A DNA stretch of 64,000 nucleotides from Desulfosediminicola flagellatus (lineage in GTDB: Bacteria; Desulfobacterota; Desulfobulbia; Desulfobulbales; Desulfocapsaceae). The stretch lies in the NCBI RefSeq assembly GCF_005116655.2, contig NZ_CP050698.1:3083489-3147488 (forward strand). The letters are read 5' to 3'. Position numbers and translations under genes: made by a program. The notes under the pieces were generated by a model. The model was not told the DNA's origin and did not search any database. It saw nothing but the letters and a program-made list of their open reading frames with translations. Within the stretch, counting starts at the first letter, position 1; each line of letters begins with the position of its first letter. Of this stretch, positions 1-64,000 are shown piece after piece.

Positions 1-556
1 TGCACTGCATTATACAAAGCTGATTGTTTATCGGCATAATGGCATCGTATGCGCGTTTAATATCCTCAAGCGTGCCACCACCAGTACTCATCAATATTGG
101 CTTGCCGAACCCTGCAATGTGTTTAAGCAATGGAATAGTCTTCAGATCACCTGAAGCAATTTTATAGGCAGGAACCCCAACCTCTTTGAGGAAATTTGCA
201 CTTGGAATATCAAAAGCAGTCGCAAAAAAATCTATTTTTTGTTCATCTGCAAATTTTTTCAGCTCAATATATTCTTGAAACCCAAATTCAAGGAACTCAC
301 GGTGTTCACCATACGTTGCACCAAAACTGTTCCGATTTTCATATGGCTTATTATACGCCTCACTCGTATACAATGTTTTGTTATCACGCTTCTGTAATTT
401 TACAGCATCTGCCCCAGCTTTTTTGGCAGCTACAAACATTTCCTTGCAGACATCGACACTTCCCTGATGGTTATTGCCAATTTCAGCTATAACATAACAA
501 TCGCTATCATCATTAATCAGATGCTCACCTATCTTCAAGCTTCTTGTTTTTGTCAT
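1..556 (-). CDS. neuB: NeuB/SpsE-like sialic (nonulosonic) acid synthase, partial
   Basis: This is the N-terminal 185 residues of an N-acetylneuraminate synthase-like enzyme; the 3' end lies beyond the left window edge. Visible motifs are AEIGNNHQGS near residue 24, AGADAVKLQ near 50, FFATAFD near 110, and YKIASGD followed by KPILMSTGG near 132-155. These are the phosphoenolpyruvate-binding barrel motifs of the NeuB family. The family condenses PEP with an aldose to make a 3-deoxy-2-ulosonic acid. The chosen ATG at 556 begins MTKTRSLKIG. The frame stays open upstream to about 682 but has no ATG there. The upstream neighbours (transketolase, cytidylyltransferase, ALDH, SDR) suggest a nonulosonate-like product; the exact aldose substrate cannot be told from sequence. 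Confidence 0.88.
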   Translation of the reverse strand, partial: MTKTRSLKIGEHLINDDSDCYVIAEIGNNHQGSVDVCKEMFVAAKKAGADAVKLQKRDNKTLYTSEAYNKPYENRNSFGATYGEHREFLEFGFQEYIELKKFADEQKIDFFATAFDIPSANFLKEVGVPAYKIASGDLKTIPLLKHIAGFGKPILMSTGGGTLEDIKRAYDAIMPINNQLCIMQC

Positions 557-1211
557 GGTATTTATCCGTCCGGAATTTTGAATTATTTCTTTACGGTTGT
601 TTTCTTGCTTGTCTAAGTCCTCAATAAATCGCAGCCCCCCTAAGGATATAGCGTTGCAAGCTGCAACATTGCACCTGGCCCTTTAAGCTATCGAAACGTC
701 ATCCTTTTTTGATCTCCTTATTAACATCACAGTAACTTCTAAAGGAGATGGAAAACCCTTAGATACAGCACAGCTAATCAAAACTCATATGAATCGTCAA
801 ATAAGACATATTCATACCTGCGACCAGGTGATTTCATTCCCATTCAGACAATTCGTAGGCTTATATGATATAGTTTTCTTCATTGAGGTATAAAAGCACC
901 ACAGAAAGCAGTACGACTCACTATACCATTGAATAATGTCAGTTGTTTCCTGGATGAAAAGTATATTTCTTTATGTCACTTCTGTTCAGAGATATGATTC
1001 TTTATCTAGAAATGCATGAATTTAGAAACCATTTAAGATTCATTTTCACGCTAGGCGTATACGTGTTTTTTACAACTATTATGCCTGACATGCAACTGCA
1101 TTCTTATTTGATTCTACTTTATTGACAGATATACTATCATCACTGTTTCGATTCTACAGACATCTCTCGTTGAACCATTTGCCTCTATGGAGCAGCAGAT
1201 ATGAATCTACT
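557..1211. other. Intergenic region without recognisable gene
   Basis: About 650 bases of AT-rich DNA between the NeuB-like gene and the IS3 transposase relic. I see no intact gene. The part nearest neuB (557-682) is open in the neuB frame and could be translated leader or the remains of a previous gene. The rest may be degraded IS flank. Confidence 0.5.
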
Positions 1212-1773
1212 TCACAAGTCACTGCTTATGTGGTCAAGCAAAATGTTCACTTTTCTTAGGCGCCCTTTCTCCAATTCGTATGTTCTTTCAAAGTCATTAA
1301 GACTGAGATAGCCAAGAAATATATGCTGTCTCCTATTTTTGCAAAACAACTCTATGTGAACAAAAGATCTCTTCCGGGCAGAATCAGGTGAAATAGAGAG
1401 AACTATATATACGCTTAATCTTTAAAATTCCGAAGCAGGCTTCAGTCACACCGTCACCCCACCAATTTCCCTTACGGATATTGTTGCTTATCATCAAAAT
1501 ATATTTCTAGAATCTATTACTGTAGCACCAAATCCCACGATCTGAATAAAAACAGGGACCTGATGTTTGGCTGCGGCAGCAGACTGTCATTTACATTGCA
1601 CTGATAACACTAGCTTTCGTCATCAAACTTTTCAAAAAACATCGACGACATTGCGGAAATACATCTATAGCAACTGTCAGATACAACCAACATTCTGAAC
1701 TCCTGACATTTGATATCGTAACAATAAGCGTGTCAGATGCTGACATCTCCACAATACATGCAATATTAAACAC
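1212..1773 (-). pseudogene. IS3-family transposase (OrfB) relic
   Basis: Translating the minus strand piecewise recovers the C-terminal half of an IS3-family OrfB integrase-like transposase. In order it shows ECWLYLTVAIDVF (1591-1773, typical WLYLAVVIDLFSR), then CFYSDRG (typical HSDRG, second catalytic Asp), then RKGNWWGDGVTEACFG (typical RKGNCWDNAVAESFF, catalytic Glu), then VHIELFCKNRRQH and LGYLSLNDFE near the end. The reading frame has in-frame stops and at least one frameshift near 1390. The first catalytic Asp position appears to be Thr. OrfA and the 5' part of OrfB are missing, so the copy is truncated as well as decayed. The TGA at 1214-1212 is the apparent ancestral stop. Confidence 0.8.
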
Positions 1774-1804
1774 TTGCAGTATATTTTGTATTGCTGCAGC
1801 ATAG

Positions 1805-3724
1805 TCATTTTTTAATTGAGTTTTGAACAGTGTTAATGATCGTTTTTTTGTCTAATCCGTGTGCTTCAAGAACTTCGTCATTAGTCCCACAGACAGGAAT
1901 CCCTATCACGCCCAGATGTTTGATTTCAGGGACAACATTGAGACAACCAGCAAGAGTATTAGATATCATCTCGCCCTGCCCACCTCGTATATAATGATTG
2001 TCCAATGTAATCAGAACATCACATCCATCAATAGCCACTTTAGTAAGCCATTCAGTGTCAACACAATTCAGCCATGGCAGATTGACTATCCTAACATTAA
2101 TACCTTCAGCTTTAAGGATCTCAGCAGCCTTCCACGCCTGCGCGAGCAGTACAGGACCATAACCGATGAGAACAGCGTCATTTCCTTCTCTTAATATGAT
2201 TCCTTTTCCTCGTTCAACTTTATGCTCTCTAGGAAGTTGATATGGTATTTCACATGGTATCGAAACAAGACGCATATAAGTACTACCAGAAGCAACGTTG
2301 AGGCAGTAATCCAGAAGAACAAAAACTTCAGCTTCGCAACAAGGCTCGACGACATCAATACCAGGAATTGCTGATAATGATGAGATATCCCTGACAGCCT
2401 GGTGCGAATGGCCTGGACCGCCAGGTACAATTCCTGCTAGAGATCCGACATAAACAATTTTGGTTTGTTCAGTTGCATTGTTATAAATCTGCTCATTGGG
2501 TCTCGCAGAGAGAAAGCAACCAAATGAATGAACAACAGGCAGCAATCCTCCTAACGCCATCCCTCCAGCTTGTGAAACCATATCCTGTTCTGCTATTCCA
2601 CACTCAACAAAGCGCTCTGGGAATTCCTTTTTAAAGCGTATGAGGCCGGTATCTAATATGAGATCCGCATCAAGAGCAATTATATCAGGATTACGTTCTG
2701 CTTGCCCAACAAGTGCCTCTGAATATGCCGCAACAAGTCGTTCAACCTTTTCAGGCCCCTTGACGAGTGGTGGTGCAACAATATTTTCGAGAGCTACAGG
2801 CACTAGTCCAACATCAGAGGTCAACGTATCCAAATGTTCTTTCAGCTCAGTTATTGCCATGCGATACGCACTCTGATCCGGCGCACCACTATGGAACCGA
2901 TACATTGCCACGTCAGAATCAAGACTTGTATGTTCCATAAATGAAACGCCACACCCTTTCACCGTGTCGGCTATCAGTACCTTCGGCTGATCAGTGATTC
3001 CTCTGAAATCATCGAAAACCCTTTGTAATTGGAGAATGTCGTTACCATCACACCGACCGACATGCCAACCAAAAGAAGAGAACTTTGCTTCGAGGTCACC
3101 AAGATCACTTGTCTTTTTAACAAACGTATCTGATTGAAGCTTATTATGATCCACAACTACAATAAGATTACCAAGCTTCTGGTTGGCTGCCGATACCAAT
3201 GACTCCCAGATCTGGCCTTCCTGCAGTTCGCCATCTCCTGTCATAACAAAAACACTACCATCACGACCGAATCTTTCATTTGCAAAGAGAAGACCCTTTG
3301 CCTTTGAAATACCCATGCCAAGTGAACCGGTATTGGTCACACATGCAGACACAGAGACATCCGGATGACCAGGCAAACCTTTCTTTCGTCTTAGCGAGTG
3401 GATAAGATCAAAATTCAATCGATCCATGCCAGCCATCACCGCATAATACGCAGGGGCATCATGGCCTTTTGAAGAAAAGAAAAGATCATCCTTTCCCATT
3501 TCTCCAAGATGGAGCCAGGATACAATATCCAGACTCGAGAAACTGCTACCTATATGCCCGGAACCAGCTTTTGCGATCATGTATAACGCGTTTATTCTGG
3601 AAGCAAAGGCAAATATTTTGGCCTTTTGTGTTTCTTCAACTACAGCTTCACGAATTCTCGTGAATTCTGCGAATGGCACGAAATACAATACTCCCTCTAC
3701 AGGTTCTCCTACAAGGTCACCCAT
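1805..3724 (-). CDS. Transketolase-family enzyme in sugar cassette
   Basis: A single 639-residue polypeptide carries both transketolase halves. The N-terminal thiamine diphosphate domain shows SGH at 55-57, SKGHD at 85-89 and the metal/ThDP motif GDGELQEG at 163-170 with N194. The central pyrimidine-binding domain shows GIAEQDM near 380, which holds the catalytic Glu. The family moves two-carbon ketol units between sugars using ThDP. The start at 3724 has an AAGGA Shine-Dalgarno seven bases upstream. It sits between a cytidylyltransferase and the NeuB-like gene, not with pentose-phosphate genes, so a dedicated role in making an unusual sugar precursor is inferred. A housekeeping transketolase is less likely given this context and the divergent N-terminus. 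Confidence 0.9.
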   Translation of the reverse strand: MGDLVGEPVEGVLYFVPFAEFTRIREAVVEETQKAKIFAFASRINALYMIAKAGSGHIGSSFSSLDIVSWLHLGEMGKDDLFFSSKGHDAPAYYAVMAGMDRLNFDLIHSLRRKKGLPGHPDVSVSACVTNTGSLGMGISKAKGLLFANERFGRDGSVFVMTGDGELQEGQIWESLVSAANQKLGNLIVVVDHNKLQSDTFVKKTSDLGDLEAKFSSFGWHVGRCDGNDILQLQRVFDDFRGITDQPKVLIADTVKGCGVSFMEHTSLDSDVAMYRFHSGAPDQSAYRMAITELKEHLDTLTSDVGLVPVALENIVAPPLVKGPEKVERLVAAYSEALVGQAERNPDIIALDADLILDTGLIRFKKEFPERFVECGIAEQDMVSQAGGMALGGLLPVVHSFGCFLSARPNEQIYNNATEQTKIVYVGSLAGIVPGGPGHSHQAVRDISSLSAIPGIDVVEPCCEAEVFVLLDYCLNVASGSTYMRLVSIPCEIPYQLPREHKVERGKGIILREGNDAVLIGYGPVLLAQAWKAAEILKAEGINVRIVNLPWLNCVDTEWLTKVAIDGCDVLITLDNHYIRGGQGEMISNTLAGCLNVVPEIKHLGVIGIPVCGTNDEVLEAHGLDKKTIINTVQNSIKK

Positions 3725-3746
3725 CTATATATCCTTTCTTAACAGG

Positions 3747-4493
3747 TTATCTTTTATAAGGTGGCTGCGATATTTCAGGCAACTTCGCCTCAGCGTTTCT
3801 TATGTAATGTTCGGCAAGAACCCAATCCACTTCCTTATTAATATCGAATCCTTCAAAACCCTCTGTAATAAACGGTTGGATTATTTCTCCAGCTATGGTT
3901 CTGCCTTTTTCTATAACTGATGATCTAGCAATCTCAAGACTGGCATTCTGCACATACACCTCTGGTAAAGCTGCAAACTGGCTGGAGTGCCACGGTTGAG
4001 AGGGAGGTGTAACCGGCATCACCGGATACATTATTTCGCCACGAACAACCCACATTTTACCCGGATGCTGCGAGCAGATCTCAACAGCTCGAAGCGAATC
4101 CGCCTGCCCAAAGTCATGAAACTGTTTCCATGCTCGCTGAATTGTCTTCACCTGGCGGAAAGGAGATGTAGGCCGCAGTACACTGAAATACTGATATTCA
4201 TCACCTTGGGCTTTCAACTCGCTCAAGGTGTATTCAACCCACTCAATATCAGGAGATTTCGAACCAGCAATACTAACAGGTCTCAAAAACGGCACTTTAG
4301 CCCCATAATATTGACCTATATCAGCATACTCTTTAGAATCTGTAGATATAAGAACAGTATCAAAAACGCCTGACTGGATTGCGGTAGATATCGTATAGGC
4401 GATCAGAGGATGGCCACCTAAGAGCCGTATATTCTTGTCCGGAACCCTTACAGAACCGGATCTTGCCGGGATAAGTGCTATTGATTTATTCAT
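3747..4493 (-). CDS. neuA: NeuA-like acylneuraminate cytidylyltransferase
   Basis: This 248-residue protein opens with IPARSGSVRVPDKN (residues 8-21), the nucleotide-binding signature of CMP-sialic acid and CMP-Kdo synthetases. ISTDSKEYADIG and LRPTSPFR follow, as in NeuA. The family couples CTP to a 3-deoxy-ulosonic acid to give a CMP-sugar and pyrophosphate. It starts eight bases after the ALDH stop codon and lies just upstream of the transketolase, so it is almost certainly co-transcribed with them. With the NeuB-like gene it forms a synthesis and activation pair. The sugar specificity is not readable here. Confidence 0.9.
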   Translation of the reverse strand: MNKSIALIPARSGSVRVPDKNIRLLGGHPLIAYTISTAIQSGVFDTVLISTDSKEYADIGQYYGAKVPFLRPVSIAGSKSPDIEWVEYTLSELKAQGDEYQYFSVLRPTSPFRQVKTIQRAWKQFHDFGQADSLRAVEICSQHPGKMWVVRGEIMYPVMPVTPPSQPWHSSQFAALPEVYVQNASLEIARSSVIEKGRTIAGEIIQPFITEGFEGFDINKEVDWVLAEHYIRNAEAKLPEISQPPYKR

Positions 4494-4500
4494 TCGTCTT

Positions 4501-5979
4501 TCACACTTTACCCGGGTTAGTAATTAAATTAATATATTTAACATCACTGTATACATCGAGCGCTTCAACGCCTGCCTCCCTCCAGCCCGTGCCGGAGTTT
4601 TTCAATCCGCCGAACCCCATGTGTGGTTCACTTCCGTGGGTTCCGCCATTTACAACGATCACCCCAGCCTGAACCTTGTTAGAGTATTCCATCGCCCGAT
4701 TAATATCATTTGTGTGGATCGATGATGTAAGTCCAAACTCTGAGTTGTTGACTAACTCAATAGCCTCATTGAGATCTTTCACTTCATACAGACATGTTAT
4801 CGGGCCAAACAGTTCATTCTGAGAAATCTGGCTATCAGGAGATACTTTCTCGACAATTGTAGGCTGCATATAGTAACCGGACTGAAGTTGCCCCTTTATC
4901 ACTCGTTCACCACCAATAACAACATCAGCCCCATCCTCCTTCGCCTTACCAACTACTGAAAGCATGTTATCAAGTTGTTTCTCATTTATAACCGGACCTA
5001 GAAAATCAGTATCCCCGACTCCCATACTTAATTCATTCGTGGCATTTATAAGTTTCTTTTTAAACTTCTCGTAAATTGAACTGAAAACCACAATTCTACT
5101 TGCAGCTGCGCACCGCTGCCCTGCATTACTAAAAGCAGAGGCAACTGCCCACTGCACAGCATTATCGATATCTGCATCATCACAAACGGTCAGAGCATTC
5201 TTGCCGCCTAGCTCAAGACATACTTTGGCAAGCCTTTCACCAGCAACACGATTTATGAGACTGCCGGTCACATGACCACCGGTAAAACTCACCAGATCAA
5301 CTTGAGGTGACTCTACAAGGGGCATCCCTGCTTCTGCGCCAAGCCCTTGTAAAACATTTAAAACACCGGCAGGGAGCCCAATCTCACGACAGATATCGGC
5401 GAATATCCAGGCAGTACCCGGTGTATCTTCAGAAGGTTTAAGAATGGATGCGTTGCCGCAAAACATTGCAGGAAATGCTTTCCAGGCGACATTTGCAATC
5501 GGGGTGTTCGAGGCGATAATCAAGGCTGCAACGCCAAGTGGCTGACGAACAGTGAGCACCTGTCGATTAGCCATTGTTGCCCCCATAGTTTTGCCATAAT
5601 TTCGACGCCCTTCGCCAGCAATGAAAAATCCCATTTCAATGGCAGCCTGGGTTTCACCTAGAGCATGTGGAAGAGCCTTGCCGGACTCGGTTGCAACAAT
5701 CTCTGCTATTTCACTTTTACGTTCCATCATACGAAAGGCTATATCCCGAATGATATCTGCACGTGCTACACTGGTCATGTTCGCCCATGCAGCCTGAGCT
5801 TTTTTGGCAGCAGCTATGGCCAGCAATGCATCCCCGGACCCTGAACGGGCGACCTTGCATACTTCCTGACCTGAATGAGGATTGATGTTCCCAAACAATT
5901 GTCCAGAACTAGCTGCACCCATCTTTCCATCTATGAAATTTGGAATCACTTCTGGAAAAGCTGTCATATTTTCCACCAT
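4501..5979 (-). CDS. Aldehyde dehydrogenase family protein
   Basis: An NAD(P)-dependent aldehyde dehydrogenase of about 492 residues. Visible are the substrate/cofactor motif VAALIIASNTP with KPSEDTP, the general-base motif LELGGKN and the catalytic cysteine in SNAGQRCAAASR. The C-terminal NELFGPI segment is also present. The frame is open to 6018, overlapping the SDR gene. I prefer the ATG at 5979, just after the SDR stop, because the TGGTAA around that stop can act as ribosome-binding site. In a NeuA/NeuB/transketolase cassette it may oxidise an aldehyde sugar intermediate to an acid; that role is inference. Confidence 0.9.
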   Translation of the reverse strand: MVENMTAFPEVIPNFIDGKMGAASSGQLFGNINPHSGQEVCKVARSGSGDALLAIAAAKKAQAAWANMTSVARADIIRDIAFRMMERKSEIAEIVATESGKALPHALGETQAAIEMGFFIAGEGRRNYGKTMGATMANRQVLTVRQPLGVAALIIASNTPIANVAWKAFPAMFCGNASILKPSEDTPGTAWIFADICREIGLPAGVLNVLQGLGAEAGMPLVESPQVDLVSFTGGHVTGSLINRVAGERLAKVCLELGGKNALTVCDDADIDNAVQWAVASAFSNAGQRCAAASRIVVFSSIYEKFKKKLINATNELSMGVGDTDFLGPVINEKQLDNMLSVVGKAKEDGADVVIGGERVIKGQLQSGYYMQPTIVEKVSPDSQISQNELFGPITCLYEVKDLNEAIELVNNSEFGLTSSIHTNDINRAMEYSNKVQAGVIVVNGGTHGSEPHMGFGGLKNSGTGWREAGVEALDVYSDVKYINLITNPGKV

Positions 5980-5989
5980 ATGTAAATTG

Positions 5990-6796
5990 TTACCAAGCAG
6001 ACCAACCACCATCAACAACCAGGTTAGATCCTGTCATGTAGGATGAAGCATCAGATGCCAACAATATTACCGGACCTATAAATTCCTCTGCATCTGCCAT
6101 CCTACCAATGGGCATCCTACTGAGATATGCATCTAAAAATTCTTTTGGTTGATCATTGAAAACACCGGCCAGTGTTAAGGTATTGACCCGCACCCCTGAT
6201 TTGGCCCAGTAGGTTGCCAGGTATCTTGTTAGATTTAGTATGGCTGATTTAGACACAGAATAGGCCACCGGTTTGAAGAATTCTTCTCCTGCTGACCTGC
6301 GAAAATCGTATAAGTCCTGACAAGGCGAGAGAATGCCATATATAGAGGAAATGTTGATAATAGATCCACAACCTTTATCAGCCATGTCCTTACCAAACAC
6401 CTGACAACAAAACAATGTGCCCTTTACATTGACATCCATTACTTTGTTATAGGATAACTCCGGATACGTTTCAAAAGGACCGACCTCTGAAGCAGGTGAA
6501 TCCGGCGGGGAATCCAACGCGGCATTATTAATTAATATATCGGCAACTCCAAAATCATTTTTGATTTTCTGGGAAACCGAATCCACTTCTGCTCGATTGG
6601 TAATATCGACAACATATGGCTTTATCGAACCCTCTTCGAGATAGAGAGCAAATCTCTCATCTGCGATTTTTGGTACACTTGCCAAATCGAGAATAGCAAC
6701 ACGAGCTCCATGCTCCACAAGAGCAACCGAATAAATCACCCCAAGTTGCCCCATGCCACCGGTGATAACTGCAATTTTATCCTTAACATTAATCAT
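5990..6796 (-). CDS. Short-chain dehydrogenase/reductase
   Basis: A classical SDR of 268 residues. The Rossmann motif TGGMGQLG is at 12-19, NNAA at 90-93, the catalytic Ser at about 150, and the YSVSK active site gives Tyr179 and Lys183. The C-terminus VVDGGWSAW is typical. It oxidises or reduces a hydroxyl using NAD(P). It is the first gene of the cassette SDR-ALDH-NeuA-transketolase and overlaps the long form of the ALDH frame, so it probably acts on the same sugar intermediate. A gap of about 250 bases with no recognisable gene separates it from the glycosyltransferase upstream, so a promoter may lie there. Confidence 0.9.
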   Translation of the reverse strand: MINVKDKIAVITGGMGQLGVIYSVALVEHGARVAILDLASVPKIADERFALYLEEGSIKPYVVDITNRAEVDSVSQKIKNDFGVADILINNAALDSPPDSPASEVGPFETYPELSYNKVMDVNVKGTLFCCQVFGKDMADKGCGSIINISSIYGILSPCQDLYDFRRSAGEEFFKPVAYSVSKSAILNLTRYLATYWAKSGVRVNTLTLAGVFNDQPKEFLDAYLSRMPIGRMADAEEFIGPVILLASDASSYMTGSNLVVDGGWSAW

Positions 6797-7052
6797 AGTG
6801 TATATTTTTCTCCGAAAGAGTAAACACCAGCAGGTTTCAAAAAAATAGTTATCATTGTTATAATATCACCCCAAAACATTTTAAAAATTGTTAAGGATTG
6901 GTACCCCGTTATCAAAAATAAACGTTACTCTGCTCAGAAAGATCCAGGTGGACAAGGCTTGAAGGTAAATACTTAATCTTGACATTGCACAGCCACTAAG
7001 CACACTTTCCATTTACAGTTGATTGCTAACCGAAAAAAATGCAACATGAGAG

Positions 7053-7799
7053 TTATATCCCTTTAATATTTAAAATCTTTTCTATTGGATCAACTATAGA
7101 CCTTTTTATACGATATAATCTTGAGAAGTTTGTATTTCTGACTTTCTCAATTTCGTCGAAGTACAATTGAGTACCATGCATCGTAAAGCTAATTCCATCC
7201 ATAGAGAAAACAGAAACACATTGTTTAACGAAATCCAGGGTAGCTCCGTTATTCAAAACACGACAGAAAAAATCACGATCTCCGCAAATTCTATAGCTAG
7301 GATCATATAGTCCAAATTGTTCAAACAGATTTCGTTTAATGAAGGTAGATTGATGAGGTAACGGTCTATGGTAAATAAATTTTTTACGTACATCATGAAG
7401 ATCGATTCTTTTTATAGCTGGCTCCCTTTTCCATATTTCAGGAAAAATTACTTTCAGCCAGCAGACAACAATATCTAAATGTAAATATCTTGAGCAAATC
7501 GATAACGCATCATAACTATAAAGGAAATCTCCAGCATTAAGGAACAAACAATATTCACCCTTGGATAACTTAATACCCTTATTCATTGCATCATAGATTC
7601 CTTTATCAGGTTCTGATATGTAGGTAGACACTAAGGGATTACTCTCAATATATTCTACTGTTCCATCATGGGAATTACCGTCGATTACCACCCATTCATA
7701 ATCAATAAAATCCTGGTCTTTTATTGACTTGGCAGTGCGCTCAATTTCTTTTTTTGCGTTTAAACATACAGTAATTATGGAGATTTTAATTTTTCCCAT
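7053..7799 (-). CDS. Family 2 glycosyltransferase
   Basis: A 248-residue GT-A fold glycosyltransferase. It begins ISIITVCLNAKKEI, followed by WVVIDGNSHDGT and DKGIYDAMNKGI, then FLNAGD, the usual GT2 pattern of nucleotide-sugar and metal-binding residues. There is no membrane segment, so it should act at the cytoplasmic face on a lipid-linked or growing glycan. The start follows the stop of the upstream glycosyltransferase by eight bases with an AGAAGAGA ribosome-binding site between them, indicating one operon. Donor sugar and linkage are unknown. Confidence 0.9.
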   Translation of the reverse strand: MGKIKISIITVCLNAKKEIERTAKSIKDQDFIDYEWVVIDGNSHDGTVEYIESNPLVSTYISEPDKGIYDAMNKGIKLSKGEYCLFLNAGDFLYSYDALSICSRYLHLDIVVCWLKVIFPEIWKREPAIKRIDLHDVRKKFIYHRPLPHQSTFIKRNLFEQFGLYDPSYRICGDRDFFCRVLNNGATLDFVKQCVSVFSMDGISFTMHGTQLYFDEIEKVRNTNFSRLYRIKRSIVDPIEKILNIKGI

Positions 7800-7807
7800 A
7801 GTCTCTT

Positions 7808-9052
7808 CTAAACGGACATGTCACTATCGATATTTTCCCATTCATTATCGAGGAACCTGCAATAATTATTTATCACCTTTTTTCGAGGTAACTTATTTTC
7901 AACATAACTCCTAGCATTAACTCCCATCCTTTTAACTAAATCGCGATCAGTCAAACATAGTTTCAAAGCGGAAATCATATTTTCAAACAATTCAGACTCT
8001 TCACACAACAGCCCATTAAATTTGTCTTTTATAATCTCAGGATAACAACCCGAAGCGGTTGCAATTAAAGGTAACCCAGCGGCCATAGCTTCAATACCAG
8101 CCATGGAAAACCCTTCCCTTAATGTTGCGGGCATCAGACATACATCACCGGCACTTAGCAAATATGACATTTCCTCGCGTGGTACACCGCCACACCAAAC
8201 TACCTGAGGGTGTGAGTCCAATAACTTCTCTAAGGATTTCCTATGATGAGGTGGTGATAAATTATGAAATCCTCCGATTACTAAAAAAGTCATGTCAGGG
8301 AACATTTGTTCAGATATTTCAATAAGCCGTTCTAAATACCTACTCCCTTTATAAAGTGCAATCTTAGATGGGAAAACAACAACAAGGTTTTCAGGATTTA
8401 TTCCAAGATCATTACATACTTTTTGCCTTTTCATTGGAGATTCGGGTGAGAATTGATCAAGTTCTACACCGTTAGGAATTGTCAGAACAAAAGGATCAAG
8501 CCTAGCTGAATTGACGTAGGCTAATTTGGCCTGTCCTTGTGTTTGAGTTATGAGGACATCGCAATAATTATAAAAACTAACCTCACCTGGGTAACCATAG
8601 TGTCTTTGAGAGTATGCAATTGTAACATCAGGCAAAAGCCTCCTTAATTCAGGTAAAGAGTTAATTCCTCCCCAAACTAGTATTTTTTTTCCACCAGTAG
8701 CGCGAATCCATTCAGCAACACTTTTTAAAAAGACATCACCACCTTTACGGGTTATAACAGATTTCAACCAATTAACCCTACAGGTCATGGATGTGCTAAA
8801 ATCCTTAGAATTTATATCAAATTGGCAAACAGCAGTGTTAGATTGATCAGCTAAATGGAATGATTTTGGAATATATTTGCAAATTAGAACATCCTTTTCG
8901 GCACGTTCTTTGATTAGTTCCCAAACCAGAAACTTATAAGACCCTCCTGTTATAGGCGGAACATCTTGAGATATACTAAGGTGAACCCAATCATATTTAA
9001 TTTTTCCTTGCAGCATCTTTTCAGCACGATGTGTCATGTGACATTTAATCAT
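7808..9052 (-). CDS. Family 4 (GT-B) glycosyltransferase
   Basis: A GT-B glycosyltransferase of about 414 residues. The C-terminal half carries VVVFPSKIALYKGSRYLERLI, a donor-domain start, and the E-x7-E type motif around LREGFSMAGIEAMAAGLPLIAT that binds the nucleotide sugar. The frame opens with TTG at 9061, but ATG at 9052 has AGG nine bases upstream and is preferred. It is tightly packed between two other glycosyltransferase-like genes. The N-terminal acceptor domain is less conserved, so the acceptor is unknown. Confidence 0.88.
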   Translation of the reverse strand: MIKCHMTHRAEKMLQGKIKYDWVHLSISQDVPPITGGSYKFLVWELIKERAEKDVLICKYIPKSFHLADQSNTAVCQFDINSKDFSTSMTCRVNWLKSVITRKGGDVFLKSVAEWIRATGGKKILVWGGINSLPELRRLLPDVTIAYSQRHYGYPGEVSFYNYCDVLITQTQGQAKLAYVNSARLDPFVLTIPNGVELDQFSPESPMKRQKVCNDLGINPENLVVVFPSKIALYKGSRYLERLIEISEQMFPDMTFLVIGGFHNLSPPHHRKSLEKLLDSHPQVVWCGGVPREEMSYLLSAGDVCLMPATLREGFSMAGIEAMAAGLPLIATASGCYPEIIKDKFNGLLCEESELFENMISALKLCLTDRDLVKRMGVNARSYVENKLPRKKVINNYCRFLDNEWENIDSDMSV

Positions 9053-9062
9053 AGAAAGCAAC

Positions 9063-9902
9063 CTAGACGATTTTCATTTTGAATTTTCGCAACAAAAAAA
9101 CCTGGAGCGCATGAGGTAGCCACCAGAAATTTTTCTTTGAGTATATTTGTATAATATTTCGCAAACCTGATTCATCGATCCCGACAAATTTCTCAAATTG
9201 ACGATGTAATGTCTCATCATCATAATCAAGATTTTCAGGATATATTTGAGCTCTTAACCCGTATTCTGCTCCCAATAACGCATAGCCTCTTGATATATCA
9301 TATTTTTGTTCAAATGCGCTTTTTAGTGCAGCTATATTAGACCAATGTCTAGCCCCTCCGGCAGAATGCAATACGGCACGGCCTGGCTGAATAGCCTTTA
9401 TGGCTTTGTGAACTCCAAAATGAAAAGCCTGAAAGGGAGATGAATCTGGACAATGCCACGCAGCTGGTGCAAGATTTTCAAAATCTTTAATTTTTATGCC
9501 ATGCGCAATAGGTCGAATATCAACAAACAAATCTTCTTTATTGTTTTTTTCCCATTTAACAGTGTTCCGAAATGCATTAAGGCCCATTATTAGTCTGTCA
9601 GTAAAATAATCATGAACAGCGACATATACACGATCTACGAGGGGATTTTCCTGAAAAACGTGGGATACTTCTTTGAAATATGTATCTCTAGTCAACACCA
9701 TATCAGCATCAACTTTAATCATTATTTCAAACTCATCACTCATATCCATAAATGTTGAATATAAAGCATCATGGGCTTGCTTGTTTTTCAGATTATGAAA
9801 TTCAAATATTTCAAAATCACAATCAATTTGTCTTTTTATACATTGCATACATCTTTCATATTCATTTTCATATGTATGCAAAACGCCAACAAATATTTTC
9901 AT
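9063..9902 (-). CDS. Putative GT-A type glycosyltransferase
   Basis: A 279-residue protein with no membrane segment. The N-terminus MKIFVGVLHTYENEYERC and the DADMVL motif near residue 66, of the DxD type that binds a metal and nucleotide sugar, suggest a GT-A fold glycosyltransferase. I cannot assign a named family. It is followed two bases later by the GT4 gene, so it belongs to the same transcript. Upstream lies the decayed IS1595 element, which separates it from the rest of the locus. Confidence 0.75.
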   Translation of the reverse strand: MKIFVGVLHTYENEYERCMQCIKRQIDCDFEIFEFHNLKNKQAHDALYSTFMDMSDEFEIMIKVDADMVLTRDTYFKEVSHVFQENPLVDRVYVAVHDYFTDRLIMGLNAFRNTVKWEKNNKEDLFVDIRPIAHGIKIKDFENLAPAAWHCPDSSPFQAFHFGVHKAIKAIQPGRAVLHSAGGARHWSNIAALKSAFEQKYDISRGYALLGAEYGLRAQIYPENLDYDDETLHRQFEKFVGIDESGLRNIIQIYSKKNFWWLPHALQVFLLRKFKMKIV

Positions 9903-10140
9903 ATTTCTATAATTTGATTGCCCTGAATCTCAGCAAGACATAAAGACTCGGATTTTTATTAAAAACAGTAGAGCGTTGAATTACGTTTTTTTATTTTACG
10001 TCTAACACAAGTTGATGTTCACCAAAACATGACCATAAAATATTTTTTTTGCCAGAGATCGCCTCTAAAAAACTATCTTTTAATTATCTTAATGAAGCTG
10101 AGAAAGAGGGGAAGTCACTATATGATCCCCCAAGCATGCC

Positions 10141-10171
10141 ATCCTCCTGTTACCTACAACAACAGGAGGAT
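10141..10171 (+). promoter_or_regulatory. Hairpin masking the transposase ribosome-binding site
   Basis: A perfect 11-base inverted repeat, ATCCTCCTGTT at 10141-10151 and AACAGGAGGAT at 10161-10171, closes a nine-base loop. The right arm contains the AGGAGG Shine-Dalgarno of the transposase ATG at 10177. In a read-through transcript the hairpin would hide the ribosome-binding site. This is a known strategy of insertion sequences to prevent expression from outside promoters. Confidence 0.6.
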
Positions 10172-10176
10172 ATGTC

Positions 10177-11049
10177 ATGGCAAAGAATCCGGTTCAATTT
10201 CAAAAAGGGTACAGCTTGCCAAAGTTCCTGAAAGCGTACGGCTCAGGACAAAATGCAAGGCAAAGCTCTACAAGTATCACTGGCCGAATGGTTTTGAGTG
10301 CCCCAAGTATGGTCACAATACCTGCTATGAATTGAAAACACGTCAACTTTTCCAGTGTATTCATTACAGATATCAGTGTTCCATCACCAGTGGTACAATT
10401 TTCGACTCATCACAATTGCCTCTTACGACATGGTTTCTCGGAATATATCTGATAACCCAAGCAAAGGATGGTATGTCTGCCCTTAGTCTCCGCGGGTTCC
10501 TTGACATATCGGTCAATACAGCAGTTAAAATGAAACACAAGCTTAGACACGTGATGAAGAATGCTGATGACCATGAACCACCTTGTTCTTGAAGGCGTCA
10601 TTGAATTAGATGACGTGTATTGGGGTGGCAAGAAAAGTGGCGGTAAATAAGGCCGAGGAGCCCGAGAAAAAACACCTTTCCTTTCTGCTGTTTCCCGCAA
10701 TGAAGCTGTTCGCCCAATTCATATGAGGATGAGTAAACGAAACATTTTTAACACATCTAAAGAATCATCTTGGTTGCAAAAGCATCTTCATGAAGAAGCG
10801 GATGTTATTTCCGATACTTTCAATCCATTTAACTGCTGATCAGATCTTATTGCATTTAATGCTAGAATTACAGCATTTTAAATTTACGAAAATACAGACA
10901 ATAGAATCTTTCACTGGGTCAGCACCATGGTCAGCAATGTAAAGAGGGCTTTTCATAGGACATATCATTCTGTGAGTACAAATTACTTGTCACGATATTT
11001 GGCTGAATTTTGTTTTCAGTTTAATAACCGGTGTTACATAGGGCAATGA
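10177..11049 (+). pseudogene. IS1595-family transposase, frameshifted relic
   Basis: The ancestral protein begins at ATG 10177 as MAKNPVQFQKGYSLPKFLKAYG, then continues in another frame as YHWPNGFECPKYGHNTCYEL (zinc ribbon, with one expected Cys-x2-Cys replaced by Cys-x2-Tyr). PLTTWFLGIYL and VKMKHKLRHVM follow. After a second frameshift near 10590 come IELDDVYWGGKKSGGK, with the first catalytic acidic residues, and after an in-frame stop at about 10648 the frame resumes as GRGAREKTPFLSAV. The tail FHWVSTMVSNVKRAF and RYLAEFCFQFNNR ends at TGA 11049. This order is that of IS1595-family (ISXO2-like) transposases of about 290-320 residues. Several frameshifts and stops make it inactive. Confidence 0.85.
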
Positions 11050-11181
11050 TTGGAAATTTGATCATACATACCACTTAAATCAGCCCCTCGCCCCCTTCAC
11101 CTCTTAGAGATTGCTGAGAAGGAGGGCGATTAGATTATTCGATAAACATTTGTTTTTTCAAAAAATCGAAAAAATGACAGC

Positions 11182-12423
11182 TCAATTAGTAATACGTTTA
11201 TAAACATCTATGTATTGTTCTGCAACTTTAGTATATGCATAGTTGCAAACAACTTTTTCTCTGGCAGCTTTGCTTAATTTGTAGTGCCGCTCAATATCCC
11301 CTAAAACCCACTTGATTCCTTCTGCCAACATATTCGTATCAAAAGGCGAAACTAAAAAACCATTTTGTAAGTGATCAATCATATCAGGAATACCGCCAAT
11401 ACCAAAACCAACACAAGGTGTCCCGCAACTCATGGCTTCCATAACAGTATTTGGGAGATTGTCCATCATCGATGGAATAATAAATACATCTGCCAAGCTG
11501 TATAACATAGCCAATTTGTGGTCATCATTTATACGACCGACTTCAGTAACAGGTATTCCTTTAATGGTACTACGACCACTACACTTTCCACCAAAAGTAA
11601 TACATTCTATAGCGGAAACTTCACTTCCAGAAGCAAACGTCTCAAGTGCTTGTTTCAGGAAATGAAAGCCTTTCAGTGGGTTTCTACTACCGCCATCAGC
11701 ACCAAATAAAATGAGTTGTTTCTCTTGTGGTAAATTGAATGATTTTCTCGCATTATTTTTATCAGTGGGCTTAAAAACATCAGTGTTCAAACAATTAGGA
11801 ATCACCGTGGCTTTTTCCCCAAAAAATAAGGAACTCATACAAAGACATTCTGCCATCCACCTGCTCGGCGTTACAAAATTAAAGTTTACATTATGCCAAT
11901 GTTTCTTCTTACGGCGCCATGTCGATCCATCAAGATCAACCCAGCCTTTATGGCAAGTAGGCCGATTTTTGTTTGTATACCGTTCTCGGTAACGATTGGA
12001 GAAATCAATAGAGTCATAATGCTCAGCCCCACAAAAAGCCCACATATCGTGCAACGTCCAAACGATTGGCTTATTTATTTTTTTAAGCTCTGAGATACTA
12101 ATTAGTTCCTTTCCTATCCAGTGAATATTAATAATATCTGCATCAATCCTATTAATTATTTTGTAGATTCCTGATTGGAAAAGGTTAAGCGAGTGGTAAC
12201 TTGGGTTAGATGTTTTTTGATAACCAAGAAGTTTCTTAATAAAATGATTCTTTTTCACCTGATACGGTACAGGGTAACATCTTACACTTCTATCCAGACT
12301 ATTCTTTCTGGCGACCAGCATCTCAGAATGGATACCACACTCTCGTAATGCAGCATGAATTCGATATGCAGCGCGAGCTGCACCGCCAGTAATATCAAAA
12401 TTGTTTAAGTGGAGAATCTTCAT
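11182..12423 (-). CDS. Family 4 glycosyltransferase
   Basis: A 413-residue GT-B enzyme. The N-terminus MKILHLNNFDITGGAARAAY is the glycine-rich acceptor-side loop of GT4 enzymes. The C-terminal domain shows VIPNCLNTDVFKP, LILFGADGG, and SMMDNLPNTVMEAMSCGTP, the E-x7-E-like donor motif. It starts four bases inside the end of the upstream methyltransferase (ATGA overlap), indicating translational coupling. The IS1595 relic lies just downstream. Sugar specificity is not readable. Confidence 0.9.
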   Translation of the reverse strand: MKILHLNNFDITGGAARAAYRIHAALRECGIHSEMLVARKNSLDRSVRCYPVPYQVKKNHFIKKLLGYQKTSNPSYHSLNLFQSGIYKIINRIDADIINIHWIGKELISISELKKINKPIVWTLHDMWAFCGAEHYDSIDFSNRYRERYTNKNRPTCHKGWVDLDGSTWRRKKKHWHNVNFNFVTPSRWMAECLCMSSLFFGEKATVIPNCLNTDVFKPTDKNNARKSFNLPQEKQLILFGADGGSRNPLKGFHFLKQALETFASGSEVSAIECITFGGKCSGRSTIKGIPVTEVGRINDDHKLAMLYSLADVFIIPSMMDNLPNTVMEAMSCGTPCVGFGIGGIPDMIDHLQNGFLVSPFDTNMLAEGIKWVLGDIERHYKLSKAAREKVVCNYAYTKVAEQYIDVYKRITN

Positions 12424-13265
12424 GGCTTAATGGCTTCAATATAGAGCGAGTCTGGCTTATAAACAGTACTATCTGGTTCAGTATCAAGATTAAATGTAGA
12501 CCAACCTGGGTGGTAGCTTTGCATAGCATCCCGCTGTACTATCTTCACAAAATTGCACTCCTCAAGCATCCTAGACAAAGAATATTTATCATACATCCAC
12601 TGATGATTCTCACCTGAACGGCGAAATCGACCCACCATTAACGAGTCGTATTCACTACCAAGTAATATCTTGAGAATTCCCTCACGAATATTCCTTAAAA
12701 CATTTTCAGGTTCTAATAAAGAGGAAAGGAATTTCGTCACTCCCATCTTACTAGTTCTGCGATGTTTTTCACCCCTACGCAGATCATATTTCCTTATTAT
12801 ATTTTTGGCTTCAATTCCACAACGTTCTACTATAAATTCACGATTTGGAATCGAATCACGATCTAGAAAGGCTGCCATCCCCCCCCCTGACGAGTTACGC
12901 ACAACTTGATCATATAATTCAAGCATTATCCAATCATAACTATCACGTTCCGAAACATTTCCATCACTAACCCTTTGTAATATCCTTAAATAACATAAAA
13001 CAATTTGTTCAAGATCAGGGACAGCAATTCGAATAATTCCAGCAGGTTTTAATACCCGAAAACACTCTTGGACAAATTGCCTGGCTTCATTCACTTCAAA
13101 GTGCTCTAATACATGCGAATGATAAACCACGTCAAAATGACAATCTAAGAAGGGCAGACCCAGTTCTACATCACACTGCTTTACAACTGGGTGAGCAGGA
13201 ACCTTATCAATATTCACCCACTCCTCATGGATACGTTTGCCACAACCTATATTTAAAAGTTTCAT
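12420..13265 (-). CDS. SAM-dependent methyltransferase, type 11-like
   Basis: This 281-residue protein begins MKLLNIGCGKRIHEEWVNID, the glycine-rich SAM-binding motif I. FDVVYHSHVLEHF (motif II/III) and RVLKPAGIIRIAVPD follow, as in class I methyltransferases of surface-polysaccharide loci. It lies between a TylF-like methyltransferase and a glycosyltransferase and overlaps the latter by four bases. A likely job is methylation of a sugar hydroxyl or of the chain terminus. A middle insertion around residues 120-200 is not typical of small family members. Confidence 0.87.
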   Translation of the reverse strand: MKLLNIGCGKRIHEEWVNIDKVPAHPVVKQCDVELGLPFLDCHFDVVYHSHVLEHFEVNEARQFVQECFRVLKPAGIIRIAVPDLEQIVLCYLRILQRVSDGNVSERDSYDWIMLELYDQVVRNSSGGGMAAFLDRDSIPNREFIVERCGIEAKNIIRKYDLRRGEKHRRTSKMGVTKFLSSLLEPENVLRNIREGILKILLGSEYDSLMVGRFRRSGENHQWMYDKYSLSRMLEECNFVKIVQRDAMQSYHPGWSTFNLDTEPDSTVYKPDSLYIEAIKP

Positions 13266-13275
13266 TAAATTTTGC

Positions 13276-14034
13276 TTAAAGTTTTATAGCTACCCTGCCG
13301 GTATAATCAATTTCATGCAAACTGATTTCAACCGAATTCTTATCAAAATATTCATCTACAGCCTTCTTTGCCCCTTTCCAATGACCATAATCATCAATAA
13401 TCAGTACACCTCCAGTTGCTAAACGTGGGAATAAAACCTCTAACTCATGTTTAGTAGATTCGTACCAATCAGTATCCAATCGTAATAAGGATATTTTTTC
13501 AGGAGCATTCGTAGTCAATGTTTCTATCACATCTCCAACAACATAATGAATTTTATTCCTAGGGTAGTCACTCTTATCCATTGTCTTTTTGACCTCAGAA
13601 AGGCCAGCAATACACCAAATATTACTACTCTGACAGCGGTCCTCCTGCTTCAGCAAATCAGATGCATCCATACCAGAAATATCAATATCACTTTCTGTTG
13701 GTTCTGTCATTCCAGTAAAAGTATCAAATAAGTATAATTCCTTATCAACAATATTTAAAGAGTCCAGGGTCAATGATGCGGCCAACATACTTCCACCTTT
13801 CCAGACACCACACTCAACAAAATCACCCGCAACAGCATTTTGCTGTAAATACCTTACTGAATTTATCAAGGCTAGTACTCTTTCTGGACTGGTCATTGTG
13901 TATGGTAAGACTGCAGTTAATATTTCTTTATCTATTGCTGACAGAGAACCTGGTTTCCCACTGCTCATGTACTTGTAGAAGTCTTTTTCAGCAGTACTTG
14001 CATACTTTTTAAATATTTTTTTTAAAAAACTCAT
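13276..14034 (-). CDS. TylF/macrocin-type O-methyltransferase
   Basis: A 252-residue protein of the TylF family, which O-methylates sugar hydroxyls using SAM and a metal. The SAM-binding part reads AGDFVECGVWKGGSM near residue 73. The later segments LLRLDTDWYEST and GGVLIIDDYGHWKGAKKAVDE carry the metal-binding and catalytic Asp residues of the family. It starts 192 bases from the upstream sulfotransferase and is followed 10 bases later by a second methyltransferase. Together they suggest a methyl-decorated glycan. Confidence 0.88.
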   Translation of the reverse strand: MSFLKKIFKKYASTAEKDFYKYMSSGKPGSLSAIDKEILTAVLPYTMTSPERVLALINSVRYLQQNAVAGDFVECGVWKGGSMLAASLTLDSLNIVDKELYLFDTFTGMTEPTESDIDISGMDASDLLKQEDRCQSSNIWCIAGLSEVKKTMDKSDYPRNKIHYVVGDVIETLTTNAPEKISLLRLDTDWYESTKHELEVLFPRLATGGVLIIDDYGHWKGAKKAVDEYFDKNSVEISLHEIDYTGRVAIKL

Positions 14035-14226
14035 TTTCTTCTCTGAACTTTTTATTGTTATTTCAAACCATTAAGAAGAACGCTAATCACAGTACAACAT
14101 CATGGTCTAGAATATATCTATCAATATAATTCAACTGCTCAACGCAGCACGATGGACACTAAAACAGTCCCAAATAAACACTAATAAATATAATTGAGTA
14201 AGATGATAGGAAAAGTGCTAATAGTA

Positions 14227-15123
14227 TTATAAACTCATCGAAGTCGCATACCAAGAGGATAGATCCCGACCTATAAGCTTCGATGTATTCTCAATATCTG
14301 CACGATATTTTGATTGAAGTAGCGTCTTAGTGTCCCCCTGCATCGTTTCCCAACGTAACTTGAACAGAGTTTGATTCCTCCTAAATAGATATTTGATTAT
14401 GGCAGATTTACGCATCCAGCGATACCTATTTTCAAGACTCCGCAGCATAAAATGCAATTTGATGGAAACAGGCTTAAATTCCCCTTTATTATGGATCTTG
14501 ATTGTTGGCTCATAATTATCGTCTACATCCAAAAAACGATATGTGTCCCGCACACAACCAACAGGGTCTCTTTTGATTTCATCCAACAAGATAATTTTAA
14601 TTTGAGCAATCGGGAATGTTTTATAGTAGCGTTCCAACTGCTCAAAATACATACCAGATCCAAAATATAAATAATTGTAATAATACTGAGGATTTCCTAT
14701 CATGAAATCCATGTCATCTTTTCGGGAAAACTCAGTTTTTAACGCCTTTTCAAATGGGTATATCCACTCGTAGCCATGACTAACCATCCACCTGTACAAT
14801 GAATAAGCTCGATCAACAGGGTTCCGTAGTATCACAATAATCTTGGCATCAGGTATCTCTTCATTAATCCATTTAGCAGACTCAGGCGAGGTCAAATAAG
14901 CGTTTGAGGCGTCGCCAATAACCTTGCGTGATTTGGCAGATTCAAACAAATGCAGATATTTGTCTTTTTTCTTCACACCATAAGAATTACAAAAATAGGA
15001 AGGTTCTTTATGCTCGATATCCTCAGGCATAAAAATTTCTGGATGTTGCTTCAAGTACATCCAAAGTGAAGTCGTTGCGGCCTTAGCAGCTCCAATAATG
15101 AAAAAATTTGGCTTATTTATCAT
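14227..15123 (-). CDS. Sulfotransferase, heparan-type
   Basis: A 298-residue PAPS-dependent sulfotransferase. The 5'-phosphosulfate loop is FIIGAAKAATTSLWMYL (residues 7-23), and the 3'-phosphate site is IIVILRNPVDRAYSLYRWM near residue 98. This is the pattern of carbohydrate N/O-sulfotransferases. There is no membrane anchor, so it should act in the cytoplasm on a glycan intermediate. It has an AGGTTA ribosome-binding site. A second, different sulfotransferase lies immediately upstream, which suggests sulfation at two positions. Confidence 0.9.
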   Translation of the reverse strand: MINKPNFFIIGAAKAATTSLWMYLKQHPEIFMPEDIEHKEPSYFCNSYGVKKKDKYLHLFESAKSRKVIGDASNAYLTSPESAKWINEEIPDAKIIVILRNPVDRAYSLYRWMVSHGYEWIYPFEKALKTEFSRKDDMDFMIGNPQYYYNYLYFGSGMYFEQLERYYKTFPIAQIKIILLDEIKRDPVGCVRDTYRFLDVDDNYEPTIKIHNKGEFKPVSIKLHFMLRSLENRYRWMRKSAIIKYLFRRNQTLFKLRWETMQGDTKTLLQSKYRADIENTSKLIGRDLSSWYATSMSL

Positions 15124-15361
15124 TTTTTAATAACCTGTTCTTAACCGATATCTCATAATTGTTATTTTTCGATAGCGGACCGTAAAACCACAGTCAATAA
15201 TTCCCTCGAAAACATCAAACAGTATTCTATTTTCGAATGTTTTTTGATACTTTCAAAATGCTTAAAGCGCATCTGTTTATGAACAGGGATTAACACACCA
15301 AAGATAACAGATCTACTCCACTCACGGTTTATGAAAAAGTAATTATGTCTTAAGGTTACAA

Positions 15362-16120
15362 TCAGTCAATATCATAACTCAGCATTTGAATCAAAGTACA
15401 ATCCTCTTTTTTATGAAATGCTACCAATTCTTTATCGCCAAACACATCTCGCCATTGCCCTGAACGGCCTTTACGCACAAAAACAGTCTCACCATCTCCA
15501 TATTTCCTGCCTTCATCGCGTTCAATTTTAGACATGGATTCAAAAGATGATTGTTTAATTGCTTTTCGAATCCTATCCTCATTTACTTGTATACCTGAGA
15601 ATTTAAGAACTTTCAGCAAAACATTATATGTATTAAGTAACAAATCCTCGTATTTGATTACTATCACATTAGGTCGTTTTTCACCTATCCAAGATAGAAC
15701 ATGGTTACTCCAAGTGCCATATGGTCCGTCATATTTTTCTATAAAAGCAGCTAGGTCCCAAGATAGCGGAATCGTTTTTTTCATGAAATGATAGTAGGAA
15801 ATATATACATCTCGCGGATCACGAACGATGTAAATAACCTTTTGAAAATTCTTATCATAAGAACTATGTGATTTATATATTTGCGGACATGTCAATCTTT
15901 TATTTTCACATTTCCTTTTTTCCCACTCGGGACAAAAATCGTGAACATTGTAAAAGTTAATTTTTTCATTTTCATTATCTTTCAACAAATTAGACAACAG
16001 AAATCGCATCCAGGTGTTACCGGATTTCGGGAACGAAACAAGAAAAACATCAGCACAAGAAACAGATGATGATTCTTTTGGTGACAGGATTTTTTCAAAT
16101 AGTGATCTGATTTTATTCAT
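15362..16120 (-). CDS. Sulfotransferase, SULT-like
   Basis: A 252-residue sulfotransferase resembling the eukaryotic cytosolic type. The PAPS loop FLVSFPKSGNTW is near residue 27, the 3'-phosphate motif IYIVRDPRDVYISYYHFMK near 97, and the C-terminal RKGRSGQW that closes over PAPS near 220. It begins five bases after the Wzt stop with GAGAAG as ribosome-binding site, so it is coupled to the exporter. The likely substrate is the polysaccharide exported by the adjacent ABC transporter; this is inference from position. Confidence 0.9.
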   Translation of the reverse strand: MNKIRSLFEKILSPKESSSVSCADVFLVSFPKSGNTWMRFLLSNLLKDNENEKINFYNVHDFCPEWEKRKCENKRLTCPQIYKSHSSYDKNFQKVIYIVRDPRDVYISYYHFMKKTIPLSWDLAAFIEKYDGPYGTWSNHVLSWIGEKRPNVIVIKYEDLLLNTYNVLLKVLKFSGIQVNEDRIRKAIKQSSFESMSKIERDEGRKYGDGETVFVRKGRSGQWRDVFGDKELVAFHKKEDCTLIQMLSYDID

Positions 16121-16124
16121 GCTA

Positions 16125-17411
16125 TCACTTCTCTAACTCCTTCATGGACCAATTCAAGCGAGGCGCTAGAACACCAGGCCATTTTTCTGTATATGTGGAC
16201 CCATGACCACCAACCCCTTCAATATTTAAAGACAAATACTCTTTACCCTGAATCAACACTTTAACATTTGGGATACCAATATGGATTTTTATTAGATATC
16301 CACCGCTGTTTAAAAGATCAGCAGGAATCCGGCATGTCGTACAATATTTACCTGGTAGCAATTCCTGCGCTGCCATTTTTGAATGATTAGTAGATGAAAA
16401 AGCAACAACACCCTCAATTGTTAGCAAACTGATAATTATACGCATGCCACGGACTGGAAGCTTTACCTTAAACTTAATTTCCATATCGATGGGCTTTGAA
16501 GCACTATAAACAGAATGAGTTTTCCCCTCATCAAGTAATTTTATACTATGCAAACTTATTTCATCACAGTTAGGTGCACCATTATCATCCCATATAATCT
16601 CACCCGAATGTCCAACTCCTTCCTGCCCAAATGTCAAATACTGTTCAACCGCAGTATTTACACCAGCACTCAACATTAATTCTCCGTGATTCAAGATAAT
16701 TGCTCGTGAACAAAGCGCTCGAACAGCCCCCATATTATGGCTTACAAACAAAATGGTACGTCCTTCTCGTGAAATATTCCCCATCTTTCCAATGCATTTT
16801 TTCTGAAATGCCGCATCACCAACTGCCAGTACCTCATCAACCACAAGGATCTCCGGTTCCAGATGAGCAGCCACGGCAAAAGCGAGGCGGACATACATAC
16901 CTGATGAATAACGTTTTACCGGCGTGTCAACAAAATCTTCAACACCTGAAAAATCAATTATCTCATCAAGCTTACTCTTGATTTCCTGTTTAGACATACC
17001 AAGAATGGCACCATTCATGAAAATATTTTCTCGCCCAGTAAGTTCGGGGTGAAAACCAGTACCTACTTCAAGCAGGCTAGCAATACGACCTTTTACTTTG
17101 ATATTCCCTCTAGTAGGTGCAGTCACCCGTGAAAGCAGTTTCAAAAGGGTGGATTTACCAGCGCCATTCTTTCCAATAATACCTAGAATTTCGCCTTGTT
17201 TTATTTCAAAATTAATATTCCGCAAGGCCCAAAATCGATTTCCATCAATTTGCTTTTCCTGTCCTGCTATATATGATGATATTTTTTCATTAGGATCTTC
17301 ATTTCCTCTAAACTTTGCCCACCAAGACTGAAGATCATGAGTTAAGGTGCCATGACCGATTACCCCTAATCTGTATTCTTTCCATAGGTCATCTACTTCA
17401 ATTACGCTCAT
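16125..17411 (-). CDS. wzt: Polysaccharide ABC transporter ATP-binding protein with Wzt C-domain (first pair)
   Basis: A 428-residue ATPase. The Walker A motif GKNGAGKST is near residue 80, the signature YSSGMYVRLAF near 165 and Walker B EILVVDEVLAVGD near 185, followed by a switch His in FVSHNMG. Residues about 265-428 form a beta-rich Wzt-type carbohydrate-recognition domain, which in this family reads the chain terminus before export. The N-terminus carries an insertion before the Walker A typical of this subfamily. It works with the permease directly upstream (17549-18415). The adjacent sulfotransferases and methyltransferases may generate the terminal modification it recognises. Confidence 0.93.
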   Translation of the reverse strand: MSVIEVDDLWKEYRLGVIGHGTLTHDLQSWWAKFRGNEDPNEKISSYIAGQEKQIDGNRFWALRNINFEIKQGEILGIIGKNGAGKSTLLKLLSRVTAPTRGNIKVKGRIASLLEVGTGFHPELTGRENIFMNGAILGMSKQEIKSKLDEIIDFSGVEDFVDTPVKRYSSGMYVRLAFAVAAHLEPEILVVDEVLAVGDAAFQKKCIGKMGNISREGRTILFVSHNMGAVRALCSRAIILNHGELMLSAGVNTAVEQYLTFGQEGVGHSGEIIWDDNGAPNCDEISLHSIKLLDEGKTHSVYSASKPIDMEIKFKVKLPVRGMRIIISLLTIEGVVAFSSTNHSKMAAQELLPGKYCTTCRIPADLLNSGGYLIKIHIGIPNVKVLIQGKEYLSLNIEGVGGHGSTYTEKWPGVLAPRLNWSMKELEK

Positions 17412-17548
17412 TTTATTTATTATACCGACAATGTTTTTTTTGAAGGGGAGAGTTTTAAAATTAAATATCCCGACTAATTCTCAATCTATAACAACATAAT
17501 TCATAGTTTATACTTCCGAATTAGAATGATAGTTGTAATGAAGAATAT

Positions 17549-18415
17549 TTAAACAGTATCCATGAATGATTTCTCGATTCTACTAAATAGGAGTACACCG
17601 CAACCCAGCAACAGTAAAGTGACAAACCAACTAATTATAATATGATTAATGGTTAATGCACTGGTCCCAAAAACTCCGAATCGAAAGCTCTCAACAATAG
17701 CTACCATTGGATTTAAAACATAATATGGGAGTAACCATTCAGGAATTTGACTCAGGGGGTAAACTACTGGAGTACCATACATCCACAACTGTATCAGAAA
17801 TCCCATGGCAAATTTTAAATCTTTATATTTAGTCGTTAATGACGATAAGAAAATTCCTAGACCAAAACTCAAGAGTGCCATCTGCAACAAAAGTACTGGC
17901 AACCCGATCAAGCTTAAACTTGGGCTGATATTTGCTCCTTGTGCCATAAAATAAACATAAAACCCAAAAAAAAGAGCTAACTGAATGAAAAACTGTAAAA
18001 AATTAACAATGACAGTTGCAATTGGAACACTCAATCGCGGAAAATAAACCTTCCCGAAAATAGCTGAATTCGTGTTGAATGTCCCTGCCGTTGCATTCAA
18101 GGTCGCAGCAAAATACCCCCACATCACATTTCCGGCCATGTAAAAAAGAAAAGGTGGCAAACCATCTGTGGAAATCTTTGCAACACGACCGAATATTATT
18201 GTAAATATCACTGTTGTAACAAGTGGTTGTATAATATACCAGAGAGGACCTAGGATAGTCTGCTTATAAAAGGTGAGAAAATCTCTTTTCACAAACATGC
18301 CGATAAGATCCCGAAATTGCCAAAGCTCCTTAAAATCGATATCGAACCAACCTGTTTTCGGCTTTATCACCAGATCCCATTGCTGATTTTTTTTCACCAT
18401 GTGTTCTTTACTCAT
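17549..18415 (-). CDS. wzm: Polysaccharide ABC-2 permease (first pair)
   Basis: A 288-residue inner-membrane protein with about six hydrophobic segments. The N-terminal cytoplasmic part shows LWQFRDLIGMFVKRDF and the signature QTILGPLWYIIQPL, both characteristic of Wzm/RfbD-type ABC-2 permeases. It forms the export channel for a lipid-linked polysaccharide with the Wzt subunit. It starts five bases after the stop of the GbsR-like regulator, so regulator and exporter share a transcript. Confidence 0.93.
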   Translation of the reverse strand: MSKEHMVKKNQQWDLVIKPKTGWFDIDFKELWQFRDLIGMFVKRDFLTFYKQTILGPLWYIIQPLVTTVIFTIIFGRVAKISTDGLPPFLFYMAGNVMWGYFAATLNATAGTFNTNSAIFGKVYFPRLSVPIATVIVNFLQFFIQLALFFGFYVYFMAQGANISPSLSLIGLPVLLLQMALLSFGLGIFLSSLTTKYKDLKFAMGFLIQLWMYGTPVVYPLSQIPEWLLPYYVLNPMVAIVESFRFGVFGTSALTINHIIISWFVTLLLLGCGVLLFSRIEKSFMDTV

Positions 18416-18419
18416 ATAT

Positions 18420-18932
18420 TCAACTCTTAATACCTGTAAGTAATTTTACCAGAGGGTTACCCAGTACCTGCTCCAACCCGTTTTTCAATTTTTGTGCTCT
18501 TTCAATTCTCTGTTTTAAAAAAATCAGCTCATTTTTTGATGGTGAATCATCCGGTATATCACTTATAAGAGCTAGACTTCCTTCTAACTCTCCGCCAAAT
18601 ACTTGTATTTTTTGGCGAGCTAGGGAGAGTATTCCGTGCTGAAGTGCATTGGCGATATTATCTGCACTTTTATAATAATTTCTTTTATCTCCGCCCTTCC
18701 ACACTTTCTTTGCTAATCCCAACTGTTCAAGCTGACGGCCGGCAATACTAACAGAAGCCTTACTTAAGCCCAGTGCATCTCCGATATCATCCAATGAACA
18801 TTCCCCGTCCTGCAAATACAGATACACCAAAACTTGACCGACTATCCTGCCAGTACCAAAATCCTGGGATACCCTACCACCAGTTTCGACGAGTCTCATT
18901 CTTGCTTCTTGAAGTTTTTTTCCGTCTTCCAT
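18420..18932 (-). CDS. GbsR/MarR-type transcriptional regulator
   Basis: A 170-residue winged-helix protein. Residues about 25-85 give the DNA-binding fold, with DIGDALGLSKASVSIAGRQLEQLGL as recognition region and a wing at KVWKGGDKRNYY. The C-terminal helices are rich in charged residues and probably dimerise. The pattern is that of GbsR-like members of the MarR superfamily. It heads the wzm-wzt-sulfotransferase block and starts three bases from a perfect inverted repeat, so autoregulation and control of the polysaccharide block are likely. No ligand can be inferred. Confidence 0.85.
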   Translation of the reverse strand: MEDGKKLQEARMRLVETGGRVSQDFGTGRIVGQVLVYLYLQDGECSLDDIGDALGLSKASVSIAGRQLEQLGLAKKVWKGGDKRNYYKSADNIANALQHGILSLARQKIQVFGGELEGSLALISDIPDDSPSKNELIFLKQRIERAQKLKNGLEQVLGNPLVKLLTGIKS

Positions 18933-18934
18933 AA

Positions 18935-18977
18935 TTCACATGTTTTACAATTTTTAAAAACCTAACAAACATGTGAA
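18935..18977 (-). promoter_or_regulatory. Perfect 11-base inverted repeat, putative operator of the GbsR-like gene
   Basis: TTCACATGTTT at 18935-18945 and its exact reverse complement AAACATGTGAA at 18967-18977 sit 2-45 bases upstream of the regulator's ATG. Each arm contains the six-base palindrome ACATGT. The arm centres are 32 bases apart, about three helical turns, so two dimers could bind the same DNA face. An mRNA hairpin next to the start codon is the alternative reading. Confidence 0.55.
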
Positions 18978-19116
18978 ACCTTTTCAAGCTAATTTTCGTC
19001 TTCCATTCACTAAAAAACAGCTTGAAATAAAGTGCTAGGAAATACTCTTCAAATCGTGTTTCCCCTGCTGTTTTATCACAAAAAAACATATCTTTGACAT
19101 GAGCAAATTTCTATCA

Positions 19117-19132
19117 ACATGATTCATCATGT
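19117..19132. promoter_or_regulatory. 16-base palindrome, possible second operator
   Basis: ACATGAT-TC-ATCATGT is a perfect seven-base dyad with a two-base spacer in the gap between the regulator and the membrane glycosyltransferase. It shares the ACATG core with the repeats at 18935-18977. On the minus strand a TTGATA hexamer abuts it and could be the -35 of the regulator promoter. Confidence 0.45.
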
Positions 19133-19208
19133 GATCAGGGAAGAAGTACTAGCAAAAAAAAATCAACACTTTAGCATCCTAGACCTTACCTGACTAGCAG
19201 TGAGAGTA

Positions 19209-21188
19209 TTACAGGTTTTGCCTAGCAGTTTTAACCGAATACATTATCAATTCACTATTAGAGAAAATTTCTTCAAACCTCAAATCAGCATTGATCTCCT
19301 TAACAAACTGAACAGGATAGACCCCAAGATTTGTGATTTGCTCATTCACGGTTGCAACAAGGTGTCTTTTTATTACCACCACGCTCACATGGTAACGTTC
19401 GAGTAATCTTACTCGCTCATCGTTGTCTGCCCGCCAAAAATCACGAAGCTGATATCCAAGATACCATTCATGTTGTGCAGGGAAAAATCGATAATTGCCT
19501 TCCGGGTACATAAAAATACGACCAGCTGGGGGATGGACTTTCAAAAAGTCAATACCATCTTGGAGTGCCGGTGTGATTGCACGCAGGCGGTATGTTTTTG
19601 AGAGAACAAAACCACTCTGTAAAAAACCTAACGTTGCAATTATAGAAATAATTACTTTAGTTTTAGGTAAACAGACCACTTTTTCAACAAAAGGAAGCAG
19701 CAAAAATGGTAACCCCGGCAGAAAAAACCTGGCATCAGGAGATGTCTTGATAAACCATGCCGCCAATAAAGTATATGATCCGCCGACTAAAAACGGCCAT
19801 ATATTTGATTCTTTAATTCTAAAACGATCTTTGAATCTATAGCTGTAATACAGCATGCCAATCACACCCAGTAAAACGAGAAGCCATACTACAGCCCCAC
19901 CATAGATGAGGAAATTTTGCTTTATACGTAAATCTCCAGGGTGGTTCGCTATAACCTGGCGTCTTTGCTCCTTATTTTTGTTAATGTTCGACCCAACAGA
20001 AAGATTATTATTGTTTTTCTGTGATAGGTCTCTTTTTTTAGCGCTATCTGGAATATTATACTTGATAGCTTTATGTACTTTCTTAATTAATCTTTCTAAT
20101 TGCTGTTGAGGATAAAAAGTAGCTTGGCCATACGTCTCGATCGCACTACCTATTAACCAGGTAATGCACATTACAATAACTAGACAACATACAGTTGCTA
20201 TACTCCCCCTAAGCCATCCTGTTTTTTGGACCGCCAAATAGAAGAGTAGAAGAAAAAAAGCTGGATAAAACAGTACTGCAGTAACCTTAAAACCAATCGC
20301 CAAAGCTAAAAAGAGTGACGCCAGAAACCACCGTCCCTTACGTAGAAAGTAAAAGGAAGTAAGTATCTGTGCGGTCATTGGTACATCCTGATAGAATGTT
20401 ACCGAAAAAATTAGAGACAATGGGAGTGATGCTAGAGCAATAACATACAATAGGGCAGATCGTGATTCTACTCCCTGACGATCACGGGCTATCAAATATC
20501 CTACAATGAGTAATTGAATCAGAAAAAACGTCTGATAGAGTTGAATGAAAGTGAAAGACCCTCCTGTAAGGCGGTAAATAACTGCTCCACCATAATGCCA
20601 GAAAAAGGAATGAGGATACCGCCTTTCTTCTATTTCACCGGTGGCAATAGGAATTTCTGCATAAAAATTAGGCTTTGATAAATCCTCCGCTTGATGAGTG
20701 AGCATATAATAATGAGTAACCTCATCACCAACCATCACTTGAGGTGCAGAAAGCCCTGTAAGCAGGACAGCAAAGGCACTAAGAGTTATAACGAGAGGGA
20801 CACCAACGTTTGTCCCTCGTATTTCACGTCCTACTGTTTCTTCAGAAAAGATTGTACTTTTACAGTCTTTTCCTAAAGATTTAGCTGTAGTACTTATCTT
20901 CATTTCCCTCAACGAGGTATAGACAAAACCTGAAAGCGTTAGGAAAAATAATGCGCAGACTACAGTGCTTTGCTCGACTTCAAATATCCTTTGTAAAGAA
21001 CTGGAAGTTACCTGATAAAAAGCTAAAGCAATACTGCAAAAACCTAATACAATAAGTTCAAGTACTCTTATCCTGCGATCCCAAAAAGCATTGATCAGAA
21101 GAATACAGAAAAGAATCCCAGCAAATGAAATGAGAACTCCAGACAGTCCTCCGAGCCACAGATCTATAAAATCTATTACCATTTTCAT
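19209..21188 (-). CDS. Polytopic membrane glycosyltransferase, PMT/ArnT-like
   Basis: A 659-residue inner-membrane protein with a dozen or so hydrophobic segments. A periplasmic loop begins with VMVGDEVTHYY near residue 150, an acidic pair after a membrane segment as in GT-C enzymes (GT39/GT83). Further loops include YQDVPMTAQ and TSPDARFFLPGLPF. The family uses polyprenyl-phosphate sugars on the periplasmic side. The soluble C-terminal region (about 540-659) may bind the acceptor. It follows the Gmd gene with only a three-base gap, so both belong to one operon. The exact family is uncertain. Confidence 0.8.
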   Translation of the reverse strand: MKMVIDFIDLWLGGLSGVLISFAGILFCILLINAFWDRRIRVLELIVLGFCSIALAFYQVTSSSLQRIFEVEQSTVVCALFFLTLSGFVYTSLREMKISTTAKSLGKDCKSTIFSEETVGREIRGTNVGVPLVITLSAFAVLLTGLSAPQVMVGDEVTHYYMLTHQAEDLSKPNFYAEIPIATGEIEERRYPHSFFWHYGGAVIYRLTGGSFTFIQLYQTFFLIQLLIVGYLIARDRQGVESRSALLYVIALASLPLSLIFSVTFYQDVPMTAQILTSFYFLRKGRWFLASLFLALAIGFKVTAVLFYPAFFLLLFYLAVQKTGWLRGSIATVCCLVIVMCITWLIGSAIETYGQATFYPQQQLERLIKKVHKAIKYNIPDSAKKRDLSQKNNNNLSVGSNINKNKEQRRQVIANHPGDLRIKQNFLIYGGAVVWLLVLLGVIGMLYYSYRFKDRFRIKESNIWPFLVGGSYTLLAAWFIKTSPDARFFLPGLPFLLLPFVEKVVCLPKTKVIISIIATLGFLQSGFVLSKTYRLRAITPALQDGIDFLKVHPPAGRIFMYPEGNYRFFPAQHEWYLGYQLRDFWRADNDERVRLLERYHVSVVVIKRHLVATVNEQITNLGVYPVQFVKEINADLRFEEIFSNSELIMYSVKTARQNL

Positions 21189-21191
21189 ATG

Positions 21192-22193
21192 CTATACTGT
21201 CTTTTTAGGGGCTAGTTGATCTAGCCTTTCGGCGCCTTTGCTTCTTGCAGTCTCTGCATCAACCATCATCTGGACTACATCTTCAAGCCCATATGTTGCT
21301 TCCCACCCTAAGTCGCGTTGCGCTTTTGCAGGATTGCCAGAACCTTCGAGGATATCAGATGGTCGCAATAGTGACGGATCGGTCTCCACAAAATCCCGCC
21401 AGTTAAGCTTAAAAGCTTCAAAGGTCAGAGAAATAAATTCTTCAAGTTTTCTTGAAGTTCCTGTTGCAACAACAAAATCATCCGGATTGTCACGCTGAAG
21501 AATTCGCCACATTGCCTCGACATATTCAGGAGCCCACCCCCAATCGCGAGCTATTGAGATATTACCCAATTTCAGTTTTTCTCCGCTTCCGGTTGCAATT
21601 CTGCACGCGGTGGAAACAATTTTACGGGTAACAAAACGGTGCGGTCTCAATGGGGATTCGTGGTTAAAAAGAATCCCTGTGCAAGCAAATATCCCATACG
21701 CATCACGATAATTAGCTACAATCCAGTGAGCAGAGGCTTTTGCTACCGCATATGGGCTCTGTGGATGAAAAGGTGTCTTTTCAGTTGCTGCTATACCATT
21801 AGTATCCCCAAAGACTTCACTCGATCCAGCATTATAAAATTTAATATCCCTTTTCGAAAATCGAATCGCTTCGAGCAAATTAAGAACACCAATACTTATA
21901 CTTTCAAGTGTCTCAACTGGCTGTTCAAATGAAAGGCCAACAGAGCTCTGGCCAGCAAGGTTATAAATTTCATCGGGTTCTACCTGCTGAATTGCCTGCA
22001 GCACGGATCTGAAATCATTTATAGCGAGCGATACTTTTTTAATCTTTTCGTTAATTCCTAGAAGTTTCAAATTTGCAAATGAACACATCTGTGCATCTCG
22101 AGAAGCTCCAAAGACTTTGTATCCTTTACTCAATAAGAGTTGCGCAAGATATGCACCATCCTGACCTGACACACCGCAGATTAATGCTTTCAT
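21192..22193 (-). CDS. gmd: GDP-mannose 4,6-dehydratase
   Basis: A 333-residue extended SDR. The cofactor motif is GVSGQDGAYLAQLL (residues 7-20), diagnostic for Gmd. NLAGQSSVGLSFEQP near 78, the catalytic Thr/Ser region SSEVFGD, and YAVAKASAHW with Tyr and Lys follow, then NHESPLRPHRFVTRKI. It converts GDP-mannose to GDP-4-keto-6-deoxy-mannose, the precursor of GDP-rhamnose, fucose or perosamine. No reductase or aminotransferase for the keto intermediate is visible in this window, so the final 6-deoxy sugar is open. A GAGG ribosome-binding site precedes the ATG. Confidence 0.94.
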   Translation of the reverse strand: MKALICGVSGQDGAYLAQLLLSKGYKVFGASRDAQMCSFANLKLLGINEKIKKVSLAINDFRSVLQAIQQVEPDEIYNLAGQSSVGLSFEQPVETLESISIGVLNLLEAIRFSKRDIKFYNAGSSEVFGDTNGIAATEKTPFHPQSPYAVAKASAHWIVANYRDAYGIFACTGILFNHESPLRPHRFVTRKIVSTACRIATGSGEKLKLGNISIARDWGWAPEYVEAMWRILQRDNPDDFVVATGTSRKLEEFISLTFEAFKLNWRDFVETDPSLLRPSDILEGSGNPAKAQRDLGWEATYGLEDVVQMMVDAETARSKGAERLDQLAPKKTV

Positions 22194-22212
22194 AATCTTC
22201 CAACCTCAATTT

Positions 22213-23370
22213 TCATTTTGCCCCTGTTGATCTGATAGCTTTCTGAAACACTTCAAACATTGTCTGCGCTGATGTCAGCCATGTAAAAGTTTCGGCCCAC
22301 GATTTAGCAGCATCGGTCATCTCTGTTCGTTCCTGTTGCGGGAGCGACTCTACCTTTAGGATTTGCTCAGCGATTGTGTGGTGATTAATAGAATTGACAC
22401 GGAATGCATACTCCCCTGCTACTTCTTTAAGTGATGCTTCCTGAGTTGTTATAACCGGAACACCAGCCATCATAGCTTCCACAACAGGCAAGCCAAATCC
22501 CTCATAGGCTGACGGAAGAACAAACATATCGGCAGACTGATAAAGCATCTGCAATGTGCGGTATGGTAGCCCATCCTTAAATCTTATGACTCGGGACCTG
22601 TCTTTACATGATGACACCGAACTCGCAACAAGGTCTTCCCCTCTCCTGGCTCGACCGACTATAACGAGGTTATGGGGTATACTTTCCATAACATCATTAA
22701 ACGCATCAATAAGCACATGAACCTTCTTGTGGGGATAGGTATGGGCTACACAAAGGATATATGGTGTTTCCAACTCCAGTAACCCACCAAGTGTCGCATT
22801 CTTTGCCTCTTCAGGGTAAAGCTCTCCAAAGGTCACATCCACACCAAGTAATACAGTGTGAACTTTCTCTGGACCAGCAAACTCATACCGGATCACTTCC
22901 TGTCGCGAAAATTCAGAAATAGCGAGAACAACCTCACACATACGGCATGCTCCACGCACAAGCACATCAAGTGTATTTCTCTCAAGCCAACTCATATCTT
23001 CAGGGTAACTTTTGTATTGCAAATCACAAATAGTTACCGCTTGAGGATAAAAAGAAATAAACGGAGCGGTATAGCCTGGCGACCATAAGACATCCAGCTC
23101 ATATTTCTTAGCAACAAAAGGTAGCTTAAACTGTTCGAGAAGTATACGAACGGGTCGATTTGAAGCATTAAAATGCAAGCATACAAATCGTACATTTGAT
23201 GAATCTTTACAGATTTGTTTAAGGTGTTCGTGGTTTTCGTTATTGGTGAACAGTATGAATTCAACATCTGGATAGGCCTTTAAAGCTGCAAGCAGCGTCT
23301 CACGTAAATAGGTTTCTGTTCCACCAACATCGCCTGGAACCATAAACAATGCATTGATACCTAGACGCAT
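22213..23370 (-). CDS. Family 4 glycosyltransferase
   Basis: A 385-residue GT-B enzyme. The N-terminus MRLGINALFMVPGDVGGTETYLRETL holds the glycine loop of GT4 enzymes. The donor domain shows ILCVAHTYPHKKVHVLIDAF and PSAYEGFGLPVVEAMMAGVPVIT with the E-x7-E motif. A GGGAG ribosome-binding site stands six bases before the ATG. It lies directly upstream of gmd and may use the GDP-6-deoxy sugar made there; this is inference from position. Mannosyl and rhamnosyl transferases are the closest pattern matches. Confidence 0.9.
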   Translation of the reverse strand: MRLGINALFMVPGDVGGTETYLRETLLAALKAYPDVEFILFTNNENHEHLKQICKDSSNVRFVCLHFNASNRPVRILLEQFKLPFVAKKYELDVLWSPGYTAPFISFYPQAVTICDLQYKSYPEDMSWLERNTLDVLVRGACRMCEVVLAISEFSRQEVIRYEFAGPEKVHTVLLGVDVTFGELYPEEAKNATLGGLLELETPYILCVAHTYPHKKVHVLIDAFNDVMESIPHNLVIVGRARRGEDLVASSVSSCKDRSRVIRFKDGLPYRTLQMLYQSADMFVLPSAYEGFGLPVVEAMMAGVPVITTQEASLKEVAGEYAFRVNSINHHTIAEQILKVESLPQQERTEMTDAAKSWAETFTWLTSAQTMFEVFQKAIRSTGAK

Positions 23371-23518
23371 TTTCTCTCCCGATTAATTTAACTTCTATCA
23401 GTTATACACACAGCGATTGGTAGCGCAACGACCTGTATACAGGGTACAAGCCACATACTTGAATATATTATTGTCGTAACCTCTCCTACACTTGCCAGTG
23501 TTAGAAACAGCTTTTTAA

Positions 23519-24322
23519 TTACATCTTGGAAGAGGTTGTGCTCCGAACTAATTTCATGCCGTTGTAGGCCCCAACTATGCCCCATCGAACAAAAGCATGT
23601 ATCAATGCCTGCAATGATATTTTTCCTGCATCCTCTACAGCAGCATCAAACTCTTCCTTAAACTGTAGAGAGAAATTCTGTCCGCTTATTGACTGCACAT
23701 GCCACCTGAAGGCTGAAAGAGGCTCCCCTTGAATACACACGCCCTTACCTTGTCGCCAAAGTCGGAGAATGAACTCATAATCCCATGCAGCAACCATATC
23801 AGTGCGTAATAGCCCGGCATCCAATAGCGCATTTCTTGAAAAAAACATTGCAGGCTGGGAAATGTAATTTATGCACTGGTACGTAAACCTTGAGTTGAGA
23901 GGAAAGAAAAATTCCTTAAACCCTGTAATGCCTTCACGAATCTCACTTCCTTTTTCGTCAATTATTAAACACTTACCAAATGCAAATGAAATAGAGGGGT
24001 CTGCCTTGAATAATTCAATAACCCTTTGAAGCGCTTTCGGATAATACACATCATCTGCATTTAACCACGCTACAACATCCCCAGTTGACGCTCTAAGACC
24101 TTTGTTGATAGCATCGGCTGGCCCGTCGTCTTTTTCGATTATCAGCCGGTCAATACTACTCCTATATTTCTCCAAAATAGAATGTGATTTATCGGTGCTC
24201 CCACCATCAACCACAATATATTCGAGATCAATACCGTTTTCCCGATGCTCAAGAACCGTGTTGATGGTTTGCTCGAGAAACAGTTCTCCATTAAAATTCG
24301 GTGTGATGACACTACATCGCAT
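23519..24322 (-). CDS. Family 2 glycosyltransferase
   Basis: A 267-residue GT-A enzyme beginning MRCSVITPNFNGELFLEQTI. IVVDGGSTDKS and DDGPADAINKGLRASTGDVVAWLNADD follow, with the DxD-like metal-binding pair, as in WcaA-like GT2 proteins. No membrane segment is evident, so it acts on the cytoplasmic side. It lies between an exported nucleoside hydrolase gene and a GT4 gene in the second polysaccharide block. The roughly 150 bases after its stop hold no recognisable gene. Confidence 0.9.
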   Translation of the reverse strand: MRCSVITPNFNGELFLEQTINTVLEHRENGIDLEYIVVDGGSTDKSHSILEKYRSSIDRLIIEKDDGPADAINKGLRASTGDVVAWLNADDVYYPKALQRVIELFKADPSISFAFGKCLIIDEKGSEIREGITGFKEFFFPLNSRFTYQCINYISQPAMFFSRNALLDAGLLRTDMVAAWDYEFILRLWRQGKGVCIQGEPLSAFRWHVQSISGQNFSLQFKEEFDAAVEDAGKISLQALIHAFVRWGIVGAYNGMKLVRSTTSSKM

Positions 24323-24344
24323 TTTTGTAATTTAAGATAGATAG

Positions 24345-25370
24345 TTAATATTTTGAAATGCTAGTGGCACGCAGCATTAGCTCATTGATTATGTTAGCGA
24401 TTTGATTTGTTTGCTTATTCCAGATCATGTAATTATGCAGACCATCTTTTTTTCTTGTCCAGACATTCGAGCCATTCTGATCGATTCGCACCATTCCCTT
24501 TGGTGAGATATCCCAGTATTTACTTAAACCTTCTTCAAAATTATCTATGACTAGTATTGCCGTTTGATCCCAACTCTGTCGGTTTTCAAGATTGTTATAA
24601 AGCTCGTAAGCTTTATAAAGTGGATGGTTTTGGGAAGCGTTTCGTAAAGCCTTTCCAGTCATTACCTTCTTCCCGATCTCGAAACCACTAAATACTATTG
24701 GACTCGGCCAATGTGTCAGGACATAATCCGCAGATTGTGCATCCTGATAGATATTCCATTCCCTGCCTGTGGGAAACTGTCCTCCCATGCAGATAAATTG
24801 TGCCACCTTCTGCTTCACAAGTGTTACACCGTCAAGTGGACTGAACTCATCAGGTCCTGATTTGAGCAATAGCGAAAGATTACTCAAATAACCAATACTG
24901 ACCACTGTAACGGAGTCATCTGGTTGTTCAGCAAGGAGTTTTCTATATAATTTAAAGGCCTCTGGTATATCTTGTCTCCCTAGAAGATCATTTGGATAAT
25001 GCTGAGCTATATATTGGGTATACTTTGACACATGGGAAACTGCCTGCCCCTTGATTTCACCAATTGGTATATCCGGTCTCCCGAAGCTTGTGTTTAGTGC
25101 ATCCAGACATGGACCGCTCCAAGGATCACCTGATGAAACCATCATTCCCAAAATTTCATTCCCCCCCTGTTCAACCAGAGCATGAAGAACTGCAACAGCT
25201 CCTGCATCATCTACATCAGAAGAAATGTCGGTATCCAAAATAATTCGATTCAAATTTCCAGCCTGTAATAAAGATGGCAAGAAGGTTAGAGCAAGCAGCA
25301 ACAAACACATGCCGAACTTTACACTTTTGAGCCGCAATAAAAAGCATATACAGTTATACACAGATATCAT
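24345..25370 (-). CDS. Exported nucleoside hydrolase-like protein
   Basis: An inosine/uridine-preferring nucleoside hydrolase family member, about 341 residues from the chosen start. The calcium-binding motif ILDTDISSDVDDAGAV follows a hydrophobic export signal (CLLLLALTFLPSLLQAG). The family cleaves the N-glycosidic bond of ribonucleosides. The frame is open to 25403 and overlaps the membrane protein upstream. ATGs at 25388 and 25370 are alternatives and no ribosome-binding site decides between them. A secreted nucleoside hydrolase inside a polysaccharide export locus is unusual; it may act on a furanosyl or other glycosidic bond rather than a nucleoside. Confidence 0.85.
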   Translation of the reverse strand: MISVYNCICFLLRLKSVKFGMCLLLLALTFLPSLLQAGNLNRIILDTDISSDVDDAGAVAVLHALVEQGGNEILGMMVSSGDPWSGPCLDALNTSFGRPDIPIGEIKGQAVSHVSKYTQYIAQHYPNDLLGRQDIPEAFKLYRKLLAEQPDDSVTVVSIGYLSNLSLLLKSGPDEFSPLDGVTLVKQKVAQFICMGGQFPTGREWNIYQDAQSADYVLTHWPSPIVFSGFEIGKKVMTGKALRNASQNHPLYKAYELYNNLENRQSWDQTAILVIDNFEEGLSKYWDISPKGMVRIDQNGSNVWTRKKDGLHNYMIWNKQTNQIANIINELMLRATSISKY

Positions 25371-27477
25371 TTCTATTCTTTTTAGCATAACAATCAGTAG
25401 CAATCAGAGGCAGTAGAAAATACGAACCAAGAAACGCAAAATAGTAGTATCGCCAATTAAAAATATTTAGAAAAACCAATACAGATACTGGGATGATAAC
25501 AAAGAGACTAAAAACAGCTGTCATCGGCAACACTCTGAAGAATAGAGGTAGTAGAGGTAAAAGAATCAACATATAAAAAGGATTCCAACTAAAGTAGACC
25601 CATGGTTTCTGATAGCTTTTCCAATACAAATCCCAGGCAACTCCTCTCATTTTTTTTACCAGATCACCTCTTGGCATAGGTAAGTAGGGGTAAACATCAT
25701 TCCATCTGACATTTTTCAAAAAATCATTGGAGTAGCGGCCATACATGCAAAGATGCACCAGGTCCCACTGCATGTTTGTTTGATTAACATCAAAAACACC
25801 AAGATATTTTTTCGCGCTATTCTCAACATACGAAAACGAAAGCCTGTTCATTGCCTGACTCAGGTATGTTCGGGTCTGTTTTACAAGATAACCGGATGTT
25901 TTTGAACCAACCGGAGTAGAAATAAATATTGTCCCGAGCAGGACAAAGAGCACTAAAAGTGCGCTTAATACTCTGGGTCGAATGCGAGCAATACCAAAAA
26001 TAATGACAATAAATGGAACAATGGCCAGATACAGTATTCCATTATGTCGTAGCCCAACAAGCAATAGAGTTAAACAAATTATAGTGAGCCATGATCTCAA
26101 GGAGATATGAATTGATTTCGTCTGCTTATAAAAATAATAACTGGCTAATTTAAAACCTAAAAGCACAGTAATCAGCGCAAAAGGAACATCTTTCCACAAG
26201 ACAATTGTGTATAGCCCAACCGGTAGAGAAAAAGCTATCATCCCATAACAAGGAAGAAGCAAATACAAGGGCAGACCTTTTCGGTATAGTGAAAAAAAGA
26301 TATACGCAATCAATGATGAAGTCAGAACATTCTGGACTATTGGAACAATTGCCACATTGTTCCAAAATTGGCTTAAAAAGAGATAAAACAGTACATTCAA
26401 CGGTGGATGATCGCCTAGATACATTCCCGGTAACTGAGCGGCTCGCCATACCTCCAGAGAGTCATTGGAAGTGACACCAGGCCAAAAAGACACATGCCAG
26501 AAAGAAAAAAGAACGCTGCTTAAAAAGAGCATCATCCAGAAGATATATCGTTTCTCGTAAATAAATATGTCTTTAATGCCATTGAAGCGTCCGACAAAAA
26601 CCAACATGTATGAAAGCAACCAGGCAGATAACAGGGCAAATACTATCTGGAAAAGAAAACGGTGGGGATGAAAGTGACGTTCTAATTGGTCACTGATTCC
26701 AGACATAGGAAAATTTATCCCTTTGCGGTATTCAAAGCCTTCCGGTTGAAGCTCCTGAAAGTCCTCTGTCTGAATTGTCTGTGATACTAATGAAAAATCA
26801 TTTTTTGAATCAACCCGCAGTGTGTTGACCCGGTAGCGCGGCATTGACATGCTGATAGTAAAACGACCGTTTTCATCTACGAACCAGGTGTTTATTCGTT
26901 TGACGGCTATACCATCCCACTGCGTTTCCTGTTGAGGCGAATAAAGATCGTAACGGGTTGTTTTATCCCCTAACCTGACATCCACCTTCCCTGCACGATT
27001 ATGAACTGGAAATTCAAGCCGTACAGAACTTGTGGGTTTTATCATCAAGCGAAGTTCAGCACCCTCTTTTTTAAAAAACAGCTCATCATTTTTTTTTAGC
27101 TTAACACCTTGAGATAATAATTCTTCAGCAGGAATGTATTTTTTATCATCAATATAGATATTTCGAAGAACTACTTTCGATTCAAGGGATGCAGAATTGC
27201 GCACTCCTGGACGGGTTATAATTAAAGAAATGCCTTTCTCACTATTGAAATTCGGCAGAGGTTGAAGTGTATATCTTTGATATTCATAACCATTTAATCC
27301 ATGCCCAGATTCCAATCGTACACCTATCTCGGCAGGAAGATCAGATACAGTTCCTGTGATATAAAACGTCGAAGCAGGATACCAGTGATTCCCCCAATAG
27401 AACCATGCAAAAAAACAACAGAAAAGGATCGGCGAAATCAATAACACTTTCCGATTATTTTTAAACCAAATGTTCAT
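25354..27477 (-). CDS. Large membrane protein, DUF6020-like GT-C glycosyltransferase candidate
   Basis: A 707-residue protein. One N-terminal membrane segment is followed by a beta-rich extracytoplasmic region (about residues 35-260), then a polytopic region with about ten hydrophobic segments. A loop after the first of these reads WPGVTSNDSLEVWRAAQ and GDHPPLNVLFY, with acidic residues and an HPP motif as in GT-C family and DUF6020 proteins. It could glycosylate at the periplasmic face. It overlaps the start of the nucleoside hydrolase gene. The assignment is by architecture, not by a diagnostic motif. Confidence 0.72.
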   Translation of the reverse strand: MNIWFKNNRKVLLISPILFCCFFAWFYWGNHWYPASTFYITGTVSDLPAEIGVRLESGHGLNGYEYQRYTLQPLPNFNSEKGISLIITRPGVRNSASLESKVVLRNIYIDDKKYIPAEELLSQGVKLKKNDELFFKKEGAELRLMIKPTSSVRLEFPVHNRAGKVDVRLGDKTTRYDLYSPQQETQWDGIAVKRINTWFVDENGRFTISMSMPRYRVNTLRVDSKNDFSLVSQTIQTEDFQELQPEGFEYRKGINFPMSGISDQLERHFHPHRFLFQIVFALLSAWLLSYMLVFVGRFNGIKDIFIYEKRYIFWMMLFLSSVLFSFWHVSFWPGVTSNDSLEVWRAAQLPGMYLGDHPPLNVLFYLFLSQFWNNVAIVPIVQNVLTSSLIAYIFFSLYRKGLPLYLLLPCYGMIAFSLPVGLYTIVLWKDVPFALITVLLGFKLASYYFYKQTKSIHISLRSWLTIICLTLLLVGLRHNGILYLAIVPFIVIIFGIARIRPRVLSALLVLFVLLGTIFISTPVGSKTSGYLVKQTRTYLSQAMNRLSFSYVENSAKKYLGVFDVNQTNMQWDLVHLCMYGRYSNDFLKNVRWNDVYPYLPMPRGDLVKKMRGVAWDLYWKSYQKPWVYFSWNPFYMLILLPLLPLFFRVLPMTAVFSLFVIIPVSVLVFLNIFNWRYYYFAFLGSYFLLPLIATDCYAKKNRNDICV

Positions 27478-27502
27478 AGGTATCGATTAACCAAATTATA
27501 TT

Positions 27503-29623
27503 TCACACATGCCTCTTTAAACTCTTAAATTGGCGAAAGTAACGGAGCCTGCCGTCAACTTTTTGCCAAAACCCAACACCAAATCGGCGGAGGAGTATCG
27601 GTGGCCAGATACCTATCTCTAATACAGGTGGATCTAAAACAATATTTTTCAGATTACGGAGTCGTTCAAAAATTGTGAATGTGTGATTAGTTTGAAAATT
27701 TGTAAATTCAAAAATACCGAAGTTTTCAAGATGGTATAGGTCTTCGAAAAATTCGATCTCACCAATATCAGGAAGATATACCATTCGCGCATGATGTCGT
27801 GAAAACCACTTATTAGAAGGAATAGTACATTCTGCTTCTATATATTTGGCTGTTAGCTGTACGAAATACTTTAAGAATGCATCCTGAATCGGCTTGATAG
27901 CTCTATTAAACAGTTCACGCTCCTCAGGGTGATCGAGAACCAGGACTGTGTACGATTCTCCATCAACAATTCGAGATTCATATACTCGTGCAGTTACTAT
28001 CTGGCTGTCATTAAATTTGTCCTCAGTCAAATACCTCTCAGCGCTTCCATGAGATGCCCCCAGTAGCATCTCAAAAAGAGATCGATTATTGTTATACACA
28101 TGGAAGTATTCGCTCTCATCTTCTCTATTTTCAAAGAGTATGCCCCTCTTTGTATTACCGCTCCATAATTCGGTTGGATTATAGGAACCGATATAATATC
28201 CCATTATGTTTACCGATCCCTCGAAAACATGGAAAATATTATCCTGAATCGACCCTTTCCACCCAACGTCCACCAGACACATCCCCTTCTGGGCAACGTC
28301 ACCTACAAAGGAACTTACGTACTTCCGAAAATTAGCAGATTGCTCAGAACGAATATTTTCATATTTTTTTTGAAAATCATGCAACATCAAGAGAGCTTTA
28401 AAGTGAGGGTGAGCGGCCAATTCAGGTAAACGAAATTCGCAATCAAATGGGAGTCGATCAATTATCTCCGCAGTATCCTCTTTTGAAAAATTCAAACTCT
28501 GAAGAAATTCACGGATGGACAAATCTTTGTAATGGTTTAGTAGCCGCCCAAAATCTTCTTTCTCTAAAGGCCGCAATGAGGCAATAAACGTCGCCTTCCG
28601 TGATGCAATAAGATAATGGGACTGAATCAACCGTTTGCCGAAAAGACTTTTCTGATACGAGTCAAACAGGGCCTTTAAAAACTCACCCTCTTTTGACAGA
28701 AAAAAAACATCCCGAACATTGTGTTTATGCAATTCGCTAAAAAGCCTGTGAATAAACAACCAGAGACTTGCCCCCATCTCTTTAAAAGGGACTTGAGGAA
28801 AGGCAACTTCGCCAAACATAGCTTCTTGATGTATATGAGAGTTGCTTTCTCTTCTCTGCCTGTAAGAAGCATACTGTTTTTGCAGCTCAGGACGTACAAC
28901 ATGTAACGTTCTCAACCCGTGCTTTTCAGCCATGCTGATATCAGCGTGAGCATTATCCCCTATCATAAGGACATCTTGTGGATGGCAATTATGGAGAGCA
29001 CATATTTCAGGATATAACGTTCCAGACCCTTTACTTTTACCACGAGTCGAAGAAACATAGATGTCACGAAAACAACCTGCCAATCCCTGAGATTCAACCA
29101 TTGCCCTAAATTGCACTTCAGGGAGGTAAAAATCAGAAACGAGCAAAGTTTTAACACCAATTTGCTGTAAGGCATCAACTACTTGAATCATTTGTGGGCA
29201 ACAGCGCTGAACAACTTTTTCGACAGACAGTTCTATGTCAAGAAGCATAGAGGTGAACTGTTCTTCATCGACATGCTCATCCCACTGTTTTTCAGCATCT
29301 TTTAAAACTTTATAAAACTCAACTGCAAATGTATCGAGCCGAAAATCAAGTTCGCCTGTGGCTCGGCCATTTGCAGTGGTCATCTCTAACTCTAGTTCAC
29401 GACGCAACTCATACAGATCATTACCACTACATTGTAATTTCAGAGCCTTGTGTAACAACTCGCAGGCAACTACTTTAGTGTGTTCCGGCTCTACGGATCT
29501 GGTAACCAGGGTATCAAAATAGTCAAAACACACTATAAGCTTATCGCATAACTGTATATTCAATTCCTCAAGATAAGAAATTACAATAGTGGGATTCTTA
29601 TGATCTACTATCCAGGTATCCAT
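27503..29623 (-). CDS. HAD-superfamily protein, COG5610-like, of polysaccharide loci
   Basis: A 706-residue protein with a two-part layout. Residues about 30-245 form a HAD hydrolase domain: CFDYFDTLVTR carries the nucleophile Asp34 and Asp37, LLVSDFYLP the second motif and LMIGDNAHADISMAEKHG the acidic fourth motif. The remaining 450 residues resemble the C-terminal region of COG5610-type proteins, often found beside glycosyltransferases. The C-terminal function is not known, and phosphatase activity is only inferred. It follows the Wzt gene of the second exporter, and about 65 bases separate them. Confidence 0.82.
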   Translation of the reverse strand: MDTWIVDHKNPTIVISYLEELNIQLCDKLIVCFDYFDTLVTRSVEPEHTKVVACELLHKALKLQCSGNDLYELRRELELEMTTANGRATGELDFRLDTFAVEFYKVLKDAEKQWDEHVDEEQFTSMLLDIELSVEKVVQRCCPQMIQVVDALQQIGVKTLLVSDFYLPEVQFRAMVESQGLAGCFRDIYVSSTRGKSKGSGTLYPEICALHNCHPQDVLMIGDNAHADISMAEKHGLRTLHVVRPELQKQYASYRQRRESNSHIHQEAMFGEVAFPQVPFKEMGASLWLFIHRLFSELHKHNVRDVFFLSKEGEFLKALFDSYQKSLFGKRLIQSHYLIASRKATFIASLRPLEKEDFGRLLNHYKDLSIREFLQSLNFSKEDTAEIIDRLPFDCEFRLPELAAHPHFKALLMLHDFQKKYENIRSEQSANFRKYVSSFVGDVAQKGMCLVDVGWKGSIQDNIFHVFEGSVNIMGYYIGSYNPTELWSGNTKRGILFENREDESEYFHVYNNNRSLFEMLLGASHGSAERYLTEDKFNDSQIVTARVYESRIVDGESYTVLVLDHPEERELFNRAIKPIQDAFLKYFVQLTAKYIEAECTIPSNKWFSRHHARMVYLPDIGEIEFFEDLYHLENFGIFEFTNFQTNHTFTIFERLRNLKNIVLDPPVLEIGIWPPILLRRFGVGFWQKVDGRLRYFRQFKSLKRHV

Positions 29624-29688
29624 ATATATGCTTTAAGCCGTCCGATGAGATTTACTCTTCAGGGATCCATCATACCAAAATGTTAATT

Positions 29689-30984
29689 TCAGAAATTCGT
29701 AAGGATTAGTGAACGAATCTCATTATTAAATATTCCATGAACATACTTACCAGGCGTCAAGGCAGTACATGAAAAGATATTATGGGCCCAACACTGAATG
29801 GTATGATCTACTGGATGGTCGCCCTCGCCCACACCAAGGGTTACAGTATATTCCTGCGAAATAACTTCCGGCCATTCAAATTCAAATTTTACAATTGAAA
29901 ACCCGGCAGGAAGCTGGGGTGGAGTTTCAACAGTGGCTACACTATTCTCTCCAAAGACAGCCAAACCAACCCTATCTTTAACCGTATAACCGAAAATAAC
30001 CTGTTCCAGTGCCCGTGCAGCACAAACAAGCATTCGGACCGTAACCTTTTCACCCTGCTCCACAGTTTTAAATATCTCACCATCTTTGGTAATTGAAACT
30101 TTGAGGATATCGACGGCCCCCCCACCACCACGACTTGAGCTATCGACAGGTATCCACTCTAGCAAATCTTGCTCAACTTCAAGGATTGCCCCTTGTATTT
30201 CTTCCGGCACCTTTTTATCTGAATCCATTGTTTTGGTAGCATCTTCAAAAAGCTCATCATGGACAAGTCGAGTATATAAAGCTATTCCCTCATCTGTTTT
30301 ACCATCAAATATTTTCCGGCCGCCTTCCATGACAATGATTCGATCACAAAGGCTCGATACCGCCTGCATATCGTGAGAAACAAGTACGATGGTCTTTTCA
30401 GCCATCATTTTCTTCATATAATCCATACATTTCTGCTGGAAGAAAATGTCCCCTACAGCAAGTGCCTCATCCACAATCAAGAGATCAGGTTCTACGCTAA
30501 TAGCCGTAGCAAAGGCAAGCCGAACAAACATACCACTTGAGTACGTTTTAACCGGCTGATCAATAAACTCACCAATGTCTGCAAAATCGATAATACTGGA
30601 AAATTTTGCGTCAGTTTCCTCTCTTGACATTCCCATTATCGAAGTAGACAGGTAAATGTTTTCTCTACCGTTAAAATCAGGATTAAACCCTGCACCCAAT
30701 TCGAGCAAAGCCGAAACTCGACCGTCAACAATAACGGAACCTTCAGTGGGCTGTAAAATCCCGCAGATAACCTGAAGCATTGTTGATTTGCCACTACCAT
30801 TACGACCGATCAAGCCAACAGTTTCACCTCTTTGTACTTCGAGATCGACCTCCCGTAGTGCATAAAACGGAGTATGATATTGTTTCCCGAACGGAAAAAG
30901 AGTCTCAAATACCCGGTGAACGTTTCGCCGATAAAGACAAAATATTTTATCCACCTTTGTTAATGTTATTGCTGTATTAGACAT
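29689..30984 (-). CDS. wzt: Polysaccharide ABC transporter ATP-binding protein with Wzt C-domain (second pair)
   Basis: A 431-residue ATPase. Walker A is GRNGSGKST, the signature YSSGMFVRLAF and Walker B LLIVDEALAVGD, with the switch His in VLVSHDMQ. Residues about 260-431 are a Wzt-type carbohydrate-recognition domain differing in sequence from that of the first pair, implying a different chain terminus. The frame opens at 31014 inside the permease gene, but the ATG at 30984 after the permease stop gives the typical N-terminus MSNTAITLTKVDKIF. It pairs with the permease at 31004-31810. Confidence 0.92.
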   Translation of the reverse strand: MSNTAITLTKVDKIFCLYRRNVHRVFETLFPFGKQYHTPFYALREVDLEVQRGETVGLIGRNGSGKSTMLQVICGILQPTEGSVIVDGRVSALLELGAGFNPDFNGRENIYLSTSIMGMSREETDAKFSSIIDFADIGEFIDQPVKTYSSGMFVRLAFATAISVEPDLLIVDEALAVGDIFFQQKCMDYMKKMMAEKTIVLVSHDMQAVSSLCDRIIVMEGGRKIFDGKTDEGIALYTRLVHDELFEDATKTMDSDKKVPEEIQGAILEVEQDLLEWIPVDSSSRGGGGAVDILKVSITKDGEIFKTVEQGEKVTVRMLVCAARALEQVIFGYTVKDRVGLAVFGENSVATVETPPQLPAGFSIVKFEFEWPEVISQEYTVTLGVGEGDHPVDHTIQCWAHNIFSCTALTPGKYVHGIFNNEIRSLILTNF

Positions 30985-31003
30985 TGTACTCACACGACTA
31001 AAA

Positions 31004-31810
31004 TTAAAGCACATCTACAAATTGTGGTTTCAATCTCCTGAACACCCAGCCACCTGTTAGAAGCATAAGTAGAGAAAATACCCAGAAATAAACAGTATAA
31101 GCACCATGTTCCCAGAAAGGGACAAAGTTGATAAACGAGTCCCTATATCCCTGAACGATATAACAAACAGGATTCAGCTTGAGCCAAAACTGTATATTCT
31201 TTGGCATAATAGTAATATCCCAGAATATCGGTGTAACCCAAAACCCTACCTGAATGACGACAGGAACTAATTGTCCAACATCCCTGGCATAGACATTGAG
31301 AGACGAAATAAGCCAGCCGACACCGCTTGCAAGTACGATCAGGCAGAGTAGATAATAAAATACTTGAAAATAATACAAACTAAATGGCATGCCGTTACAA
31401 AGTATGAGCACTATAAGCAGCAAGAGAAAAGCGCCATGTGCTACCATATTAGAAAGTATTTTTACGACGACAAGAATCTGAGACGGAAAAACCGTCTTTT
31501 TGATTATATGAGCATACTGGATTATCACTGTCGAGCAGGCCGTAATGATCCCTGAAAAAACAAACCAAGGCGCCATACCAGCTGTAAGCCAGATTACAAA
31601 AGGCACATCATTTAAAGGCTTGGCCTTAAAGCCAACACTAAAGACAAACCAAAAAACCAGAATCATCACTGCAGGCTGGATAAATGTCCAGATGAAGCCC
31701 AGAAAAGAACCGACGTACATGCTTGAGACTTCTCGCCATGCAAGCGATCTCAACATATGGTTATATCGTATTAAATCGCCCCCTAAACGGACAAGTCCTG
31801 CACCCACCAT
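31004..31810 (-). CDS. wzm: Polysaccharide ABC-2 permease (second pair)
   Basis: An inner-membrane permease of 268 residues from the chosen start. The N-terminal segment RSLAWREVSSMYVGSFLGFIW is the Wzm-type cytoplasmic helix, and about six membrane segments follow. The frame is open to 31930, but the ATG at 31810 has a strong GGGAAGG ribosome-binding site and yields the usual family length. It is the first gene of the long minus-strand polysaccharide series, and a promoter-like sequence lies 200 bases upstream. Confidence 0.9.
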   Translation of the reverse strand: MVGAGLVRLGGDLIRYNHMLRSLAWREVSSMYVGSFLGFIWTFIQPAVMILVFWFVFSVGFKAKPLNDVPFVIWLTAGMAPWFVFSGIITACSTVIIQYAHIIKKTVFPSQILVVVKILSNMVAHGAFLLLLIVLILCNGMPFSLYYFQVFYYLLCLIVLASGVGWLISSLNVYARDVGQLVPVVIQVGFWVTPIFWDITIMPKNIQFWLKLNPVCYIVQGYRDSFINFVPFWEHGAYTVYFWVFSLLMLLTGGWVFRRLKPQFVDVL

Positions 31811-32008
31811 AGTTTCAACCTTCCCTATATGATACCGGCAAAATATTTCAGAATCGAATACAAATACTCTATGTTGAACCTGAGTCCAATATACACGTTC
31901 ACCTGGCAGACTGATGTAAGACGACCTCATAATTACAACAGAATAGGTCTAGAAAATTGAGCTTTGTATTTTCTTCAGTAGTAAACAGTTGAACAGTTCG
32001 GACCAGTC

Positions 32009-32037
32009 AATGTACGCCCATCAAAATAGACGGTCAA
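32009..32037 (-). promoter_or_regulatory. Candidate sigma-70 promoter of the polysaccharide series
   Basis: On the minus strand TTGACC (32037-32032) and TACATT (32014-32009) are 17 bases apart. The predicted start lies about 190 bases before the wzm ATG at 31810. No other equally good pair was seen in this gap. Confidence 0.35.
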
Positions 32038-32714
32038 CACATTTATCAAAACCACTAATACGTTAGGAACCTGTTATCCCGCGCATCTTAACGATTTACA
32101 TAACAATTCAGTTGAAAGTTAGGCGTGAATTTATTCTTACTGAACCAGTAAGACCGGCTTCCAGATAATACCTTCAATCGTTAACAGAATTGAGTTTACG
32201 CCATATACAACTCCAACAATCTTTAAACATTAGAAATGAATGCAGCGGGTTATGTATCAATCACCTATACGTTTCGTGAGGAAAGTATATGAGGATAAGC
32301 ATTCCTAACAAACACATTGCCACAAATGTTGTTAATTTAAAAGAGTTTTTACCTGAATTTCTACTGTCCCTGTAATTATTTCATTATCATTGAATATTCT
32401 AACCGCTTGTCACAGAAGAGGTTGATTCAGATAGCAAACATTCGAATCTCACCTCTAATCAACGGGCTGACCTTAGTGTTTATCACTTCATGCACGACCG
32501 AAAACCGCTAATTTCCACAATTTCTTCGTTGGTCTCAAATTTTAATCCTCAAAATACTCAGTGTATTCATCCGGTTAAAATTATCGCCCGCCTTGAACTT
32601 GAGAAAAATTGCAGATTTTAGTTCAGGCACTACTTAGAAACACTTTAGTGTCTTATTGCTTGCCCTTTCAGCCCACAGAACTATAGTAGCCACGTTCCTG
32701 CTGATTATTTTATC
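32038..32714. other. Intergenic region without recognisable gene
   Basis: Divergent gap between the polysaccharide series and the lipid A genes. Both strands have frequent stops, and I found no conserved protein fragment or RNA gene. Competing short stems (agaggt/acctct and gttgatt/aatcaac) occur near 32415-32465 but match no known structured RNA. Confidence 0.5.
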
Positions 32715-32737
32715 AAACACATAATCATTGTGTTTTT
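32715..32737 (+). terminator. Terminator-like hairpin before the acyltransferase gene
   Basis: AAACACA (32715-32721) pairs with TGTGTTT (32729-32735), followed by a run of five T. The stem is AT-rich and short, so termination would be weak. It lies upstream of the acyltransferase start at 32774. Confidence 0.35.
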
Positions 32738-32773
32738 ACTATATACTCCAACACGCCGAACCACGACCCAGAT

Positions 32774-33700
32774 ATGTCACTCAAGCATAGATTCGAATAT
32801 GGAATACTCAGGTCAATTATTTTCTTCATCAACCTTTTGCCCGTACCAGTTATCATCTGGTTTTCGGGTCTTCTGGGCAAACTTGCATGGTTAGTTTTCC
32901 CGTTCCGCCTTGATGTTGCATACAAGAACCTGTCAAATGTGTTTCCGCAAAAAGACCACTCACAAAAGTTGTCTATCTTAAGAAGAACCTATCTCCAGTT
33001 TGCAAAAACATTTGGGCTGATTTTTATTCTTCACCGAAAAAAACTCCTTGAGCTTGTAAAAAACACAGAAATAACTGGCCTGGAAAAAGTAGAAGCCGCT
33101 TTGAAAGAAGGTAAAGGGGTTATTTTAACCACATACCACGGATGCTGGTTTGAGGCATATTTTGCCTGGTTCAACCTATCCGGCCTGCCGACAAGCCTGA
33201 TTTACCAGAAGCAGAGCAATATTTTATCCGACGCCTATTTCGTCAGGCAGAGAAATAAGTATGGTAACAGCCTTGAGCATGTCAATAGCTGGTCTGGAAT
33301 GAAAGAATTTCAAGACGCGCTTGATCGCAACCGACTGCTCATCATCAGTCTTGACCAGAGTTACAGTCATCGCGGCACTGAGGTTCAATTTTTTAATACT
33401 CCACTCAAATGTGCAAAAGGTTCTGCTGTTTTGCATCTTCGGACAGGCGCACCAGTCCTGACCAGCGTCTATTATATGAAAGACGACAAACTGCATATTG
33501 ACTTTGATACAGTTGACTTGCCTGCATACGATGAAATTAACGACGAGAACATCCAGGAAATCACGCAAAAATCAATCTGTAAATATGAATCTCATATTCG
33601 TGAATATCCCGAACAATGGTTCAGCCTGTTTCATAGACTCTGGAGTAAAAAGGGATATAGCAAAGTCAGTAGAAGTCTAAAAGAAGCCTTTTTCTCGTGA
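32774..33700 (+). CDS. LpxL/HtrB-type lipid A acyltransferase
   Basis: A 308-residue protein with one N-terminal hydrophobic segment (about 13-40). The acyltransferase motif TTYHGCWFEA near residue 118 holds the catalytic H-x4-E pair, and LIISLDQSYSHRG near 195 matches the second conserved block. The family adds secondary acyl chains to lipid A precursors at the inner membrane. The neighbouring msbA supports a lipid A role. It is shorter at the C-terminus than E. coli LpxL. No strong ribosome-binding site is visible at the ATG. Confidence 0.9.
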   Translation: MSLKHRFEYGILRSIIFFINLLPVPVIIWFSGLLGKLAWLVFPFRLDVAYKNLSNVFPQKDHSQKLSILRRTYLQFAKTFGLIFILHRKKLLELVKNTEITGLEKVEAALKEGKGVILTTYHGCWFEAYFAWFNLSGLPTSLIYQKQSNILSDAYFVRQRNKYGNSLEHVNSWSGMKEFQDALDRNRLLIISLDQSYSHRGTEVQFFNTPLKCAKGSAVLHLRTGAPVLTSVYYMKDDKLHIDFDTVDLPAYDEINDENIQEITQKSICKYESHIREYPEQWFSLFHRLWSKKGYSKVSRSLKEAFFS

Positions 33701-34062
33701 AAGACTTACTTCTCAACAACTTGCATACCGAAACAGCAGACAACAAGAAACTTTTTTTCGCCAGTCGGATACATTACCACACGTTCAATTCGTTATTCGA
33801 AAATTACCTTTGGTAATTCCTTTGAGTGGTGTACAACTACAGCCTATTTTAACGACTCAGTGCCTAAGTCCGTGTGGCTCAGGAATAGCGTATCTCTTTG
33901 GTTTCATTTCAGTGTAAATAAGCAAATCTACCAATTAATGTGATGTGTACAATTACACAATGTTCACCCAAGGAGCACCATCCTGTTTCGACTTCGATGT
34001 TGCAGAAAACATAAGCATACTTCAGGTTGCTTGCGACTTCTCGTCTCAACATCACCAAAGCC
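33701..34062. other. Intergenic region before msbA
   Basis: No gene is recognisable here. The region ends in the promoter-like pair at 34063-34090. Confidence 0.5.
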
Positions 34063-34090
34063 TTGACTGAAAACATTTATACTATATATT
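34063..34090 (+). promoter_or_regulatory. Candidate sigma-70 promoter of msbA
   Basis: TTGACT (34063-34068) and TATATT (34085-34090) are separated by 16 bases. The predicted start lies about 50 bases before the msbA ATG at 34148. Confidence 0.45.
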
Positions 34091-34147
34091 TATATAATTT
34101 CAGCCATTTATAACACACCTTCTTATCAACTTTTTTTACGATCTACG

Positions 34148-35875
34148 ATGCAAGATAAAGAAATTCTTTTACGACTTTTCAAGGTAATCGGCCCATACAA
34201 GAAACTGTTGATTATCTCAATAATTGCGATGATTGCCTATTCGGCCTTCACAACAGCACAGGCGTATATACTCAAGCCTACCGTAGATAAAATATTCATA
34301 GACAAAGACCTCCAGATGCTGATGCTGATACCATTCGCTATCATAGGGATTTTTCTATTCAAAGCAGTCAGCTACTATGTATATACCTTCTTTCTTGAAA
34401 AAATTGGACAATCCGTAATTCGCGACCTGCGTACCAGTCTTTTTACCCATATCCATAAGCAACCGCTGTCCTTTTTTCATGACCATACCACAGGTACCCT
34501 GATCTCAAGAGTCATCTCCGACATTACACTGATGCAGAATGCTGTATCAACAGCTTTGGTTGGCTGTATAAAAGACTTTTTCCAAATAGTCTTTTTACTT
34601 GGATTTGTCTTTTACCAGGACTGGAAACTTGCGATGTCCGTTTTTATAATTCTCCCTGTCGCCGCTATCCCTATAGTTAAATTTGGTCGTATTTTCAGAA
34701 GATTGAGTACCTCTACACAGGAAGAGGTTGCCAAGGTCTCCGATCGACTTTATGAGTCGATTACCGGTAATCGCATAGTAAAAGCTTTTTGTCGTGAAGA
34801 TTATGAAAACAAACGTTTTTCAAACCAGATCGCATCCCTTTTCTCGGTCACGATTAAAAATGCAAAATATCGTTCTATGCAGCATCCGTTAATGGAACTT
34901 ATAGGCGGAGTTGCTTTTGCTGCTATTTTCTGGGTGGGGGGAAAAGAGGTAATTCACGGGACCGCAACTGCAGGTACATTTTTCGCCTTTGTCGTAGCAC
35001 TTATTGCGGCATACGAACCAGTAAAAAATGTCAGTCACATCAATTCAGCAATCCAGCAGGGAATTGCAGCTGCAACCAGAATATTTGCAATTCTTGATAT
35101 AGAACCCAAGATCACAGACAAGAAAGGCGCAACTACACTCAAGCCATTTAAACAAACTATCGAGTTTCAGAACGTCAACTTCACGTACGAAGACGATACC
35201 ACCGTAATCAAAGATCTCAACCTGAAAATCCCTGCAGGACAGGCACTGGCTATAGTGGGTTCCAGCGGCGGCGGCAAGACAACCCTGACAAACCTTATCC
35301 CGCGATTTCTTGATATCAACACGGGATCTATTCGTATTGATGGAATTGACATCAGGGATGTCACTCTGGCCTCTCTCAGAAGTCAGATTGCAATGGTGAC
35401 CCAGCAGACGATATTGTTTAACGATAGCATTCGCAATAATATCGCTTACGGCGATCTGGAGGCCACTGAAGAACAGATCAGAGCCGCAGCAAAAGCAGCC
35501 TACGCTCTTGATTTCGTCGAAAAACTCCCACATGGGTTTGATTCGATCATCGGAGAAGGTGGGGCCCGTCTTTCAGGCGGTGAACGTCAGCGAATCTCCA
35601 TAGCACGGGCAATATTGAAGAATGCCCCCATCCTCATTCTGGATGAGGCCACCTCTGCTCTTGATACTGAATCTGAACGTGAAGTACAAAAGGCTCTGGA
35701 AAACCTGATGAAGAACAAAACCACCTTCGTCATCGCCCATAGACTTTCGACTATTATTAACTGTCACAAGATCATAGTTATAAAAGATGGTAATATTGTT
35801 GAGCAGGGCACGCATGATGAACTGCTTAAACTCCATGGTGAATACGAGATGCTGTACAATATGCAGTACACCTGA
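34148..35875 (+). CDS. msbA: Lipid A/polysaccharide flippase MsbA-type ABC transporter
   Basis: A 575-residue half-transporter. Residues about 1-310 are the six-helix membrane domain. The ATPase domain carries Walker A GSSGGGKTT near 373, the Q-loop in MVTQQTILF, signature LSGGERQR near 476 and Walker B ILILDEATSALD near 498, then the switch His in FVIAHRLSTI. Length and architecture match MsbA, which flips core-lipid A across the inner membrane. It lies between an LpxL-type gene and an O-antigen ligase-like gene. A strong hairpin follows the stop codon. Confidence 0.92.
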   Translation: MQDKEILLRLFKVIGPYKKLLIISIIAMIAYSAFTTAQAYILKPTVDKIFIDKDLQMLMLIPFAIIGIFLFKAVSYYVYTFFLEKIGQSVIRDLRTSLFTHIHKQPLSFFHDHTTGTLISRVISDITLMQNAVSTALVGCIKDFFQIVFLLGFVFYQDWKLAMSVFIILPVAAIPIVKFGRIFRRLSTSTQEEVAKVSDRLYESITGNRIVKAFCREDYENKRFSNQIASLFSVTIKNAKYRSMQHPLMELIGGVAFAAIFWVGGKEVIHGTATAGTFFAFVVALIAAYEPVKNVSHINSAIQQGIAAATRIFAILDIEPKITDKKGATTLKPFKQTIEFQNVNFTYEDDTTVIKDLNLKIPAGQALAIVGSSGGGKTTLTNLIPRFLDINTGSIRIDGIDIRDVTLASLRSQIAMVTQQTILFNDSIRNNIAYGDLEATEEQIRAAAKAAYALDFVEKLPHGFDSIIGEGGARLSGGERQRISIARAILKNAPILILDEATSALDTESEREVQKALENLMKNKTTFVIAHRLSTIINCHKIIVIKDGNIVEQGTHDELLKLHGEYEMLYNMQYT

Positions 35876-35902
35876 AACTGATGTTTACCCATTAATATCC
35901 TC

Positions 35903-35936
35903 CGCCTGATACGGTGTGTGCATCACACCTCAGGCG
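35903..35936 (+). terminator. Intercistronic hairpin after msbA
   Basis: CGCCTGA pairs with TCAGGCG and GGTGTG with CACACC, separated by a small bulge, around a five-base loop. No T-run follows, so it may be a processing or attenuating hairpin rather than a full terminator. Confidence 0.45.
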
Positions 35937-35965
35937 AAGACTTCAGAATAGATATGTAAGTGCTT

Positions 35966-37189
35966 ATGACGCGAACACAAAGCTTTCAGCATTATGCAAC
36001 CACTGCTGGTCAGATATCTGTTGTTTTAACCTGTCTGTTCATCCCGCTTTCAACCTCGTTGATGGGATTGTTTTCTTTACTGACCATGCTGTTCTGGCTC
36101 ATTTCCGGCGGGATACTCAAACTGCCGACCCTTGTTGCGAAATCACCGACTGTTCTGGTGTGTATTACTCTGTTTATCTACATGGCCATAAGCATTGGAT
36201 ATACATCAGCCCCTGTTTCATTAGCTGTCGATACCCTGCTTAAATACCGAGAGCTCCTGTTTATCCCAGCAATAATAACACTTCTAAGCAACAATCAGCG
36301 CTATTCACGTATGGCAGAAAATAGCTTTCTTACAGGAAGCATCATTTTAATGGTCATCTCTTACGGGATATATTTCTCAATAATCCCGCCCCAAAAGTAC
36401 GGCTATTCCATAATGTATCACATAACCCACAGCTTTTTCATGGCAGCACTCGGCTTCTGGGCATTTCAAAGGTTACTCGAAAACAGCAAATATCGTTATT
36501 TCTGGTTTATAGTTCTTCTTGGTGTCATAGTTAACATTTTCCATGTAAATACAGGAAGAACCGGAATGCTTATATTCCTCCTTCTAATTTTATTCTCTGT
36601 GATTCAACGACTTTCATTTAAAAAAATCGTTGCTGCCGTTGTAATTGCAGTTGCACTTCTCTCTGCTGCATTTATCTATTCAGACAACCTCTCTTCACGA
36701 ACACAACTCGCGTTGTCAGAAATTCAGAATTATCAACCTGGAAAATCAAGATCTTCACTGGGAATGCGTTTTGACTGGTGGCAAAATTCCGTCGAACTCA
36801 TACAGGAAGCGCCAATTTTCGGTCATGGGGCCGGCTCGTTTACTCAATTGCAAAAACGACTCATTGCAAATAAGAAAACTATGCCCACAGATAATCCGCA
36901 TAACGAATACCTATTCATAAGCGTGCAATTTGGATACGTGGGATTAGTGATGTTTTTGTCTCTTCTACTCGCTCTAATTGCCGTCGCAAACAGCCTGACT
37001 AAAAACAACAGGCACCTGTTGCAAGGAGTAGTTGTAGCTATGGCTGCAGGCTGTTTTATAAATTCGTTCTTATATGATACGCATCAGGGACATTTCTTTG
37101 CATTCCTCTCAGCAGTCCTTGTTTCAAAAGCCCCATCTTTACAATTGGGCACATCCACTGAGAGGCAAATCGCCAACAGCACAGGTTAA
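35966..37189 (+). CDS. O-antigen ligase/polymerase-like membrane protein
   Basis: A 407-residue polytopic protein with about ten hydrophobic segments. The large periplasmic loop (about 225-315) ends with TDNPHNEYLFISVQFGYVG, the His-containing Wzy_C/WaaL motif. WaaL proteins join undecaprenyl-linked O-antigen to core-lipid A, and Wzy proteins polymerise repeats. ABC-exported O-antigens also need WaaL, and the msbA neighbour supports a ligase role. A GTG at 35960 in frame is an alternative start. Confidence 0.82.
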   Translation: MTRTQSFQHYATTAGQISVVLTCLFIPLSTSLMGLFSLLTMLFWLISGGILKLPTLVAKSPTVLVCITLFIYMAISIGYTSAPVSLAVDTLLKYRELLFIPAIITLLSNNQRYSRMAENSFLTGSIILMVISYGIYFSIIPPQKYGYSIMYHITHSFFMAALGFWAFQRLLENSKYRYFWFIVLLGVIVNIFHVNTGRTGMLIFLLLILFSVIQRLSFKKIVAAVVIAVALLSAAFIYSDNLSSRTQLALSEIQNYQPGKSRSSLGMRFDWWQNSVELIQEAPIFGHGAGSFTQLQKRLIANKKTMPTDNPHNEYLFISVQFGYVGLVMFLSLLLALIAVANSLTKNNRHLLQGVVVAMAAGCFINSFLYDTHQGHFFAFLSAVLVSKAPSLQLGTSTERQIANSTG

Positions 37190-37216
37190 ACAGGCAACAA
37201 TTCATCTGCCAAATAA

Positions 37217-39028
37217 TTATACGACAGGCAATGCAACTTTCACGACAGTTCCCTCACCCTCTGTACTGTCGATTGAGATGGTACCACCATGCTCTTCAAT
37301 AATCTTTGCAGATAGCGCTAAGCCCAAACCCGTCCCATCACTTTTAGTAGTGAAATACGGGTCAAAAACACGCGAGAGGTTAGTTTCAGCTATTCCTACT
37401 CCACTATCTGCAATAGTACATACCAGCCGATTCGAGGAAATCTCTGTACTAATGGCTAAAACTCCCCCGTCCGGCATTGCCTGAACGCTATTGAGAAGCA
37501 AATTCAAAAACACCTGTTTCATCTTGTCTTCATCGACGTTTACCAAAATTGGATTCTCGACAAAAGATGTAGTAATTGTGATTGCCAAAGACTCTGCATC
37601 GACGCCCACAAGCGTTGCTGCCTGCTTGAGCACGGTACTGAGATCAACGCTTTCTATCTGCAGTTTTTCTGGTCTAGTATAATCAAGCAGTTCACTAATG
37701 CTGCGATTTAGTCGTTCGACTTCCTGTACAAGTACATCTGCAGTTCGTTGACCCTCGGCATCTCCCACGGTTTTGCTTTTAAGCAAAACGGCCAGCCCCT
37801 TGATGGAACTCAAGGGATTTCGTAATTCATGGGCCACCCCTGCAGCCATCTTTCCTAACGCCGCAAGTCGTTCATTTCGTCTAAGATCGGTCTCTAGTTG
37901 TCTGAGTTCACTGATATCCTGAATAAGCAGAACGTCACCGATAAAACTCTTCTCGGAGTCGGCAACGGATAAAACTGTCAAAAGCAAAGAACGCCTGGAG
38001 TTTTCATCAGTGCGCAGAACTATCTCCTTGTTGATGTGTATTGAGTCCGTATGTCTACTCGAATTAAAGAGTTCGGCAACTTCACCCGGCAGTACGCTTG
38101 CCGGATGCTTTGTAATCATTTGCTCTGCTGTAAGTCCTGCAATTTTCTCAGCAGAAGCATTTACCATCCGGATATTTCCATCTGAATCGGTCGCGATAAG
38201 CCCTACAGGTAACGATTCAACGACAATATCATTAAAAGCACTAATTTGTTGTAATCTGGTTTGTGAACCTCGCAATCCCTGAAGAGTGAGCAAAGACAGC
38301 CATCCACCAACCCCTACGAGCAGAAGTATTATTGACAGGATGACAATTTCGAGCAATTTTCGCTGAACCGCACTATTGAATTGATCAAGATCCAGTTCAA
38401 CCAGCAACGATAATTGCTCTCTATCCATCTTAGCCAACTCTGTCTGCATTTGCTCAGAACCAGAGTGTCCTCTAAACATCATGTCCATCGATTTGCCATG
38501 TTGGTTTGATCTGAACATTGGCCCCCTGATGCGTGGAGTATATTGTCGTGTAACCTGAAATGCCTGATGACTACTGCCATTCACAGTATAGATTCTAAAT
38601 GCAGGTTCAGCTCCAACTGTTCTTTTAAGAAAATGTAAGCTTTCTGAATCTATACGTTTTCCAATTCTTTCAGGATTGGTCCCCGCCAGCACCACTCCAT
38701 TACCATCTATCAGCTCTACAAAATGGATATCAGGTTGATTATGTATCTGGTCAATCACATTCTGGACATGATCAACCCAGCTGTACATAGCTTCTCCAGG
38801 ACGTTGCCAGTTTGCACGCATGGAGACCATAACCCCGGTCTCCAGATACCTGACAACAGCAAGTCCTTTCTGGACCAGAGCGTCCGTCATGAGTTTTTTC
38901 TCACGACTATAATTGCTTACCGCAAAAACACCTATAATCACTGCAAGCAAGGTACAGGCTGCTGCAAGAATCCATGGACTTACACTGGCGAGTTTTCTTT
39001 TCATTCTTTGCAGCCTACTCATCTTCAT
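37217..39028 (-). CDS. Sensor histidine kinase, ZraS/HydH-like
   Basis: A 603-residue membrane kinase. A membrane segment at about 14-32 and a second at 225-247 bracket a periplasmic sensor domain. That domain contains a Met/His-rich stretch (about residues 170-200, with MFRSNQHGK, MDMMFRGHSG). A PAS domain follows (about 265-370), then the phosphoacceptor HELRNPLSSIKG near 402, and the ATPase with NLLLNSVQAM, DSGVGI and GTGLGLALSAKI. It overlaps the end of the upstream gene by 14 bases, and ATG 39004 is an alternative start. No response regulator is adjacent; the sigma-54 activator at 52.4 kb is a possible but unproven partner. Confidence 0.9.
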   Translation of the reverse strand: MKMSRLQRMKRKLASVSPWILAAACTLLAVIIGVFAVSNYSREKKLMTDALVQKGLAVVRYLETGVMVSMRANWQRPGEAMYSWVDHVQNVIDQIHNQPDIHFVELIDGNGVVLAGTNPERIGKRIDSESLHFLKRTVGAEPAFRIYTVNGSSHQAFQVTRQYTPRIRGPMFRSNQHGKSMDMMFRGHSGSEQMQTELAKMDREQLSLLVELDLDQFNSAVQRKLLEIVILSIILLLVGVGGWLSLLTLQGLRGSQTRLQQISAFNDIVVESLPVGLIATDSDGNIRMVNASAEKIAGLTAEQMITKHPASVLPGEVAELFNSSRHTDSIHINKEIVLRTDENSRRSLLLTVLSVADSEKSFIGDVLLIQDISELRQLETDLRRNERLAALGKMAAGVAHELRNPLSSIKGLAVLLKSKTVGDAEGQRTADVLVQEVERLNRSISELLDYTRPEKLQIESVDLSTVLKQAATLVGVDAESLAITITTSFVENPILVNVDEDKMKQVFLNLLLNSVQAMPDGGVLAISTEISSNRLVCTIADSGVGIAETNLSRVFDPYFTTKSDGTGLGLALSAKIIEEHGGTISIDSTEGEGTVVKVALPVV

Positions 39029-40712
39029 AATTAAGAATCTTCTGCAGAATCACTTTTGAGATAAGGTAAGTTGGTATAATGCCCTCTTCGCCCATCGGGC
39101 CGGACGCCAGGGTCTGCCCACTAATGAGCGGGTTGTCTGATGCATAGTAGGCATATCGGGTTTTAAGACCTGCTGTAATATGGCCCTGAATAATTGCTGC
39201 ATTGATTGCGCGCTGATAATGTCCTCCTTCCATTTCAAGCCCGATTGCATTCCAGCTTGAGGTATGGAAGCGCTCAAGCACATCCCTATTCTGGAGGGAA
39301 GTGCCAAGCACAGTCACCATTGGTCCACTATAGACGTCCACACTATCGTCAAAATCAGTTACCCTAAGATCATTCTTCACAATGTAATTATGTGGCGTCC
39401 CCTCCATCACGTGAGCGGTTGCCAGCATGATATCGCCTTTCTTACCTGGCAATATTCCTGCTTTTCCCATTACCGAGATTGATTCGATCTGAAACGAAAC
39501 CACCTTGTCAGGAAAATAACAGGGGCATAACAGTTCATCCATCACTTCAAATGCCTGGGTGCCAAAAGCATAATCCATAACCACAAGCACAGGCTTCTGT
39601 TCTTTAATAAAATCAGGATTCACATTCAGACTCGAATGGATGTCTCCCTCATCAATCTGTGCCGTATCTATAATATGAACATCAATGTTGGAACCGGACC
39701 GATCTTCATGGACAACAAAACCATGGTTTACTGCATACGCCATAATTTTTTCTTCACGTTCCCGTATCAACGGCACCATACCATACATATCAGCAGGTAC
39801 CTCTACCCCCTCAGATTTCAACATCCCCGGGCCGTAAAGAATATTTCGTATGGAATGGAGATTGGCACTGATCACATGACATGGCCTGGTTTGATAGCCG
39901 AGTTCATAGAGTTTCTCCTTAAGGGACTGAGCCCAGAGAGTCGCATATTTATGCTGACCAATCATCTCTCGGAGCGAGGGAGTGAAATACACGGTCAACT
40001 CCTCCCGACCGTTATCAGGGCTCTGCTCATCAAGAACGCGTTTACCTATTGTGTAAACGATTTTGAATAATCCACTATTACTTTGATGCTCTTCAAGGTT
40101 TTGCTGAAGATACTCAAACGTCTCCCGTGTTTCCTTGTAGGTGCGACCAAGAAGGATAGACAAATTCCAAATTGCCTGATCAAGTTCCCCGCCGTCAAGT
40201 TTTTTATCCTCCAGAACAATACGTTCCAACTCTTTCCATTCTGAAGTTGTCCCGTCTATACGGTTACAGGCCTGGTGGAATATCTTATGGGCTTCGATAT
40301 TGAGAAAGGTAATGTGCGTCAGGATATCGTAGATTTCACTGAGCCCACGGGTTATAACAAAACACATCTCACGCTTAGATACCGAATAGGACTCACGCCG
40401 CCTTTTGAGCGGAAGAATCATCTTAAAGGCAGTATCATTAAAATCTTCCTGAGCTGTTAATATAAGCTTTGTGCACTGCTCAATGCCACGAGGCATACGA
40501 TCGATTACGTACTCCAACCCCTTCAATTCGACAATTCGTGGATCTGACATTGACCCATATATCTCCGGGCTCAACATTTTTAACGATTCAGCAAGCTTTT
40601 CTCCCGCCTTGCCCGAAGGCGCATATACCCCCTGCAAAGTAAGGGCATCAGCGATGGTTTTGAATGCCCTTATGGCACTTCGTGCTTTCTGAGACTTTGA
40701 CAACTCCTGCAT
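39015..40712 (-). CDS. Conserved 565-residue protein, DUF6909-like, with nucleoside phosphorylase-like end
   Basis: I do not recognise a named function. The first 240 residues are helical and highly charged. The C-terminal half (about 310-560) has alternating beta/alpha sequence, with VLVVMDYAFGTQAFEVMD, ISVMGKAGILPGKKGDIMLAT and GLEMEGGHYQRAI. The last, with the preceding Gly-rich strands, resembles the phosphate-binding and nucleoside-binding parts of purine nucleoside phosphorylase/nucleosidase folds. It has an AAGGTGGG ribosome-binding site and overlaps the histidine kinase gene. The pairing suggests a shared regulatory job. DUF6909 is my best guess for the family from memory. Confidence 0.7.
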   Translation of the reverse strand: MQELSKSQKARSAIRAFKTIADALTLQGVYAPSGKAGEKLAESLKMLSPEIYGSMSDPRIVELKGLEYVIDRMPRGIEQCTKLILTAQEDFNDTAFKMILPLKRRRESYSVSKREMCFVITRGLSEIYDILTHITFLNIEAHKIFHQACNRIDGTTSEWKELERIVLEDKKLDGGELDQAIWNLSILLGRTYKETRETFEYLQQNLEEHQSNSGLFKIVYTIGKRVLDEQSPDNGREELTVYFTPSLREMIGQHKYATLWAQSLKEKLYELGYQTRPCHVISANLHSIRNILYGPGMLKSEGVEVPADMYGMVPLIREREEKIMAYAVNHGFVVHEDRSGSNIDVHIIDTAQIDEGDIHSSLNVNPDFIKEQKPVLVVMDYAFGTQAFEVMDELLCPCYFPDKVVSFQIESISVMGKAGILPGKKGDIMLATAHVMEGTPHNYIVKNDLRVTDFDDSVDVYSGPMVTVLGTSLQNRDVLERFHTSSWNAIGLEMEGGHYQRAINAAIIQGHITAGLKTRYAYYASDNPLISGQTLASGPMGEEGIIPTYLISKVILQKILNYEDE

Positions 40713-40945
40713 GACCCACCTTTTTATAAATATATATCTAATTCAAGCCCTATCCGTGCACCTGGCAGACACACGAATAAACCCATTACAATTTATTGTG
40801 TTTTCTTTAGATGTTATAATACCAGCTTAATGATATTTTTTGAGGGCTTTTTTCTATCAGAACTATATCAAACTAGAAATTTTGCAGGTATGAAATGCAG
40901 GAAGAAGCTACGGGCAATGGAGGATTACAGCCGTGTTTTGACGAG
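40713..40945. other. Intergenic region upstream of the 565-residue protein
   Basis: No gene is recognisable in this AT-rich stretch. It should hold the promoter for the minus-strand pair at 40712-37217, but no hexamer pair stands out. Confidence 0.45.
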
Positions 40946-40984
40946 TATGAGAATCACAATAGCGTTACTGCTATGATTCTCATA
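40946..40984 (-). terminator. Inverted repeat downstream of engB
   Basis: TATGAGAATCA (40946-40956) and its exact complement TGATTCTCATA (40974-40984) flank a 17-base loop. It lies 78 bases past the engB stop. No T-run follows on either strand, so the terminator call is tentative. Confidence 0.4.
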
Positions 40985-41061
40985 TATTGGACAAGGTGCA
41001 GACTACAGTATTTACAGTATTACAGTCTGTGATCACATTTCCTTCAAAGATATTAAACCAT

Positions 41062-41640
41062 TTACAGAAAGGTCTTTAACGCAGAAATCAATTCATCCCT
41101 GCCCTGGCCGGTTTTTGCAGAGAAAAGAATTCTTGTTTTAGGTGTTAGTCCGTGACCTGCATCAAGCAATTTTGCATTTTTGGTGCGCTCATTACCAGAG
41201 ATTTTGTCAATTTTGGTGTACACAGGCAGATAAGGGATGTTTTTTTGGCTTAACCATGTCATCAACTGTGTATCCTGCGCTTTTGGTGCATGCCGGATGT
41301 CCAGAATAACCACCACGCATTTGAGACTTTTTCTATTCTCAAGATATCGCGTAATCAGCCCCTGCCAGGCATTTTGCATATCTTTTGACACTCTGGCAAA
41401 TCCATAACCAGGAAGATCGACGAGATGCATAATTCCATCAACAAGAAAGTAGTTCAGGCCTTGAGTTTTTCCTGGTCGTGAACTGACTTTCACCATATCT
41501 TTACGCCCGATCAATTTATTCATCAGGCTGGATTTACCGACATTTGATCGACCAGCGAAAGCGATTTCCGGCAATTCTTCAAGCGGCAGTTGCTTATCAC
41601 TATGTACACTAAGTACAAATTCTACATCATGAAAATTCAT
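41062..41640 (-). CDS. engB: Ribosome biogenesis GTP-binding protein EngB/YsxC
   Basis: A 192-residue P-loop GTPase. G1 is GRSNVGKS (30-37), G3 is DLPGYGFARV, and G4 is TKIDK. It acts in assembly of the large ribosomal subunit and is a housekeeping protein. The AAGGAAAA ribosome-binding site is good. It lies 100 bases downstream of hisG with a hairpin between the two, so it is probably transcribed on its own or by read-through. Confidence 0.95.
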   Translation of the reverse strand: MNFHDVEFVLSVHSDKQLPLEELPEIAFAGRSNVGKSSLMNKLIGRKDMVKVSSRPGKTQGLNYFLVDGIMHLVDLPGYGFARVSKDMQNAWQGLITRYLENRKSLKCVVVILDIRHAPKAQDTQLMTWLSQKNIPYLPVYTKIDKISGNERTKNAKLLDAGHGLTPKTRILFSAKTGQGRDELISALKTFL

Positions 41641-41700
41641 TGTTTTCCTTTTACTGCAACCGCAAATGTCTGGTGTTTTTCTGCAATAGGTAGAAATACA

Positions 41701-41723
41701 GCCCGCCAGTAGATCTGGCGGGC
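41701..41723 (-). terminator. Terminator-like hairpin after hisG
   Basis: GCCCGCCAG (41701-41709) pairs perfectly with CTGGCGGGC (41715-41723) around a five-base loop. On the minus strand it is followed by TGTATTTCT, a partly T-rich tail. It lies 17 bases past the hisG stop codon. Confidence 0.6.
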
Positions 41724-41739
41724 CAATTCCGTAATTGTA

Positions 41740-42612
41740 CTATATTACTTTGTTAAGCGCATATTCAATAATCCCTTCAGCGCCTTTCTTTATAAGCTTA
41801 GGGATGAGATCTCTTACCACATCTTCACTGACAACAGTCTCTACGGAGAACCATTTCTGATTGTAAAGATTAGCGATAGTTGGAGCATTAAGGCTAGGTA
41901 ATAATTGTACAATATCGTCGAGCTTTTCTTCTGCGATATTCATTTTAAGACCAACAATACGATCAGCTTTCAATGCACCCTGAAGCAAGATGAACATACT
42001 TTCAATCTTCTCACGTTTCCATGGATCATTCCATGCGTCTTTGTTCGCGAGAAATTGGGTGTTAGACTCCATCAGCTCGTGAATAATGCGCAAGCCGTGT
42101 GCCCTGATGGTACTTTCAGTCTCAGTAACCTCAACAACAGCGTCAACAAGACCGGCAACAACTTTAGCCTCAGTAGCACCCCAGCTAAACTCGATATCAA
42201 CATTAATGCCCTTCTCTTCGAAAAAGCGTCGGGTAACATTTACAAGCTCAGTGGAAACTTTTTTACCTTCAAGGTCTTCAAGGGTTTTAATATCAGAATC
42301 GCCAGCCACTGCGATAACCCAGCGCGTTGGCTTTCTGCTTACCTTGGAGTAGACAAGATCGCCAACCAGAACTGTTTCTGATTCATTCTCAAGAGTCCAG
42401 TCTTTACCGGTAATACCGGCATCAAGCATTCCGCTTTCAACATAGCGTGACATTTCCTGCGGACGACAGATAGAGCATGTAAGCTCCGGATCGTCAATTT
42501 TAGGAAAATAATTTCTCGCGGCAGGTTTAATCATCCAACCCGCTTTTTCAAAAAGTTCTATAGTGGCCTTTTCAAGACTTCCCTTTGGAAGGCCAAGCTT
42601 CAATTCTGACAT
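41740..42612 (-). CDS. hisG: ATP phosphoribosyltransferase (long form)
   Basis: Catalyses the first step of histidine biosynthesis, joining ATP and PRPP. The N-terminus LGLPKGSLEKATIELFEKAG and the phosphate-binding loop region DAGITGKDW and VAGLVDAVVEVTETEST are typical. The roughly 290 residues include the C-terminal regulatory domain (about 215-290), so it is the long, histidine-inhibited form that needs no HisZ. The ATG at 42612 is preferred over 42624 because GGAG lies nine bases before it. It follows hisI on the same strand. Confidence 0.95.
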   Translation of the reverse strand: MSELKLGLPKGSLEKATIELFEKAGWMIKPAARNYFPKIDDPELTCSICRPQEMSRYVESGMLDAGITGKDWTLENESETVLVGDLVYSKVSRKPTRWVIAVAGDSDIKTLEDLEGKKVSTELVNVTRRFFEEKGINVDIEFSWGATEAKVVAGLVDAVVEVTETESTIRAHGLRIIHELMESNTQFLANKDAWNDPWKREKIESMFILLQGALKADRIVGLKMNIAEEKLDDIVQLLPSLNAPTIANLYNQKWFSVETVVSEDVVRDLIPKLIKKGAEGIIEYALNKVI

Positions 42613-42647
42613 AACTATCTCCATCCCTTGCGGAACTGTATTCTTTA

Positions 42648-42742
42648 ACGATTATTTCTACCGTATACGCGCAAGCTGCCCCAATCATAGCCAGATGGGG
42701 GTGCTGCTCATTAGTTACTACGATTATTTCTTACCGTATACG
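42648..42742 (-). repeat. Direct repeat copying the hisI 3' end
   Basis: The 23 bases at 42720-42742, which encode the end and stop of HisI, recur at 42648-42669 with a single-base deletion. The copies are 72 bases apart start to start. This looks like a small tandem duplication of the hisI tail. Confidence 0.7.
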
Positions 42743-43101
42743 TCTTCGGGGTTGAAAACCTTCTCCCCTTCAACAATAAGTTCGCTTCCTGCAACTCTTC
42801 TGTAAAAACAGGAACGATGACCTGTATGGCACGCTGCACCACCGATTTGTTCAACATGATAAATCACGGTGTCAGCATCACAATCCACATGGATATCGTG
42901 AATCATCTGCACATGGCCGGAGGATTCCCCTTTAAGCCATAAGGAATTCCTGGATCGACTCCAATAATGAGCTTTTCCGGTTTCGAGGGTTTTTTGCCAT
43001 GCCAGCTCATTAATATAAGCGAGCATGAGCACATCACCGGTTGCGTGATCCTGCACGATTGCCGGTAACAGACCATCAGCAGTTTTTTCAAAATTCAACA
43101 T
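42724..43101 (-). CDS. hisI: Phosphoribosyl-AMP cyclohydrolase
   Basis: A 125-residue enzyme of histidine biosynthesis that opens the purine ring of phosphoribosyl-AMP. The metal-binding signature is complete: [15 protein letters not shown] followed by [12 protein letters not shown] with the conserved cysteines. It lacks the HisE domain found in fused HisIE proteins, so hisE must be elsewhere. The ribosome-binding site AAGGACGAG is good. It is followed by hisG in one probable operon. Confidence 0.95.
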
Positions 43102-43130
43102 ATCGTTACTCGTCCTTTAGCAAATTCTAC

Positions 43131-43142
43131 GTGAGTACTCAC
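43131..43142. promoter_or_regulatory. 12-base palindrome upstream of hisI
   Basis: GTGAGTACTCAC is a perfect palindrome 30 bases before the hisI start, in the divergent gap with the SlyD-like gene. It could be an operator. The rest of the 43102-43467 gap shows no gene. Confidence 0.3.
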
Positions 43143-43467
43143 AGGTAGGAACAGCATTTTCCTGCTTTTTCAGACAACTATGCACAACTTCCGTGCATGG
43201 GATTGCGTCTATTGTATGATTGCCAGCATATGTATAAATCGTTACAGTGACCATACAACCATTAGACAAGGGAACCTTGCACATTACGTGGATTGCCTGT
43301 CATTGTCAAGCATTTGAACAGGTTTTTTCATTTTATTGCTTATTCCTTGCAGAACACCCATCAACACATGTATTATTCCACGCTACTCAGATAGAAATCT
43401 GCCGTGAATTCGGACATCAGGTTAGGATGTCTAAAAGAATATAGTTCGCAAAAGGAGTTACACATCA

Positions 43468-43914
43468 ATGAACGTTGTAGAACCAAAAGATATTGTCAGC
43501 CTTGCCTTTGTCGGTAAGCTCGATAACGGCGCAGTATTTATCCAGGCAACAGAAGATAAACCTTTCAAGGTCATTATTGGAGAAAGCGAGTTACCTCCGA
43601 CCGTCGAAAATGCACTTATTGGCCTCAAGCCTGGGCAACAGCAAAACGTTAAGGTATCCCCTGATGAGGGATATGGTCCTCGTCAGAAAGACCTTCTTCA
43701 AACAATCGGCAATAAAGAATTCATAGAAAAAATCAAACCTAAACCTGGAATGATTCTCTCACTTAAGGTGAATAGAGAAGGACAGGATCATCAGGTTCCG
43801 GCAACTGTTATTGAGGTTAAAGACAACTCTGTAGTTGTAGATTACAACCATCCTCTTGCTGGTCACAACCTAACCTATGAAATAACCGTCGTAGACATTC
43901 AAAAAAGCGCCTAA
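43468..43914 (+). CDS. FKBP-type peptidyl-prolyl isomerase, SlyD-like
   Basis: A 148-residue cytoplasmic isomerase/chaperone. The FKBP core shows LIGLKPGQQQNVKVSPDEGYGPR near residue 50, and the C-terminus DYNHPLAGHNLTYEITV is the diagnostic SlyD/FKBP tail. The insert-in-flap domain lies between (about 70-125). It lacks a His-rich metal-binding tail, unlike E. coli SlyD. The AAGGAG ribosome-binding site is strong. A perfect hairpin follows the gene. Confidence 0.93.
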   Translation: MNVVEPKDIVSLAFVGKLDNGAVFIQATEDKPFKVIIGESELPPTVENALIGLKPGQQQNVKVSPDEGYGPRQKDLLQTIGNKEFIEKIKPKPGMILSLKVNREGQDHQVPATVIEVKDNSVVVDYNHPLAGHNLTYEITVVDIQKSA

Positions 43915-43930
43915 ATACATTCATCAAATC

Positions 43931-43960
43931 AGGGCATTACCTATCCTGTGGTAATGCCCT
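43931..43960 (+). terminator. Hairpin after the SlyD-like gene
   Basis: AGGGCATTACC (43931-43941) pairs perfectly with GGTAATGCCCT (43950-43960). The following bases are ACTTCCCC, without a T-run. It still separates slyD from the chemotaxis operon. Confidence 0.5.
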
Positions 43961-44087
43961 ACTTCCCCCTGCATTTGTAGTATCACCTTGCTATTTTCTC
44001 ATAAAAGCCCTGTACATTCAGTAATCCGTATGTATTAATTAATTAAGTTGCTTGCCACTAATATTGTTGATTGTAGGGAGTTCCTTT

Positions 44088-47027
44088 ATGCAATTTGAAG
44101 ATGATGAAATACTGCAGGGATTTATAGAAGAATCTCTAGAACATCTCGCAGACATAGAAACCGACCTTCTAGCCATAGAAGAGACCGGCGCAAACATTGA
44201 TGAAGATCTGGTCAATAAAGTTTTCAGGGCTGCGCACTCAATTAAAGGCGGTGCCGGCTTTATGGGCCTTACCGCCATCCAGGAACTTTCGCATGCATCA
44301 GAAAATGTTCTGGGAATGATTCGGAGTAAAAAGCTCGTCCCCAATCCTGAGATAATCAACGTACTCTTACTTGCATCAGATCAGCTTCAACGAATGATTG
44401 AAGATGTTCAGAACAGTAACGATGTTGACATCACGTCTCATGTCGATCCTCTTAATGCTATTGCGGATGGCACGTTTGCTACATTATCGCCACCTGCTGA
44501 AACGGCTAAGGAACCACCTGTTCCGGATCAGGCAGAATCAGATCTTCCTGAACCTGATCAGCCGGAGCCTCTTCTAGAAGAAGACTTTGCAGATATAGAA
44601 TCGATAGAAGAAGAACCAGAAGCTCTTCCCGAAGTCGAAGAACTTTCTCAACCGGAACCCTATTATGATCCGGAACCTCACCCCATTGAAGAGCCATCCT
44701 ATATGCCGGACCCTGAACCTATCACCTCCGAAGCGACTATAGCCATGGCAGCTGTTACCGCAGAAGCGAGCCCTCAAGCCGCAAAAAAAGCAACAACAAA
44801 GCCTGAAACTTCGATACGTGTCAATGTTAGCCTGCTGGATTCACTCATGACTCTTGCTGGCGAACTCGTCTTAAGCCGCAACCAGTTACTACAAACCATC
44901 GGCTCAGATGATATTCGCAACGCTGAAACAGTAGGCCAGCGGATCGATCTCATCACCTCCGAGCTGCAGGAAGCTATAATGCTTACCCGAATGCAGCCAA
45001 TAGGTAATGTTTTTAACAAATTCCCACGTGTTGTCCGGGATCTTTCCAAAAAGCTCAACAAAAAAATTGATCTCACCATTGTCGGTAAAGATGTCGAACT
45101 CGACAAAACTATTATTGAATCGATAAACGATCCGCTTACCCACCTTGTCCGAAATTCTGTTGATCATGGTATTGAAATGCCTGCCGACAGGAAGAAAACA
45201 GGCAAGCCTGAGAGAGGACTTGTTATCCTGAAAGCCTATCACGAAGCAGGCCAGGTCGTTATCGAGATAAGTGATGACGGAAGGGGGATTAACGGCGAGG
45301 CACTTGCTGAAAGTGCAGTCAATAAAGGCCTACTCACTGTCGAACAAACCAAAGCTATGTCCGACAAGGAGAAGGTAAACCTCATATTCCTTCCTGGTTT
45401 TTCAACCGCAGCCGAAGTAACCGACGTGTCAGGACGTGGTGTCGGTATGGATGTGGTCAAGACCAATCTTGACCAACTAGGCGGTCATGTAGACATTATT
45501 TCTGAAATCGGGCGAGGAACAACTATCTCCATTAAGTTGCCTCTGACACTTGCAATTATCCCATGCCAGATCATTATGACAGGCGGGGAACGATATGCAA
45601 TTCCTCAGGTTAACCTCGAGGAGTTACTACGTATTCCGGCAAATCAGGTCAAAGAAAGGGTTGAACGGGTTGGTGATGCAGAAGTCGTCCGATTACGTGG
45701 CAACCTTCTCCCACTCATCCGACTATCAGATGTCATTGGGCTGGACCGAACGTACTGGGATGACCATGAAGAGGAATTCAAAGATGATCGGCGAGAACTT
45801 ATCTCCGATCGCCGCGGTAAAGAATCGCCGATGTTCAACGACGATGGAAAACCTACCCAAAGAGCGCAGGAATCAGGGCCAAACCGTTCAGTTCTGGACA
45901 GACGATATTCTGCTTCGAGTGCTTTAAATATTGTCGTTGTCTCAACCGGCTCAATGAAATATGGCCTGGTTGTCGACCGCCTGCTTGACTCCGAGGAAAT
46001 CGTCATCAAACCATTGGGACGTCACCTTCAGCAGTGTAAAGGATATGCTGGCGCAACAATCATGGGTGATGGCAGAATAGCCTTGATTCTTGACGTTGCC
46101 AATCTTGCCCGAATGTCAAACCTGACCTCACTTGACGGAACAGACAGAGCCACTGAAGTTGCAATCGCAGCAGATGAAGCACACAAGCTCAATAGAGATA
46201 AACAGGCACTGTTGATTTTCAGAAGTTCCGAAGAAGAACAATTTGCAGTTCCGCTTAATCAGGTCGAAAGAATCGAAAAGATCAAACAGAGTGATATTGA
46301 AGATCTTGGTGGCAAGCGTGTTATGCAATACCGTGGAGGCAGTCTCTCGCTTATACGGGTTGATGATGTAGCAATGGTCCAACCGCTTGCTGATATCGAA
46401 AATTTGCTGGTAATAGTCTTCAATGTTGCTAAGAGAAACATTGGATTATTAGCAATAGGCCCGATTGATGCTATCGAAATATCAGCTGATATTGATGATG
46501 TGACTCTCAAACAGACCGGTATCATGGGGTCGGTGATTATTGATACCCACACCACAATGCTGGTGAATATCTTTGAACTTGTCCAGACGTTGCTCCCTGA
46601 ATGGTTTGAAGATATGGAAACATATGAATTTAGCGAAGATGAAGATAGTAATCCTCCTACTATTCTTCTTGCAGAAGATTCCAACTTCTTTAGAAATCAG
46701 GTTAAAAGCTACATGACTGAAGCCGGTTATGAGGTTATTGAAGCCGAAGATGGACAGATTGCATGGGAATCGCTGCAAGCTAATATTGATCAGATTTCAA
46801 TGGTTATTACCGACATTGAGATGCCAAACATGGACGGGTTTGAACTTACCAAAACAATCAGGAATGACCCCCGATTTACCGGCATTCCGGTTATCGCCCT
46901 TACCACACTTGCGGGAGAAGAAGATATCGCCAAAGGCAAAGCTGTGGGAGTTGATGAATATCACATCAAACTCGACAAGGAAAGCCTCATGACTACTGTC
47001 CATCACTATATGAAGCAACTTCACTGA
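44088..47027 (+). CDS. cheA: Hybrid chemotaxis histidine kinase CheA with C-terminal receiver
   Basis: A 979-residue kinase. The HPt domain has the phosphorylated His in AAHSIKGGAG (His50). A Pro/Glu-rich linker (about 120-235) stands where a P2 domain would be. The dimerisation domain includes LMTLAGELVLSRNQLLQ, and the ATPase shows HLVRNSVDHGIE and GRGVGMDVV. Two CheW-like domains follow; the first carries a charged insertion of about 60 residues. A receiver domain (about 855-979) ends the protein, with the phosphoacceptor Asp in ITDIEMPNMDG. The start ATG has AGGGAG upstream; the frame's earlier TTG is rejected. It heads the cheA-cheW-cheB-cheR operon. Confidence 0.94.
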   Translation: MQFEDDEILQGFIEESLEHLADIETDLLAIEETGANIDEDLVNKVFRAAHSIKGGAGFMGLTAIQELSHASENVLGMIRSKKLVPNPEIINVLLLASDQLQRMIEDVQNSNDVDITSHVDPLNAIADGTFATLSPPAETAKEPPVPDQAESDLPEPDQPEPLLEEDFADIESIEEEPEALPEVEELSQPEPYYDPEPHPIEEPSYMPDPEPITSEATIAMAAVTAEASPQAAKKATTKPETSIRVNVSLLDSLMTLAGELVLSRNQLLQTIGSDDIRNAETVGQRIDLITSELQEAIMLTRMQPIGNVFNKFPRVVRDLSKKLNKKIDLTIVGKDVELDKTIIESINDPLTHLVRNSVDHGIEMPADRKKTGKPERGLVILKAYHEAGQVVIEISDDGRGINGEALAESAVNKGLLTVEQTKAMSDKEKVNLIFLPGFSTAAEVTDVSGRGVGMDVVKTNLDQLGGHVDIISEIGRGTTISIKLPLTLAIIPCQIIMTGGERYAIPQVNLEELLRIPANQVKERVERVGDAEVVRLRGNLLPLIRLSDVIGLDRTYWDDHEEEFKDDRRELISDRRGKESPMFNDDGKPTQRAQESGPNRSVLDRRYSASSALNIVVVSTGSMKYGLVVDRLLDSEEIVIKPLGRHLQQCKGYAGATIMGDGRIALILDVANLARMSNLTSLDGTDRATEVAIAADEAHKLNRDKQALLIFRSSEEEQFAVPLNQVERIEKIKQSDIEDLGGKRVMQYRGGSLSLIRVDDVAMVQPLADIENLLVIVFNVAKRNIGLLAIGPIDAIEISADIDDVTLKQTGIMGSVIIDTHTTMLVNIFELVQTLLPEWFEDMETYEFSEDEDSNPPTILLAEDSNFFRNQVKSYMTEAGYEVIEAEDGQIAWESLQANIDQISMVITDIEMPNMDGFELTKTIRNDPRFTGIPVIALTTLAGEEDIAKGKAVGVDEYHIKLDKESLMTTVHHYMKQLH

Positions 47028-47034
47028 CCCGATA

Positions 47035-47067
47035 GCTGCAGAATGTAGTACTTCTCCATTCTGCAGC
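47035..47067 (+). terminator. Intercistronic hairpin between cheA and cheW
   Basis: GCTGCAGAATG (47035-47045) and its exact complement CATTCTGCAGC (47057-47067) form an 11-base stem with an 11-base loop. No T-run follows, so it may tune the CheA to CheW ratio or stabilise the mRNA. Confidence 0.45.
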
Positions 47068-47116
47068 ATCAGCAACACAGCCCCTAACAGCACAAACTCT
47101 ACCCTGACGAATTACT

Positions 47117-47575
47117 ATGACAAATGACTCCACCCAGGTAACCAGGAAACAGGTTGTAGAATTAGCAACGTTTTATATTGGCGATGCGCTCTGCGGCATG
47201 GACATCCTCAAGATTCAGGAAATCAATAAACTCATGAAGATGACTAAGGTACCTCAAGCACCTGAGTATGTGCTAGGCATCTTAAACCTCAGAGGCCAGA
47301 TCGTAACCATTATTGACCTTGGCAAAAAACTTGGGTTAGGCGAGACAGACATAACCCTTGACCCGAGAAATATTATAGTCAACTCGTCCGGAAGCTTTAT
47401 AGGCTTACTCGTCAAAAAAATAGGTGACGTGGTTGAAGCCGATATGGAAAAACTTGAGGCATCACCTGCTAATATGCGTGGCATCCAGGGTGATTTTTTT
47501 ACCGGTGTTTACAAAACCCAAACCCACCTGATTGGTATTCTAGACATTGATAAAGTTTTGAGCCTGGACGACTAG
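47117..47575 (+). CDS. cheW: Chemotaxis coupling protein CheW
   Basis: A 152-residue CheW domain protein. It shows LATFYIGDALCGMDILKIQEI at the start, VLGILNLRGQIVTIIDLGKKL, and a GLLVKKIGDVVE strand. CheW links receptors to CheA. It lies 90 bases after cheA and abuts cheB (the CheW stop is seven bases before the CheB ATG), giving one operon. No receptor gene is present in the window. Confidence 0.95.
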   Translation: MTNDSTQVTRKQVVELATFYIGDALCGMDILKIQEINKLMKMTKVPQAPEYVLGILNLRGQIVTIIDLGKKLGLGETDITLDPRNIIVNSSGSFIGLLVKKIGDVVEADMEKLEASPANMRGIQGDFFTGVYKTQTHLIGILDIDKVLSLDD

Positions 47576-47582
47576 AGGATAT

Positions 47583-48719
47583 ATGATCGCACCAAAGAAG
47601 CTGCGTGTTCTTGTGGTAGATGACACGATCGTCTACAGAAAATCTGTGTCAGATATAATAAATGAAATTCCCGGCGTAGAACTTGCCGGTGTTGCCCATA
47701 ACGGCAAAATTGCCATTGACAAGGTCATCACCCTTAAACCGGATTTACTGACCCTTGATATTGAAATGCCTGTAATGAACGGGATTGAAGTCTTAGCAGA
47801 ACTCAAAAAGAATCATCCCGGCATAGGTGCAGTCATGCTCTCGACCTTAACTGCTGATGGCAGCGAAATGACAATGAAAGCATTGGACCTTGGTGCCTTC
47901 GACTTTATACTTAAGCCTCAAAGCAAAAACCTCATTGAAGGAAAACGGGAAATACGGCGCCTTCTTGAACCTATCCTGAGAGCATATTCAAGATCCCGTA
48001 CCGCCAGAAATCTTCTGCAATCCAAACCAATAAGCAGACGACCGCAACCGGTATTAAAACGAACAACGCTTACCACGGCTCGCACAGATTTAAAAAAAGC
48101 AATAGGTGCCCAAAGCCCGGCAAGTGCGCTGCGGCGTAGAACCAAATCTGAAATTGTAACAATTGGAATTTCAACAGGCGGTCCAAACGCATTAAATCAA
48201 ATGCTTCCCCAATTACCCGCCGATATAAATGTGCCAATTCTTATTGTTCAACATATGCCGCCCGTCTTCACCAAATCACTTGCAAATAGTCTGGACAAAA
48301 AATGTAAACTCAAAGTAAAAGAAGCTGAAGATAAAGAACCTATTCAGCCCAATGTTGTTTATATTGCTCCCGGCGGCAAACAAATGAAACTGGTAGCTGC
48401 CGCCGATGGTCATAACAGGCTCATAAAAATTACTGACGACCCTCCTGAAAATTCCTGCAAACCATCAGCAGATTACCTTTTCAGGTCTGTTGGTGATTAT
48501 TACGTAGGCAGAACCACCGCCGTCATCATGACAGGAATGGGGTCTGATGGTACCAAGGGACTTGAAATATTAAAAAAGAAAGGAGCTCACATAATAGCTC
48601 AGGATGCAAACTCGTGTGTTGTCTACGGGATGCCCAAAGCTCCTACGGAACTAGGTTATGCAGATATTGTTGCCCCACTGCAAAAAATCGCTGAAGAAAT
48701 CACAAAAAGCGTTAAATAA
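47583..48719 (+). CDS. cheB: Chemotaxis protein-glutamate methylesterase CheB
   Basis: A 378-residue two-domain enzyme that removes methyl groups from receptors. The receiver domain (about 8-125) has VLVVDDTIVYRKS and the phosphoacceptor in LLTLDIEMPVMNG. A basic linker of about 60 residues follows, then the methylesterase domain with the catalytic Ser in GISTGGPNAL, His in QHMPPVFT, and Asp in MTGMGSDG. The ribosome-binding site AGAGGAT overlaps the CheW stop. The linker is Arg-rich. Confidence 0.95.
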   Translation: MIAPKKLRVLVVDDTIVYRKSVSDIINEIPGVELAGVAHNGKIAIDKVITLKPDLLTLDIEMPVMNGIEVLAELKKNHPGIGAVMLSTLTADGSEMTMKALDLGAFDFILKPQSKNLIEGKREIRRLLEPILRAYSRSRTARNLLQSKPISRRPQPVLKRTTLTTARTDLKKAIGAQSPASALRRRTKSEIVTIGISTGGPNALNQMLPQLPADINVPILIVQHMPPVFTKSLANSLDKKCKLKVKEAEDKEPIQPNVVYIAPGGKQMKLVAAADGHNRLIKITDDPPENSCKPSADYLFRSVGDYYVGRTTAVIMTGMGSDGTKGLEILKKKGAHIIAQDANSCVVYGMPKAPTELGYADIVAPLQKIAEEITKSVK

Positions 48720-48768
48720 TTTTTCACTATGAAAAAGCCACTTTTCATTAAACGGAACCCTCACAACA

Positions 48769-49605
48769 ATGATTAAGATCGCCCCCGATGAACTAAAGAT
48801 AGTTGCTCAGTACATCAAAGATATCTCGGGCATACATCTTGATCAGAGCAAGAGTTACCTCTTTGAAACTCGCTTGAGTTCAATAGCGGAAGAGGCAGGT
48901 TGTTCCTCCTACAGAGAACTGCAAAAAAAAGCAAAACTTGACGCATCCAAAAAAATTGAACGCCGGATAGTTGATGCTATCACCACAAACGAAACATTAT
49001 TTTTCAGAGATAAGGGACCGTTCGAACTCCTTCAACATAAGATTCTGCCGGAAATGATTGACCTCAGAACTCCGAGAACCCCAACGATCAAAACCAATTT
49101 ACGCATCTGGAGCGCCGCCTCATCGACAGGACAGGAACTTTACTCAATTGCAATAATCTTAAAAGAATTACTCAGAGACCTCTCTAAATATAAAATCACC
49201 CTTCTAGGTACTGATATTTCTGACAATGCGATCTCACAGGCCAGTTACGGCAAATATAATAAATTTGAGATAGAACGGGGCTTGGAAAGGCCGATGCTAC
49301 AAAAATATTTCAGCCTCATCGGTGATTCCTGGAAGATTAAAGACGAAATCAGAAGCATGGCAAATTTCAGAAAACTCAACCTGATGCAGCCATTCACATC
49401 ATTAGGTAAGTTTGATATTATATTTTGCCGAAATGTCGCCATATATTTCACCCTTCAGGACCGTCAAAAGCTGTTTAATAAAATCGCTGACAGCCTTGCC
49501 GATGACGGTTTTCTCGTGATTGGATCAACAGAATCGCTAACTGGAGTATGTAATCGTTTTATTCCTAAACGACATTTGCGATCAATTTTTTATCAGAAGA
49601 AATAG
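48769..49605 (+). CDS. cheR: Chemotaxis protein methyltransferase CheR
   Basis: A 278-residue methyltransferase that methylates receptor glutamates using SAM. The N-terminal helical domain is followed by TTNETLFFRDKGPFELL, IWSAASSTGQELYSIAI (SAM motif), LLGTDISDNAI and IFCRNVAIYF. All are standard CheR elements. The Arg-rich beta-subdomain for receptor pentapeptide binding cannot be judged. It follows cheB by 50 bases. Confidence 0.94.
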   Translation: MIKIAPDELKIVAQYIKDISGIHLDQSKSYLFETRLSSIAEEAGCSSYRELQKKAKLDASKKIERRIVDAITTNETLFFRDKGPFELLQHKILPEMIDLRTPRTPTIKTNLRIWSAASSTGQELYSIAIILKELLRDLSKYKITLLGTDISDNAISQASYGKYNKFEIERGLERPMLQKYFSLIGDSWKIKDEIRSMANFRKLNLMQPFTSLGKFDIIFCRNVAIYFTLQDRQKLFNKIADSLADDGFLVIGSTESLTGVCNRFIPKRHLRSIFYQKK

Positions 49606-49622
49606 ATGGGGAGGCCTCTACC

Positions 49623-50195
49623 ATGAAAGATTTATCAATATTAGTGGTCGATGATGATCCAGTAATGAGACGACTTCTGCAGGAACGATTAAACCGCGCA
49701 GATTATACTAATGTGCTGGTTGCGGAAGACGGCCATCAGGCTACAAAGCAATTAAAACAGCATCGATTTGATGTAGTGCTGACGGATCTTGTTATGCCTG
49801 GCGGTATAAGCGGCATTGAAGTGTTGGAAATAGCTAAAGAACTCGATGCAACCACTGAAGTACTTCTCATAACGGCGCATTCATCAGTGGATACTGCTGT
49901 TGCAGCTATGAAAAAAGGTGCTGCCGACTATTTGGAAAAACCTATTAATTTTGATGAACTGCTCATTAGAATCGAAAAAATTTCGAACCTTAAGAACATC
50001 CTGCGAAGTGCACAGGAAATTGATCACGCAAGGTCAATTACTGAACGTGAAGCGTCTGCAACTATCCAGGATCTTGAGATGAATGTAGTTAAATTGCGTG
50101 AACTACTCGACAAGGTTGAATTGATCCTGCGTGACTATGGAGTGGCTGAAGATCAACGGATAGACGATGCACTCCAAGCTCTCTCGGAAAGCTAG
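49623..50195 (+). CDS. Receiver-domain response regulator with coiled-coil tail
   Basis: A 190-residue protein. The receiver domain has VVDDDPVM, the phosphoacceptor Asp in LTDLVMPGG, Thr in LITAHSS and the conserved Lys in LEKPI. About 65 residues of a charged helical tail follow, with no DNA-binding motif. It may be the phosphorylation target or a sink of the CheA pathway. The GGGGAGG ribosome-binding site is strong and it lies 17 bases after cheR. Its receiver type is NtrC-like rather than CheY-like. Confidence 0.9.
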   Translation: MKDLSILVVDDDPVMRRLLQERLNRADYTNVLVAEDGHQATKQLKQHRFDVVLTDLVMPGGISGIEVLEIAKELDATTEVLLITAHSSVDTAVAAMKKGAADYLEKPINFDELLIRIEKISNLKNILRSAQEIDHARSITEREASATIQDLEMNVVKLRELLDKVELILRDYGVAEDQRIDDALQALSES

Positions 50196-50229
50196 CACGA
50201 AGTTCTCAGCAAAGACAACACTCTCTCTT

Positions 50230-50901
50230 TCATTGTGTTAAACCATTAATATCTATACGTTGGATAGGTACTACCCTCTTAGGTTTCGGCGTAACCTTAG
50301 AGGCAGTGACCAAACTCGTCCCCTTCCCCAGAGTCTTCACCACGTTAAGTTGCGGATCACTCGAGTCCATAACAGGATCATTAAACGATTGCTCACTGAT
50401 GCTTTCAGTAATATCGTTTTCTATTTCAGAATATTCGACAGCTGCGAGCGGTGAATCAGAACGTCCTTCCTCAAGAATTGATTCCAGATCAATATCCTCG
50501 TCATCCTTTGCCACATCCTGATTATCGAATTTTGTTCCGGTAGTATATGCCCCCGCAAGAGATGTACCTGTAAGGTCAGCTCCACGAAGATCAGCATGAG
50601 CCAGATCAGCACCACCAAAACCGGTATTGCGTAAAATGCTATCTCGTAAATTAGCGCCTGATAAATTACAAAGATACAGTTTTGCCCCTGTAAGATCAGC
50701 ACCCTGAAGATCTCCACCTGATAAATCAGCTCTATTGAGATTAACACCTTGCAGATTGCAATCACGACAGTTTTTTGTTTCAACCAGCCTGGCAAGATTT
50801 TCCTGAACCGTTTGTTCCACATCTCCTGCCATAATTCCAACAGGGCCAGCAATAAAACCGCATACGATTAATACAGAAATTGTGTGGGTTAGATAGTTCA
50901 T
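50230..50901 (-). CDS. Exported pentapeptide-repeat protein
   Basis: A 223-residue protein. A hydrophobic signal region occupies residues 5-25. After a CRDC motif near 45, about 15 pentapeptide repeats of the A(D/N)LxG type (GANL, GADL, GTSL) extend to about residue 130 and would form a right-handed beta-helix. The C-terminal 90 residues are acidic and then basic without recognisable motifs. It reads opposite to the chemotaxis genes and its neighbour is an exported nuclease. Function is unknown. Confidence 0.85.
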   Translation of the reverse strand: MNYLTHTISVLIVCGFIAGPVGIMAGDVEQTVQENLARLVETKNCRDCNLQGVNLNRADLSGGDLQGADLTGAKLYLCNLSGANLRDSILRNTGFGGADLAHADLRGADLTGTSLAGAYTTGTKFDNQDVAKDDEDIDLESILEEGRSDSPLAAVEYSEIENDITESISEQSFNDPVMDSSDPQLNVVKTLGKGTSLVTASKVTPKPKRVVPIQRIDINGLTQ

Positions 50902-51046
50902 ATAGCCTCATTTGTCATCGGGTGATGATCTGAAATAAATGTCTCCGTAAACCACAGTTTTTTATTGAGGGGTAAACATTTCATTGACGCGTGCCTGGTC
51001 TAAACTTGAAATACTCTTAGAATATTTCATTACCGGAACCTGCGGA

Positions 51047-51571
51047 TTATCTGGAATTCGCCGAATGTCGCCACTTCCAGGGCGGGACAGGATTCTTTCC
51101 GCCCCACAACCCGACCCGGTTTTTTCGTGCAGATCGTTCGGTTTTCTTCCATTCCCTACATATTGATTGCTTACAGTACGTTGTATACACCCAGGCTCCA
51201 CCCTGCTTAACCAGAGCTTCATTAATATTGATGCTGCCAGTGTGTACTATTCCTACCAGTCTGCCATATCTGTCCTGGTTAATAACTCTAACTGAAACCA
51301 ACTTGCCTTTCAGCAACTTTTCAGTTTGCCTCCTGGCTTTGTTGCCGTATGGCTGTTTATATTCAGGACTATCAATTCCCCATAGCCTGATTTCATGCCT
51401 GGTCTTACCCTCTCGTACAAGAATAGAGTCACCATCCAGAATTTTAACTACAGTCCCCTTGATAACGTCATTTGCAAAAACCGGGTCTGCGATTAAGAGC
51501 AGTACAGATATACCAACAGAAAAAATGCTACAGGCAATTTTTTGAATACATTGCTTCGAAAACGCAACCAT
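51047..51571 (-). CDS. Exported thermonuclease (SNase-like)
   Basis: A 174-residue protein with a signal peptide (IACSIFSVGISVLLLIADPVFA). The OB-fold nuclease domain shows VVKILDGDSILV with the metal-binding Asp, IRLWGIDSPE with the catalytic Arg and Asp, and DRYGRLVGIV with the second Arg. It cleaves DNA and RNA using calcium. The frame is open to 51646, but ATG 51571 begins a normal signal peptide and follows GGGATG. Just before the stop another frame continues for about 28 codons in a coding-like fashion to 50962, so a frameshift at the 3' end is possible. Confidence 0.9.
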   Translation of the reverse strand: MVAFSKQCIQKIACSIFSVGISVLLLIADPVFANDVIKGTVVKILDGDSILVREGKTRHEIRLWGIDSPEYKQPYGNKARRQTEKLLKGKLVSVRVINQDRYGRLVGIVHTGSININEALVKQGGAWVYTTYCKQSICREWKKTERSARKNRVGLWGGKNPVPPWKWRHSANSR

Positions 51572-51875
51572 GGTCATCCCGATTAAGCTGTCTGAAATAG
51601 ACTGTCCCCACAACATATTAGACAGCAGGTAAAAATGCAATGACACGCGGGCGAACCCATGATCTCCGGTTTTATGAAAACTGCAAAAACATTATTGTTA
51701 TTTGCAGTTTCGATGTGATATCGTTCAAATAGTCTCAGGTGTCAAAAAACAGTCACAGTTGGCAATATACCACGGCGGCCGGAATATTGTCAGCCTGAAT
51801 TACTTCCATTTGAAATCATGGTTCAATTGCAAAAAAAAACTTAGCACATCAACTGATTATACAGGTATAGGCATT

Positions 51876-52376
51876 ATGCCAGCAATTAAACTTACAGAAT
51901 CAGAAGAAAATACACGATCATTTCTTCTCAATTTGCCCATTTTCGACAGCTTCAATGTCGATGAACTGACTATTCTTTCAAAGCACATGAGTTATGTGCA
52001 CCTTCAACGGGGGGAACACCTTTTCCTTGAAGGCGACAAAGGAACATTCATGGGTTTTGTTGTACAGGGCTTGCTGGAAGTGGTCAAAAAATCTGACAAC
52101 GGTCAGAATGTTGTCATTGCCAGGCTTACCAAAGGAAACTCAATAGGCGAAATGGCATTGATCGATAAATCTCCACGATCGGCAACTGTTATCGCCAAAC
52201 AGCCGACAATTATGGTTACCCTCTCTGACAAAGGGTTTGACTTGCTTACAGAAAAATCTCCCATTCTCGGGGTAAAGGTAATACAGAAAATCGCCAGACT
52301 CCTTAGCCTCTATATGCGAAGAACATCAAGCAGACTTGCCGACCTCATGCAGGATAACGGACATGATAACCTCTAA
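51876..52376 (+). CDS. Cyclic nucleotide-binding domain protein without DNA-binding domain
   Basis: A 166-residue protein with one cNMP-binding fold. It shows LPIFDSFNVDELTILSKHMSYV, the RGEHLFLEGDKG turn and the phosphate-binding cassette GNSIGEMALIDKSPRSATV. The final 40 residues are helical with no helix-turn-helix. The frame is open to 51702, but the ATG at 51876 begins the domain normally. It precedes the sigma-54 activator by about 30 bases. It may sense a nucleotide second messenger and act on that activator, though this is inference. Confidence 0.85.
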   Translation: MPAIKLTESEENTRSFLLNLPIFDSFNVDELTILSKHMSYVHLQRGEHLFLEGDKGTFMGFVVQGLLEVVKKSDNGQNVVIARLTKGNSIGEMALIDKSPRSATVIAKQPTIMVTLSDKGFDLLTEKSPILGVKVIQKIARLLSLYMRRTSSRLADLMQDNGHDNL

Positions 52377-52405
52377 GCACCACCTTGAGCATAAACAGAT
52401 TTTAT

Positions 52406-53905
52406 ATGGTTCCATCAATATCAATACTCATTGCCTCAGAACCTTCAGAAAACAGTTCTGTGTTGCAATCACATATACACGCAGCATTTGATTCCACAGT
52501 TCATCAAACACAATCACTCTCAGAGTTGTATGATTGTCTAGAAAAGGAACATCCGGATATCCTTGTTGTTGACACCTCATCTCCCGTGCCGGAGCTGGGA
52601 ATAAGCCTGATCAAACGATTGCGTAATGAATCGCCGTCACTTCTCATTTTACCGCTTATTTCCACAGATCGCCGTCAACTGATCCAACAACTGCTAAGCC
52701 TGAATGTTCAATTTTACATTCATACACCGCTGGAGGCTGCAGAAACTACTCTTACCCTCACACGGGCAACGGAATATTTACAAACACATAGACGGGTACC
52801 ATCAGCAGAACTGAAAAATGACAACAGCGAATGCTTCCACGGGATGATAGGCGGAAGCAGTATTATGCAGAACCTTTTTGAACTCATACGACGGGTTGCT
52901 GATGACGATGAGTCAACAGTATTGATTCGCGGCGAATCAGGCACCGGAAAAGAAATGGTCGCCAAGGCAATCCATTCCCGTAGCGCAAGAGCCTCTAAGA
53001 ATTTTGTACCGGTAAACTGTGCAGCAATACCTGATGACCTACTCGAAAGTGAGCTTTTTGGTTACACAAAAGGCGCGTTCACCGGTGCAACAAGCAACAA
53101 AATCGGGCGCATACAGTATGCTGAAGGAGGCACACTCTTTCTTGATGAAATTGGCGACATGAAGCCTTCGCTTCAGGCCAAACTCCTTCGTGTTCTGCAG
53201 GAAAAAGAGTTTGAGCCAGTGGGGGCACTCAAATCGATTCCAGTTGATACCCGCGTACTGGCAGCCACTCATTGCGATCTTGAACACCTTGTCAGTGTAG
53301 GAGAGTTCAGGGAAGATCTCTATTATCGACTAAGTGTTATCCCGGTTAATATTCCTTCATTAAAAGAGCGTCGAGAAGACATCCCACAACTCATCGAACG
53401 ATTTGTCAGAAACTTCACAGAAAAGCGCAACAGAGAACCCTTCACGTTTTCAACACATGCCTACAATGCGCTGATAAACTTTGAATGGCGTGGCAACGTG
53501 CGAGAGCTTGAAAACCTCATCCAGCACATGTCGATCATATATAGCGGTAAAGAGATACATTTCGACGACCTACCTGAAAAATTTCTAAGCCTTAAGGATC
53601 TGGTTGAGTCAGCAGAGCAGATCAAATCACCCGAAACTGTAAATATACAGCGTGATGATATACTAAACAATTCTGCTCCACCGCAAGCATCTACGACTCA
53701 GGATCCTATAGGTAACGTAGCATGGCACGAGGGACAGGTAGACTTCAGGGAACTCATTAACAGCTTTGAAACTGAGCTCATTGTACATGCAATGAAACTT
53801 GCGGATGGTAATAAGAAGGAAGCAGCCCGCCTGCTTAACCTTAAGCGCACGACCTTGCTTGAGAAGATAAAAAAGAAAGATTTACAGGATATTTGGAAGA
53901 AGTAA
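52406..53905 (+). CDS. FleQ-like sigma-54-dependent activator with degenerate receiver
   Basis: A regulator of about 499 residues. The N-terminal receiver-like domain (about 1-120) keeps the central Asp in LVVDTSSP but the conserved Lys is missing (YIHTPLE) and the acidic pair is not typical. The AAA+ domain has Walker A GESGTGKE, the sigma-54 contact loop GAFTGA and Walker B LFLDEIGDM. The Fis-type HTH is GNKKEAARLLNLKRTTLLEKI. This architecture is that of FleQ/FlrA flagellar master regulators. A TTG at 52385 is an alternative start. A sigma-54-like promoter is visible at 60.06 kb in front of flagellar genes. Confidence 0.9.
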   Translation: MVPSISILIASEPSENSSVLQSHIHAAFDSTVHQTQSLSELYDCLEKEHPDILVVDTSSPVPELGISLIKRLRNESPSLLILPLISTDRRQLIQQLLSLNVQFYIHTPLEAAETTLTLTRATEYLQTHRRVPSAELKNDNSECFHGMIGGSSIMQNLFELIRRVADDDESTVLIRGESGTGKEMVAKAIHSRSARASKNFVPVNCAAIPDDLLESELFGYTKGAFTGATSNKIGRIQYAEGGTLFLDEIGDMKPSLQAKLLRVLQEKEFEPVGALKSIPVDTRVLAATHCDLEHLVSVGEFREDLYYRLSVIPVNIPSLKERREDIPQLIERFVRNFTEKRNREPFTFSTHAYNALINFEWRGNVRELENLIQHMSIIYSGKEIHFDDLPEKFLSLKDLVESAEQIKSPETVNIQRDDILNNSAPPQASTTQDPIGNVAWHEGQVDFRELINSFETELIVHAMKLADGNKKEAARLLNLKRTTLLEKIKKKDLQDIWKK

Positions 53906-53929
53906 AACGTATTTAGTTGAAGCCCCGCA

Positions 53930-56449
53930 TCAGGCTGCTAATTTGACAAGATTGTTTTCCAGATTTTCCAGAATATCATCACCTGAGGCAGGAGTTAGCA
54001 GTATATCGGTTATACCGTATTTTACAGCCTTGATCACCTTACTTTTCGTCCATTGCGGCCCTGCTGCAATTAATGGCAGTGAACATGATGAATTCACCTT
54101 GATGATCATACCAAAAGCCTGTTCATCTATCCGGCTCATCACAATATAAATCGCCTTCAGCTCAGGTGTAATTGCCCCCCGTATATTATCCTTAAACGAG
54201 ATTGTCCTGACAGCAAAGCCGCGAGCATCAGCACCGGCCACCAAACCTGATGCTGCTCCCTCATCATCACTGATAATCAAAATATCGACAGGAACATGTT
54301 TTGAAGGATCTATACTCCGCATTGCAGCGGCACCACCAGCCTCTTCCTGCGGCGGGGCGGATCCCTGCTTCACTGCTGCAGGTTCAACTGCCGCAGAGGC
54401 CTCAGACTCAGCCTTGGCCATTGCATCAAGGTTAAGCAACGCTGCCGGGAAGAGCATATTTACCTGTCCATGTTGTTCTCCATTGATTAACAACGACATG
54501 GAACTGAGATAATATTCTACATCAGGAACAGGCTCATCCGACTCTATATCAACCTTCATCGGAGTAATCTGATCAAGATCCGTTCGTACAAATCTGATCT
54601 TATGTATATATTGGGCCTCAAAGACTCCGGTATAGACACCAGCAATTATGTTGGCTATTTCACCGTAGGCATCTTTTGAATCTTCAGAGAACTCCTCTGC
54701 CGAAACTGTAGCTTCAAGTTCAGAAGGCGGTAGCATTATCAGCATTCCGCCCATATAAATAGCATCTTTTGTTGAAACAAAAAGATAGCTTTTTCCTTGA
54801 ATCTCTCCAACGACATCCAGATTGGCCATAACCTGTTTGCCATTGACTGTATCAAAGAAAAAATCTTCTTTACTGACACTTGAGTTTTTCTGATCGACAA
54901 GCTCTATTTCTGCTCCCAGAAGTGCCCCGACCTCTCCCTTCATTTTGCCAACACACTCTTTCAGGAGTTTATCGACTCGTTTTTTATGTTTGACAATATC
55001 AAACTTCGGACCCGGGGCTGCAGCAGTTGTCGAAGGTGTCGTATCGGGTTGATCCTGTTGTTGTACCTCGGCATCAGGAGCCTTTGCTTCGGCCTGCTCA
55101 CTCTTAGCTTGCTGCCCACTGTCTGCTGCAACATCCTGAACCACTTGATCAGCCTCGGCGATATGTAACATCGCCGCAGGAAACATCATCCTGACTTTCC
55201 CAAGATCTTTCCCATCGACATTAAGAGCCATGCAACTCATATAATACTGATCGTCAGCAATGGGCTCACTAGACTCTATATTGACCTTCATAGGAACGAT
55301 ATGGTGAAGATCCTTTTTTATAAAACGAAGGTTCTCATTATACTGTTCTTCAAATACCGACGTGTAGACACCTGAGACTATATTTGCTATTTCACCATAA
55401 GAATCCTTCAGATCTTCACTAAATTCCTCCTCACTGACAACCAACTCGAGCTCTGAAGGCGGCAACATAATCAACACGCCACCAAGGTGGATCGAGTCTT
55501 TAAGACTCGCAAAGAAATAACTCTTCCCTTGTTGATCACCAACAACATCCATATTTGCTGAAATCTGCTTACCTTCAACCTCTTCAAAGAAAAATTCTTC
55601 CTTGGAAATGTGCCGGTTTTTCAGGCCTGAAAATGTAATCTCAACCCCTAGCAGGCTTGACAATTCTTCAGAGAGTTTCTGCTCACATGAAGCAAGAATT
55701 TTATCAATACGCTTTTTGTGTTTTAAAGGATCAATTGTTTTCTTAGACGGGGCACCAGCTACTTCGGCTGCTTCAGGTACTTCGTCACCGGATTCGGGCG
55801 CGGTTTCTACTTCAGAATCCTGTTGTGCAGATTCAACCGTACTCTCGGCTTCAGCTTCCTGCTCCTGCGGAACTTCTTCTTGTACCAACCCAAAGGCCAA
55901 CGCAGGCATGAGCATATGAAGATCGCCCATTTGACGATCAGCCATAGCAAGCTTGATGCTAACCTGATAATACTGCTGATCTGGAATAGGCTCATCGCTT
56001 TCAATATCTACTTTTACCGGCACAACCATTTCCTGCTCTTTACGTATGAATCGGCAGGATTTCGGGAACATCTCTTCAAACACTTTGGTGAACGATCCAG
56101 CTATGATGTTTGCTATCTCACCATATGAATCTTCAGACTCCTCTGTATATTCTTCACGGCCGACAACCTCCTCAAGCTCGGAATCCGGGAGCATGATAAG
56201 CGTACCACCAAGACGGATCGCATCTTTAATGCCGATAACCAGACATCCGACACCTTCAACCTCTCCGGCCACATCAATTTTAGCAAGGATCTGCTTGCCC
56301 ATGAGGTTATCAAAAAATGCCTCCTTGGTGACAAGCTCAGCGCGAGCGTTGCTGACAGAGATTTCCACCCCGAGCAGTACACCCACCTCTTCTTTCACCT
56401 GGTCATGAACAGAACCCAGAATTTTATCGATACGTTTTTTTACGTCCAT
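53930..56449 (-). CDS. Triple CheX/CheC-like repeat protein with receiver-like C-terminus
   Basis: An 839-residue protein built from three copies (about 1-200, 240-430, 490-690) of a domain of roughly 190 residues. Each copy begins KK-RIDKxL-type and carries DSYGEIAN or DAYGEIAN, matching the D-x3-E-x2-N signature of CheC/CheX phosphatases. Acidic, Gln/Glu-rich linkers separate the repeats. The last 120 residues (VDILIISDDEGAASGLVAG to ITDILLTPASG) fold like a receiver domain but lack the usual phosphoacceptor pattern. The neighbours are two single CheX genes and cheY. CheX dephosphorylates CheY-P; three such units plus a receiver-like tail suggest a multivalent scaffold or regulator. Confidence 0.88.
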   Translation of the reverse strand: MDVKKRIDKILGSVHDQVKEEVGVLLGVEISVSNARAELVTKEAFFDNLMGKQILAKIDVAGEVEGVGCLVIGIKDAIRLGGTLIMLPDSELEEVVGREEYTEESEDSYGEIANIIAGSFTKVFEEMFPKSCRFIRKEQEMVVPVKVDIESDEPIPDQQYYQVSIKLAMADRQMGDLHMLMPALAFGLVQEEVPQEQEAEAESTVESAQQDSEVETAPESGDEVPEAAEVAGAPSKKTIDPLKHKKRIDKILASCEQKLSEELSSLLGVEITFSGLKNRHISKEEFFFEEVEGKQISANMDVVGDQQGKSYFFASLKDSIHLGGVLIMLPPSELELVVSEEEFSEDLKDSYGEIANIVSGVYTSVFEEQYNENLRFIKKDLHHIVPMKVNIESSEPIADDQYYMSCMALNVDGKDLGKVRMMFPAAMLHIAEADQVVQDVAADSGQQAKSEQAEAKAPDAEVQQQDQPDTTPSTTAAAPGPKFDIVKHKKRVDKLLKECVGKMKGEVGALLGAEIELVDQKNSSVSKEDFFFDTVNGKQVMANLDVVGEIQGKSYLFVSTKDAIYMGGMLIMLPPSELEATVSAEEFSEDSKDAYGEIANIIAGVYTGVFEAQYIHKIRFVRTDLDQITPMKVDIESDEPVPDVEYYLSSMSLLINGEQHGQVNMLFPAALLNLDAMAKAESEASAAVEPAAVKQGSAPPQEEAGGAAAMRSIDPSKHVPVDILIISDDEGAASGLVAGADARGFAVRTISFKDNIRGAITPELKAIYIVMSRIDEQAFGMIIKVNSSCSLPLIAAGPQWTKSKVIKAVKYGITDILLTPASGDDILENLENNLVKLAA

Positions 56450-56562
56450 GTAAATATAAATTGATTATAAGACCGAGAGAATACACCTATATTGTTCACA
56501 TTAGCCATAGTAGGTGTATCGGCTTCTGCTGCGTAAAACTTTAAATCTCTATCAGCTAAATT

Positions 56563-57042
56563 TCAACTTAAGACATAGAGCAGTTCGACCCAGAAGGTGC
56601 CGCTGTCTAATTGGAAGGAAATATTATGACGGATGGAACCAGACGCACCACTAACCCGAAAGCCATTTCCGACTACAGAGGTAGGAATAGCAAGTTCAAC
56701 ATTAATGCCCGCATCGGCATAGGATACCTTCAGGTTACCTGCTATCATGTTAACTATTTCACCAATTGCATCTTTTACATCTTCGTCAAGCTCCTCAACA
56801 TCAATACCAAGAAAGGAGCCTGTTATAAATTGTGCTACCTCAGCAGGACAGTGTACGGCAAGCATTCCACGCACACCACCACCGAGACCGATCATGCTTG
56901 TAAGGTTAGAGGTGATTACATTCGCTTTTTGATCTGACACATCTTCGGCTGCAACTTCAAGCATGAGCATTGTCGAAAAAACATCCTGTGTTCCTGATAT
57001 AATTTCCTGCCCAATATTTAATTGTTTACATTTATCAGTCAT
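56563..57042 (-). CDS. CheX-like chemotaxis phosphatase
   Basis: A 159-residue CheX domain protein. The catalytic signature is DAIGEIVNMIAGN, with Glu and Asn spaced as in CheX, and a Pro follows 22 residues after the Asn as expected. LGGGVRGMLAVHCP is the preceding strand. It removes phosphate from CheY-P. The ATG at 57042 has AGGGA six bases upstream. The reading frame extends into the adjacent insertion sequence, which must be excluded. It lies 114 bases upstream of the triple-domain gene. Confidence 0.9.
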   Translation of the reverse strand: MTDKCKQLNIGQEIISGTQDVFSTMLMLEVAAEDVSDQKANVITSNLTSMIGLGGGVRGMLAVHCPAEVAQFITGSFLGIDVEELDEDVKDAIGEIVNMIAGNLKVSYADAGINVELAIPTSVVGNGFRVSGASGSIRHNISFQLDSGTFWVELLYVLS

Positions 57043-57056
57043 CGTATCCCTATATA

Positions 57057-58106
57057 TTAAGCCGGTCGTTGATTGCCCGACATTAGAATGTACTTTGTCC
57101 ATGGGTGCCTAAAGAATGATTTGACCTTTTCAGGAAGCCTCTGCAAGGACCGCATAATGCTCTCAACTCTTTTAAACAAATCAAAACCGTTCTTGGTGCA
57201 TTGCCGACCAATTTTATGATTTTTAAGGTAATTCCAAACATGTTCATCAGGATTGAGTTCGGGAGAATAAGGTGGCAAAAAGAACAGACGAAGCTTTCCT
57301 GCTCTACTCTTAACAAACTCTCGTACTTCCTTGGATCTGTGAACTGAATGGTTGTCCAAAATCAAAAATACAGGCCGATTTGCCTTATAAAGCAAACGTT
57401 TCAAAAACTCTATAAAGACAGTAGCAGTGACATTCCCATCTGTGCTCATGAATCGCATAGTCCCTCTCGGGCTGATCGCAGAAACAAGGTTCACTTTATG
57501 CCGAGAGGCAGTAGTTTTGACAGTTGGTGTCTTCCCAACTGGTGCCCAAGTTGTGCCAGAATGATAATCAGATCGAACAGAGGACTCATCCCCAAAGAAG
57601 ATCTCAGCATTCTGTTCTTTCGCCAGCTTGCGAATAGCAGGATAGTCTTCTGCCATCCATTTATAGACAGAAAGCTCGTCTCGTTGAATAGCCCTATGTG
57701 TGGGACGTTGAGGACTCAATCCCATCTTCTTGAGCAGGCGACCTACAGAGACCTCACTCAACTTGACTTTAAACTCACGCCAAATAAGCTCACGAACCAT
57801 ATCCCGCGTCCACAGGGCAAATTCGAATTTGAGTTGGCGTGGGTCAACACCAACCACAAGACGATAAATTTTCTTAAGTTGGCTACCGTTCAGCTTTGGC
57901 GTTTTACCTGGTGCCTTACGGCGTCGAAGAGCATCTATGCCACCTTCTCTGTACTTTGCAAGCCATTCGTAAATCTGGGATCTAGTAAACCCGAGTGCCT
58001 TAATAACGACTTCTGGACTTTCACCGGCTTCAACGCGTTGCACAGCCCTAATGCGAATTGCTTCAAGGGCCTTTCTGTCAATTTTTCTTCCGTCAGTATT
58101 TTTCAT
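57057..58106 (-). CDS. IS630-family transposase
   Basis: A 349-residue intact transposase. The N-terminal helix-turn-helix covers about 1-110 (including SPEVVIKALGFTRSQIYEWLAKY). The catalytic triad is visible as FFGDESSV near 176, LILDNHSVH near 253, and PPYSPELNPDEHVW near 285. This is the IS630/Tc1-type DDE pattern. The stop codon TAA uses the TA of the target duplication. No frameshift is visible, so the element could be active. Confidence 0.93.
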   Translation of the reverse strand: MKNTDGRKIDRKALEAIRIRAVQRVEAGESPEVVIKALGFTRSQIYEWLAKYREGGIDALRRRKAPGKTPKLNGSQLKKIYRLVVGVDPRQLKFEFALWTRDMVRELIWREFKVKLSEVSVGRLLKKMGLSPQRPTHRAIQRDELSVYKWMAEDYPAIRKLAKEQNAEIFFGDESSVRSDYHSGTTWAPVGKTPTVKTTASRHKVNLVSAISPRGTMRFMSTDGNVTATVFIEFLKRLLYKANRPVFLILDNHSVHRSKEVREFVKSRAGKLRLFFLPPYSPELNPDEHVWNYLKNHKIGRQCTKNGFDLFKRVESIMRSLQRLPEKVKSFFRHPWTKYILMSGNQRPA

Positions 58107-58148
58107 ACGCTGAGTATAACAAATGTCGGCTAATCAATGCACGTCTTA
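57058..58148 (-). mobile_element. IS630-family insertion sequence
   Basis: The element spans 57060-58146 between TA dinucleotides (57058-57059 and 58147-58148), the usual IS630 target duplication. Terminal inverted repeats share TTGATTxxCCGACATTxG (15 of 18 bases) and the outermost AGxCG. It has inserted between the two cheX genes. Confidence 0.85.
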
Positions 58149-58160
58149 ATAACAGATTGA

Positions 58161-58180
58161 GAGCCTGATAAATCAGGCTC
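58161..58180. terminator. Hairpin after the upstream cheX gene
   Basis: GAGCCTGA (58161-58168) pairs perfectly with TCAGGCTC (58173-58180) around a four-base loop. It lies 26 bases past the stop of the cheX at 58206. On the plus strand TTTAT follows, so direction is uncertain. Confidence 0.5.
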
Positions 58181-58205
58181 TTTATCGTCACAAAACAATA
58201 TAGAA

Positions 58206-58661
58206 TTAATTCTCAAGCTGCAGTTCAATTGCAAAAGTACCAACCTCACAGGAAAAGTTTATCAAGACCTTTTCCACCTCTTTAGTTGGTTGAAAATTAT
58301 ATTTATGACCGGAAATAGTTGATGGCATCGATAATTCTATATCCCTGCCTTTTTCTGACAAACTCGTTTTCACATTTCCGCCAAGCATGTTAGCAAGTTC
58401 ACCTATAGCGTCTTCTACATCTTCACCAATTTCGGTCACTTCCATGCCAAGAAAACTGCTGGTTATTGCCATCGCCACCTTATTCGGCAAGTGTATAGCC
58501 AGCACCCCTTTATGCGTACCGGCAAGACCAATAACCCCGGATATACTATCCTCCATAATTTTGTTTTTTTCGATGTCTTTGCCTATGACCTCAATTTCCA
58601 TCATGATCATTGTCGAAAATATCTCTTTAGCCGAATCGATGATTTTATCACCTAATTCCAT
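58206..58661 (-). CDS. cheX: CheX-like chemotaxis phosphatase
   Basis: A 151-residue protein with the CheX signature DAIGELANMLGGN, Pro 22 residues later, and the strand GLAGTHKGVLAIHLP. It is clearly related to the CheX at 56563 but distinct in sequence. CheX lowers CheY-P. The ATG at 58661 follows GAGGATAAC. It lies 24 bases after cheY in the direction of transcription, so the two are probably co-transcribed. The IS630 element separates it from the second cheX. Confidence 0.92.
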   Translation of the reverse strand: MELGDKIIDSAKEIFSTMIMMEIEVIGKDIEKNKIMEDSISGVIGLAGTHKGVLAIHLPNKVAMAITSSFLGMEVTEIGEDVEDAIGELANMLGGNVKTSLSEKGRDIELSMPSTISGHKYNFQPTKEVEKVLINFSCEVGTFAIELQLEN

Positions 58662-58684
58662 CAAGTTATCCTCAGGTTGAACAT

Positions 58685-59056
58685 TTACAACAAGGGTCCG
58701 AGAACCTCATTAACCTTATCAGGGGTAAAAGGTTTCTTTATTGCTCCGATAGCTCCAAGAGACTTAGCTTCACCAATAATATCATCTCCTGTTTCAGTGG
58801 ATATCATCAGGACCGGTATATCCTTGATAGCGTCACGTGATGCTTTCTCTCGTAGGAAAGAAATCCCATCCATATTCGGCATATTGATATCACTGAGTAC
58901 AATATCCACTTTCTCTTTTTCCAGCACTTCAAGTGCTTCAAGCCCGTCACTCGCTTCAAAGATGTTATCAAAATCAAGACCGGCCTGCCTCAGAGAGCGA
59001 CCGATAATTTTGCGCATTGTACTTGAATCATCAACCAACAGCACATTCTTGCCCAT
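58685..59056 (-). CDS. cheY: CheY chemotaxis response regulator
   Basis: A 123-residue single receiver domain. NVLLVDDSSTMRKII near the start holds the acidic pair, the phosphoacceptor Asp is in VLSDINMPNMDG, Thr is in VLMISTETG and Lys in AIKKPF. It is the signalling output to the motor or to other targets. The ATG at 59056 has AGGAGA upstream; the longer frame to 59170 is not supported. It is followed directly by cheX. Confidence 0.94.
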   Translation of the reverse strand: MGKNVLLVDDSSTMRKIIGRSLRQAGLDFDNIFEASDGLEALEVLEKEKVDIVLSDINMPNMDGISFLREKASRDAIKDIPVLMISTETGDDIIGEAKSLGAIGAIKKPFTPDKVNEVLGPLL

Positions 59057-59670
59057 TCTGTTCTCCTGTAATAGTAATCCTGTATTGAACAGACTGACCG
59101 TCGGGTAGTCTAAATACAGCGTAATAGCTTTTTTGTTTTGAAATACTATCGTAAATCGATAATTCGACATTTTTCCCTACAGGAAAATAATAGCAGTTAA
59201 AATCCGTAAAAATCAAATCTATGGCAAAAAAACATCTTTCAAGCTACTCATGTTGCCTCCCTTCAGGCTTCTTTGCACACCACCCTCATTATGCAATTAC
59301 AACACGAAATCATTCAATACTATCGGATTGTTACTTCAGCACAGAGATGAGCACATTATACTCATCTTCAACGCACAGCATCAACAGTTCCAACTGCACA
59401 TCGTCGACATCCATAAAAATGCATACTATTGATATAACACATGATAAACACTATCAACCTCCGCCCAATGTCCTCCAAGCACAGAGGGTATATTCCCAAG
59501 ATGAACCATATAGACAAGTGACCGTAATTATTCACCTGCAGCTGAAGGTGTGTGGTAATGCTCTATTACTTCCTGAATATGTGTAAATTCAAGAAAACCT
59601 TCGTCGCCCTGCATTCAATGAAACAACCTGAATATCTCATTACTAGTTCCTGGCCAACCTTCCCTATCTT
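59057..59670. other. Intergenic region upstream of cheY
   Basis: About 600 bases without a convincing gene. On the minus strand an ATG with GGGAGG upstream (near 59250) opens only ten codons, and another 27-codon frame reads in a coding-like way near 59340-59415. These could be decayed small genes. The cheY promoter should lie close to 59100-59220, but I cannot point to it. Confidence 0.4.
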
Positions 59671-59792
59671 TTAAATCTGCCCGAGTTCAATTTTTATAGA
59701 ATCAAGCTGTTCAATCATGTCACGACGTTCCTCAATCAAGTCCTGGATTTTATTTCTATAACTTCAGCTGAAGCTGAAACTTGAGAGCTCAT
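59671..59792 (-). pseudogene. Small coiled-coil gene with a frameshift
   Basis: An ATG at 59792 has the strong ribosome-binding site GAGGAT eight bases upstream and begins MSSQVSASAEVIE. With one base restored near 59750 the frame continues as NKIQDLIEERRDM and IEQLDSIKIELGQI to a TAA at 59671, giving about 40 residues with heptad-like helices. Without the shift only 18 codons are read. A promoter-like pair lies 100 bases upstream. It may be a decayed small protein or a sequencing error. Confidence 0.4.
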
Positions 59793-59894
59793 AGCAACAT
59801 CCTCTTTATTATCGCATACACACTCGAAACATCATTACCGTATAACTCAACATGCAATTTCAGCCATCGCAATACAACATCTTGTGGATAGCTA

Positions 59895-59922
59895 TATATA
59901 TGCAACAGTAGGGGCTACTCAA
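59895..59922 (-). promoter_or_regulatory. Candidate promoter of the small coiled-coil gene
   Basis: TTGAGT (59922-59917) and TATATA (59900-59895) are 16 bases apart on the minus strand. They lie about 100 bases before the ATG at 59792. Confidence 0.3.
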
Positions 59923-60059
59923 ATCACACCTGTTTTTTTACTCCAGCAACTCAGTGGTCATTTTTTTGACACACTCAGCAAACATTCAATGTTTACAGCT
60001 GCCACAGGCATCACCTAACATTTCAGCACCCTACTCCCCCTAACCACAAAACCAATTAC

Positions 60060-60075
60060 TGGTATATTTATTGCA
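60060..60075 (+). promoter_or_regulatory. Sigma-54-type (-24/-12) promoter candidate
   Basis: TGGTATATTTATTGCA carries the GG and GC elements ten bases apart, as in the TGGCAC-N5-TTGC consensus. It lies 35 bases before the ATG of the large exported repeat protein that precedes flgB. A sigma-54 activator of FleQ type is encoded at 52.4 kb. Confidence 0.5.
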
Positions 60076-60109
60076 AAAGATCTTCCATAAACCATGGAAT
60101 ACAATTGAT

Positions 60110-62542
60110 ATGAAAAATCTGATCACAACAATCTCCCTTTTAGGTATCTTCTTCCTAAGCCTGAATGCTATGGCTGAGTCCACACTTGTGAAACTCGCTA
60201 AGGCGGACAGTAAAGATATTGTTCAGATTTTTTTATCATTTGACGCACTGCCGAAATATACGCACAAGCTTGCAAAAAAACGTCTGGATATCATTTTTGA
60301 AGAAACTATTATTCCAAACGATATCAAACTGTTTGATTCGGACGGCCGAATTATAAAGGTCTTGCCGACCACCCGTGCAGGCAGATCTGTCCTCTCTCTT
60401 TTCTTTAGATATCCACCACAAAAGGTGAATGTCGAAACATCAAGCGACAACAAAATTGTCGCTGAGATTCTTTTGGGCAACCAGTACAGCAGATCATATC
60501 AGGAGCTATCCGAAAGACTTAAAGGGTTAACGGTAGTAGAAAGCGAACCTGTAGACTCTACCAACCCACTGATCACTTCACCCTATGCACAGGATTGGGA
60601 CCGCTTCTTCCGTAAATACGAAGCTGATATCACTATCTCCGTACCAATTGAATTCACAGTTCCACCTTTCCCTATAATAGCCCTTATCCCTCCCGGCCTT
60701 GAGAAGAATATGGAACTGCTTCCAATGGAGTTTTACGAACTGGCCGAGCAGAACCTTTGGGATGATATGCAACCGCTTATTCTGGATCTACTAAGATCAA
60801 CTCCTGACATAAAGAACCAGAAACTCCTGGCACTGACATATGGAGAAGCCCTTCTGCGGCATAATGATTATGAGGGAGCGTATAAGCAGTTGTATCTTCT
60901 AAACAGAGAATATTCTGACGAACATGTTGGAATCGTCTCACAATACCTTATCAACGTGCTCGATACAAAATTCCACGATCCATATACGTCAGATTATGAG
61001 TATAGAAAGCTTGAAAAATTACTCACTCCAACCAACCCGATCGCTCCATATTTTCTTATCTCGAGAGTAGAAACAGCTCTTGCCACAAAACAGTACAATA
61101 GGATGAAACGACTGCTGGACACAGACACCATCCCCTTCCCGGGGAAGTCGCAAAAAATAAGGGAACTCCGGCTTGGAGACTATTATAATGTCACTGATCA
61201 ACCGGTAAAATCATTCGTTGCCTACAAGTTACTAAAAGACACCCCATTACTGAAATCTCACGCATTTTCATTAAATGGTTTCTGCAGCACATTATATAAC
61301 CATCACAAATATGCACTAGCGTCCGAATGCTATAGGGACCTCAGCCCGCAAATAAACGATAACGAATCGCTGGGTTTAATAACGTTTCGAAAAAGCATGG
61401 CAGAACTAAAATATAAATCGGAAAACGAGATGATTGACAGCTTCGCAAGAATAGAGGACGCCTTTCCAGGCACAGAGGCTGGATTTAGGGCATCTTTAAA
61501 GCGAACCGATCTCAAATATCTCAACGACAAAGGCTGGGCAAATGAGGCAGTCAAATACTACCACGCTCTCGCACAACGATCGGTTATCCGCTCTACAGTT
61601 GCTGAAGCTGCATTAAAAGAAGCACTGATCCATTCAATCCTTGGGAACAAGGAAAAAAGTGTTTCACTTTTAATGACCTTTTTACGTGATTTTAAACTCA
61701 GTGAATTGCGGGATACGGCACTTGCACTCCTCGTAGATATTCTTCCAGGTGAGATTCAACGTAATATCAATGAGGGCGACTATATGGCAGCCCTTGTGCT
61801 GGCTAAACAAAATCGAGAGTTGTTCCAGAACAACTGGTTGGACATCGGCTTGCTTGCTGATATTGCCAACGCATATCAAAAAATTGGCATTTTCAGTGAA
61901 GCACAGCGGGTATATCTGTATCTTATAGAAGTTGTGGATGTCGAAAAACGTGAGAAATTTTTCCGACCATTGATCCAGTCAGTCTTCGACCAGGGCGAAT
62001 ATGGTCTTGTTGAGGATTTTGCTTCACAATACGCATATAACTATCCGGGCGGCAATGATACTGAGCCGATTCTCTCAATCAGAATACGTGCGCTCATCGC
62101 TTCTGAACAATTTACCAATGCGATAGAACTCTTACCATCACCACTTTCACCTAACAGAGAGATACGTCTTCTCGCCGCCGAATTGCATTTTAAAAACGAT
62201 GATTTTGAAAAGGTGATAGATGCCCTGACAATTCTCAACGACTCAGAAACAGGGCTGCAAACAAATGAACATTTTTTACTGGCTGAAAGTAATTTCCAAA
62301 CACAAAAGTATGACAAGGCAGAAGAACTGTTTTTACAACTAGAAAATGACAATCGCTTTGGTGAACAGTCACTTTACAGACTCGCCCAGATTGAACGTGA
62401 GAAGGGAAATTTTGAAAACTCCCTAAAACTCTTTCAAAAAATAGTCGAAAAAGGAAATGACACCTTGTGGCGTAAATACGCCGAAAGAGAGCTGGAATAT
62501 TCCCAACTCACAAAAACAATCGAAAGTCTCATTGAGAACTGA
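60110..62542 (+). CDS. Large exported TPR-like protein upstream of flagellar genes
   Basis: An 810-residue protein with a signal peptide (ITTISLLGIFFLSLNAMA, cut before Glu). An N-terminal beta-rich region covers about 20-160. The rest is helical with TPR-like units (for example EALLRHNDYEGAYKQL, AELHFKNDDFEKVIDAL, LAESNFQTQKYDKAEELFLQLE). TPR arrays mediate protein contacts, here in the periplasm. The frame opens at a TTG (60071), but ATG 60110 begins the signal peptide. Position before flgB suggests a flagellar assembly or envelope role, which is inference. Confidence 0.85.
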   Translation: MKNLITTISLLGIFFLSLNAMAESTLVKLAKADSKDIVQIFLSFDALPKYTHKLAKKRLDIIFEETIIPNDIKLFDSDGRIIKVLPTTRAGRSVLSLFFRYPPQKVNVETSSDNKIVAEILLGNQYSRSYQELSERLKGLTVVESEPVDSTNPLITSPYAQDWDRFFRKYEADITISVPIEFTVPPFPIIALIPPGLEKNMELLPMEFYELAEQNLWDDMQPLILDLLRSTPDIKNQKLLALTYGEALLRHNDYEGAYKQLYLLNREYSDEHVGIVSQYLINVLDTKFHDPYTSDYEYRKLEKLLTPTNPIAPYFLISRVETALATKQYNRMKRLLDTDTIPFPGKSQKIRELRLGDYYNVTDQPVKSFVAYKLLKDTPLLKSHAFSLNGFCSTLYNHHKYALASECYRDLSPQINDNESLGLITFRKSMAELKYKSENEMIDSFARIEDAFPGTEAGFRASLKRTDLKYLNDKGWANEAVKYYHALAQRSVIRSTVAEAALKEALIHSILGNKEKSVSLLMTFLRDFKLSELRDTALALLVDILPGEIQRNINEGDYMAALVLAKQNRELFQNNWLDIGLLADIANAYQKIGIFSEAQRVYLYLIEVVDVEKREKFFRPLIQSVFDQGEYGLVEDFASQYAYNYPGGNDTEPILSIRIRALIASEQFTNAIELLPSPLSPNREIRLLAAELHFKNDDFEKVIDALTILNDSETGLQTNEHFLLAESNFQTQKYDKAEELFLQLENDNRFGEQSLYRLAQIEREKGNFENSLKLFQKIVEKGNDTLWRKYAERELEYSQLTKTIESLIEN

Positions 62543-62660
62543 ACGTTTTTTTTTCAACCAGAGACTATGAGGAGGCTATCCGGGGATAGGAATTTTGGTC
62601 AAAAGGCCATTCTCGGACACAGCCCTCCTAGATTAACATGAAAAGACACAGGCACCCCAC

Positions 62661-63080
62661 ATGGAACCCAAATCAGGATTAATAGACCCGGGAATGCAAC
62701 TGCTGACCAAAGTATTGGATCTGAGGGCACAGAACCAGCAGATTATCGCCGCAAACATCGCAAATGCTGAAACACCGGGGTATTCCCCGGCAAAATTTAC
62801 TTTTGAAGATGAATTACGCAGCGTCTTATCTTCGCAGTCAGGCCTGCAACTTACCAGTTCACATCAGAAACATATACCGCTTGGGCCGCGAGATATTCAA
62901 TCAGTTCAGGGAACAATCACCATTAATCCGGATCAGACCGGAATAGGTGATGAAAACGGTGTGAGTGTTGATGAAGAAATGCTTGCTCTCTCAGAAAACG
63001 AATTGCTCTATGAAACTGCAGCCCAGTTACTGAAAAAGAAAATGGGTATTCTAAAGTATGTCGTATCGGGCGGACAGTAA
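62661..63080 (+). CDS. flgB: Flagellar basal-body rod protein FlgB
   Basis: A 139-residue proximal rod protein. The family signature NQQIIAANIANAETPGYSP is near residue 30, and the C-terminal helix LSENELLYETAAQLLKKKMGILKYVV is typical. FlgB forms the base of the flagellar rod together with FlgC, FlgF and FlgG. Only a weak AGG precedes the ATG. It lies 118 bases after the repeat protein and heads flgB-flgC-fliE. Confidence 0.95.
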   Translation: MEPKSGLIDPGMQLLTKVLDLRAQNQQIIAANIANAETPGYSPAKFTFEDELRSVLSSQSGLQLTSSHQKHIPLGPRDIQSVQGTITINPDQTGIGDENGVSVDEEMLALSENELLYETAAQLLKKKMGILKYVVSGGQ

Positions 63081-63123
63081 GCACCGTGGTCGATAGGAAA
63101 CCATAAACAAACAAAGGACCATT

Positions 63124-63555
63124 ATGGACATATTCACCACCTTTAAAATAAGCGCCTCAGCATTAAAGGCCCATAGGATACGACTTAACACAATCAGTTC
63201 GAATCTGGCCAATGTGGAAACCACTTCAACTCCTGAAGGCGGCCCGTATAAGAAAAAATCTGTGTTCTTTGAAACCAAACCCGTCGGGTTTCAGGACCAT
63301 CTGGACAGTCACCTCAGAAACGCCACTCAGGGTGTTCAGGTAACAAAGATCCTTGAAGATACAGATCCACCTCAACAAATCTACAACCCTGCACATCCGG
63401 ATGCCAATGAGGATGGATATGTAGAATTACCTAATGTGAATGTACTAAAAGAAATGGTTGATCTCATGTCTGCAACCAGATCCTATCAAGCAAATGCCAC
63501 AACGATTAAATCCGCTAAGCGAATGGCACTCAAAGCCCTGGAAATCGGAGGATAA
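63124..63555 (+). CDS. flgC: Flagellar basal-body rod protein FlgC
   Basis: A 143-residue rod protein. It begins FTTFKISASALKAHRIRLNTISSNLANVET, the conserved N-terminal helix. VNVLKEMVDLMSATRSYQANATTI and AKRMALKALEIG form the C-terminal helix that packs into the rod. The ribosome-binding site AAAGGA is good. The stop codon is six bases before the FliE start, and GGAGGA of the stop region serves FliE. Confidence 0.96.
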   Translation: MDIFTTFKISASALKAHRIRLNTISSNLANVETTSTPEGGPYKKKSVFFETKPVGFQDHLDSHLRNATQGVQVTKILEDTDPPQQIYNPAHPDANEDGYVELPNVNVLKEMVDLMSATRSYQANATTIKSAKRMALKALEIGG

Positions 63556-63561
63556 CGATAA

Positions 63562-63861
63562 ATGAGTATTACACCGATTATAACATCACAACCGCCAATG
63601 CCCTTGCGTCAACCTGACACCAGCAGTGTATCACAGGCCAAATCAGGATTTGGCGAGATACTCAGCAACACACTCAGTGAAGTTAATCAGGAACAGACAA
63701 GCAGCGAGGCTGCTGTGGAAAGACTCCACTCGGGGGGAGCCAAACACCTCCACGAAGTTATCATCGCTGTTGAACAGGCTGACGTATCTCTCAGAATGCT
63801 TGTACAGATGCGAAATAAGGTCCAGCAGGCGTATGAAGAGATAATGAGAATGCAGATATAA
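63562..63861 (+). CDS. fliE: Flagellar hook-basal body protein FliE
   Basis: A 99-residue protein. FGEILSNTLSEVNQEQ and HEVIIAVEQADVSLRMLVQMRNKVQQAYEEIMRMQI are the conserved FliE helices. FliE links the MS-ring to the rod. The GGAGG ribosome-binding site lies inside the flgC stop region. fliF would be expected next. The 139 bases to the window edge hold no obvious start of it. Confidence 0.96.
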   Translation: MSITPIITSQPPMPLRQPDTSSVSQAKSGFGEILSNTLSEVNQEQTSSEAAVERLHSGGAKHLHEVIIAVEQADVSLRMLVQMRNKVQQAYEEIMRMQI

Positions 63862-64000
63862 TTGAACACCTTCTTTATACTGGTACCAATCGTAGATGAT
63901 GTGCCCGAAAACACATAGGCAACAACAGACACATACAACCGCATATACTTTTCGAGCTAATTTTGAAGCTGCCCGCATGAAGCGCTGATGCAGTAAAACA

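Follow-up and report, generated by a model that had tools for sequence, protein, structure and literature searches.

The window, the whole 64,000-nucleotide stretch of Desulfosediminicola flagellatus DNA analysed here, contains a flagellar chemotaxis locus, as indicated by the presence of genes for CheA, CheW, CheB and CheR and of the rod gene flgB (Table 1). Our interest was in a reverse-strand cassette of this locus, consisting of cheY, two cheX genes and a gene encoding an 839-residue protein, here named CheXn-pREC. Pfam matched both canonical cheX genes to PF13690 (1.2e-23 and 2.7e-22), in agreement with the original prediction that two cheX genes and a cheY gene lie on the same strand and that five CheX-like domains are encoded within 5 kb. 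The second cheX gene exists as predicted, but the 179-aa open reading frame assigned to it starts upstream, inside an IS630-family insertion element that had been overlooked, and the true start lies at about position 57042, so that the gene spans approximately 56563-57042. The element is 1.1 kb long, its ends being set by comparison with an identical second copy in the genome. Matches resembling sigma-70 promoters numbered 17 where 11.7 ± 3.5 were expected, and those resembling terminators 2 where 3.8 were expected; neither count is informative. Synteny across relatives showed that the cassette cheY-cheX-(cheX)-CheXn-pREC is kept beside flgB/flgC or other flagellar or che genes. Instead of the new chemosensory module that had been proposed, CheXn-pREC is an accessory part of an ordinary flagellar chemosensory system, the CheA-CheW-CheB-CheR genes of which lie in this locus at a distance of 4-10 kb.

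Table 1. Genes, domains and other features of the locus, with positions in the window.
Feature	Position	Strand	Remarks
CheA, CheW, CheB, CheR	44052..49605	(+)	Of the same flagellar locus
Sigma-54 activator	52385..53905	(+)	Convergent neighbour of the CheXn-pREC gene in nearly all Desulfobulbales loci
CheXn-pREC gene, 839 aa	53930..56449	(-)	Three CheC/CheX-type domains, acidic/Pro-rich linkers and a pseudoreceiver (pREC)
Pseudoreceiver domain, residues 722-839	53933..54286	(-)	Met771 in place of the acceptor Asp and Thr819 in place of the conserved Lys
Repeat 3, residues 488-674	54428..54988	(-)	Motif D593/E597/N600; C-type repeat
Repeat 2, residues 244-429	55163..55720	(-)	Motif D349/E353/N356; extra C-type copy in the Desulfopila clade
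Repeat 1, residues 4-188	55886..56440	(-)	Motif D107/E111/N114; N-type repeat
Canonical cheX (second), 159 aa from ATG at 57042	56563..57042	(-)	L031 orthologue likewise 159 aa
IS630-family insertion element	57055..58152	(-)	Lies between the two cheX genes, at a TA target site; transposase 57057-58106
Canonical cheX (first), 152 aa	58206..58664	(-)	Pfam
cheY, 123 aa	58685..59056	(-)	Flagellar CheY; PF00072 9e-26
TPR protein, then flgB, flgC, fliE	60071..63861	(+)	flgC and fliE named from sequence

Conserved and built of several domains, the 839-aa protein belongs to the CheC/CheX/FliY superfamily, within which its architecture is unusual. With boundaries taken from a profile built in this analysis, it comprises three repeats and a C-terminal pseudoreceiver, and each repeat carries a single, intact D-x3-E-x2-N motif, as originally noted. 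A profile search, which had been suggested as a check, returned three stretches matching the CheX family PF13690 (7.4e-14) and one match to the CheC family PF04509 (2.4e-06). Among relatives, PF13690 was matched at E<=0.01 by 58 of 63, with the last repeat plus pREC as the query region, and in the D. flagellatus genome its matches are confined to this locus. A conserved Pro follows the Asn at +30 in all three repeats, versus +22 in the CheC/CheX/FliY signature D-x3-E-x2-N-x22-P and in the canonical cheX genes of the same operon (counted by eye). Pfam gave no match to a FliN/SpoA C-terminal domain on the protein, the C-terminus of which is the pseudoreceiver, nor were the other parts of FliM found in it. 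CheXn-pREC is a variant of a known phosphatase superfamily and, as far as can be seen, involves no new chemistry.

AlphaFold2 models built from relatives were confident inside the domains (pLDDT 94-98 for repeat 3), while pLDDT was below 50 in the linkers of the 839-aa protein (residues 192-232, 436-479 and 687-714), and the full-model pTM of 0.50 makes the AlphaFold2 domain arrangement unreliable, for which reason it is left uninterpreted. The models, compared with known structures by Foldseek and by a second structural comparison yielding Z-scores, bore out a CheC/FliM fold for the repeats and a receiver fold for the tail. The closest structure to the repeat was the FliM middle domain (4gc8, Z 21.0), followed by FliY (4hyn, Z 19.8) and CheC (1xkr, Z 17.3). 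The match to CheX was weaker (Foldseek TMt about 0.6-0.64); CheX was absent from the 50 matches listed in the second comparison, which we do not count as evidence. As modelled, the repeats are nearer in fold to FliM-middle, FliY and CheC than to the short CheX, and the model and motif together place one Glu/Asn site per repeat, on the second long helix.

The C-terminal approximately 118 residues fold as a receiver (2qxy, Z 17.1 over 117 residues, rmsd 2.4) that lacks the usual phosphoacceptor, as had been anticipated. The acceptor position is occupied by Met771, the conserved Lys position by Thr819 and the switch Thr position by Gly797; Met is found at the acceptor position in 83 of 99 homologs, all 99 of which share W800, T801, A808, G812, I816 and P820. 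Conservation is highest in β4-α4-β5 and lowest in α1, α2 and α5. At the curated cut-off, the receiver family PF00072 (Response_reg) did not match the 839-aa protein; one of 63 close relatives gave a weak match, and the distant single-repeat relative L150 passes the cut-off. A recent review (PMC12632262) describes as a mystery how bacterial pseudoreceivers are switched.

CheXn-pREC was detected in 31 of 58 related genomes searched, all but one of the 31 belonging to the same family. A single-protein query over the genome collection gave no confirmed match, and an alignment query was productive: its search of named genomes yielded 79 loci, mostly from Desulfopila, Desulforhopalus, Desulfocapsa, Desulfofustis, Desulfobulbus, Desulfogranum or metagenome-assembled genomes near them. 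A phylum-wide search added further families; the forms it brought in include one of some 350-380 residues with a single repeat. The phyletic survey suggested alongside the original prediction defines a conserved protein family of the flagellar/chemotaxis locus, found in Desulfocapsaceae/Desulfobulbaceae and in certain further families of the same phylum. Its members have 0 to 3 repeats, two being the commonest number, followed by three and then one. The D/E/N motif is intact in 18/18 for each repeat of the three-repeat proteins and in 66/70 for each repeat of the two-repeat proteins. Since the Glu and Asn are retained in dozens of homologs whose identity is about 35-60%, the D-x3-E-x2-N pattern is far beyond chance. 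In a repeat tree with several weakly supported nodes, the deepest split within the clade of the family divides N-type from C-type repeats. Members of the Desulfopila clade obtained their third repeat by copying the C-type repeat; in L073, in L069 and in L070/L074/L131 it is the N-type repeat that was copied. On this tree, with its weak support at several nodes, a third repeat thus arose on three or more occasions.

The strongest result of our analysis is a correlation: the repeats track chemotaxis, and the pseudoreceiver tracks the flagellum. The family was present in all 33 FliM-encoding genomes and in none of the 10 genomes lacking FliM (n=43). Seven of the flagellated genomes are without canonical CheX, flagellar-type CheA and a flagellar CheY orthologue, with one weak, short CheA match in G027, and in three of the seven (L051, L052 and L057) the che cluster is gone from between the genes flanking it in the window. 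At least two intact repeats were found in 26/26 genomes with che genes versus 0/7 flagellated genomes without them (Fisher 2e-7, phylogeny ignored); the seven form five separate branches in a tree of two neighbouring proteins, so that the genome counts are not independent. For two of them, G030 and G057, che-positive sister species exist within the same genus. The repeats were not detected in G012 and G027, which kept pREC; one repeat, with D/E/N, was left in G005 and G030 (both fragmented assemblies, in which the loci read were contiguous); and in G057, G014 and G028 neither of the two repeats retains the catalytic Asn. The pseudoreceiver and its invariant W-T motif are kept in all five che-negative lineages, which makes pREC the most persistent part of the protein. 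Drift within the protein showed the same division, with identities for repeats versus pREC of 50 versus 71% (G030/G017) and 60 versus 84% (G057/G333) in pairs involving che loss; among che-positive pairs the difference between repeat and pREC identity averages -1.0 (sd 6.6). In the che-negative L052, the faster drift of the repeats is only weakly visible. Because the repeats decay with the loss of che genes and the pseudoreceiver persists with flagella, the repeats answer to chemotaxis and pREC to the flagellum.

The single repeat with D/E/N in G005 and G030, retained despite che loss, may reflect either a second role or slow decay.

We consider it reasonably probable that CheXn-pREC is a CheY~P phosphatase that works by CheC/FliY chemistry, carries between one and three catalytic units in each chain and is held on a flagellar partner by pREC; the catalysis, the partner, the location and the benefit of multiple sites are what we infer. 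In CheC, CheX and FliY, an acidic residue and an Asn are put into the receiver pocket, leading to phosphoaspartate hydrolysis (PMC3035606). By analogy, the Glu and Asn of each repeat would enter the acceptor pocket of CheY~P and put the attacking water in place. CheY~P is the likely substrate, judging from sequence and context, because of the conserved Glu/Asn, the fold, the neighbourhood and the co-loss with CheY. The pseudoreceiver is not phosphorylatable in the usual way, and its β4-α4-β5 edge is probably a constitutive docking surface for a partner. The surviving tail suggests that the phosphatase is tied to the flagellar machinery; a docking partner from the flagellar, not the chemotaxis, machinery would cause CheY~P to be destroyed near the motor. 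Additional repeats might provide higher local activity or avidity, beside the two soluble CheX proteins. Against this reading stand the Pro at +30 in place of +22, the unreliable domain arrangement of the AlphaFold2 model, the one D/E/N-bearing repeat left in the che-negative G005 and G030, and the ordinary CheX proteins of the operon, which make a phosphatase role look redundant. We also considered the FliM N-terminus as the docking partner of pREC. Its EI-x-x-LL motif is kept in 7/7 che-negative genomes, but it also occurs in four FliM-positive, CheA-negative controls without pREC and outside the family, and therefore says nothing either way.

The multivalent phosphatase or buffering scaffold originally predicted finds support in the active site, the Glu/Asn pair being intact in every repeat of the 26/26 che-positive genomes checked and being lost, or the repeats deleted, upon che loss, a pattern that does not tell pure buffering apart from catalysis. 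A sink or buffer, in which the repeats bind CheY~P and hydrolyse it slowly and pREC dimerises via its α4-β5-α5 face without flagellar docking, is nevertheless unlikely in our view. It would account for several binding sites per chain, the β4-α4-β5 region of pREC is conserved, and many pseudoreceivers do dimerise through the α4-β5-α5 face (PMC12632262). However, Glu and Asn are both retained as catalysis needs, and binding alone would not obviously demand the Asn; pure dimerisation, moreover, does not account for flagellated genomes that lack CheY but still encode pREC, in G012/G027 with no detectable repeats. We regard it as quite improbable that the protein has a structural accessory role in the flagellar C-ring, with FliM-middle-like domains in or capping the switch and the Glu/Asn as a leftover or a weak activity. 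The genome encodes its own FliM, the Glu/Asn are kept in all che-positive genomes, and it is the repeats, not pREC, that decay upon che loss, which is not expected of a structural role. In favour of such a role stand the FliM middle domain as the best structural match (Z 21) and the strict association with FliM. Similarly improbable is control of flagellar gene expression by pREC via the convergent sigma-54 activator, with the CheC-like repeats linking the activator to CheY~P levels, for although nearly every Desulfobulbales locus, che-negative ones included, has the activator next to the gene, the single-repeat gene of L146-L151 adjoins cheX and a large open reading frame beside flgB, and no adjacent sigma-54 activator was found there.

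The tethered phosphatase remains our preferred reading, and it can be extended, tentatively and with somewhat more doubt than conviction, to the origin of the architecture: pREC might be a conserved flagellar accessory domain of Desulfobulbales that is independent of chemotaxis, to which chemotactic lineages added between one and three CheC/FliM-like phosphatase units. The basis for this is that flagellated bacteria lacking CheX, flagellar CheA and flagellar CheY still have pREC, in some cases with almost nothing else of the protein. If true, FliY, CheZ and free CheX/CheC would be joined by a further means of positioning CheY~P phosphatase activity. The site of CheY~P destruction shapes the chemotactic response. 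The five independent losses of chemotaxis amount to a natural experiment in which the two halves of the protein come apart, so that the function of the pseudoreceiver can be tested, and the variation in catalytic unit number from 0 to 3 offers a direct test of whether more phosphatase sites alter switching.

Searches of the open-access literature turned up no account of CheX/CheC domains in tandem with a pseudoreceiver attached, which is weak evidence. CheXn-pREC resembles several known systems in part. The FliM middle domain is the closest structure to the repeats; FliM lacks the catalytic Glu/Asn. CheC shares the fold and the Glu/Asn active-site motif, but has two active-site motifs per domain, whereas CheXn-pREC has one motif per domain in a multi-domain chain. 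FliY, the switch phosphatase of Thermotoga and Bacillus, resembles it in the fold of its catalytic domain, which is of the CheC type, and in a genetic tie to the flagellum; unlike FliY, CheXn-pREC is without a FliN/SpoA C-terminus, combines pREC with up to three catalytic domains and occurs in a genome with an ordinary FliM too. CheX (PF13690; NF041094) is the best Pfam match and has the same motif, yet it is a single short domain of approximately 150 residues acting as a homodimer, while CheXn-pREC contains three longer domains of approximately 185 residues in tandem in one chain, with the Pro at +30 instead of +22 and a pREC tail. Pseudoreceivers such as FrzS have a receiver fold without the phosphoacceptor Asp and a conserved α4-β5 region (PMC12632262), as does the tail described here, which differs in being fused to CheC/CheX-type domains; CheC and CheX are unmentioned in the main text of that review.

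An IS630-family element separates cheY-cheX from cheX-CheX3-pREC, and a stem-loop lies beside the element. CheX3-pREC is the protein with three CheC/CheX-type repeats and a pseudoreceiver. The insertion could change co-transcription of the two gene pairs in this strain. An identical second copy of the transposase is found in the source genome (G000:C1:772688-773734), as is a partial, broken copy near 1276602.

Coordinates of the features
Feature	Sequence	Coordinates	Position
IS630-family element	window	57055-58152	between both cheX genes
Stem-loop, 15-nt	window	58155-58186	between the element and first cheX
CheA	window	44052-47027	
Sigma-54 activator	window	52385-53905	
TPR protein	window	60071-62542	
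CheX plus degenerate receiver	L152	7759-9140	
CheX-like/CBS protein	L153	7019-8182	

The TPR protein, which probably starts with a signal sequence at its N-terminus, is retained between cheY and flgB throughout the CheXn-pREC family, including most of the flagellated genomes lacking canonical CheX, flagellar-type CheA and a flagellar CheY orthologue. The sigma-54 activator gene is convergent with the CheXn-pREC gene in nearly all Desulfobulbales loci; its receiver-like N-terminal domain scores under the Pfam cut-off. CheA carries a C-terminal receiver domain and three CheW-domain stretches.

Two loci lie outside the window. At L153, from another family of the phylum, a CheX-like N-terminal domain precedes two CBS domains, a possible nucleotide-sensing CheX, encoded in a cheX-cheY-X-cheA cluster. 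At L152, CheX plus a degenerate receiver is followed immediately by a true CheY within a cheA/cheW/cheX cluster, an arrangement possibly near the origin of the CheXn-pREC architecture.
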